A DNA stretch of 64,000 nt from Anaeromyces robustus (lineage: Eukaryota > Neocallimastigomycota > Neocallimastigomycetes > Neocallimastigales > Neocallimastigaceae). Below, piece after piece: positions 1 to 64,000 of this stretch (position 1 is its first letter; each line of letters starts with the position of its first letter). Both the position numbers and the translations under genes were made by a program. Location: the NCBI GenBank assembly GCA_002104895.1, contig MCFG01000005.1:371001-435000 (forward strand), written 5' to 3'. A model generated the notes under the pieces. That model saw nothing but the letters and a program-made list of their open reading frames with translations. It was not told where the DNA came from and ran no database searches.

Positions 1-647
1 ATATCTTTATTTTTATCTTCTTTTTCTTCTAATTCGTCCATACAATTGGTTAGAATTTTAATTTGTTCTTTTAATTTATCAATATTTTCTCTCCATTGAT
101 TAATTTCATTTTTTAAATCTGAAATACTATTATTTTTAATATTTACTTCTCTTTCTAATGCAGCTACTTTTTTATCTTTTGCATAATTCATATTATTTAA
201 TTTATTTAAACTGTCATTCATTTCTATAATGTTATTTTGCATTTCCTTTAAATATTCTTTCGTTGGCATGTCAGATATTAAATTTTCAAGTAAAGTTAAT
301 AGAGAACTACGTACTATAATATAATCTTTAGCTTCACTTCTTAGCTTTGATAATATAGTTTCAAGATCATCTTTAGTAACTTTATTAGTAGAAAGACATG
401 ATAAATTATCAATACCTAATCCTTTTGTTGGTGTATTATAATCTTTTATTACTTCAGGACAATAACATTGTTCATTATTTATTTTTTTTGCTTCAGTGAA
501 ATGAATAGGTTTCTTTGAAACATTAATATTGGTATTTTCATTTTGATCGACTTTTTTAATATCTTTTTTTTCGTATATATTTTGAATATTTTTAAAAACT
601 GAATTTTCAGACAGTTTATTCCTTAATACAGATGGAGTGGTCGGCAT
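1..647 (-). CDS. Coiled-coil protein, N-terminal part (runs off left edge)
   Basis: An open frame starts at the ATG complementary to 645-647 and stays open to base 1, giving about 215 residues with no intron and no stop. The first 80 residues are polar and probably disordered (start MPTTPSVLRNKLSENSVFKN). From about residue 95 onward the sequence has hydrophobic residues at heptad spacing among Lys, Glu and Asn (for example KVAALEREVNIKNNSISDL), which indicates a long alpha-helical coiled coil continuing out of the window. No catalytic motif is visible. The start is the first ATG after an in-frame A/T-rich leader. I do not recognise the family; structural, cytoskeletal or centrosomal roles are all possible. 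Codon use and G+C content match the confident genes in the window, so I am fairly sure it is a real gene. Confidence 0.75.
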   Translation of the reverse strand, partial: MPTTPSVLRNKLSENSVFKNIQNIYEKKDIKKVDQNENTNINVSKKPIHFTEAKKINNEQCYCPEVIKDYNTPTKGLGIDNLSCLSTNKVTKDDLETILSKLRSEAKDYIIVRSSLLTLLENLISDMPTKEYLKEMQNNIIEMNDSLNKLNNMNYAKDKKVAALEREVNIKNNSISDLKNEINQWRENIDKLKEQIKILTNCMDELEEKEDKNKD

Positions 648-1270
648 TTTATTTTTTTTTTTTATATTTATGTATTTTTTTTTATTTGTTTGTTTTATTT
701 ATTGTTCTTTATATATAATATAATTAACTATTATTAATAAATGGATTATTTAAAAAAAAAAGAAATTTAAAAATAAAATAAATATATAAATTATTAAAAC
801 TTTTATTATTTTATATTTCTTCAAAATATTTTATATAAAAAGAATTAGCAGTATTTTAGTATTTTATATAATATTTATTACTAATATAATTATATCAATT
901 AGAATCTTTTATAAATTTAAATTATATAATTTAAAGTATTTAAAGTTTTTATTTTTGGTATAAATACTAATAATTTTTAAAGAAATGTATCTTACAAGAA
1001 AACAAATTAGTAAATTTATATTAATCACGATAAATGATTTGACAATTAAAATTTTATTTGTAAATGACAGCAAATTATTAAAAAAAGAAAGTTATCACAT
1101 TTTTTTTTCAATTATTAATTTAATGTAATATTATTTTTTTGAATAAATTATATTAAATTATTTATAATTATGATATAAGATTTTCATATATTATTATTAT
1201 TATTATTATTACTATTATTATTATTATTATTATTATATTATTGTTTTTTACATTATTATTATAAAATTTC

Positions 1271-1743
<473 letters not shown>

Positions 1744-2322
1744 TACATAGATTAAAGCTCAAAAAGAGTTTTATTAAATATATATATAATTATGTAATAA
1801 TTGTGATATCTTAAATAATTTATATTTATTTTATTTTGTGTTTATATATATTACAATATTTTAACCTATAATTACATATATATATATATATTAATTATAT
1901 CAAATACTTTTATATATATAGTGATAGTTACAATTTTTTTTATTTAAAAGTTGTATAATATTTTTATATATAATAATCTTTATTGTATAAATGAATTAGA
2001 TATGAAAATAAAGAATCCATTTTAAATTATTCTTATTTTTCAAAAATACAATTATTTATATATATCGTTAAATATTTTTTTAATCTATTAATATTAAATC
2101 ATTCTTTTTTTTAAAAGCTTTATTTATATAAATTTTTTAAATGTAATTTACATTTTTGTATAACATTTGTTCTAACCAATAAAATTGTTAAATAATAAAA
2201 ATAAAATGATATTATATATATTACATTATATTCCATAATATATTATAATAAATTAAAATTTTTTTATAAACTAAAAATTCAACTTTTTTTTCATCTTTTA
2301 CACTAATAATGAAAAATAGAAA

Positions 2323-2417
2323 ATATTAAAATAAAATAAAATAAAATAAAATAAAATAAAATAAAATAAAATAAAATAAAATAAAATAAAATAAAATAAA
2401 ATAAAATAAAATAAAAT
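2323..2417. repeat. (TAAAA)n microsatellite
   Basis: About nineteen perfect copies of the pentamer TAAAA. On the minus strand it is translatable as FYFIL repeats, which I do not regard as coding. Confidence 0.9.
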
Positions 2418-2682
2418 ATAATTAAATAGAATATAAATTGTAATAAAATCAATATTATAATTGAAATAACAACCATACCAATAATATAATTATAACAACA
2501 ATAATATAAAATACCATTCTTCATTTTAATCAAACAATATATAATTTTTAATTATTTTATTTTAATTTATATATTTTCTATTTTCATTTTTGTAATTTTT
2601 TTTTGCTATATGGATATATATTTAATTTAATTTAATTTACTCTTTTTAAGTCAATAATTATATGAATAAATAATAAATTAAA

Positions 2683-5600
2683 ATGGCTGAAAATATACAA
2701 AAACAAACACAATATCAATATACTGCTAATAGCAATCTTGTATTACAAGCAGATCGTTCATCTTTGCCACGTCGTAATCAAGAACCAAGTGGTGAACCAG
2801 AATCATTATGGGGAAAAATTAATCCAAAGGATTTTGGTGATAGGGCGCAAAGAACATTTAATGAAGAAAAAGAAAAAAGAGAAAAAAGAAAAAAGGAAAG
2901 AGAAGAAAAACGAAAACAAAAGGGATATAATTCATATGAAAGGCCTAAAAAAAAGAAGAAAGAAAGGTACAATTATTCAATATTTTTAATATTAATTCAT
3001 GAATTTTATTATTATCTGAATATTTCAAATTAGTTATTTTTATGATCAACTCTTCTAAAAGTTTTAATATCTTTATACAACAGATTATATATAAATATTT
3101 TATTTTTTTATTAATTAAATGTTTATAAATATAAGAATTTAAATAAAAATTTAAATATTTCAGTATAGATTAATTTAGATGTAGATATATAAATTTATAA
3201 ACATGAAATATTATATATTAATTTTTATATATATATTTTAATGTTAGTTTATTCCTAGGTCATGAAGATATTTTATCAGCTACAGATAATTTTGAGGGAT
3301 TATCATATCAACCTAAAACAAAAGAAACGCAACAAGCATATGAATTTTTATTATCATTTATTCAAAAGAATCTTGGAGATATTCAACAAGATGTATTAAG
3401 AGATGCTACAGATGAAGTAATTACAATATTGAAAGATATTAATTTAAAAGATTTTGATAAGAAAAAGTCGATAGAAGAAATAATAGGTGAATTATCATCA
3501 GATCAATTTGCACGATTAATTAATTTAGGTAAGCAAATTACAGATTATAATCAAGATCAAAATGAAAATATAAATGATGATGGTATGGCAAGAGATACTG
3601 CAATTGATGAAGAATATGGTGTTGCTGTAGTATTTGATGATGATGATGATTTACAAGATGATGAAGATGAAATTAGAGATGATGAATCAGATGATTCAGA
3701 AGAAGGTCAAGAAACTACAACAGATATGTTTTTAAAATCAGCAACGGGTGATAATGAATCAGAACAAGAAGGTGATGAAGAAGAAGATGATTTTACAACA
3801 GTTATTCATACAGAATCAAAAATTAATTTTGATGGCTCAGGTAATAAGGAACCAAAAGTAGTTCAACCACATGATATAGATGCTTTTTGGTTGCAAAGAA
3901 AGATATCAACTTATTATCATGATGCTCACGTTGCTCAAGAAAAAACATCAGCAACTTTTGATATTTTGTCTTCAGCTGCAAACCCACGTGATTGTGAAAA
4001 TGAATTGATGAATCTTTTTGATTATAATAATTTTGATTTAGTAAAGTTATTAACAAGAAATAGAGATATAATTGTATGGTGTACAAAACTTGCTCGTGCA
4101 ACACCTGTTGAACGAATTGGTATAGAAAAAGAAATGAATGAGAATGGAAAGGAATATATATTAAAACAATTAAGCGATGCTCCAACACAACAAATAAAGG
4201 AAAAGCATCGTAAAGGAGTGGTTGAAGATGCCATGGAATTAGATAAACCAAATAAACCTTTACCACCATCTGCTTCTGCAACTATTTCTTCAGGAGTAAA
4301 ATCAAAGAATAAATTATTAGCACCAAAGCAAAATATTGATATTGATTCTCTTATATTTACTCAAGGTAATCACTTAATGTCAAATAAAAAATGTAAACTT
4401 CCCAATGGTTCATTTAAGCGTTCTAAAGGAAATTATGAAGAAATTCATATTCCAGCACCAAAACCGAAAAAATTTGAAGACAATGAAAAATTAATTCCTA
4501 TATCAGAATTACCAGAATGGGCAAGACCAGGTTTTCCTAATGCTCAATCATTGAATAGAGTACAAAGTCGTGTTTATCCTACAGCTTTTTCAAGTGATGA
4601 AAATCTTTTACTTTGTGCTCCAACTGGTGCAGGTAAGACTAATGTTGCTATGTTAACTATTCTTAGAGAAATAAATAAAAATCGCAATCCAAAAACAGGT
4701 GAAATTAATATGGATGCCTTTAAGATTGTATATGTTGCTCCAATGAAAGCTTTAGTACAAGAAATGGTAGGAAATTTTTCAACTCGTTTAAAACATTTTA
4801 ATATTAAGGTAGCTGAATTAACAGGTGATCGACAACTCACTAAACAACAAATTACAGAGACACAAATTATAGTTACTACACCAGAAAAATGGGATATTAT
4901 TACTCGTAAAGGTTCTGATAAATCCTATACTAATTTAGTTCGTTTATTAATTATTGATGAAATTCATTTATTACATGATGATAGAGGTCCAGTATTGGAA
5001 AGTATTGTTAGTAGAACTTTAAGACAAATTGAACAAACTCAAGAATATGTTCGTCTTGTTGGTCTTAGTGCCACATTACCAAATTATGTTGATGTTGCAA
5101 CTTTCTTAAGAGTTGATCTTAAGACAGGTTTATTCTTTTTTGATAATAGCTACCGTCCATGTCCATTAAATCAACAATATATTGGTGTTTCTGAAAAGAA
5201 AGCAATAAAACGTTATCATTTAATGAATGAGATTACTTATGAAAAAGTCATGGAATCAGTTGGTAAAGAACAAATTTTAATTTTTACTCATTCCCGTAAG
5301 GAAACTGCTCGTACAGCCAAAATTATTCGTGATATGGCAATTGAAAAGGATACAATTGGTCAAATTTTAAAGAATGATTCAGCTAGTCAAGAAATTTTAC
5401 AAAGTGAATCAGCTACTGTGAAAAATGAAGATTTGAAAGATATACTTCCTTATGGTTTTGCAATTCACCATGCTGGAATGAGTCGTGCTGATCGTACTTT
5501 AGTTGAGGATCTTTTTACTGATGGTTACATTAAAGTTCTTGTTTCTACTGCTACTTTAGCTTGGGGTGTTAATTTACCTGCTCACACTGTTATTATTAAA

Positions 5601-8600
5601 GGAACGCAAATTTATTCACCAGAAAAAGGTAGTTGGGTTGAACTTTCTCCACAAGATATTCTTCAAATGTTAGGTCGTGCTGGTCGTCCACAATATGATG
5701 TAAATGGTGAAGGTATTATTATTACATCTCAAACTGAGTTACAATACTATCTGTCTTTACTTAATCAACAGTTACCAATTGAATCACAATTCATGAAACG
5801 CTTAGCAGATAATTTAAATGCTGAAGTTGTTTTAGGTACTATAAGAAACAGAGATGATGCTGTTCAGTGGCTTGGTTATACTTATTTATATGTTAGAATG
5901 CTTAGAAACCCAGCTTTATATGGTATTTCTCAGGAAGAATTAGAAGAAGATCCTTTCTTAGAACAAAAAAGAATTGATTTAATTCATAGTGCAGCAATTA
6001 TTTTGGATAAATGTAATTTAATTAAATATGATAAAAAACTTGGTAAGATTCAAGTTACTGAACTCGGTCGTATAGCTAGTCATTACTATATTTCTCATAA
6101 TTCAATGTCTATTTATAACCAACATTTAAAACCAATGATGAGTATTGTTGATTTATTTAGAGTATTTGCTTTATCTGATGAATTTAAATACATTCCAGTA
6201 AGAGAAGAAGAAAAATTAGAATTACAAAAATTACTTGAAAGAGTACCTATTCCAGTAAAGGAAAGTGTTGAAGAACCCACTGCAAAAACAAATGTACTTC
6301 TTCAAGCCTATATTTCTCAGTTAAAATTAGAAGGTTTTGCTTTAATGGCTGATATGGTTTATATTACTCAAAGTGCTGGTAGAATTTTAAGAGCTATTTT
6401 TGAAATTTGTCTTAAACGTGAATGGGCTCAATTATCAAGAAAAGCATTAGAACTTTGTAAAATGGTTAGTCATCGTATTTGGTTATCTATGAATCCATTA
6501 AGACAATTTAAAGATATTCCATATGATATTATAAAAAGATTAGAAAAGAAGGAATTTTCATGGGACAGATATTATGATTTAAATCCTCAAGAACTTGGTG
6601 AATTAGCACATCTTCCAAAAGCTGGTAAGTTAATTTACAAATATGTTCATCAATTCCCAAAATTAGAATTAGAAGCTCATGTTCAACCAATTACACGTTC
6701 TTTATTAAGAATTGAATTAACAATTACACCTGATTTCCAATTTGATTCAAAAGTTCACGAAGGTGGTGCTGAACCATTCTGGATTCTGGTTGAAGATGTA
6801 GATAGTGAACATATTCTATTCCAAGATATATTTATATTAAAAGAACAATATGCTGAAGAAGATCATACAATAACATTTACTGTTCCATTATTTGATCCAT
6901 TACCTCCAAACTATTTTATTAGTGTTATTAGTGATCGTTGGCTTCATTCTGAAACCAGACTTCCAGTTTCATTTAGACATCTTATTCTCCCAGAAAAATA
7001 TCCACCACATACAGATTTATTAGATCTTCAACCTTTGCCAGTTTCATCATTAAAAAATCCAGAATATGAAGCAATTTATAATAAAGATTTAAAATATTTT
7101 AATCCTATTCAAACCCAAGTGTTTAAAACTCTTTATAATACAGACGATAATGCCTTCATTGGCGCATCAGCTGGTAGTGGTAAAACAATTTGTGCAGAAT
7201 TTGCATTATTAAGATTATGGGCAATTAATCCAAAAGCAAGATGTGTTTATGTTGCACCATATGAAGAAATTATTGAACAAAAAGCACGTGAATGGAAAGC
7301 TAAAATGGGAAATTTATTAGGAGGTAAGAATATTGTTGTATTAACAGGAGAAACAGCAGCTGACTTGAAACTTTTAGAAAAAGGTGATATTATTTTTTCT
7401 ACTCCACAGAAATGGGATATGCTTTCTAGAAGATGGAAACAACGTCGTAACATTCAAACTATTGGCTTATTTATTATGGATGAAATTCATTTTATTGGTA
7501 GTGATATTGGTCCAATAATTGAAATTATTGTTTCAAGAATGCGTTATATTAGCGTTCAAACTGGTAATAAAATTCGTATAGTTACTTTAGGTGCTTCTTT
7601 AGCAAATGCTAGAGATCTTGGAGAATGGATTGGTGCAAATAGTCATTCTATTTACAATTTCCAACCTAACATAAGACCTGTTCCATTAGAAATATACATT
7701 CAAGGTTATTCTATTCCACACTTTGCTAGTTTAATGATTGCTATGACAAAACCAACTTATCTTGCTATTACATCTGGCGAAGATCAATCGGCTTTAATTT
7801 TTGTTCCAAGTCGTAAACAATGTTGTTTGACAGCTGTTGATTTATTAACTTTATGTACAGCAGATGGTAATGAATCTAAGTTCCTTCATTGTAAACCAGA
7901 AGAAATTGAACCATTCATTGAAAGAATATCTGATAAAACCTTAAAGGAAACAGTTTCAAGAGGTATTGGATTTTATCATGAAGCTCTTTCTAAATCGGAT
8001 AAACAAACTGTAGAGCATTTATTCCAAGCAGGAGCAATACAGGTTGTAGTTGCCAGTCGTGAAACATCATGGGAAATTGATATTCGTAGTAGTTTGGTTG
8101 TTATTATGGGTACTCAATATTTTGCTGGAAAAGAACATCGTTATGTTGATTATCCAGTCATTGATGTTTTACAGATGATGGGTCGTGCTTGTAAACCATC
8201 TAATAGTGAAAGTGGTCGCTGTTATTTAATGTGTCAAAGTGTTAAGAAAGATTTTTATAAGAAGTTCCTTTATGAAGCACTTCCTGTAGAAAGTCATTTA
8301 AATCATTTCCTTCATGATCATTTTAATGCTGAAATTGTTACAAAAACTATTGAAAATAAACAAGATGCTGTTGATTATTTAACTTGGACTTTCTTATATC
8401 GTCGTATGTCTCTTAATCCAAACTATTATGGACTTCAAGGTGTAACACATCGTCATATTAGTGATTATCTTTCTGAATTGGTTGAAAATACATTATTTGA
8501 TTTACAAAAAAGTAAATGTATTACAATTGAAGATGATATGGATATTAGTCCACTTAATTTAGGTATGGTTGCCGCATATTATTATATTAACTATGTTACT

Positions 8601-9680
8601 ATTGAAATGTTTAGTATGAGTTTATCAGAAAATACTAGATTTAAAGGTTTGATGGAAATTTTGAGTGCCGCTGCTGAATTTGAAGATATACCAATTCGTC
8701 ATAGAGAAGATACTGTAATTCGTCGTATTTATGAACACTGTCCAGTCAAATTCTCTAATGCAAATTTCCATGATTCTCACACAAAGACTAATATATTATT
8801 ACAAGCCCACTTCTCAAGACTTCAACTTCCACCTGATTTAGAATTTGATCAAAAACTTATACTTAATAAGATTATTCCATTAATTCAAGCTGCAGTAGAT
8901 GTCATTAGTAGTAATGGTTGGCTTACTACTGCTCTTAATTGTATGGAACTTTGTCAAATGTGTGTTCAAGCCGTTTGGAATCATGATTCACCGTTAAAAC
9001 AAATTCCATTCTTTACAAAAGATGTAATTAAACGTTGTGAAGATGCAGGTGCTGGTGAGAGTGTCTTTGATATTATGGAAATGGAGGATGATGTTCGTAC
9101 AAAATGTTTACAAATGAATAATAAACAATTAGCAGAAGTAGCTAAATATGTTAATAGATATCCAAATGTTGATTTAACCTTTGAAATAGTAGATAAAGAT
9201 GAAATTGTTGCAGGTGAACCTGTTACTCTTAAAATTTTATTAGAAAGAGATGAAGATGATGAAGAAGAAAGTGAAGAAGAAAGTGAAGGAGAAGATAAAA
9301 TGGATGTTGATAAAAAGAAATCAAAAGTTAAACCTGAAATTGGTCCAGTAATAGCTCCATATTATCCAGGTAAAAAAGATGAAGGATGGTGGATTGTTGT
9401 TGGTGATCCAAAAACTAAACAACTTGTAGCTATTAAAAGAACCACTTTACAATATCATGCATCTTTTAAATTAGAATTTATTGCACCAGAAGAACCAGGC
9501 AAATATAATTATACCCTTTATCTTTTATGTGATGCTTATATGGGTGATGACCAAGAATATCCAGTGAAGTTTAATGTACTTGAAGGTGAAGATGATGATA
9601 GTGAGGAAGAAGAAGAAGAAGAAGAAGAAGGAAAAGAAGAAGAAGAGGAAGAAGAAAGTGGTGATAATATGGAAGAATAA
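2683..9680 (+). CDS. BRR2: Brr2/SNRNP200 U5 snRNP ATP-dependent RNA helicase
   Basis: Ski2-like superfamily 2 helicase of the U5 snRNP that unwinds U4/U6 during spliceosome activation. Exon 1 (2683-2966) starts with a typical Brr2 N-terminus (YTANSNLVLQADRS); exon 2 runs to 9680, for about 2,238 residues, close to the usual 2,140-2,170. Two helicase-Sec63 cassettes are visible. The first has APTGAGKT (about residue 552), DEIH (665), SAT and QMLGRAGRP (901). The second keeps ASAGSGKT (1401) and DEIH (1506) but has a degenerate motif VI, QMMGRACKP (1737), and GASLAN instead of SAT, as expected for the regulatory cassette of this family. An acidic insert (nt 9250-9320) interrupts the last Ig-like domain, and a Glu-rich tail closes the protein. 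The phase-consistent acceptor of the single intron is TTAG at 3244-3247; the more canonical CTAG at 3255-3258 breaks the frame, so this border is uncertain. Identity is very sure. Confidence 0.96.
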
Positions 9681-9708
9681 AGTCATCTATAAATATTGAA
9701 AAATTTAG

Positions 9709-9742
<34 letters not shown>

Positions 9743-10340
9743 AAAAGAAAAGTAGAATATATATAAATACCATTTTAAAGAAAAATATCAGTTTATATAA
9801 ATTATCTTTATATAAAGATATTTATATAAACAAAAATAAAAACAGAAACAAAAAAAAAAAAAAGTAAATATTTTTTTTTATAAATTACCTTTTTTTTTTT
9901 TTTTTTTTTTTTTTTTCATAATTTTTATATTTAGTTATTTTTTTTTTTTATAATGATAAATACTTTAATTTTTATTTTATAATATTTATATTTTTTATCC
10001 ATCTTTTTTTTATATATTTTTTATTAATAAATTAATTTACATAATTTTTCATATTTAATCATTTTTATTAAATAAACATAAATAACTAATATTTGAACAA
10101 ACTTAAAAATTATTTATTATTATTATTTTTTTTTTTTTATTTTCAATTTATATTGCAAAATATTTATTAAAAAAAAACAAAAAAATAAAAAAACAATATA
10201 TACAATAAAAAATTTTTATAATAAAAAAAGATATTTATAATTATGTGTTATTATTATTACTATTATTATATTTTATTTTTTTTTGTATTTCAATAATTAA
10301 TTTTATTATTTTTATTTGATTTAAATATTTTGATTCTTCA
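9681..10340. other. Convergent intergenic region, no gene seen
   Basis: A/T-rich spacer between the stops of Brr2 (+) and the XRCC2-like gene (-). It holds long homopolymer A and T runs just after the Brr2 stop (9711-9740, 9890-9916) that may include 3' processing signals. Nothing else is recognisable. Confidence 0.7.
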
Positions 10341-10423
10341 TTAAAATTCTATTGTATTAATAAAATCAAAAGAATCGTTTGATTTTTGATATTTAATAGT
10401 ATTTAGAATAAAATTATTGATTA

Positions 10424-10477
<54 letters not shown>

Positions 10478-12143
10478 CGTTGCTGTTGTTGTTGTTGTTA
10501 TTGTTATTATTAATATAGGGTATTAAAAAAGATTTTGATTTTTCATTTAAACATAAAATATGATGTGATAGTATTGATTTAATTTCATAATCTTCAGTTG
10601 CTTTTCCTTATTTTTTTTATTTTATTTTTTTTTTTTTTCAAAAAAAAAAAAATAAAATAAAAAATATATATATAGGATTATATATATAATTTAAAAAACA
10701 TAATATAATATAAAAAAATATAATATTAATAATAAAATAATAATTTTTTTTTGTTTTTAATATTAATATGATATTAATGCATATATTATAAATATATATA
10801 TAAATATTATATATTTTAAAAAAGTATTTTAATGTGATTATTACCATTAATTATGACTCTATAGGGTATCCAATGGTTAATAATATCTATAGGATGAAAA
10901 ATATACGGTATAGATTGATGATTTTCATTATTATCAATAATATTTTCACATATTGATTCATCCATAACTGATTCAGTATCTGTTTCATGTGATACAATTA
11001 ATTGACAATACTGTTGTTTACTTTTTTATTATTTTTATTTAGCAGTAGCAGCATAATAATAGGAATAATAATATGAAGCATTCAATATTTATTTTATTAT
11101 AAATTTTATATTAAATAGCATACAAGTATATTTTTTCATAATTTTTAGTTAAAAAAAAATAGAATTATATATATTAATATATTTATACTAATATCTTACC
11201 TTTTCAATAAGGAATTAATATGAGTTATTGTATTTTGTATTAATGCTACTATTTTAGATATATTATATATTCTTATATATATATTTATACTAATTAATAA
11301 CTCATAATATTTAAAAAAAAAAAAAAAAAAAATAACATGATATATTCTCTTATTCATATATACATTTTATTATTATCTTCAAAATAAGAAAAAAAATTGT
11401 CTATAATAATACATGAAGGATATTTATTTTGAAATAAGGTATGATTTAATAATGGGAATGCAATAAAAAAAGCTTTTAATTCTTCTAATGTATGAATATA
11501 TCTTTTAAATGTATACAAAATTGAAATATTTATATTAGAAATTTGAATTATAGTTCATTTTATAAATATTTTAATATTTTATAAATATTTTAATATCATT
11601 TAATTTATTTACTTTATTTCAATGGAATTAAAAAATGACATGCTTTTCCGATCATATAAAAAATACACGGGTATATATTGCTGAATTTCATTTGATAGTC
11701 TTGAAGTAATTAACCAAATTGTTTGCTGTTGTTGAGAATTTACATTTTGATTTAAATTAAAAATGTAATTGAATAAAAATATAAGCAGTTCTCTATAAAT
11801 ACATATATATAATTATATTTAAAATCATGAATTTTATATTAATATATTAATATATCAAAAAAACTATTTTATTTTTATATATTATTTTATTTCTTCTTTC
11901 TTTTATAAATATAATTAATTTATTTTTTTTTATTTGAAAAAAATTTTGTATAATTTAAAAACAAAATTATTGAATATTATTATTAATTAATTGTTCTAGA
12001 TAATAAAAAAAGAACAATATTTACGAATTTTTGTTTCCTATAATTAAACAAGAATCATTAATTTCATATTTTTCAATATACTTTTCTTTGTTAATCAGAT
12101 TTTTTGTATTACAAAAATTGAGGATGGAATGTTTAATATTCAT
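10341..12143 (-). CDS. RAD51-paralogue-like RecA-fold protein, probably XRCC2-like
   Basis: Five exons on the minus strand join in phase: 12025-12143, 11613-11792, 11364-11501, 10845-11020 and 10341-10606, giving about 292 residues (human XRCC2 has 280). The order of elements fits a RAD51 paralogue. A beta strand (DSCLIIGNKN) is followed by ELLIFLFNYI, where XRCC2 has its P-loop and the helix after it. Next come a strand (TIWLITSR), a helix with HTLEELKAFF, a Walker-B-like strand CIIIDNFF (Asp134), a further strand YCQLIVSHE, and a C-terminal half ending in NDSFDFINTIEF. The Walker A lysine and threonine are absent: the exon 1/2 junction reads GNKNS-ELL. A run of Asn encoded by AAT/AAC lies in exon 5. 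XRCC2 acts in homologous recombination with RAD51 and RAD51D. The gene is well supported by phase closure; the XRCC2 label rests on my reading of weak motifs, and another RecA-fold paralogue is possible. Confidence 0.6.
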
Positions 12144-12360
12144 TTTTAAATAAAAAAAAATATATATATATAAATATAAAAACAAGATTTTTTTTAACTA
12201 TTAAACTTATTATTAAAGATTAATTATTTTGTGTAACAATTTTATAAATAAATATTAAAAAACTTTTAATTAATCTCATATAATCCAGGAAAATGAAGAA
12301 AAAAAAATTTTTTTTTAGTTTTATTTAAAATTATTTAAAGCTAAAGTAAAATATATTATT
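12144..12360. promoter_or_regulatory. Divergent promoter region, XRCC2-like / Tad2
   Basis: A 217-bp A/T-rich spacer separates the start codons of two divergent genes and must hold both 5' ends. It contains A and T runs (for example around 12150-12175 and 12300-12316) but no motif I can name. Confidence 0.4.
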
Positions 12361-13648
<1,288 letters not shown>

Positions 13649-13962
13649 ACTATAATAATCATACTACTAAATAACAATGAATTTTAATTTAATTTATTTA
13701 TATATTTTTTAAAGAGTTTTAATAAATAAATATATCAATATTATCATTTAATAAATTCAATCTATATATATCTATATATATATATATATATATATAACAT
13801 ATTTTAAATTATTATTATTATTTTTTTTTTATAATTTTAATATTAAATAATTTTATTTTATACTATCAAGATAATTAATAAATTATAGTATTTTTGATAT
13901 TATATAACCATTTTCAATTATTGTATTTATTTTTTTCATTTTGAAAATTTAGTTAATTCTCT

Positions 13963-15148
13963 TTATATTTTTTGACGTTTAACATTATCATTATCATCAT
14001 CATCATTTTCAGGAGGTTCATGAATTGGTGATTCAAATTCGGTTTCCATTTGATTGAAATAATTTACTGAAAAAGTATTAAAATATAATAAAATAAAGAT
14101 TATATAAAAAAAGTACATTTAAATAGATATAAATATGAATAAAATGAATATATAAATTAATAAATAAAAAAAAAATTTTAGATAAATAACATGATAATTC
14201 AAAATTATTATTTACTATCAAACATTTCTGATTCATCCATTGAATCATCTGGATCAGGATGTAATTCTGTACATCGTGTTATTTCTTCATATGCTAAAGT
14301 TACTATTATTATAATTAATAAATTTAATTAAATAAATATTATAAAATAACAATTAAAATTAAAATAAAATATAAAAATATTAATTATAATTAATAATTAA
14401 AAATCAATATTTTCATATATATTTATATTATATATACTACAATCTATATATATTTAATATATTTATATATAAATTGTAGTATACTTAATATGCTACAAAT
14501 TTCATATATAATAAAAATAAATTAATTATTATTGAAATCATCATAATTGTTTCATATTAACTTACATTTTATTTCATTTTCGAAGATAAAATTAAATTCT
14601 ATAATATAATCATCATCATCTTCCATATAATTTTCAATTTCTTCTTCAGTATTGGTTTCATTTTCAGATTTTTTTATATCTATAGGTAGAATATCTTTAT
14701 TTTCATTAAATATAGTACATTTATTATTATCTAATTGCATATAAATACATCTTTTATTTTGTTCTGAAGAACTTGAAATTGCATGCATTGATATTGTATT
14801 ATAATCAATTGAAATTCCTTTTTGTATGTTATTTAGCCAATAGATTATTTCTCTTATTAAAGAATCAAAATTATACAAATTTATTTAAAATATAATAATA
14901 ATAAAAAAAAAGTATAAAGGTTTTAATTATATAATAATTTTTTATATATTGATATATCTTAATAGTAAAAAATAATATATTTACTCTGTTGTTACATATA
15001 TTGTTCCATTTGGTTTGCTATTTAAGAAATTTAAACATTGAATATCAGGGGATATTTTTAATAAAACATTGCTTTCTGTAAATTTTAATATTTTATCATT
15101 ATCTTTTTCTATATCTTCAGATAGTTTTGAAATTATTTTTATTGGCAT
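13963..15148 (-). CDS. CLNS1A: pICln, methylosome subunit / Sm-protein assembly chaperone
   Basis: pICln binds Sm proteins and presents them to the PRMT5 methylosome before snRNP assembly. Four exons (14985-15148, 14566-14852, 14216-14302, 13963-14066) join in phase and encode about 213 residues; human pICln has 237. Family landmarks are in order: a PH-like domain with GTIYVTTE (the GTLYI strand), YWLNNIQKGISIDYNTISMH (matching the conserved WL...GFSLEYPTISLHA region), an acidic loop (MEDDDDYIIEFNF) and TELHPDPDDS, close to the LHPDPED signature. The C-terminal exon (NYFNQMETEFESP and an Asp-rich run) matches the acidic tail. Exon 3 could also begin at a second in-phase acceptor (TTTAG before CATATG), but the longer form fits family spacing better. 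Together with Brr2 it is a second snRNP-related gene here, probably by chance. Confidence 0.9.
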
Positions 15149-18100
15149 ATTCTTACTATTAAAAATTTTTTCTTTTTTTATTTTTTATTTTATTTTATTT
15201 TATTTTATTTTACTTTGTTTTACTTTATTTTTTAAAGAACTAATAAATATGAGTTAATATTCATATTTATTTAGAGTGTATATTCAGTCCAATCATTATT
15301 TATTATTTAATATTTAATTTTTTATAAATAAGAATATTAATATGATTTATTAAATATTACATTAATGTATATACTTTAAATATATAAAATAGTCTCTTTT
15401 TTATTTTAGAATATGAATACTATTAAAAAAAAAAAAAAAAAGATATCATGAATTCTATTAAAGCATTATTATTATTATTGTTTTAGAATATTATTATATA
15501 TAAAATAATTGTTGTTATTAAATAAGATAAATTATTTTTGTATTAAAACATCAAAAAAAAAAAAAAAAAAAAACAAAAAAAAACAAAAAACTATTATAAA
15601 AGTGAAATAAAAAAAAAAAGTATTGTTTTAATTATATATTTTGTAAGTAAAGATAAAATGTAACGTTACACTAAATGTAATATGTTACACAATAAGTTAA
15701 ATTAAATTATTCATGAAAATAATGAAATTAAATAAATAAATTAAATAAAATAAAAAAAAATTGTAATTTATTTATTTGTTATAAAAAATAATTTTTTTTA
15801 TATTATTAAAATAATAATATTTTTTTTATTATATGAACACATTTGTAACAGAATTTAATATCGCTACGGCTTAGACACTTTGGTAAGATCATACATTTGC
15901 ACTTAGACCCTACACACTCATTAAAAATGAGTCCAGTAAACAAGTCATAGATATGAACATAAGTTACCAATGAATTTAAAATTAAAAAAAAAATAATATA
16001 AATTTTAAGAAAAATATTATATTTAGAATACATTGACAATTGTATTATTAATAATAAAAGATTAATATAAATTTAGTAAGATATTTTCTACTAAAATATT
16101 TCTTAGTTACATATAATTTAAGCTATTCTTTTATTTAATTTAAATTATAAAATATTCTTTATAAAATAATATTAATTAATTTATAGTCAAAAAGTAATGA
16201 AAAAATAAATAAAAAAAAAAAACTAATAAAAAAAAAAAAAACTAATGATATAACAATTAATGACTGTAAATATTTTACTTATAATAAATATTTTTATAAG
16301 TATTATTTGTATTCATAATTAGTACTTATATTTATTATTATATTAATACTTATTGTCTTAAATAATTTCTGTATTTTGTATTTATTTATCATTATTTATA
16401 AAATTTTATCATTAAATATTTATTTATTTTTTATTATTTATTATTACTTTTACTTTTATTATTAAAGAATTTTGATTATTCAGGTATTTTAATAAGTAAT
16501 ATGTTTTATGTTTAATTAGTTATATTTATTATTAGTAACCTTATTTATAGTACTTTTTTAATTATAATGAGCAGAAAAAAAAAGAATTCCACTTTCTATT
16601 GATATTTTTATGAACAATTATTAATTAAATTTAATATAACAGTTATATATTTTGTTTGTTTGTTATATCAATTATTATTTTTTGTAATAAATATATAATT
16701 ATATAACAAAAAATACAAACCCTATAATTTAAATGTTATAATACTAATATATAGTATTATGTAATATTATATATTCACATGACTTTATATTATAAATAAG
16801 TATATCATGTGACCATATATAAATAATAATAAATTATATTTACATATAAAAATTTTATTCATATTTCTATCATTTTATTGGACAATCAATTATTAAAAAA
16901 AATCATTTTTAATTATTTAATTTTTATTATGAAACATAAAACAAAAACATAAAAAGTAAAAATTAAAACAAAAAAAAAAAAAAAAAAAACGGCATTTGAT
17001 TTTTTAAAATTTTACTTTTTTATATAAAGTGCATTAAAAATATACAGCATAGTTAATAATACGTATTTATAAGTTCATATTTAATAATAACTATATAATT
17101 ATAATATTAAACATTTATATAATATTTTTTTTAATATAAAATAAAAATTAATATTTAAATAATTTTTACTTATTTAAAATTATTAATTACAAATAATATG
17201 TTATAAATAAAAAGCTAGACAAAAAAAGATAAAAATAAAACCAAACAAAAAAAAACAAAAAAATAAAAAAAAAACAAAAAAAAAAAAAAAAAGTTAAAGA
17301 AGAAAAATGTTTATTATTAATAACTTCAAAATTAGAATGTTTTATTAATTTTTACTTATATTTTTATGTATTACCAATATATTATAATATATATAATGTT
17401 TATATTAATGTTTTATTTTTGTTTTACATGAAATGATAGTAAACTTTAATTACCATAAATATATTTTAAATATTTTTATTTTTTAAAAAGATTATTTAAC
17501 CGCAAAATCAAATTTATATATAATAATATAATATATTGTAATATATTATAATATATATGTAATAATAAAAAATAATGAATAAATAAATTATTAAAAAATA
17601 TGTAAAAATTAATTTAGTAATTAATAAATAAATAAATAAATAAATTAATAAATAAATAAATAAATAGATAAATAAATAATAAATAAATACTAAATATTTA
17701 CTAATTATTTTTTTTTATTTTTCATATTTATTATTATAAAAAAAAAAATAGTTATTAATATAATCTTATAATTTATATTAATTAATTAGTAAATGATTAA
17801 ATGGAATATTGAATATTATTATTAATTATTATGATAATGATTATTTAAATATTTGATTATTTCATGCTTATTTTAAAAATTATTAAGACTTTTATTAAAT
17901 ATTATGATAATATAAATTAATAATATATTACATTGTATTATTAATATATTTTTGCATATTGTTGTCATTATATAATATTAAAAATAGTCATATATAAAAT
18001 AAATATTTATATTTTAAATTCATATATATCAGATTACACTGTATACCACATTTTTATTATATTAAATAATAAAAATATAATTAAATAATATATATACATT

Positions 18101-19232
18101 TAATATATTAATATATTATATTTATCCTTTTATTTTTTTTTACCAAATCCAAATAAAGTAAATTTTAGTATTATATTAATATAATATATTATAATATAAT
18201 AATTTATATAAATATATATTCAATGTTTGTGTAATATTCTATTAAAATTAATTTAACATCTATCAATATTGGTTATTAATTAAACTTTTAATATTATTTT
18301 ATATATAATAATTATATTATAATTATTGTTTAATATAACTTTATATATTTAGAATAAAATAATTTTTATTCATTAGGAGTGAAAGGTTAGGATAACATAA
18401 AAATAAATGAATGAATAATTATAAAGATTAATAAAGTAACATTAAAAAACAGTTTTTAAATTAATAATTAATATTTCATTTTATATTATATTTAAAGTTT
18501 AATATTTATTAATATAAATTTATTAATAATATATTAATATCTTGTGTTAATAAAAAAAAAAAAGAAAATCCAAGAAAAGAAAATATTTTTTTCTTCAATT
18601 TTTTAATCATTTTTTATAAGAAAAGTTTTTTTTTTTTTATATTATTTTTTTCTAATTTTTTTTTTATATATATTATTTATTTTGATTTGTAATTATAACT
18701 ATTATTTCCAACAATAATAAATTATATATATATTCTATAGAGAAAAATTCAAAAGATAAAAACAAATTAATAAATATTAAATATAAATAAACAAATCAAT
18801 AAGATTATCTGTATATAGTTTGTGAAAATAAATTAAATATCTAGTACTTATTTAATTCTCTCCTTTTTTATTCTTTTCTTTTAATTTTTTTTTCTTAATT
18901 TGTAATATCAATAAGTATACCATTAATTTTATAATAAGAAAGAAAAAATAAAAAGAAGAAAAGAATAAAATAATAGTAAATTTTGAAAATATAAATAACA
19001 GAAACAAACAATAATTCAATATTAAACAAAAATACATATAATTATTTTTCCAAAATTTATTATTTATTTCTATTATAAAAATTTAACATTGTATTATAAT
19101 ATAGATATTTATAAAAATAATGCAATATATACATAAATATCATATAAATATAGTATTAAATTATTAATCCTATTATTCATATCAATATAAAGGTTAAGTA
19201 TAATTTGTATCATATATTATAAAAAATCATAA
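15149..19232. other. Long gene-poor A/T-rich region
   Basis: About 4 kb with almost only A/T-rich sequence: homopolymers, TAAA arrays (17620-17690), and TA-rich palindromic patches. The only part with clearly raised G+C is about 15836-15975, which overlaps a small minus-strand open frame listed separately. I see no tRNA, rRNA or snRNA signature, but an A/T-rich RNA gene could be missed by eye. Confidence 0.6.
15806..16039 (-). CDS. Possible small Cys-rich protein with N-terminal hydrophobic segment
   Basis: A 77-residue open frame starts MSMYSKYNIFLKIYIIFFLI, which resembles a signal peptide or membrane anchor. A short segment with seven Cys follows (NECVGSKCKCMILPKC and later KFCYKC). Local G+C over the Cys-rich half is clearly higher than in flanking DNA, as in real exons of this window. 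I recognise no family. It could be one exon of a secreted protein, a decayed gene like the HSP90 relic nearby, or an RNA gene read by chance. Confidence 0.3.
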   Translation of the reverse strand: MSMYSKYNIFLKIYIIFFLILNSLVTYVHIYDLFTGLIFNECVGSKCKCMILPKCLSRSDIKFCYKCVHIIKKILLF

Positions 19233-20491
19233 ATGTCGAGTTCAATATCTTCAACAGCAAAAGTATTAAGGAGTAGGCCCACTACTAGATTTATAAGATC
19301 TTCTACACGAATAAATATAAATAATAAACCTCCAGGTAGAACAAATGTTTCAGGTTCGAAATCAATAATAAATAGAACACAACCTACATCACCACCTTCT
19401 CAACCACAATTTTCAAATAATGATGAAATAGTAAATTCTGCAATTCCAAGTAATAACAACAACAATAATACATATAATTATACTTTATTTTCTAATAATG
19501 GTGAAAGTAACGAATATGCAATCAGTAAGTTTGTTTTTTATCAATAAATTAATTAATATTTATATGTGTTTATATGAATAAATAATATTGACAAGTATTA
19601 TATATATATTTATTTTTATTTTTTTTATTGTTTTATTATTATTTTATTTAATTTTTTTTTTTATTTTTATTAGATGACATACCAACAGAAATAGCAGAAA
19701 ATAATTCAACAGTTGTAGAGTACAAAACTGATACTCAAAATGATAGCCATACCCAAATAATAATTGTCATTTTATCATTAGTTGTACTATCATTATTATC
19801 ATTAAGTCTAGTTAGACTTAAAAATCGAAGTAATGATAAAAAACCAATAACAGAAAAAGGATTATATGATGTTAATAAACCTTTACCAGTAATTACAGAG
19901 GAACAATTAAATAAGTTAAATCAAGTAAATCAACAGTCATTCCAATTACAAAATTCAATAATTGCTGATACAAACTATAATAATAATATAAATAATAGTT
20001 ATTTAAATCCTAATAACGCAATAGAATATAATCAACAACAACAACAATATAGCTTTAATTATGATAATAGAATAAGCTTTTTAGCTTTAGGTGATTCAGC
20101 TATAGAACCAAGGAAAAAATCACTTGCTTTGAAAGAAGAAGTAATAAAAAAATCGGAGAATAATCTTCCAATTCCTCTTATTCATATTAATAACAAGAAA
20201 GGACCCAATGCAAATGATGAAGAAAGTGAAATTAAAAATAATGATGAAGAAGATAATATAAATTTAAAAGCAGTAGAACCTTTACCAGATACAGTAATTC
20301 CTAGCATAAAAAAATCGCCACAGAATACAACTAATAGTTTTTTACAAGAATCACATGATTTATTTAAAAAAATATCGAAAGGCGTGAAAAATGTAGGTAA
20401 TCGTTTAAAACAAAATTCAATTTCATCAACAAAATCAACTACTAGTACAAATAATAACCGTTATAGTGTGTTATCATCACCAAAAATATAA
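19233..20491 (+). CDS. Single-pass membrane protein of unknown function
   Basis: Two exons, 19233-19524 and 19674-20491, join in phase (about 369 residues). The first ~130 residues are rich in Ser, Thr, Asn, Pro and Arg with no signal peptide. One clear transmembrane helix follows (IIIVILSLVVLSLLSLSLV, about residues 125-145), then a basic stop-transfer (RLKNRSNDKK) and a long polar tail with Asn/Gln runs. The C-terminal part holds an amphipathic helix candidate (HDLFKKISKGVKNVGNRLK). This could be a signal-anchor protein with its N-terminus outside, like fungal wall sensors, but no known sensor domain (WSC or Mid2) is visible. Genuine coding is supported by phase closure and codon use; the function is unknown. 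Confidence 0.7.
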
Positions 20492-20654
20492 TTGTAAATT
20501 TATTAATTATGATCATAAAACTTATCATTATAATTATTAAAAAAAAAAACATAATCATAATAATAACAATCATTATAATAAATAATTTTAAAATAAAAAA
20601 AAATAGTAGTTATATTATAATAAGTAATTATTGATAAAACCATTTTAAATTATG

Positions 20655-20711
20655 AATTTTAGAAATATTTATAATATTTAACATTTAAATATTATAAATA
20701 TTTCTAAAATT
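20655..20711. repeat. Perfect 26-bp inverted repeat (hairpin) with 5-nt loop
   Basis: Arm 20655-20680 is the exact reverse complement of 20686-20711, separated by ACATT. It lies 164 bp after the stop of the membrane protein, so it could form a stem in the 3' UTR, or it may be a small foldback element. A/T-only palindromes arise easily, but a 26-bp perfect one is long. Confidence 0.8.
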
Positions 20712-21341
20712 TAAATATAATTATTATATATATATAATAATTATTTTACATATATAATATTATATATAAAATTATAAAATTATAAAAATATAAATTATAG
20801 AATATAGAATATATATAAAATTTTTATTAAATTATAAAAAAAATATATATATATAACGAAAAATATAAATCTAAACTATAAAACATAAGATGAAAAATAA
20901 TATAAAATATAAAAATAGAATATAAAAATTAGTATATAAAACAAATAAGTATTAATATACATATTAAATAATTAAAAATATAAATACATAAAAAATCTTA
21001 AAATGTAATTATGATTAATATCAATTGGTTTGCATATGTTTTATATTAATTTTTTTTTTTTTTTCTTATTTAATATTTTTATAAAAACTTTTAATTTATA
21101 TACTATAATTCTTAATTTATTCTATTTTTTTTTTTCTTCTTCTTTTCTATTTTATAATTCTTTTATTTTGTGTTTACATAGATTTGTATATTAAAATTAT
21201 TAATATTGTTATTATTAATAAATATATAATATATATATTCGAATAAATATTTCGAATAAAACAATATAATAAAGTAATTGAAAATTGAAAAATATTTAAA
21301 AAATAATAATAAATAAATATTTTAAGTTATTTTTAATTTTG

Positions 21342-21378
<37 letters not shown>

Positions 21379-21526
21379 TCTTTTACTTTCTATTAAAAAA
21401 AAAAAAAAAAAAAAAAAGAAAAATAAAAAGAAAAATAATAAAATAAAATAAAATAAAATTAAATTAAAATAAATTAAAATAAATGAAGTCAAATAACATA
21501 AAAGAATTAAAGTTAAAAATAACATA

Positions 21527-21561
<35 letters not shown>

Positions 21562-21760
21562 AATAAATCAAAATGTGACATTTATTTAATAATCAATGAT
21601 TATATTTTTATTTATTATTTATTATTATTTATTATTACATATCCATTATATCCATTATTATTCATGATCATTATAACTTTATTAACTTTAATTTTATTAT
21701 TATTTTTTATATCACTAATAACTGTTATAAGCAAATATATATAATAAATTTAAATTTCAT

Positions 21761-21938
21761 TTAAATTTACTTGCTACCACACATTTTAACGAATATTTTA
21801 TTACTATTTATTAATCCATTAATTATTGGCAAATATCGGTTAAATTGTGTGTAAGGATTAAAAATATTATAACTTTAAAATATTTCAATTAAATTTATTT
21901 GCTACCACATATTTTAACATTTTAACGAATGCTTTATT
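21761..21938. repeat. Imperfect direct repeat with GCTACCACA core
   Basis: About 21761-21802 and 21889-21938 share TTAAATTTA(C/T)TTGCTACCACA followed by TTTTAACGAAT and TTTATT; the second copy has a small internal duplication. A partly inverted version (GGTTAAATTGTGTGTAAGG) sits between them at about 21838-21856. No coding potential is seen. Confidence 0.6.
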
Positions 21939-22387
21939 CAATATAAATATAGTTAAATTGATTTCTAGATATATAAATTATTATTCTTGTATTTAAATAG
22001 TAATTACTTTAAATTCTTCTTTCTTTCTCCATTATTATTATTATTTACTATTTTCTTAATTAGATATAATGATACGTAATTTGTTATTATATATGATATT
22101 TTCTTTGATAATGTTTCATTAATATCAATAATTACTTATTGTATTTTTGAATATTATCGATTTTAATTATATATTATTTATTTAATTAATTCAATATTGT
22201 GGAAAATAATATTAGAAGCATAATTATTATAATATGAAGTAAAATTCTTCTAATATTATTAATAAGTTAAGATAATGATAAAATAGGTTTAAATGGAAAG
22301 TTAACATAATGATAACTTAAAATTATTTTGTTTATTAAAATTTATTATTATTAATATTATCTAATAAAAGAAATATGATATGATATT

Positions 22388-23047
22388 TTATTCATCATCA
22401 TAATATTCATCTCCATCATTATCGTTATCATAAACACAATTTTCATAAGGATTATTGTATCCTCCTTCATTATTGTCATCATATCCTCCTCCAAGGTACT
22501 CTTCAACATCATTTGAATAACCTATTTGGTTATAAAATTCCCTATTAGCTTCATTTGTTATTCTTCTTTTATTAATTGCATTATCGAAATCATCTATATA
22601 AGGTTTAACTTGTAGATTATATTCTTCTTCTTCTTGTTGTTGTTTGAGTTCCTTTTCTCTCAATTTTTGTTTCTTTATCCTTTCATAAGCACTATCACAT
22701 ATTAATCCATCTCGGTAGTAAGACTCAAAACAAGCTTCTTCTTTTGTCATTCCAGGGTTTCTTTCCATAAAAAAGGGAACTTGAGTTTCACAATTTTTAG
22801 CATTAAAACCATCACGTATTGCATCTCCAACCATATCTGGATCATCTAACAGTCCATCTTGTACTATTGCTCCATAATTTTTAAGCATTGATTTTCCAAT
22901 TTCGACACCTTTTTTAGCTCCTTGTATCATAATATCCATTATAGTTGGATTATTTATCGAGTAGTTACACGCCGCAATACAATTAGGACACAAATTTTCA
23001 TCAGTATCACCATAAAACATTCTATGACAAGAAGCACAATACGTCAT
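22388..23047 (-). CDS. Zinc-ribbon protein of unknown function
   Basis: An intronless frame of 219 residues. The N-terminus MTYCASCHRMFYGDTDENLC contains CxxC, and a second CxxC (LCPNC) follows 13 residues later, so a four-Cys zinc ribbon is likely at residues 4-23. The middle is mixed helical sequence including DGFNAKNCETQVPFFMERNP and EACFESYYRDGLICDSAY. A charged helix (KKQKLREKELKQQQEEEE) follows, and the C-terminus is very acidic and rich in Asp, Asn, Gly and Tyr (GDEYYDDE). I do not recognise the family. Raised G+C and varied codon use argue for real coding. It lies convergent to the membrane protein gene, with the HSP90 relic upstream. Confidence 0.7.
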   Translation of the reverse strand: MTYCASCHRMFYGDTDENLCPNCIAACNYSINNPTIMDIMIQGAKKGVEIGKSMLKNYGAIVQDGLLDDPDMVGDAIRDGFNAKNCETQVPFFMERNPGMTKEEACFESYYRDGLICDSAYERIKKQKLREKELKQQQEEEEYNLQVKPYIDDFDNAINKRRITNEANREFYNQIGYSNDVEEYLGGGYDDNNEGGYNNPYENCVYDNDNDGDEYYDDE

Positions 23048-24002
23048 TATGAGAAATTACCAAATTTATATAAACAGATTTTCTTAGTTAAAATTTATTC
23101 TTTATTTTATTTTAAATATTGTAATTATTATAGTTTAAACATGAAATTATAGAATGATAAAGTAGCTATTTTTTCGAGCTTATATACTTTTTCTTTTTTT
23201 CATGTTGTTAAGTTATTTATTTTAAATTTGATCTATTTATTTTGCTGAATTTTGAATATTTATTTTTAAATTGATTTACTCAATCATTACATGTATTAAA
23301 ACTCAAATTACCTTTTTCATATTTAAAATAATATTTAATAATTTTTATGACTTTAGACGTTAATTATAAATTAATATTTAATATTCATTGTTTTATTTTA
23401 TGTACTTTAAAAACTTTTATTTACTGGTTGAATTTATTTAAATTACATTACTTTAGATATACTTAGTTTTATAAAGTAAATTCAAATTACATATTTCTTT
23501 ATTTATTATATATAAATTTTTATTATTCATAATCGAACTTTATTCATTATATATATTGTAAAATGTTTATAACATATTTATAAAATAATTATAGCATATA
23601 TAAATATTAAATAAAATAATAAATATACAAAAATTCTATATTTATATGAATATATTACATATATACATAAACAATTTATTCATTATTGAATTTAAAATTT
23701 AACTATCATTTAATTTAATTATTGATAATTATAATTAAATTTCTTATCTTAAATTTATATTTACAATTAACTTTCTAAATTTTAAAATCTAAGTTGTATA
23801 TACTTTTTCTTAAATTAAAAATTTATATATATTTATAGCTTAACATTTAATTCAATTATTTTATAGTGGGTAGGAAAATTCTTAAGATTACGATATAACT
23901 ATATAATAAATATATATATATATATTATATATAATGACCATTTTATAGTATGAAATATTTTGACTTTTTTTGATTATTAAATAAAAGAATAAATAGTTAG
24001 AC
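23048..24002. other. Intergenic A/T-rich region, no gene seen
   Basis: About 950 bp upstream of the zinc-ribbon gene with no recognisable feature beyond A/T-rich sequence; it should include that gene's promoter. Confidence 0.6.
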
Positions 24003-24640
24003 TAATATATAGGTACCCATCTCCCATATGTATACTACAGGTGCACCTGTAGGCGTAAAGATTCGACGTTGCTGCTCCACCTATGTCGTTACGTTGAGAC
24101 TTAATGATAAGGTGTTCGGGGTTAATTTCCATAGTTTTCTTGGAAGCTATGTAAGTAGAGATTACAGAATCACGAAGAGTTAGAGCTTTCATGATATGTT
24201 CTATGTTATCAACCAATAACTAAGACACATGAAGAGTTAACAATACGATTAAAAAAAACAATCTTTTCAATCTTGTCACCTAATTCTTACATAATTCTTC
24301 GAATCGAGTCTTTTCTTCTTCACATTTCTTCTTTTCATTTTCGTCTTCTTCTAATTCAAGACTTTCCTTGGTAACGTTTTGAAGAGTGTGACCATCGTAT
24401 TCCATAAATTGTTGGACTATATATTCATAAAAGGTATAAAACTTCGAGTCCTTTCTTCTTTAGAGCTTAAGGAATGGAGAGTTTTCGACGACGACCTTAG
24501 ATTCACTAGTAACGTAGTAAATATTCTTTTGCTTTTCTGGCATACATATGACGTTAGTCCTTAAGAGAAGTTATTTCTTCACTAGATTTAGTAGAGTAGA
24601 ACATAAGGAATTCAGAAAGCTTAGTACGGTTAGTACTGTC
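24003..24640 (-). pseudogene. HSP90: Decayed fragment of a cytosolic HSP90 gene
   Basis: On the minus strand this stretch reads as the C-terminal third of HSP90 across changing frames. In order I see [19 protein letters not shown] then SLKD (family: NRAKLAELLR...STKSGDE...SLKD), MPEKQKNIYYVTSES and VENSPFLK, then [11 protein letters not shown] and [17 protein letters not shown]. These are followed by GDKIEKIVFFNRIVNSSCVL and [20 protein letters not shown] with [11 protein letters not shown]. Stops and frameshifts interrupt it after SLKD, after SPFLKL, after FEELCKN and after the CVLVIG segment, where the conserved EYGW block is lost. Homology is clear for 24088-24640; the part to 24003 is higher in G+C but unrecognisable. 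The rest of HSP90 (ATPase and most of the middle domain) is absent, so it is a partial dead copy. G+C is well above that of surrounding DNA. Confidence 0.88.
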
Positions 24641-24922
24641 TTTATTTTTGTAAAAACGATATTTGTACTAAAATATATTCTAATTATAATGAAAATAATA
24701 TTAAAATACAAAAGCGAAGGAATTTTTATTAGTTTATTTAAAATATTTAATTTTGACTTGTTATACTTTGTATTTTTTTTGTTTTTGTTTTGTTTTGTTT
24801 TAGATAAGTGAAAATATAAAATATTTTTTTTTTATAAAATACATAATATATTATATTAAAAAGATAAATCATATATATATTATAATAATAGAAATTGTAT
24901 GTATATCATTATAATAATAACA

Positions 24923-27900
24923 TTAACAATTTAAACTATATGTATCAAATCGCATTTGAAAATGAGTATTTCTTTTCTTTTCACGACGTTTCATTTTCAT
25001 GGCAATAATTTTATTACGTCTGTGTATTATTTTAAATTTTGTTATAAATATACTAAAAACGACTGTAATTGAATATATTATTGGTCCGATTGTATAAAAA
25101 TAATCCTTTATTGTAACTGGAATATTTATAAAATTAAATATTAATAATATGATTTCTATAAATGTATATATATAGATGGGTATTGTCATTGGCTTTAATT
25201 ATTTAAAGAAAATTAATATAATGACATAATAAAAAAAAGCAATAAAAAATATTTAAAAAATACTTACGCATTATATATTCTTAATGTTTTGACTAAAACA
25301 CTACCAAAAATAAATGAAAATCCCTATGGATATAATTCATATATATAAAAAAATTGTTAATAATATTATATAATAAATATTTAAATTTATTATAAAAAAA
25401 AAAAAAAGATAAAGTACAATTCTTTTTAAAACATCAATTATTAAACATATTATTTTGCTTTTTTTCAAAGTTGATAATGAAGCAAATATATAATTAATTA
25501 TTGTTCCAATTAATATTATAACTAAAAAATATTTCCCACCTATAAAATAGAAACGTAAAAAAATAATATAATAAAATATAATATATTGAAAATTAATTAA
25601 TTATTTATAATATATATAACTTTATTTACATAATATTCTTTTATTATTATTATTATTATTATTATTACCCTTTCTGATAATATCATCATTTTTTAACAAA
25701 ACAATTATTAACAATAAAACCAGGGATATAGTTATTAAAATAATGGATATTTAAATGTTGATATATTAAATATTTTATTATTTTCTAATTGATAATATTC
25801 ATTGCAGTATTTTCCTGTATAATGTGGTGAAGTACAATTACATATATTATCATTTATACATATTCCTTTATTGCAAGAATAATCACATATTGGTTTATAA
25901 CTATATATATATATAATTAAAAATTAAAATAAAAAATATAACATTATTTTTTCATTTCTTTCCTTCTTATTTATTATTTATTATATTATTTACCATGATT
26001 TAAAATTTTGTTTTTCTTTATATTTATATATATATAAATTACTAGCATCGTTATTATCAGTTTTACATTCATCGATAGTAATATTAATATTATAAGTGTT
26101 ATTTTTAAAATATTTAAATTTTCCTAATAAAAATACAATAATAATAATAATATATATATATATATATTTAATAAATGGAAAGTATTTAATAAAAATTTTA
26201 AACAATTAATTACCAAATTGATTAACTTTAAAATAAATAATATATTTTCCAGGATTTCCAATAACTATATATTTTTTATAAAATAGTAATATAATTGAAT
26301 GATAATTATATTAATAATTGAATTTAGATTAATTCTATTAATTCTATTATTTATATTATTTATACTACTTTTTTATTTATTTATTTATTTATTATCATTA
26401 AAATAAAAAAAATACATATATATTTTGAAAATCTTCGAGTATACATTTTGTATTCCAGCAGTAATTTAAAGTTTCTCCTAAAATTTCTGCATTATAGGTA
26501 TCATTCACTTCTAATGTATAGAATATAATATTTTCAATTTTTATTTCATTAGAATCTGAACCTAAATTTATTACTTTGAAAAAAAAAAAGGATCATAATA
26601 TATTAACTAATTTTTGCTATGTTATATATGTCATAAATATATATATATATATATAAGATGTAATATAGTTATATACTTACAATGATCGTAGTCATCATAT
26701 AAATTAACTATATATTGTTTTTTATTTTTAAAAAAATAGTAATGATAATTAATATTTATATATTTATTTATTTTAAGTACACCAAGAAAATTTTTAATAT
26801 TTAAATAAATAATATATTTACATATTATATTCTCTTTTATATGATTTCCTGATAATATATGAAAATCATTTGTAATATTTGTTAATAATTTAATTTTTTG
26901 AGGATTTGTAGCAAATATATCTTTTCCATATTTATTTAATAATTCATTTTTGTTTGAAATGAAAGGTTCAGATTCTTCATCAAGAGAATAACATATATTA
27001 CCAATATCTTTTTAGATTTATAATTTAAAAAAAAAAAAAAGATATTAAATAATTAAAAATTATAATCGTTTAAAAATATATAAAATTTATATATATATAT
27101 ATAATTTATCATATATAATATTTATAATTATTTTACTTGAAAGTGCTTTATTATTTATAAAAGTACAATTATAAAATTTTACATATTGATTCATATTTAA
27201 ACAAAATGTATATATAACACCTCCATAATTTAAAGCCTTATTATCTTTAAATATTGAATCGGAAATAGCTATACCATGATTAATAGGTGTATAATTATTT
27301 ATATGAAAAACAACTCCATTATGTGATGTATTATTTTCAAATGATGATTTTTCAATTATTATATCAACATTATTAATGTTTTTTTCAGAATCAATATAAA
27401 TAAAACTATTTTCAAAATAACTATTGATAATCTTAACATTGTTTAAATTTATTATTGATTTTTCTTTAGTTCTAAAACCTTCATCTTATGAATGTAATAA
27501 TCATTATAAAGTAAAAACATTATATTATCATTTATTATTATTATTATTATTATTATTATCACTATTTTTATTATTATTGTATAAATAATTTCTATAATTT
27601 ATTTTATATATAATTCATATATATTTACATCCTATAAAATTTGAAATAGTTGTATCTGTAATATTATATATAGAACAACCCACAAAAATAAAAGAATCTA
27701 GATTTTCTTTGAAATCCAAACAGTTAATTCCATTAAAATTTTTACAGTTTCGAATATTACTAAACTATTTTTATTCAAAAAAAAATTAAAATCAAAAAGA
27801 AAAAATATTTATATATATCTTAATATAAATACTAATTATATATACTACGGCTTACATTTGATTTAATAATATTTAATTCTCCATTTGAATTAACAAAAGC

Positions 27901-28880
27901 TAAATATTTGTTTTTGTATAAATTTATAATATCAAATTAAAAAAATATGAATAAATAATATTAATTATTTTATAAACGTTTTATTAATTGCTCTATATAC
28001 CTCCAATATAGTTTATATTTTTTATTGTTACTAAAAATAAACTTATTAAACCTAATATTATTTAATAATATTATCAATTAATGATATAATTATTATTACA
28101 AAAGTATTTGTTTATATTAATTAAATACCTAAATCAGTTTTAAATAATCCATTAGTATTATTAATATTGATATCTTCTAGACTTACATGAACAAAACTAG
28201 TTTTTAAATTGTTTATTCCATATATTAATCTAAAAGAATTTATATATATTAATTATTAATATAAAATATGAAAGAATATTAAATTTAAAAATATTTTTAC
28301 CCTGAATATTTTCCAGTATAGTTTGCAATATTTGTACTTATTTTTTTTTTAAATGTTAATATTTATATTATATTAATTATTAATTATTTATATACAATTA
28401 ATTTTATTTGCTATACATGGTTTATTTTTTATATACTTTTCTATATGAAAAAGACCACTATCTTGCCAAGTTAAAAGTGATGAAATAGTATTATCTAACT
28501 GATGTATATTAATAATTTCTGAATTATTAACTTTAATAGATGGACCATCAACATTTGGATATATAGAATGAATTAATGTTCCTTCTGAATGGTAAACTGT
28601 AATAATATTTAACTTTGAATTACTTTTATATAAATAAATATATATAATAAATAATTCATTATATAAATAAAGATGATAATGAATTTTTTAACAAAAAGCT
28701 TCTCTCTTTCTCTATATATATATATATTTAAATTCTTATTATTTACTTAATAATTAGATCAATATCTCCTTCCGTACTAAAGAGGGAACATGAAGCATTC
28801 TTACCACACTTTATTTTGTTAACATTTATATTATCTATTTCAAAACTAGTTTTACCTTTTAAACTATTATTAATTATTTT

Positions 28881-28923
<43 letters not shown>

Positions 28924-30277
28924 ATGTTAATATATTATAATAAATAAATAATTTCTTTATTTTTATATAATAGCATACTAAGCTAATAAACCCAAATTTT
29001 TTGTAGATATTGGTAAATTTATATTACTAATTTTGGAATTTTTTAAATATAATCTAGTTGTCAAATATAAATTATAATTTACAACACTAAAAATTCCACC
29101 CTATTTAAATAATTTTAAAAAAAATTTTTTTAATTATTTTTATATAATTTATTTCACGTTTTTTTGTGTTTTGTTGTGTGATAATATTGTAAGTATAATG
29201 TATTTATATAATATTAAAATTTATTTTTAAATATATAATTATTATATAATATATATAATATATATACTTTATATAGAGAAGTAGAATTAAGAAATTGAAG
29301 ATTTGAACCATCTAAAATAAAATTCTCATACAAATATATTATTCCAGTATTATATGAGAAGTTATCCAAAAAATTACAATCCTTAATATACAAAAATGAT
29401 AAACCAGCATTTAACACTGAGCTTTTTATTTTATTTTTTTTTTTAATAAGTACCACATAATTTAAAATATCTTTTCATTAATTTTACTATATATAGATTA
29501 ATATTATTAAAAAAGTTTTTTATTAAGATATGCTAACCCATTATGTAAAGATAATCCTTTTATAAAATCAGTCTTATCAAAATACCCAATTGTAAAATAA
29601 GCTTTAATAATTCCACAAGTATATTCTCCTGAAAAATATGAATTTTCAATTTTTAAATTTGATAAATATTGATAGTCATATAAATATGGTAAACTAATTA
29701 TATACTCAGATATAGATTTACTTCCATAAAAAGTTGAATTTCTAATAGTATAATTCCCAAAAGATTCGTAATCTGGTATAATTGAAATTCCATTATATGA
29801 AATTCTTTCTTGAGTATTTTGATATTTGAAATTTTCTAATATCATATTACTTTGATCTTTAAATTTATTTTCGATTATTCCATTGAAATCAACATTGGAT
29901 ATTGTAATTCTAAAACAATTATTAAAATGTAGATTTCCAATATATTTTAAATTATAAATTTCAATAGTATTATAATTATTAAAATTTAAGCCATGAGTCT
30001 CATTTTCAAATTTAAGTTCAATATTTTTTTTCAATCCTGATATTTTTATATTATAATTCAATTCAGAATTTAATATATAATCATCTTTTATAATAAGTGA
30101 TGATGTTAAAATTATACTAGTATTATTATATTTTAGAGCATTTTTAAGTTCATTTTCATTTGAAACTTGAATGTTTTTAAGATATGTTATTTTTGAAAAA
30201 AGTAAAATAAAAAATAAATAAGGTATTAATGAAAAATTTTTATGAATGTAATTAATACAATAATTTATTATTTTCAT
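24923..30277 (-). CDS. Receptor-like protein: signal peptide, parallel beta-helix, EGF-like, class C 7TM (3' part probably damaged)
   Basis: A many-exon gene. Exons 29538-30277, 29268-29421, 28979-29100, 28747-28863, 28437-28622, 28301-28336, 28129-28229, 28001-28030, 27856-27899, 27629-27764, 27137-27484, 26681-27007 and 26416-26573 all close in phase (833 residues). They encode a signal peptide and right-handed beta-helix-type repeats of short Asn-rich strands (as in KIENSYFSGEYTCGIIKAYF), as in pectin-lyase-fold proteins. Then come 26214-26264 and 25994-26123, and 25669-25900 with an EGF-like module (CDYSCNKGICINDNICNC, then GKYC). Exons 25418-25539 and 25268-25323 carry GKYFLVIILIGTIINYI and GFSFIFGSVLVKTLRIYN, typical of class C GPCR helices; 24923-25192 holds two last helices. 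Such receptors are known from gut fungi, where sugar sensing has been suggested. Exons 13/14, the EGF-TM1 linker and the last junction do not close in phase, and helices 4-5 seem missing, so it may be a pseudogene. Confidence 0.72.
28889..28925. repeat. (AAAT)n microsatellite in receptor intron
   Basis: About nine copies of a TAAA tetramer inside the intron between the exons ending at 28979 and starting at 28863. Confidence 0.8.
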
Positions 30278-31591
30278 ATTTATTCTTTTATTTTAAAAGT
30301 TTTTTAAACTTTAAAGAGAAAAAGAATATATATTAAAATAATAATAAAAAATAACAATATGTGTTATAATAATGATAAAAAATAACAATGTGTGTTATAA
30401 TAATGATAAAAAATAACAATGTGTATTTTAATAATGATAAAAAATAATAGTAATGTGTGTTATAATAATGGTAAAATAATAATAATATAGAGTATTAATT
30501 ATAAGATGGAATAACTTTTTAAAATATATGTATATATTTTAATTCGCATTGCATAATAAAATAAAATAAAATATAAATATTCATATTATAAAATTTATAA
30601 TTGCTTATATATAAATTATATTTTATTATCTAATATTAAGTTATTAAGCTTTAAATAAAAAAAACAATATTGAAAATATTAAAAATTTTTTGTGAAACAT
30701 AAGATCATTTAAGATCATTTATAATTAAATAAAAATGAATAAGATAAACTTTATTTATATTTTTTTTTATGATATCTTTGTTTAACTAATTTTTCCATCT
30801 CTTAACATTATAAACTTTTCAAATAAAATTTTGTAGTTTATGATAAAAAAGGTTTAATATAGAATTTTTATCCTTTATAATAATAAAAAAATAAGTTATG
30901 TATAATAAAAAGGATTTAAATCCTTTTTATTGATACAAAAATCATCATATTGTTCTTTTTCAACCTTAGTATTAGATTGATTAAATCAAATTTTTTTTAA
31001 AAAATATAAAAGTTTCTTTAATCTTTAAGTACTTTTCATTTCAATATTATGATTTTTTAAAGTATATGATTTATATATTTAATAAATAAAGTAAATGATT
31101 ATACTTAAAATAGTAAACCTACCATATAAAAAAATTATTTAATTTATTTAATCTTTATTATTTATTATTGTATAAAAAATTTTTTCTTATGAAACTTAAT
31201 TTTTATTATATATTTATTAAATAAAATTAATATTATAAAATTTATTTTTTTATAACTAAAATGTAATATATATACTATAATATTATGTATTTTAATGTAT
31301 TTAATTTTTTAGTATATATTTATTAAATAAAATTTTTACAATAATATAAGGTTATTAGTTTTATTTAATTATTAGTATTATTTATTACATATAACTTTAT
31401 GAAATTTAATTTCTTTTTGATTTATACTTTGCAAGATTAAAAGAATTTTAATTAATTATCTTTATTTTTAATATATGGAATAAAAATTATATATTTATTC
31501 ATTTTCAATTAAATAGAATTAAATTAAAATTTAAAATACCTCAACTTTATTTTATGAATTTTGTAAATCATTATACAATTTTTAAATAATA
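30278..31591. other. Divergent intergenic region, receptor / MCM10
   Basis: A 1.3-kb spacer between two divergent genes, so both promoters lie here. It holds a tandem repeat at 30343-30474 and otherwise undistinguished A/T-rich DNA. Confidence 0.65.
30343..30474. repeat. About four tandem copies of a ~32-35-bp unit
   Basis: The unit is close to ATAAAAAATAACAATGTGTG followed by TTATAATAATG, repeated from about 30343 to 30474 with small indels. It lies just upstream of the receptor start codon. Confidence 0.75.
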
Positions 31592-34770
<3,179 letters not shown>

Positions 34771-36258
34771 TTAAAAGATATACATAAAAAATTAATGAAT
34801 ATTTAAACATAATTATTTATTAACAATATATATATATATTTAATAATTTCATTTATTTATTTATTTGTTTATATATTATTTATTTATTTATTTATTTATT
34901 TTTAAATATTATTTAAATAAAATTAATTTTTTTTTTAGATGTAGCATTATATTATCTATATAAATTTGTTTTAAGATATTAGTATTTCTTTTTTATATAT
35001 TTTTTAATAAACCTGTCAACTTTTTCTTTAAGGAGTTTATTAATTTCTTAATTCATAAATAATTTATACTATTAACATTTTATAAATAATATTTATATAA
35101 ATTTTAATTAATATTAATTTTGAAAAAAAAATAGAGTTTTCCACACATAATAAGAGAAAAAATTTAATAATTAAAAATATTCCTTTTTTAATTATATAAT
35201 ATATTATAAAATACTGTTAATATATTACAATATATATAATAATATTTTTCAATTCAAATGTTAAAATTTTCAAATAAAAAAGTTTATTTAATATTGAAAG
35301 ATAAAATAATAAAAAATTAAAATTAAACTTTTTTAAATTAATTATTGGTTTAATGATATATAAATAATTATAATTAATGTATATATAAATTTTTTATTTT
35401 CTTTTTTGAAGAAAAATTTTAAAATTATATTGAATTTATTTTTTTAATATAAAATACTAAAAATGAATTTTCATTTTTTATATTTCATATGAAATAAAAA
35501 AAAATACAATTTAATGTCTTTTTTCTGTTTTTTTTTTTTTTTTTTTTAAAAAATAAAAAAAAAAAGTTAATTAATACTAACCTTTTATTATTATATATTT
35601 GTATTCTAAAAATATAATAAGGCGTTATAACTATATAAACTCATATGATTTAATTGAATTTCTTACTGAAATGTTTTTATTCTCCCATAATTTTTAATTT
35701 TATTTTATTTGTATTAACATTTTTTTAAAAAAAATAAAAAAATAAAATAAGATAAAAAGAAATATTATATTATTAATATTATTTTTAAATTATAATATTA
35801 TAAATAAAGACTTGAATTCAATGAATTATTAATAAAACTATATCAATAAAATATGTTAGCCATTGTTGCTTATTACAAAATAGTTTTGAAATTTTTATTT
35901 AGTAAAATAAGAAATAAAGAAATAAAAGCAAAAAAATAATTTAATAGTAATTATATATATACTTTGATATCATTATTAATATAATCCATTCATTTTTCTA
36001 ATAATATAATAATTTATAATAAAGATTTAAATAATTGAACAATTAAAAGTTTAATAATTAAATCATTCATTCATGATTTAACATTTAATAAATTCTATTG
36101 GAAAATTTAATTCAATATAATAATATATTATTGTATATTATTTATTATATTATAATATTATATATTACTTTTATATATAATTTAAATTAAATTCGAAATT
36201 TATAATTAAAAAGAGAACGATCTAAAAGGCACTTTTAAACTTTTTTCTTTTAAAAAAC

Positions 36259-36289
<31 letters not shown>

Positions 36290-36394
36290 GAAATAAAAAA
36301 TTATTGATTAAATAAAATAAAATAAAATAAAATAAAATAAAATAAAATATATTATTATAAATAAAAAATAAAATAAAAATAAAATATAAATAAA

Positions 36395-36425
<31 letters not shown>

Positions 36426-36616
36426 TAAACAAGAAAAAAATAAATAAATTTAATATTTATAATAATTATTTTTTATTAATATAATAAAACAATAAATATA
36501 CATTAATAATAATAATTATAATTATATTAATAAAAGCATTCTTTTAGCCTTTCGATAAATAATAATTCTATTTCATTTTAAATTTAGAAGTAACATAAAA
36601 TATAAAAATTTACATT
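34771..36616. other. Intergenic A/T-rich region
   Basis: About 1.85 kb with homopolymers and AAAAT arrays (36311-36348), and no recognisable gene or RNA. It should contain the promoter of the C2-EML gene. Confidence 0.65.
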
Positions 36617-41599
<4,983 letters not shown>

Positions 41600-41651
41600 A
41601 TTTAAACTTTTAAAATAATAATAATATTAATATTAATAATAATAATAATAT

Positions 41652-41688
<37 letters not shown>

Positions 41689-42290
41689 AATGATATAATA
41701 TATATATACAAAATACAAAAGATAAAAAGAAAAAGAAAAATCTTATAATATATATATATATTAATAATTTCAAAAATAAAAATCAAACTAAATAATTAAT
41801 AGAGAGATTTATAATTAGTAAAAATAATAATTATATAAATACATTATTGTTATTATTATCATTTTTATTTTTCATATATTGGATGTATATTTTAATATTT
41901 TAATATGTTATATTTACATATATATTTCATAATAAAAAAATAAATTAATTATTAAAATAATAAAGTAAAAATAAATAATTAAAAATAAACAATGAAAAAT
42001 AAATAATAATAAATATTTATATTTATTATTCATTATTATAGTATTATATATATTTATTTTATATATTTTTTATTATTGTATATAAATACATAAATAATAA
42101 AAAGTTGTTATACTGATAAATCTGAAAATTTTTATTTATTGATGAAAAAATTATATATAGTTTCCAAATATATGGTTATTAAATTATATTTTTTTTAATA
42201 GTAAAAATGTTATTTATATTTCATTCACTAAGATTTTCCAAATGTATGGTTATTAAAATTATATTTTTTTTAATAGTAAAAAAATGTTAT
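41600..42290. other. Convergent intergenic region between EML and MORN genes
   Basis: Short A/T-rich spacer with an AAT/ATG-rich patch (41620-41695) after the EML stop and most of a tandem duplication (42161-42309) that reaches the last codons of the MORN gene. Confidence 0.65.
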
Positions 42291-42309
42291 TTATATTTCA
42301 TTAACTAAT
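42161..42309. repeat. ~74-bp tandem duplication at the 3' end of the MORN gene
   Basis: Copies 42161-42233 and 42235-42309 share TTTCCAAATATATGGTTATT, a T-run, AATAGTAAAAATGTTATTTA and TATTTCATT with few differences. The right copy includes the stop and last codons of the MORN protein (complement of TTAACTAATGA); the left copy lies in the 3' UTR. Confidence 0.85.
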
Positions 42310-43167
42310 GAATCGCTTTTTCCATTAATAAATAAACCTATCCACACTTCCTTATTTTTATCATAATATTTACCAGGTCCATTCATTCTATATATATATA
42401 AATAATATATTAATATATGTATATATTAATCTTATATTTTTATGCAATTATAAAATATATATATTATTATTAATTATTATTATTATTCTGTCTTATTAAA
42501 AACAATAAATAAATAATAACTTATTTTCAAGCCATTCTCCTACATAATATGAACCATCTGACCATCTATATGTCCCAGTTCCATTGTATTGATTATTTAG
42601 CCATTCCCCTTCATATGAATTTCCATTAGCATATTCAATTTTACCTTATATATATATATATATTATTTTTTAATATATATAATATTAAAAATTAAGTAAA
42701 TAAATAAAAGAAGAAAAAAATTGTTATACCTTTTCCACTAATTTCATCATTAATCCATTCCCCTTCATAGGTTGATTGATTAGCTAGTGATACAAATTTT
42801 CCATGACCTGACCTTACAATTTTACCATTTTCAGATTCTTTATAATCACCCTCTTTTTTTTAAATAAATACTATATTATTATTAGGAGTAATATAGGAAA
42901 AAAATTTTTTCTTAATATCTTACCATATGTTGATCCGTCGGGAAATATAAAAGTATTTGTTTTTATCACTGAATAATATATAATATATATAATAAATATA
43001 AAATAAATGCTTTAATATTTGATTTTAATATATCAAAAAACTTTTTATTAATACAGTTTTATTTTTTTTTTATTTATTAATAATCAATAATATTATTGAT
43101 TATATATACCAGATTCTTGTCTTGAATTTGTTTTTTTTTTATTATTCTCTTTATTATTTTTAACCAT
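42291..43167 (-). CDS. MORN-repeat protein
   Basis: Five small exons (43110-43167, 42924-42968, 42730-42852, 42521-42644, 42291-42387) close in phase and give 148 residues. The N-terminus is basic (MVKNNKENNKKKTNSR). Then come consecutive MORN repeats of about 23 residues with the YxGxW pattern: FPDGSTYEGDYKES, NQSTYEGEWINDEISGKG, NGNSYEGEWLNNQYNGTGTY and DGSYYVGEWLENKMNGPGKY. MORN repeats form a beta-meander that binds phospholipid or protein partners; short MORN proteins are common in ciliary and membrane-linked complexes. No kinase or SET domain is attached. The family is sure, the specific role is not; a zoospore flagellum function is inference only. Confidence 0.88.
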
Positions 43168-43672
43168 TTTATTATGTAATTATTAAATTATTTTTTAATT
43201 ATTTTTTTATATATTAAAAATAAAATGTGGATTGTTCTTTTTTATTTATATTAATATTTTAATTATTTAAAAGTTTAATAACTTTAATAATTATTCTATT
43301 TAAAATAATTATTTATTTATAATATTTATTTACTTATTTAATTATTTATATATATATTTATTTACTTATTTAATTATTTATATATATAAATTTATTTAGT
43401 TATATATTTATATATTTATTAAAAAAATTTTGTTTTATTGGTTATGTTTATTTAATATTTAAATTGTTCTGTCAAATACTATTTTTTTTTTTTTTTTTTT
43501 GAATAAATTATTTACTTTTTATATTTTGTCATAACTATCATTTAAATGTAAATTCAAAATGTCTCATTTATAAAAATAAAGAATAAAAAAAAAAAAAAAT
43601 AAGTTTTAATTACAGATTTGAATTATAAGTTAATTTTCAAAATAAAAAAAAAATAATAAAAAGAATTCTAAT
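43168..43672. promoter_or_regulatory. Divergent promoter region, MORN protein / Cys-rich membrane protein
   Basis: A 505-bp A/T-rich spacer between two divergent start codons. It contains short direct repeats such as TATTTACTTATTTAATTATT (about 43326 and 43358). No defined element can be named. Confidence 0.4.
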
Positions 43673-44805
43673 ATGATAAATTTATATGTATATATCTTAT
43701 ATTTTATATTCATTTCAAATACAATATTTTGTTTTTCTATAGAAGAAAAATGCCTTGATAATGTATCAAAAAAATATTTATATAAATCTCCATATACAAT
43801 GGAGCAAATTAAAAATTTTCAAATGTATTATTTTAAATTTTATTATTCAATATTAATTGATATATAAATAAATTGTTTCATTTTCATTATTATTAAAAAA
43901 CTTTAATTATATGTTTTTTATGTTTATTTAATTACTATAAAATGAAATAATAAATAGCAAAATTAATATAATAGAATTAAATAAAATAAAATGAAATAAT
44001 AAATTAAAGATTAGTTATTAATTTTATTTTATATTATTATATTTATATATATATATATATATATATTTGATTTTTCAATTTTACTTTTATAAGAACAAAA
44101 TGTGAAACTAATGAAGATTGTCCAGAATATAGTAATGGTTGTTATATTCCTGAAGGAAATGGTACAGGATTATGCAATATTTATTTTATATGCCATAATA
44201 AAGAAAATGAAAATTGTTATATATTAAATGAAAAGGAATATATAAATAAGTCTTGTATTGACAATGAAGAACTGAAATTCAATTTGTTTGGTTATAATTA
44301 TTTAATAGAAAATACACAGGTGTTTCGATATCCTTATTATAAAATAACAAATGAAACACAAGAAAATATGATTCTTACTTCTTGTGAAAAAAATAATATA
44401 ATAAATTATAAATGTAAGTCAGATTTTTGTTTCAGAAATAATGATTGTTATTCAAAAAAATGTTATTTAGGTAATTGCCAAACTGATAATAATTACAAAA
44501 GTAATATATGTTCATTATTTGCTTACCAGATAAATAATATAGATGTTAATTATACGATTACTTGCAAATATTCTAAACAAGAAGAATGTAACAGTAGTAC
44601 CCAATGTACTTCAGAAATATGTGATATAAAATCAATGATATGTGTTGATGAAAATGAAGAAGAACAATTCCAAGAAATAGAAAAAGATGAAATTTTTGGT
44701 ATACCATCTTTTATATTTGTCATTTTAATGATTTTATTATTTATTGCTATGTGTTTATGTTTATGTAGACCTAAAAAACAACCTACACGCCTTAGATTAG
44801 AATAA
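43673..44805 (+). CDS. Secreted Cys-rich type I membrane protein
   Basis: Two exons (43673-43824 and 44094-44805) join in phase to 287 residues. A signal peptide is clear (MINLYVYILYFIFISNTIFC, cleavage near residue 22). The ectodomain is rich in Cys and N-glycosylation sequons, with spaced Cys patterns such as CETNEDCPEYSNGCY, CRS-like blocks DFCFRNNDCYSKKCYLGNC and ECNSSTQCTSEICD. A single transmembrane helix follows (IPSFIFVILMILLFIAMCLC), then a short basic tail (RPKKQPTRLRLE). The pattern of short C-x(4-6)-C units resembles EGF-like or Dickkopf-like disulfide modules. I recognise it only as a surface-protein type common in gut fungi; the ligand is unknown. Upstream it shares a divergent promoter region with the MORN gene. 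Confidence 0.8.
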
Positions 44806-45013
44806 ATTATAAAAATGAAATTTTAAAATTTTATATATTAATATTAATAAAAAAATAAAATATCATTACATCATTAAATAACAAATTGGTGAAGCAAGAA
44901 TAATAATTATAATAGTAAATAATTTAAAATAGTTTTAGTATATACTTTTAATTTCTTATCTATTAATTTTTTTTATTAATATAAACTTATTGTTATAATA
45001 TTAAATCATATTC

Positions 45014-45058
<45 letters not shown>

Positions 45059-45407
45059 TGTAAAATGTAAAATGTAAAATGTAAAATGTAAAATGTAAAA
45101 TGTAAAATGTAAAATGTAAAATGTAAAATGTAAAATGAATATAAATAAATAGAAAACTCTACAACTAAAAGTAGATTTTTATAAATAAAATAATTAAAAA
45201 ATAAAAAGATTACAAAATACATAAAAAATAAGTATTTCTGTTCTTATAGATTAATTTATTCATTTTTTTTTTTTTTTTTTTTTTTTTTTTATTATTTTTA
45301 AATATTATATAATACACATGTTATGTAATAATATCTCGTTGCATATAAGCAAATATATTTAAAACTTAAATAAATACCTATAATTATTAAATTCAAATAT
45401 ATATATT
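44806..45407. other. Intergenic region with 7-bp tandem array
   Basis: Convergent spacer holding an AAT array (45018-45055), about eleven copies of GTAAAAT (45058-45137) and a 31-nt T run (45263-45292). No gene is seen. Confidence 0.75.
45058..45137. repeat. (GTAAAAT)n heptamer tandem repeat
   Basis: About eleven perfect copies of the heptamer. Because seven is not a multiple of three, it opens frames on both strands with a 7-residue period, which are not genes. Confidence 0.92.
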
Positions 45408-45660
45408 TTATATTTTAATAACTGCTTCTACAGTTTGATTATCAATTAAAACATCGTTTATTAAATCTTTTTCATATAAAATTTGGTCATTATCTACTTT
45501 AAAATATCTAATGTGGACTTTTACGTTATTTATTTCAAAATATCTTTTTTCTGCTTCTTTTATTAACCATTCAATAGTTTCATTAGTAGGACAGGGTATT
45601 AAAAGTTTATCTTTTCCAAAATTAACACAAATTCTAACTTTATTTGTTAACTACAATGAA

Positions 45661-45694
<34 letters not shown>

Positions 45695-48600
45695 TTTATA
45701 CATTATTATCTTTATCTTATTAAAAATTAATAATATTTATTAATAATGATTGATATTTAAAAACTTACCATTGGGGGTATATAACCATGAAAATTTTCTT
45801 TCGAATTGAATTTTTTGGTATCAATTGTATTATCTTTAATATATATATTATATTTGATTAAAATCATTTAAAAAAAAAAATAAAATAATTATATTTAAAA
45901 CTTTAAATATTTATATTACCTATATTTACAAAATCTAATGGTTTTGGTAAATCTGCTATACTACTACTACTATTACTACTACTACTAAATAAACAAATAT
46001 AATATAAATAAATATAAATATTAATAATAATATAAATATAAATATAAATATAAATATTAATACTATTATTAAAAAATCTTTCATATACATACTCGCTATC
46101 GATATTATCAATATTTTCAAAATAATTTTGATCAGGTATCTTTTGTAAATTTCTAAAATAAATTATTGTAGAGATAATAATAAATATATAATTTATATAA
46201 TTATAAATTAATAATATAAATATTATTGATATGTATATGTATTTACCCTTCATGATATGTTTTTCTTTTCTTTAGTTTTTTTAATTCTTTATTAAATTCT
46301 TTAAAATTAGGATTATAATTACGACGTCCATCATCCTCATCATTAGAGGAAGATGAAGATAGTACATAACTTATTTTTCTTCTTCTATGTAACTGTTTTT
46401 TATTTATTAAATCTTCCTCTTCTCCTTCTTCACTCTTGAAATATTCTTCATCATTATCTTCTTCTTTTAAATTTCCTTTGGTATTTTCTTTTTTTACCAC
46501 CATTTTATTTCTTGAATATATTTCTTCAAAACTATCATCACTGATATTTCCTTTATTTTCCTCTTTACATACAACTTCTGATATTGCATCTTGACTTTTT
46601 ATTAAAGAAATTTCATCTTCTCTTTCTGAACTATATAAAGAAGGATCATTAATAGATGACTTTTTATAAAAAAAAAAAAATAAAATAAAAATTTTTTATA
46701 TTATTAGTAATTATTTATTATACAAACAAAATATATTTTTTAATTTACATAAATTCATATTTAAATTACATTATTCTTACCTCAGTATTTGGAAAAGACA
46801 ACATATTTAAACGTTCTTGAGCCTCCTTAGCTTTTACTTGTAAATTATAAAGTCTATGAATTCTAACTAAATTAGTTAAAGCATTATACAATCCTTCATT
46901 ATCTTGTATTGATTTTCGTATAGTAATCTCATTTTCCAAGGTTCTTTCAATTTCATCATGACTCTAAATATTATTATTATCATTATTATCATCATTATTA
47001 TTATTATTATCTTAATGTATTGTATATTATATATTATATATATTAAAATTATTTATACAATATTTTATTTTTATTAAAAATTTTGATTTCGTACTTTTTT
47101 TAGATTTTCTTGAGAAATTGCTAATTGTTTATAAAAGTCGGCTTTCATTGCTAATGAACCATTAAACTTTCTTTCTAAATAATGTAGGAATTTATATCCT
47201 TTATCATATATTTTATTTTCATTATAGAAAGTTCCTAATATTTTACAAAAGAAAACATATAAAAAATAAATATTTAATTAAATAATATTAATATATATAT
47301 AATAAAATCAAAAAATAACATTATATATATATAATATTATTAATCATATGATTAAATATATATATATACCACACAAAAGAAGTAATTCACTTAATTCATG
47401 TTTTAAATTTGGTATATTCTCACATAAATAAAGCATTCTTTTAAAATTCTTGGAAACAGATGATCTATAGCCTAAAAACCTTTACATATAATTATTATAA
47501 ATAAATATTTAGTTGCAAATTCTGTCAATTGTTTATACTTAATATTTATATACTTACATTAAAGTTTGATTTAATGCCTTCATTATTTTAAATTCATTAA
47601 TACAATCTTTTTTCTGAACAGCAATTTTTAATTTATTTTCTAGTTCTAATTTCTTTTTATTTTCTTCAATTGTTTGTTTCATTTCTTCTAATAATAACTT
47701 TATATAAATAATTATTGAAATAAAATAATAAATTTAATATATATAATTTTTTATCAAAAAAAAAAAATACTTTATATACAATTTCATATTAAAATATTCA
47801 TATCAATACAATATTACTTACTTTCGATTTCTCTATATGATCATTAAGATTTAAATCCTTTACCAATACTTATTTTTATATATAATTATAATTAATTGAA
47901 AAATAGCAATAATTAAATATATATATTATAAAAAAAATAATAATAATTAAAATAACTATAATACTGTTAAAAATTAAATTATATATTATATATAAAAATT
48001 AAAAATATTTACAATAATATTCATTAAAATTTGTTAATGCCTCATCATACATATGTAAACTTTTATAGCATAAGCCTTTAAAAACAAAAAAAAGTATATA
48101 TATTAATTATTATTGTATTTATTAATAATAAAGAAATAACGATTATAATTATATTTTTATACTATACCAATGTCACAATAGCATTGTGCTTTTTCCAAAT
48201 GCAATTTCATCTCATTACACATTTTTAAATTATCACTATAACACTAAATATAGCAGTTATTATATTATAAATAAAAAATTTTTAGAAATTTATCTATAAT
48301 GCCATTATTTGCTTATTTTAATAGTAAAACTTACTTTTAATGCATTTTTATAGTCTTTATTATTAAAATAATAATACCCAAAATTTTCACAAATCAATCT
48401 TAAATTTTCTTTATCACCTTAAGATATAAAAAATATAATTAAATTTTGTAAGATTTTTAAAATATATATTAATTATTATAAATATGTACATAGAATATAA
48501 AGTACCAATTTCAACAGATATTTTATGTGAAGCTTCAAAAGCTTTTCCTGCTTTCTTATGGTCATCAAGATGTATATTCCAAATAATGCCTAAATTTAAT

Positions 48601-48993
48601 AAAGTTTCAGCATATAATTTTTTTGTCTCTCTTCCTGTATCTTTTAATTTTTCTAATGCTGTTTTACAATTTAGAAAGTTTTCCACAGAATATTTATAAT
48701 AATTCTTATCACTTTCTAATTCCCTGAAAATATAAAAATGAATATGGTATATGAATATAAATTTTTTATAGATAATTATATTTAGAATTTATTCATTCAA
48801 TTATTATTATTATTATTATTATATAATTTAAGTCAATTTAATAAATTAAATACCCTAATTCTAAATAAACCAGCCCAATAGCAAAATACTCTCTTGGTAT
48901 ATCATGCTATTTTAAATTATATTGGTAAATTTATAAATAACAAATACATATATAAATATATGTTAGTATAATATGAAAATATATATATATACT

Positions 48994-49031
<38 letters not shown>

Positions 49032-49919
49032 CCTTATCATTCATAACTTTGAATTTGATTTGTATATTAAGAGACATTTTATGATAATCTAAAGCGGTAT
49101 ATAAATCTTTGACTTTGTCATCAGAAGGAGCACTTTATATTATATTTAATGTATTCATAATTATTAAAGAAAAATAAAAAAATATTACAGAAAGATGAAT
49201 TAAAAAAATAATTAGTTTTTCAGTATTTGATATTAATATTTACAGAAAGATGAATTAAAATTAAAATTAGTTTTTCAGTATTTGATATTAATAATTTTGT
49301 AGAATTTAATACCTATGCAATGCTGAAGCACATTTTGAATATGAACTTTATTTATAATTTAAATGTATATACAAAAGATATTATTTAGATATGATAATAT
49401 AATTTAATTATTTTAATTACACTTTGTTCAATATAAAATATTCAAAAAAAAAAAAAAAAAATTAAAACTTATAATAGCAAAATATTAAAAATAAAATAAT
49501 ATAAATGTATAACATTAAATAATAAAAAATTAAAAAACAAATTTAAAATAATTAAATAATTAAATTTAATAATATATAAAAAATGAATATATATATAAAA
49601 GAAAATGTAAAAAGAAAAAAGAAATTAAATAGTAAAAAAAAAAAAATTACAATGCTAAACTGGTATAATCATTTAATATTTTTGAAGCTTTAATAGCTTT
49701 TTTATAAAAATAAGCAGATCGTTGATAATCATCAGTATTATAAAATAAATCAGCAACTAATAATGAATAATGGAGGACAGATTTCCAATCGTTATTTTTT
49801 TCTGAAAGCTTAATTGATAGAATATTTTTTCGAGTTTCTTTGGGTATATTATTTTGGGTATTAACTGCCAAATGTGGCTCTAATTTAATTTGATAAGTTA
49901 CATAATTTCTACGGCTCAT
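45408..49919 (-). CDS. TONSL: Tonsoku-like (TONSL-type) TPR protein with C-terminal ubiquitin-like domain
   Basis: Eighteen exons close in phase to 787 codons: 49651-49919, 49313-49345, 49033-49132, 48854-48906, 48506-48723, 48335-48417, 48168-48243, 48013-48075, 47822-47868, 47558-47697, 47370-47479, 47095-47234, 46781-46963, 46247-46659, 46093-46152, 45920-45984, 45769-45833, 45408-45650. Residues 1-~560 are TPR repeats (YSLLVADLFYNTDDYQRSAY, ETLLNLGIIWNIHLDDHKKA, YKNALKCYSDNLKMCNEMKL). An acidic, Ser-rich stretch follows (KSEEGEEEDL, VLSSSSSNDEDD). The last exon is a ubiquitin-like domain (VRICVNFGKDKLLIPCP, IEWLIKEAEKRYF, YEKDLINDVL) that matches the domain of TONSL ahead of its LRRs. TONSL with MMS22L protects stressed forks and reads H4K20me0 through ankyrin repeats. 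Here ankyrin and LRR regions are absent, so only part of that role may apply. Intron 3 needs a GC donor. Confidence 0.75.
49184..49293. repeat. 55-bp tandem duplication in Tonsoku-like intron 2
   Basis: Copies 49184-49238 and 49239-49293 share TTACAGAAAGATGAATTAAA and AATTAGTTTTTCAGTATTTG ATATTAATA with few changes, inside the intron 49133-49312. Confidence 0.85.
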
Positions 49920-50573
49920 GATTATATTAAAAATTATTAAATTATTCTTTAAAAGGTTTCAATATCTTTTTTAAAACATTTATTTCATTTTTTTCAAAAA
50001 GATATATTTTTTAATTAAGTTACAATATAATTTCATTTTATAATCAAGAAAAATGAAATTACTATCTACTTCATTTTTGCATTAATAAAAAAAAAAAACT
50101 AAATTATTAACAAAAATTAAAAATTTAAAAAAAAATTAATATCATTTAAAATAACGTGGATAATATTGATAATAAATATCACTATATATTATAATATATT
50201 GTGATGCCAATTACTAATAAAAATTAAATTTTCTTAAAATATATTTCAAACACAATACTATTCAAATTAAATCTATAAAAAAAACATAAAATGTTTAATA
50301 TTCATTTATCAGTAATAAAATTTATTATATAGTATTATTTATATAAGACTTAAAAATATTTCAAAATATATAAATAATATTTTATAATCTTTTAAAATTA
50401 TATTCATTATTTTTTATTTATTTTTTATTATTATTCATAACTCTTTCAACATAAACTTATTTTTTATATATTTAAATAGCTGAAATAAAAAAAAAAAAAA
50501 AAACTACAATATTATTTAAATACCAATGAAAAGATATTATTTAAATTATATATATGTGTGTTTAATTATTTAT
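49920..50573. other. Intergenic A/T-rich region
   Basis: About 650 bp between the Tonsoku-like start and the stop of the SBP receptor, both on the minus strand. No further feature is seen. Confidence 0.65.
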
Positions 50574-53228
50574 TTATTTTTGTAAACCATCATTTGCACA
50601 GTTGTTCTCTGATGACCAATTTTCAATATTTTCAATTTTATATTCAGAAGTAACTAAATTAACACTTGGTTCATATTGAGATTTAGAATTAATTTGTTCA
50701 ATAATTTCATCAGATGAAATACTGCTTTTATTAGAAGAGTTATTGCTATTGTTATTATTATTTTGATATTTAGTAATATAATCATCTTCTTTGAAAATAA
50801 CTGATAGTATTTTGATAATAAAGGTTAAAAATAAATTTACGATTGTAAAAAAATATATTGGAAATAATTTCAGTAATAGTTGAGTATGGATATTATTTAC
50901 ATTAAGAAAATGTACTATGATTATCATAATAAAACCAATTAAATCTGTATAAATTAAATTTGCTAATTCCTTAATATGTATATAACGATATTTAACATTC
51001 CATTCTATAAATAATAGTATTAAAATAATTACCAAAACTATAAATTTATTAGCTGCTATTATCCATAATATTATTTTTCCAATATTCATATTGATTTTAC
51101 ATACTTGAAAATTTAGTCCATTTTCTACATATACTGTTACTGGTGTATATGATGAAATAAATTGGAAACCAAAAAATATTCCATCAACAACAAAAAATAA
51201 AAATACTAATGTTGTAAAATTTTTTTTTACAAACTGTGAAAAATTATTTCTTTTAGGAATAATAATAATTAATTTTAAAAAGATTGGAATCATACAAAAA
51301 GTATAACCCGTTTGAGTAATAAATTCTTGTAAATGACATTTAAAATCCGTAACTTTTCCAATTTCAGTATACCCATAACTAAACAATATTATAATTCCTA
51401 ATGAATAAAAAAACCATTGATAAGATTCAAGCAAATTAAAATGTTGTTTATATCTTTCATCCCCAACAAGTAATGTTGATACAACAGTACTTGCTATACC
51501 TATAGTTGATATTAATATAACAGTTAAACCAAAAACTGAATTTAATTCTATATAGTTTATTTTTGTTATATTTTCTAATTTTTGTAAAGTATTTTCTGAA
51601 GTTTCATTTCCATATATGAAATTGAAAAATATTTTTCTAAATTTTCTAGAATAAGAAATATAATCATTTGGAGATAAAGAATTTCTTAAAACATAATGAA
51701 CGTCTCTAAAATTTTCACAATCAGTTATATTTAAATTACAAAACTCTTCATCATCATATAAACTTAAAATAGCTGTATGTCTACTATGATAATATGCATA
51801 CTTTTTTTGCATTTCTTTTGTTGTCATGAATTTCAAAACAATAGATGCAGCTTTTTTTTGACTTTCTGATATATAATTATTTATTCCAATATTATATCCT
51901 TCTAAACAAGTTGATGAAAATTTAGATCTTCTAGCAGGTAATTTTGATACTATATAATTATCACTATAAAATATAGGAGAATCCCAAAAAGTTATAAATA
52001 ATGCACCACCATTTTTAATATAATTTATAACTTCATTATCTTTTAATTGATATAGTTCATCTATTTATAATAATGTATATATTATCAAATTTATTGTATT
52101 GAAAAAAATTAAAATTAAAAATAAAATAATAAATATAACAATACAACTACCAATTTAAACATATTATTTTATATTTTTACTTACCTGTTGATGATGTTTT
52201 TTCTTTAACTTCTTTTAATTTATTAAAACCATCTATAGCGTTTTGGCTTATATATCCAGGAAATTCAGAATTTATGTCATCTCTATAAGAATCTATAAAT
52301 TCTAGTGCACTGCAGAGTGATGATTCACTATCTTGAGACATATTAATAAAAAATATAAGAAAAAAATTAATACTGTAAATATAACTTTTATGAATATCAT
52401 TAATAATAATTTATTTATATACCAGGGATATGTCCTAAAAAACCATTTATGGTTCTTCCAAAATAATTTTCTCTTTGTCTTATATAATTTTCAAAAAATA
52501 TTAATTCTTCCCATGTTTCCGGAGGTGAATAATTATATTTTTTTAATAAGTATTTATTTGAATACAATACATTATATTTAATATCAATAGGCTTATTTAT
52601 AATTTTATATAGGTTATTATTAGTACAATGATATATTATATCTATATTATATACATTTATAAATTAACAGATAATATGTTAGTATTACCAATCCTACGAC
52701 TTTATCGTTAATTATACTTATATTCGATGCTATGCCTGGAATATATAAACTTAAATGTTCATCATCTAACAAAGTTCTCAAATCAACAAGATAATCTGCA
52801 TATTGTGAAGAATATATAGAATTATAAATAATGATGTCATATTTATGTGATTTTTTTTTAAATAATGAGTCAAGTAATGAACCATAATCGTCAATATTTG
52901 TTGTACTATTCTTGAATCCATTTATTGTTACCATATTAACATTAATATTTAAGTCATTTTCTTTTGAAAATAAATTAAAATCATTTACTAGATGATGATA
53001 AAAAGAATCCGATGAATCATATATGAAAGATATAAAATTAATCGTTATAGCTTGTGTTATAATTACTGGATAAATTTAAAAACAAAAAAAAAAAAAAATA
53101 AAAAAAAAAATATTTAGAATTTTTGATTGAATATAAAGGTTTAAATAAAAAAATAACATAATATAAAAAATTTGGGACATATATTTACTATATTTTATAA
53201 AAAATAAAAAATATATTCTTTTAATCAT
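50574..53228 (-). CDS. Class C (GABA-B-like) 7TM receptor with solute-binding-protein ectodomain
   Basis: Five exons (53189-53228, 52689-53065, 52423-52591, 52185-52331, 50574-52060) close in phase to 740 codons. Residues 1-19 form a signal peptide. Residues ~20-390 resemble a bacterial type 1 extracellular solute-binding protein: AITINFISFIYDSSDSFYHH, VNMVTINGFKNSTTNIDDYG, YDIIIYNSIYSSQYADYLVD, DKVVGLPIDIKYNVLYSN, PETWEEL, LCSALEFIDSYRDDINSEFP, GGALFITFWDSP. Seven transmembrane helices follow at about 415-665, beginning FGLTVILISTIGIASTVVST and including YTEIGKVTDFKCHLQEFITQ with the Cys expected in class C receptors. The tail is Ser/Asn-rich. This SBP-7TM architecture is known from anaerobic gut fungi, where sugar or oligosaccharide sensing has been proposed. 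G-protein coupling is inference. All splice sites are canonical and the frame is intact. Confidence 0.88.
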
Positions 53229-53974
53229 TTTCTTTTATTCCCTTTTTTTTTATTTTTTATTTTTATATCTTTTTTTTTTATCATATTTTATAAAAAAATA
53301 TTTTCATTATATTTTTTTATTTATTTTCATAACAATATTTCACTTTAATAATATAAAAAAAAAATAAAAGAATTATAGAATCAATTAATAATTATTAATG
53401 AAATTTTTAGTAAATATTTATTATACATACTTTTCAATAAAAAAAAACTAAAACGATTTTAACTTTATTTTTTATTCTTTTTATTGTAATTTTTTTTAAG
53501 TTTATTGTATATAGTTATATATTTAAGGATTAATAAAAAAATTTTCAAATATAAACAATAATTATATATGTATAGATTTAATAGATTTATAATTCATTCA
53601 TTGCATTGTGTATCTATAAAATTATATTTAAACCTAATCTATTAAATGTTAGTGTATTTTAGAAGTTAAAAATAATATTTTTAAGATTTTTTTTTTTTTT
53701 TTCCATTCATATTGTATCTATAACTTTGTTAATTATAAATATTATATATATATAAAAAGCCGATGAAAATAACAATGTTATAATTAAAAATTAATAATAA
53801 AAATGTAAAAAAAAAATTTAATATTATCTTTTATTTTTTTTTTTTTGTTGTAAATTAAAAATAAAACTTTTTTTATTTACAGGAATAATAGTGTTTAAAA
53901 ATTTGATATATTACGTAAAAAATATTCGTTAATTATAATAATATAGTTTTTTATATATTATTTAGAAAAAAAAT

Positions 53975-54069
53975 AACTATTTGGATATTTAAAAAAAAAA
54001 ACTTTTCATCTAAAAAATTAAAACTATTTAGATATATTTAAAAAAAACTTTTCATCTTAAAAATTAAAA
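53975..54069. repeat. ~48-bp tandem duplication
   Basis: Copies 53975-54021 and 54022-54069 share AACTATTTGGATATTTAAAA, an A-run and CTTTTCATCTAAAAAATTAAA with small differences. Confidence 0.75.
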
Positions 54070-54289
54070 GTAACAAAAAATAGGTATAATTATATATAAA
54101 AAAGTTAAAAACAATTAACAAGGTATATTATATTACCAAAAAAAAAAGGATAACATTTAATATACAATTTTTAATATAAGATTTATATTAAATTTAATGT
54201 ATCACAAAAAATATTTAGGATATTAAATATTATATTTATTTCATAAATTACTTGTTTTGTATATATTATTATATTTCATCATAAAATAT

Positions 54290-54509
<220 letters not shown>

Positions 54510-54662
54510 ATAATAAACATTAATTAAAATAATCTGAAAAAGAAAAAAAAAATAATTGCTTTATAATATTAAAAATCATTATTTATTAAATATATAATAA
54601 TATTTATACAATTATAATAAATGAATAAAATCTTTAAATGAATAAAATCTTTAAATAATATA

Positions 54663-57600
54663 ATGGAAGATTATGAAAGACAACAATTATTAATTGCTGG
54701 AAAGAAAACTGTTAATATTAAATTATTTATATGATTTAAGTAAAAAAATTATTATTCTTTATTAATGTTTATTATATTATATTATTTATTTATTTATTTA
54801 TTTTAATGTAGTTTAAGAAATTTAGAAATAATAAAAAAAATGGAAGTCCTACAAATAATAATACAAAATTAATAGAGAAAGAAAAATATAAAATAAAAAA
54901 TAAAATTAAATCACCAACGCCGGAACATACTGTATCATTAATTGAAGTAATAAAATAAGAAATATATATATATATATATATTTTTTTTTTAAATAATTGT
55001 TTTGCTGATTAATTTTAAATATAAATATTTAAAATTTTTTGAAAAAATAATGTATATATTTTTTTAGAGTGTTGAAAATGAAAATAATAATATTTCTTCA
55101 GAAAATTCAAGTTCAGTAATAAAGAAAGAAATAATAAATGATAGAGAAGAACAACATATGAAAAAACCTGAAAATATGAAATCATTAATCACTAATGATA
55201 ATGAAGAAGTAATTATTAAAGATTCTATTAGTATTAATGATAATGTAACAGAAGTTGATGAAGATAAAAACACTACATTGAATGAGGGAATTTCAGAAAC
55301 AAATGATATAGATAATAAAAAAGTAGACCAAAATGTCAACAATACTATTGAGAATAACGATAAATTCAAAGAAATGATAAATAATTACGAAAAAAAAATT
55401 AATGATTTAGTGTCAATAAAAGAAAATTTAGAAGATCGTTTATTGGAATTGGAGAAAGAAGTTACACTATATAAAAAGAATTTAGATAAAAACACTAATG
55501 TTATTAATTGTTTATTAGATGAAAATGCCAATCTTGTAGAAAATGCTAATGTTATACAAACACAAGAATCATTAAATTTGAATCAAAGTAAAAGTAATTC
55601 AAATGAAATTTCACAAAATAAAAGTTATGTCATAAGCGAAATAGATAAAGATTTATTAGATAGTTCTACAATGGAATTGAGCACACTTAGACACGATTTA
55701 GCTGTTGTTAATTTAGAATTACGTGAGAAGAATTTAGAAATTGAACAAGCCAATATATTAAAACAACAAATATCGGATTTGAAGAAACAATTGGAAACTG
55801 AAATTGATAGAAATCAGAAAATAGAAGATAATTATTCAAATAATTTATATCAGTTTCAAGAAAAAAGTAACGCAAAAGTTGTTCAGTTAGTTGAAGAAAT
55901 TGAAACTTACCAAAATCAATTAAAGAGTATAAAATTAAAACTTCAACAAAAAAAGGAAATTGAATCGTTAAAAGAAGAAGGTATATATGCAACTTGTTTA
56001 ATATTTATTTTTTTTATTTGTTATTCATTTAATATTTATTTTTAATTAATTTATTATTATATTTAAAATTAAAAAAAAAAAAAAATATTTTTATCTATTA
56101 ATATAATATTTTATAATATAATTTACTTGAAATGTTTAGTAAAAAATGATACAGATAGTGATATTGAAGATCATACAAATTTAGATCATATCAATACTAT
56201 TCATGAATTAACAAAAAAATGTAAGGAATATGAGGAAAAAGAAAAGAATTTAATGAAAAAATGTCAGGAGTATGAGAATGAAGCAAGAGATTTAAAAAAT
56301 AAAATAAATAATATTTCAACAAATCCGAATACTAATGAACAATATGATAAAGAATATAATGGATTAATAGAAAAATGTAAACAATATGAAGAAAAAATAA
56401 AAGAATTAGAAGAAAAATATAAATTATATGAAGAAAAAGAAATTATTAATAAAACTTCAGAAACTGAGAATACAAAAGAAAATGAGTTAAATAAAATATT
56501 AAAACAATATGAAGAAAATGAAAAAAAATTAATGAATGATTTAAATGAAAGTGAGCAAAATAAAAAAGAACTATTAGAAAAATTCAAAATTTCGGAACAA
56601 AAAGAAAAAGAGTTAATTGATAGTAATCAATATCTTGAAGAAAAAATTAAAGAATTAAATGATAAAATAAATGAATATGAAGAAGCTAAGAAAATATTAA
56701 ATGATAAATGTCAACAGTATGAATTAAGAGAAAAAGAATTATTAAATAAAAATGAAGAATTTATAGAACATAAAAAAGAATTATTAGGAAAGGTTAATGA
56801 GAATGAAGAAAATGAAAAAAAAATGAATGAATTGTTTAAACAATTTGAAACCAGAGAAGTTCTATTAAATGAAAAATGTTCTCAATACGAACAAAAAGAA
56901 AAACAATTAATAGGTGAATGTCAAGAATATAAAGATAAAGAAAATAAATTAAGTTTAAAATGTAAAGAGTTAGAAAATAAAGAAAAATTATTAATTGATA
57001 AGTGTCAAAAATACGAAGAAAATGAAAATCATTTAAATAATAAGAATCAAGAACTCGAAACAAAAAATAATAAATTAATTAATAAGTGCGAAGAATATGA
57101 TAAAAAAGAAAAAGAATTATTGGAAAAATGCAGTAAATATGAAGAAAAAGAAAGAGAACTAATTAATAAGTGTGAAGAATATGATAGAAAAGAAAAAGAA
57201 TTAATTAATAAATGTGAAGAATATGATAGAAAAGAAAAAGAATTAATTAATAAGTGTGAAGAATATGATAGAAAAGAAAAAGAATTATTGGAAAAATGCA
57301 ATAAATATGAAGAAAAAGAAAAAGAATTAATTAATAAGTGTGAAGAATATGATAGAAAAGAAAAAGAATTACAGGAAAAATGCAATAAATATGAAGAAAA
57401 AGAAAAAGAATTATTGGAAAAATTCACTAAATATGAAACAAAAGAAAAGGAATTATCAGAAAAATGTAATAATTACGAAATAAAAGAAAAAGAATTATCC
57501 CAAAAATTTGATCAATATGAATCGCAAGAAAAAGAATTGAGTGAGATATCTGGTAATTTGGAAGAAAAAAATAAAAAAATTATTGAAGTTACTACAAAAT

Positions 57601-60410
57601 TAGAAAACACAGTAAAAGAATTGGATGAAAAAAATAATTATATAAAAGATTTAGAAACAAAGTATAACAATATATCTAATAAAGAAAGTATTGTTCAACA
57701 AGAATTATTTGAAAAAATTAAAATTTTAGAAAAGACAGATAAAGATTTAAAGACATTAAATGATCAATTCAATGTAATACAAAAAGAAAATGAAAATAAT
57801 AAAAAAATAATATCAAAATTAACTTCTAGTGAAACTGAATTAATAAATAAATCAAATTCGTTGGAAAAGGAATTAAAAGACAAACAAGAACAAATTGATA
57901 TTATTCAAAAAGAGCTTTTCGATAAAATAAAAAAATTAGATCAAGTTCAAAATGAATATAAAGAGAAAATGAATGTTTCTTTACAAGAAAAAATAAATAA
58001 GTTAGAAGAGGAAATAAGTTTATTGCAAAAGAAAAATAATGAATCTTTAAATGAGTTAAGTGTTAAATGTAATATTATTGATGAATTAAATAATAAATCA
58101 AAAGAGATAACAGAATTAAAAGAAAAATATCAAGCTGAAAATGAAAACCTAAAACTTGAATTAAATGATGTTAAAAACAAGAATGCTTCACTTCAAGATG
58201 AAAATAATAGTTTTCAAGAAAAAATTAAACTGAAAGAAGAAGAAACCAAAAATAACCTTCAAAAAATTGAAGATATTACTGTAAAATATAACGAATCGAT
58301 TGAGGAATCAAAACAAAAAGAAAAAACTATTGATGACATGAAAAAAGACTATGAAGAAAAATGTAATGAGTTAAATCAATTATTAGAAAAAAAAGAAATA
58401 TTGCAAAATAATTTAAATGAAACAGATCAAAAACTTGAAGAAGTTAAGGCTCAAACTAAAGTAAATGAAGAAAAAATAAATGAAATGATGAATCAATTAA
58501 ATGAAAAATCTGAAAGTATTTCAAGTTTTAAGGATCTATTAGAGAAAAAGGAAATAGAAATAGAAGGAATCGAAAATAAATTAAAAGAAAATAATGAAGC
58601 CATGTCTCAATATCAGAAAAATTTAGAAAACAAAGATAATATAATTAAAGAATTAGAAGAAAAAATAAAGAATAATGAAGTTAAAGAAGGAAATGTTCGT
58701 TCTAATTCACCAAAAAGATCATTTAGTTCTGACAGATCTCAAGAACAAGAATTAGAAAAAGTAAAAGAAGAATTACGAAAATTAAAATTAAATTCTATAA
58801 CCGAAAAAAATAGATGGGAAGCAGTTATTAGTCAACTCAGAGATGAACTTGCTAAAGCACGTGCAGGTTTATCTCTTCCATCAATTCTTTTAACCTCTAA
58901 TCCAAAGATGTATCATTCATCAAATTCAGAAAGTGGTAGTAATGGCAATTCACCTATTTGTTCACCAGCTGAATTCTCAATTTTAGAAAGTAAATATCAA
59001 TCAGTAATTTTACAATTAAAAGAAAAAATTGAAGAATTAAAAAATTCAGCACCAACTTCTTATAATGTATCATTTTTATATTCCAAAGATTATGAAATGA
59101 TGAAAAAAAATTATGATAAATTAAAAGCTAAAAGTGATAAATATGATGAATTGATTAAAAAATATAATATTGATGAAAATGATTTATTACCACCAAGTTT
59201 TGATGAAATGGAGGATATAGATAAAGAAAAAGAAATTTTATCTTCTATTGAATTAGATATTAAAAAGGATGTTGGTATAAATGAAAATTGTAATGAAAAT
59301 GAAAATAATAAAGAAAGTAATAATGTAAATGAAATTAATGTAAAAGAGATACAGGAAAACCTAAGAGAAGAAATAATGAATGAAACTAAGAAAAACGAGA
59401 AAATTAGTCAAGAATTGGAAAATATTCAAAAAGAATTAATAAAAAAGAATAAACTTATTGATGATTATCAAAATCAATATAAAGACATTATTGATTATAT
59501 AGAAAACAATGTATTAAAGGAAATATATGAAAAAAATGAATATAATAATATTAGAGATATAAATGTTAATGAAGAATATTCAGTTAAGAAATTAATTGAT
59601 GATTATAATAAAAATAAACCTAGTATAAATGAAGAAAAGGAAGAAAAATCAATATTTATTAACACGGATATTATTAATATTTTGGAAAAGAGCGTTAAAT
59701 CTATGATTAAAGAACAAGATAAACTTAACTCTTCATTAGAAGAAGCTCATAAAATTATTGATTTACAGCATGAAAAAATTGAAAGTATTAATGAAGAAAA
59801 TAATAATCTCTTAGAAATTATGAATAAAGAAAAAATAAGAAAAGATCAAGATAAATTAAAATATTCTTTATCTCCAGTTAATAATGATACAAAACATTTA
59901 TTAATTGAATCATTAAATAAATATAATGTGCCAAAAAATAATGATAATGAATTATCTGGTAATATAAATCTAACTTCTCCAGGTATAGGAATGAATAAAT
60001 TAAATATGCCATCTACTTTTAATAATACTATGATATCATTAGATTCTAATTTTAAAGATAAAATTAATTCAATTATTAATACAACCTCTGATGAAAATGA
60101 TGATATAAAAAAAATAAAATTAATTCTTAATTCTTTATATGATAAATATAATATTCTTGAACAAACTTATCATATTGTTAATCAAAAATTAGAATATCAA
60201 AAATCAGCAAATCAAGATATTAAAAAGATGATTGTTTCAGCACAAATTGGGAAAGCTTTAGATAATAATGAAAAATCAGATAAAGATAATGATGAATTAA
60301 TTATGAAAAAATATTGTGATCTTTTAGAAAAAAATAATGATTTAAATATTGAATTAGAAAAACAGCAAATAATAATTGATAATTTACAAAAATCATTAAA
60401 TAATAAATAA
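54663..60410 (+). CDS. Golgin-like giant coiled-coil protein
   Basis: Four exons (54663-54710, 54812-54946, 55068-55980, 56140-60410) join in phase to about 1,788 residues. The N-terminus MEDYERQQLLIAGKKTFKKF RNNKKNGS resembles the AGKKKL-type start of golgins such as GM130, which is the only family hint. Almost all the rest is coiled coil rich in Glu, Lys, Asn and Leu. From about residue 390 to 820 a 14-residue unit with the pattern KCxxYExKEKEL recurs many times; in 57085-57420 the copies are nearly identical at DNA level. A Ser-rich break (NSPKRSFSSDRS) is followed by NRWEAVISQLRDELAKARAG LSLPS. Vesicle tethering at the Golgi or a spindle/cytoskeletal scaffold are both possible. Long A/T-biased coiled coils attract spurious matches, so the golgin label is tentative, but the gene itself is sure. 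Confidence 0.72.
57085..57420 (+). repeat. 42-bp tandem coding repeat (14-residue KCEEYDRKEKELIN unit)
   Basis: About eight consecutive 42-bp units, several nearly identical (AATAAGTGTGAAGAATATGA then TAGAAAAGAAAAAGAATTA), inside the coiled-coil gene. Each unit encodes one Cys and two heptads, so copy-number change keeps both the frame and the coiled-coil register. Confidence 0.88.
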
Positions 60411-61943
60411 AAACAATATTATTTTTCATTTTTTATATATGGTTTATTATTTTAATATTAAAAAAAAAAATTTTTTTTTTAATACAGTCAATAATTTTGA
60501 ATCTTTTCTTTTCCATATACATATATCATATATCAGTTTTTAAATAATTATTATAATAGAAACGTTTATTTTACATATATGAATGTTATTTATAAATTTA
60601 GCAATAATGATATTATTAACAAGATATCTTTATAGTTAAATAATCAATTTAATAATCTAAACTATAATAATTCAAATATAAAAATAAAATAGAATAATAA
60701 AAGTAATAACAGTATTAAAGCAAAATAATTAAAAAAGAAATAAGATAAAAAAATTTTTTTATTTTAAAATACAATTTTAATAAATTTCCAAAATAAAAAT
60801 AACAATAACCATCAAAAGTAAACATATTATTAACTAAATATTAACGAGAAAAAATATATATATATATATATGATATAATAATATACTATTTAATGTTAAT
60901 TATAAAAATAACAAGAATTTAATATCGATTTTACAATTATTAATAGTATAATATTATAAATATTTATAATATACACAAATATATATATATTTAAAAACAA
61001 ATAATATAATATATTATTTATTTATAAAATAAAATATATGTATACAAATATACAACATATACAATATAAATAAATAATAGTAATAGAATAAATAAAATAA
61101 AATATAAAATAAAATAAAATAAAATAAAATAAAAATAAAAAAAAAAAAAAAAAAAAATAAAACAAAATAAAAATAAAATAAAAATAAAATAAAAATAAAA
61201 TAACAATAAAATAACAATGAAATAAAAATACAATATAAATAAGATAAAATAAACATAAAAATAAAATAAAATAAATAAAATAAAATATAAAATAATATTA
61301 TAATTAAAATATAATCAAATAATAGTATATAAAAAAAATATAATATATTTATTGTTATATTATTTTTATCGTTAACATAATTATATCTTTTAGTAATAAT
61401 AATATTATTATTATTTATTATATAATTAATCAATATTAGTGTTATGTTTTTTTTTTTTTTTTTTTTTTTATGTTGCTTTTTATTATAATATTTTAATTAT
61501 TTTACTATATATTATTAGTTTTATATAATTATTATATAATCATAATTTTAATAATAATATTATATTTAAATAAACATCAATTTCTCGATTAATTTTATAA
61601 TTAAATTCTATAAAATAAAAAATTTAAATAATTCAAATATAATTAATAAAAATAAACATATTTAAAAATTAATACATGGCTCATTATGGGCCAAAACTTA
61701 AAATGGATTTATTATTTAATTTAAAAAATTTTTTTTAATTTATTATATTTATTGTATATGAATTAATTAAAAATTATAAAAATAACTGAATTTATATGAA
61801 TCTTTTATGTAAATAGATTTATATATATATATATTTTTTTTATATCTTTTATATCTTTTTTTTATGAGTATACATTTAATTGATTATTATAAAATTAAAT
61901 TATTTAAAAAATAATATTATATATCATATATAGTATAAATAAA
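60411..61943. other. Intergenic A/T-rich region
   Basis: About 1.5 kb with AAAAT and AAAATA arrays (61095-61290), a T run (61448-61469) and no recognisable gene. It must include the kinesin promoter. Confidence 0.65.
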
Positions 61944-63538
61944 ATGATAAAAGGAGAAAAAGAGTTAAAAGAAACAAATATTCAAGTTGTTGTTCGATTA
62001 AGACCAAGAAGTACAAAAGAAATAACAGAAAATTCAGCAATATGTATAACAACCACTGGAATAAAAGGAAAAGAAATTCATTTAAGACCTAATTCATATG
62101 AATCAACATCAAAAACATATACATTTGATAGAGTATTTGGACCGGAAGGTTTTTTCAATTTTCATATTATATTTTGTTATATAATATTAATCATAATAAT
62201 TAATTAATTAATATATAAAAAAATAGCATCTCAATTTCTTGTATATAATGAAATTGTTTCTCCCATACTACGAGAAGTATATATAATTATTAAAAATTAT
62301 TAAAAAGAAATAATATAAAAATATGCTTATGTTAATAAAATAAAAAATTTATAATATATAGGTACTAAAAGGATATAATTGTACAATATTTGCTTATGGA
62401 CAAACTGTAAATTTCATAATTAAATTTTTTTTTTTTTTTTTGTAATCATTTGAAATTAAATTTTAACATTTTTTTCTATATTTATACTATTATTATTATT
62501 ATTATTATTATTTTATATATAATTAATATTGTAATATTACAATATAAAATTTTCTTGATATAATGAAAATATCAATTAATAAATAAAATAAAATAAAATA
62601 AAATAATATAATATATGTAAAAAATTAGGGAACTGGAAAAACGTAATAAAATGAATTTCTATATTTCTGTTATATATATATAATTTTTTTTTCTTTGTAT
62701 TATGGAAGTGATTTTAATATTTAATTTTAATAATTAATAGATATACTATGGAAGGTGATTTAAACAATATAGGAGACACCTCAATAACTATAGGAAAATA
62801 TTGTGGTATAATTCCAAGAACACTAATGAATTTATTCGAAATTCTTGAAAGAGAAAAAGATGAAGTATTATTTTATTCTTATTATTATTATTATTCTTAT
62901 TCTTATTATTATTATTATTATTATTTTATAAAATAGACAGAGTTTTAATTATATACATATAGTTTTCTGTTAGGGTATCATATGTGGAATTATATAATGA
63001 ACAATTAAATGATTTATTATCCATTGATGAAAGAAAATTAAGAATTTATGAAGATGTTAATAAAAAAGGTGTTGTGATTGCAAATTTAGAAGAAGTTTTG
63101 GTAAAAAGTGCAAAAGATGTAATTCAAGTTTTACAGAGAGGTATATGTGTTTGTTAGACAAATATTTAATAAATAGAATATTTTAAATTAATATATTTTT
63201 TAAATTCTTTTAGGTGCCCAAAAACGACAAGTTGCTGCAACAAATTATAATTTAAAATCAAGGTAAATGAAAGAAATAATATAGTAGTAATTATTATGAA
63301 AATTACAATATTCTGATAATAAATATTAACTTTAATATTAATTTTAATATTTATTATATATTTAATGTATATATTAAATATTATAATATATTTATATTAA
63401 TAGTCGTTCACATTGTGTTTTTTCAATTACAGTTCATATTAAGGAAACAACTCCTGAAGGAGAAGAAATGTTAAAAGTAATTTTAATACATTAGTAAAAA
63501 TATTGAAAGTTGCTATGATTTTCAATATTTCTTTATAA

Positions 63539-63582
<44 letters not shown>

Positions 63583-64000
63583 TGATGATGATGATGATGA
63601 TGATAATAATGATAATAATAATAATAATCAAAATAATAATAATAATATAGGTTGGAAAATTAAATTTAGTAGATCTTGCAGGTTCAGAAAATATCGGAAG
63701 ATCTGGAGCAGAAAATAAAAGAGCTCGGGAAGCGTAAATATAATATATTACATAAATTGATAAAATTAAAATATATGAGAATAAATAATAGTATTTAATA
63801 TCTTAATAATTACATAAATAAAATTATTGTAAAGTGGTTCTATAAATCAATCACTTTTAACCTTAGGAAGAGTAATTAATTCATTAGTTGAAAGATCTCC
63901 ACATATTCCATATAGGTAAATTATGATAACTTTATGAAAAGTAATAAATTAATATCAGTACTAATAAATTGTTTATTATATTTTACTATATTCATTAGGG
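61944..64000 (+). CDS. cut7: Kinesin-5 (BimC/Eg5/Cut7) motor domain, 5' part, runs off right edge
   Basis: Plus-end-directed mitotic motor that slides antiparallel microtubules at the spindle. Exons 61944-62148, 62227-62276, 62362-62406, 62629-62642, 62741-62864, 62963-63140, 63214-63262, 63404-63476, 63651-63733, 63835-63915 and 63999 onward close in phase. Motor motifs appear in order: [45 protein letters not shown] (P-loop), GIIPRTLMNLFEIL, VSYVELYNEQLNDLL, NLKSRSSRSHCVFSIT (switch I; one Ser set spans exons 7/8), LNLVDLAGSENIGRSGAEN (switch II) and EAGSINQSLLTLGRVINSLV, then SPHIPYR. The ENIGRSGAENKRAREAGSIN stretch and the start VVVRLRPR are characteristic of kinesin-5. A very small exon of 14 nt encodes the P-loop GTGKT. 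Stalk and BimC box lie outside the window. Kinesin identity is sure, the kinesin-5 subfamily nearly so. Confidence 0.93.
63541..63645. repeat. AAT/GAT triplet array in kinesin intron 8
   Basis: An AAT run, then an ATG/GAT run (63579-63602) and degenerate AAT units fill most of the intron 63477-63650. Confidence 0.85.

Follow-up and report, generated by a model that had tools for sequence, protein, structure and literature searches.

The locus considered here raises the question whether a minus-strand gene in a 64,000-nt stretch of Anaeromyces robustus DNA (the window), running from an ATG at 30277 to a stop at 24923, encodes a surface receptor in which a beta-helix-like ectodomain and an EGF-like module are joined to a class C seven-transmembrane (7TM) core. 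This was proposed in an initial annotation, and the span given there is exact. The window contains no N. The host is an anaerobic gut fungus, as seen from the CBM_10 (fungal dockerin) family, which was matched by 150 of the best 150 of 683 genome candidates and by none in 14 control genomes. The analysis indicates that the proposed architecture belongs to the gene family and that the window gene is probably a recently inactivated member of this known class C receptor family. The features are listed in Table 1.

Table 1. Features of the receptor locus and of its neighbor in the window
Feature	Positions	Strand	Remarks
Exon 1	29538..30277	-	Start codon, hydrophobic N-terminus, start of Asn-rich ectodomain; 246 whole codons; open frame
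Exons 2-13, beta-helix-like ectodomain	26681..29421	-	
Exons 2-5	29421-29268, 29100-28979, 28863-28747, 28622-28437	-	
Exons 6-9	28336-28301, 28229-28129, 28051-28001, 27899-27856	-	
Exons 10-13	27764-27629, 27484-27137, 27007-26822, 26707-26681	-	
Exon 11, Chlam_PMP (beta-helical) repeat	27137..27484	-	Pfam PF02415
Exon 14	26424..26573	-	End set by L018/L019 exon length (150 nt)
Exons 15 and 16	26264-26214, 26123-25994	-	Juxtamembrane ectodomain end; phases match paralogs
Exon 17, EGF-like module, then TM1-like stretch	25669..25900	-	Six cysteines in EGF-like module; TM1-like stretch in other frame
TM2 exon	25418..25539	-	Family exon model 22 bits, control maximum 8
TM3 exon	25268..25323	-	Family exon model 40 bits, control maximum 4; 82% identity to C390 over 17 residues
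Gap without TM4 and TM5 exons	25193..25267	-	75 nt; relatives 646-913 nt holding both exons
TM6/TM7 exon and C-terminal tail to stop codon	24923..25192	-	Out of frame with TM3
HSP90 gene relic, two pieces	23980..24459	-	Adjoins receptor 3' end; Pfam HSP90 40.8 and 31.8 bits

The receptor type has already been described, and the window gene is a further member of a known family. Seppala et al. (2016, PMC5168858) reported gut-fungal receptors that combine a pectin-lyase-like ectodomain with an EGF module and a class C 7TM core, which bears out the annotation's remark that related gut-fungal receptors are known. According to excerpts of that paper, its receptors also have an N-terminal ectodomain of the pectin-lyase/beta-helix type, with an EGF-like module in a few cases, and putative sugar binding was proposed for them; in an excerpt of PMC8665504, the receptor function is given as unknown. 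The excerpts of PMC5168858 describe the retention of transcripts with 7-9 predicted helices only, whereas the window copy is without TM4-TM5, and the likeness is drawn from the published description, not from sequences. No Pfam match for the Venus-flytrap (ANF) or nine-cysteine domain was obtained in the searched window pieces or in the paralog L018. In the same excerpts, the published gut-fungal members are likewise without these domains, so their absence is compatible with the window gene belonging to the fungal subtype. A literature search for broken copies of such receptors found none.

The ectodomains of metazoan class C GPCRs are mostly Venus-flytrap or Cache domains. Unlike these receptors, the window family has an Asn-rich ectodomain without a useful PDB sequence match, whereas the 7TM core of the paralogs is matched by solved structures of metazoan GPR158/GPR179, metabotropic glutamate, calcium-sensing and GABA-B receptors, the best being GPR158 (E = 2.9e-14). 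Single-exon-type class C receptors in the same genome, for example at 50577-52064 of the window, share the 7tm_3 domain (37.3 bits) but differ in having the core on one exon, an N-terminus that is solute-binding-like by eye and according to excerpts of PMC5168858, and no visible EGF module. For the N-terminus of the receptor at 50577-52064, no solute-binding Pfam match was found.

Four other copies in the genome, L017, L018, L019 and L021, yield GT-AG models of 20-21 exons with no internal stops, which score 89-99 bits against Pfam 7tm_3 and cover nearly the whole model. The L018 model (1220 residues) starts with a hydrophobic N-terminus and an Asn-rich ectodomain, continues with an EGF-like module and carries a complete 7tm_3 domain of 96.2 bits, so that the architecture proposed for the window gene holds for the gene family but not for the window copy. 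The clean members comprise about 1130-1220 residues, of which roughly 750-850 form the beta-helix-like ectodomain; this is followed by an EGF-like stalk and then by the class C 7TM core. In L017, there is no ATG in the exon-1 frame and a start codon was not identified. There is also no ATG at the exon-1 start used for L020, and this copy carries a frameshift in its TM4 exon, which could indicate assembly noise as much as family turnover.

In a broader survey of the TM exons, 18 other copies were covered, leaving out C475 and C394 (places with exon-1 or exon-11 matches), and removal of L034 (2500 N) and L038 (1501 N) left 16 gap-free copies. TM4 is kept in 16/16 of these and TM5 in 15/16, while EGF and TM1 lie in one open frame in 14; in 13 of the 14, TM1 scores higher than the control maximum, and L035 was counted despite its TM1 score of 8, below the control maximum of 9. 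L033 and L036 have no TM1 match above the control maximum and L036 also lacks TM5, so the window copy is not the sole odd one. Since L030 and L031 have matching scores and could represent a single duplicated copy, the 16 copies are not fully independent. The closest copy among the matches listed is C390 (L032 in the survey, refetched longer as L046), with 43% identity in exons 11-12. A near-identical second copy or allele of the locus was not found in two DNA searches, covering the best 40 of 94 candidates in one and the best 40 of 218 in the other, and the joined TM exons of the window, searched against the genome, matched the window itself only. An exon-by-exon 7tm_3 search (127 rows, best 150 of 187 candidates) included 0/18 of the surveyed intron-rich copies; such a search can miss an intron-rich receptor subfamily. 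Open frames of 2000-3600 aa were rejected as giant receptors, as every examined frame of >1600 codons held an N run read as X (a 3606-aa frame was left out).

The ectodomain of the window copy is coding. When exons 1-13 (30277-26681) are joined in their conserved phases, they give 749 codons with no stops; roughly 700 residues had been obtained earlier by hand-joining. Stops number 70 and 118 in the other two reading frames; in 300 shuffled versions of the sequence, they averaged 76 and never fell below 55. The GC content is 19.7% in the exons versus 9.2% in the introns. The exon order and phases are found again in the paralogs, indicating that the gene structure is not due to chance, and chance open frames as the source of the exons were ruled out by the stop counts, the GC contrast and the conserved phases. 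By eye, the N-terminus of exon 1 is hydrophobic and signal-peptide-like; relatives of this exon occur in at least five other genomic places, and its phase is conserved.

Indirect support for a beta-helix comes from one repeat over the cut-off and a surplus of rung-like motifs, which together suggest, but do not show directly, this fold. The exact exon 11 scores 26.3 bits against the chlamydial polymorphic membrane protein repeat, and a slightly longer stretch 27 bits (cut-off 20.6); at the matching place in two paralogs, the scores of 17.0 and 16.6 bits are under this cut-off. The likeness to the chlamydial protein is at the level of the repeat alone, and common descent or function is not claimed. 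The window ectodomain contains 16 rung-like motifs, versus a mean of 4.1 and a maximum of 10 after shuffling. Hydrophobic periodicity was dropped as proof of a beta-helix, since it was not significant at lags 20-26. The pectin-lyase part of the initial annotation was not recovered: profile searches with the window ectodomain gave no pectin-lyase family match, and Pfam Beta_helix did not match the window pieces or the paralog sequences searched. The AlphaFold model of exon 1 (pLDDT 43.7) was too poor for use, and a PDB sequence search with this exon gave no match up to E = 5. With the whole ectodomain, a single chance-level match (E 0.65) was obtained, and an NCBIfam search with most of the L018 ectodomain returned chance-level rows only.

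Towards the membrane, the window copy departs from its relatives. Exon 17 is 232 nt long, compared with 227, 233, 233, 233, 236 and 236 nt in six relatives, with a 1-nt frameshift between EGF and TM1. The EGF-like module recognized earlier stands as a six-cysteine pattern from 25900 on that is conserved in the paralogs, but its score stays below the cut-off of every Pfam EGF model (17.7 vs 37.5 in the window pieces and 18.2 vs 22.1 in L019). The EGF frame spans the six cysteines and reaches a stop 22 residues past the last one. In addition, the expected donor of exon 14 is AT in the window, versus GT at the matching place in C390, L017, L018, L019, L020 and L021.

TM2-TM3 of the window are genuinely class C, as judged from their profile score: these two exons alone reach 34.4 bits against 7tm_3 (cut-off 33.5, model positions 44-98), whereas TM2, TM3 and TM6/7 joined reach 27.8 bits, under the cut-off. 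The 7TM core described earlier is thus confirmed for TM2-TM3 only, and the helix motifs quoted with it are class C helices, although from TM2 and TM3 and not from TM1. The TM6/TM7 exon was recognized by tblastn with the corresponding L018 sequence (E = 2e-4) and by its family exon model (21 bits, control maximum 12). The seven helices are not complete in the window copy, as the TM4 and TM5 exons, both present in the paralogs, are absent. The family exon models for TM4 and TM5 score 7 bits (control maximum 7) and 5 bits (control maximum 4), and these matches lie within the stretches assigned to the TM1-like segment and to TM2. The idea that the TM4/TM5 exons sit within introns or at another place in the window was rejected, as the paralog peptides gave nothing credible there by tblastn, the best match being at 20.9 kb with E 0.024. 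The same peptides detect both exons in all five paralogs, although in one of these, L020, just the C-terminal part of TM4. This test is rather insensitive, since a paralog TM2 peptide matches the window's own TM2 at E 0.26 only, and the absence of TM4/TM5 therefore leans mainly on the short gap and the family exon models. The TM3 exon leaves two bases over and the TM6/7 exon begins in phase 0, so that joining them gives a stop after two codons. The cysteines pairing TM3 with the second outer loop are both invariant in four paralogs; the window retains the TM3-side cysteine, and the other is lost with its exon. A gene-finding script gave a stop-free 21-exon path in the window only at the cost of leaving out TM1, the larger part of the TM6/7 exon and some of the EGF module.

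As assembled, the window copy has three lesions relative to the paralogs: the frameshift between EGF and TM1, the loss of TM4/TM5 and the AT donor at exon 14. Because of the frameshift, translation terminates ahead of the membrane; with the TM4-TM5 exons missing as well, the assembled copy, while descended from class C receptors, gives no working 7TM receptor. From this single assembly, we infer that the organism itself carries these lesions. The reading that an intact gene was instead damaged by the assembly, through a single-base error close to TM1 and the collapse of a stretch that held TM4-TM5, is rather unlikely. One-base shifts in A/T-rich sequence are common sequencing errors, the evidence comes from one assembly, and L020 is frameshifted as well. 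Furthermore, TM2 and TM3 are as close to C390 (47.5% and 82%) as exons 11, 12 and 14 (41%, 47% and 43%), which indicates that this membrane part was constrained until recently. However, three independent errors in one gene would be required, including a splice-donor substitution, and roughly 0.6-0.8 kb would have to be lost without any N, while the models of four other copies are free of such faults. The TM6/7 exon is only 32% identical to C390, which fits relaxed constraint.

The lesion-free exons 1-13 indicate that decay is very recent or that the ectodomain is still under selection. That the locus now yields a soluble, secreted beta-helix and EGF protein that serves as a shed or decoy ectodomain, with loss of the membrane half tolerated or selected, would agree with every lesion lying from exon 14 on, behind 749 clean codons, and with an EGF frame that ends shortly after its last cysteine. 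This reading is nevertheless very unlikely, as the stop precedes several introns, and an RNA with a stop upstream of introns is a candidate for nonsense-mediated decay. In addition, the lost exon-14 donor harms the juxtamembrane ectodomain too, TM2-TM3 have not decayed relative to C390, and three lesions in the last third by chance are not very rare (about 5%, by a rough length argument). A receptor-to-decoy conversion, in which the secreted protein competes with membrane-bound paralogs for the same surface ligand, is a long shot; if true, the decoy would compete with at least four clean paralogs for a plant or microbial surface ligand, a conversion within a rapidly turning-over fungal receptor family. 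Separate transcripts for the ectodomain and TM exons are hardly credible: no evidence in favor was found, and the room that exon-by-exon data alone leave in the window copy is countered by four paralogs that form single models with phase-compatible exons from the ectodomain to TM7, and by the EGF/TM1 frame shared in most gap-free copies.

The inactivated window copy shows that hand-joined exons can recover a true gene family yet miss that one copy is broken. The clean members are most likely surface receptors, in which the elongated ectodomain would bind an extended ligand, either a plant glycan or the surface of a partner cell, the EGF stalk would relay the ligand-induced change and the 7TM core would activate a G-alpha protein. 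Direct sensing of plant polysaccharides, as proposed in the initial annotation, is a plausible hypothesis for these intact copies. G-alpha matches over the cut-off were found on eight contigs, and L018, L019 and L021, together with L017 provided that a start codon can be located in it, are candidates to express for ligand discovery.

Next to the receptor gene, the HSP90 relic was counted in favor of the reading as an inactivated copy.

The receptor gene lies on the minus strand, exactly as placed in the initial annotation, with its ATG at 30277 and its last stop ending at 24923. Exons 1-13 (30277 to 26681) are solidly coding. Joined, they form 749 codons with no stop; the two alternative frames contain 70 and 118 stops, and letter-shuffled versions (n = 300) have a mean of 76 and a minimum of 55. 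The GC content is 19.7% in the exons versus 9.2% in the introns, and exon order and phases match those of paralogs from the same genome, which were obtained for comparison through exon 1. Splicing was modeled with a small splice-aware gene finder that we built and trained on the genome's own open frames.

The ectodomain was described as a beta-helix, which is likely, although short of proof. One Chlam_PMP repeat in exon 11 scores 26.3 bits on the exact exon and 27 bits on a slightly longer stretch (cut-off 20.6), and a rung-like motif of our own design occurs 16 times, compared with a mean of 4.1 and at most 10 after shuffling, and 8-12 times in four paralogs versus shuffled maxima of 6-9. On the other side, hydrophobic autocorrelation of this ectodomain gave no signal at lags 20-26, and an AlphaFold model of exon 1 alone reached a pLDDT of 43.7, below the usable level. 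Exon 1 is covered by no Pfam family, and at the matching site in two relatives Chlam_PMP stays under the cut-off (17.0 and 16.6 bits). The proposed EGF module is retained as an exon with six cysteines, but the Pfam EGF models remain below cut-off (17.7 of 37.5; in the paralog L019, 18.2 of 22.1).

Searches of the genome with exon 1, exon 11 and the EGF/TM region revealed an intron-rich receptor subfamily, of which 18 other copies were examined. None of these is among the at least 127 exon-level 7tm_3 matches in the genome (best 150 of 187 candidates scored); because the 7TM core is distributed over six exons, an exon-by-exon 7tm_3 search overlooks the subfamily, and its 20-21-exon anatomy is new here. 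The paralogs L017 (20 exons), L018, L019 and L021 (21 exons) have exclusively GT-AG introns, no internal stops and 1127-1221 codons including the stop; the L017 start is unplaced, since no ATG was found in its exon-1 frame. When joined, they score 89-99 bits over nearly the full 7tm_3 model (L018 over its full length; L017, L019 and L021 from EGF through TM7), and their 7TM profile matches the structures of GPR158 (E 2.9e-14), mGlu4, mGlu1, CaSR and GABA-B. With these models, the annotated architecture of ectodomain, EGF and class C 7TM proved right for the gene family. The paralog L020 has a split TM4 exon and may be broken or misassembled as well. Very long open frames lie next to some 7tm_3 matches (L001-L008, L022-L026), but in the loci used for the check each one above 1600 codons reads through an N run, so these are not giant receptors. 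Two EGF/TM copies on opposite strands of contig C676 (at 353 and 7572) and one at C475:33042 have equal scores, which suggests recent duplication or inversion of one copy.

Small exon models were applied to the window, to three unrelated stretches as controls and to the 18 other copies; of these copies, L034 and L038, with N runs in the region, were set aside, leaving 16. TM4 was found in all 16 and TM5 in 15, each clearly above every control, and EGF and TM1 share a single open frame in 14, 13 of them with TM1 over the control maximum. The five model-source paralogs (four for TM4) are bound to score high; the remaining 11 are free of this bias. TM1 was not detected in L033 and L036, and L036 (C137:101900-105200) is weak across all exon models, with TM5 at 5 bits and off its proper place; these may be further decaying or divergent copies.

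In the window copy, TM2-TM3 match 7tm_3 over model positions 44-98 with 34.4 bits (cut-off 33.5), a score that falls to 27.8 once the TM6/7 exon is joined. The motifs quoted in the initial annotation sit in these two helices. Class C character stands for TM2 and TM3, but TM4 and TM5 are absent. Between the end of TM3 at 25268 and the start of the TM6/7 exon at 25192 there are 75 nt, in which TM4 and TM5 (contained in 646-913 nt in L017-L021 and C390, the closest copy found) cannot fit; the window TM5 score of 5 (control maximum 4) is located within the TM2 exon. Splicing TM3 to TM6/7 would reach a stop after two codons, since TM3 leaves two bases and TM6/7 starts in phase 0. The EGF+TM1 exon is 227 nt in L017, 236 in L018 and L019, and 233 in L020, L021 and C390, all with a remainder of 2, versus 1 in the window copy. 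Its EGF frame meets a stop 22 residues past the last cysteine, ahead of a hydrophobic TM1-like stretch that is open in another frame; as its score of 9 only equals the control maximum, this TM1 rests on position and hydrophobicity. The exon-14 donor, placed by the L018/L019 exon length (150 nt; 153 in L017, L020 and L021), is AT in the window and GT in C390 and L017-L021. Of the three lesions this is the softest, because an upstream GT, the end chosen by the gene finder, could preserve the frame at a loss of seven residues. Judged from the assembled sequence, a 7TM receptor cannot be made from this copy.

Features in the window and in the paralog L020
Feature	Position	Strand	Remarks
Exon 9	27899-27856	minus	
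EGF+TM1 exon, window copy		minus	232 nt, remainder 1 by three
HSP90 fragments	23980-24459	minus	Pfam 40.8 + 31.8 bits; profile positions 321-367 + 403-442; separate frames
Second class C receptor	50577-52064	minus	7tm_3 37.3 bits, one open frame
Open frame, 2152 residues	3222-9680	plus	Brr2-type spliceosomal helicase look, by eye
Poly-Asn run and low-complexity Ile/Phe/Tyr frame	39721-40206 and 61014-61496		
L020 TM4 exon (contig C700)	5752-5960 of its minus strand	minus	frameshift, split between two frames

C390 starts at the contig end, thus lacking exon 1, and has signals for all seven helices. Its identity to the window copy is 33% in exon 2, 41%, 47% and 43% in exons 11, 12 and 14, 38% in exon 16, 49% in EGF, 47.5% in TM2, 82% in TM3 and 32% in TM6/7. 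That TM2 and TM3 drifted no more than the ectodomain points to young lesions, and the greater drift of TM6/7 to some relaxation. Among the matches listed there was no near-identical second copy of the locus.

As assembled, the locus is a broken copy of a real gene family with the right architecture and of a known kind. PMC5168858 describes, for three gut fungi, approximately 100 class C receptors, of which about 30% show a pectin lyase fold and a few have EGF-like domains, and proposes putative sugar binding; the architecture was therefore already known. PMC8665504 calls their function unknown and reports that, on Avicel and xylan, a methanogen partner up-regulates class C receptors; it suggests that they may bind sugar polymers or contact methanogens. 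The broken state is new here, and no paper on broken copies was found in the open-access literature searched. In intact members, the long beta-helix-like ectodomain would capture a ligand, the EGF stalk would relay the signal toward the membrane and the class C core would activate G-alpha, for which matches above cut-off occur on eight contigs, including that of the window (C445, bases 371001-435000).

The genome (70.2 Mb, 769 contigs) has at least 150 matches to CBM_10, a fungal dockerin family (best 150 of 683 candidates scored); this and 7tm_3 abundance, together with the extreme A+T content, fit an anaerobic gut fungus. An HSP90 relic of two fragments adjoins the receptor 3' end. Upstream of the second class C receptor, frame 52650-53075 looks solute-binding-like by eye, and a Pfam search of it gave no match. 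Low-complexity tracts like those tabulated swell stop-free frames in this genome.
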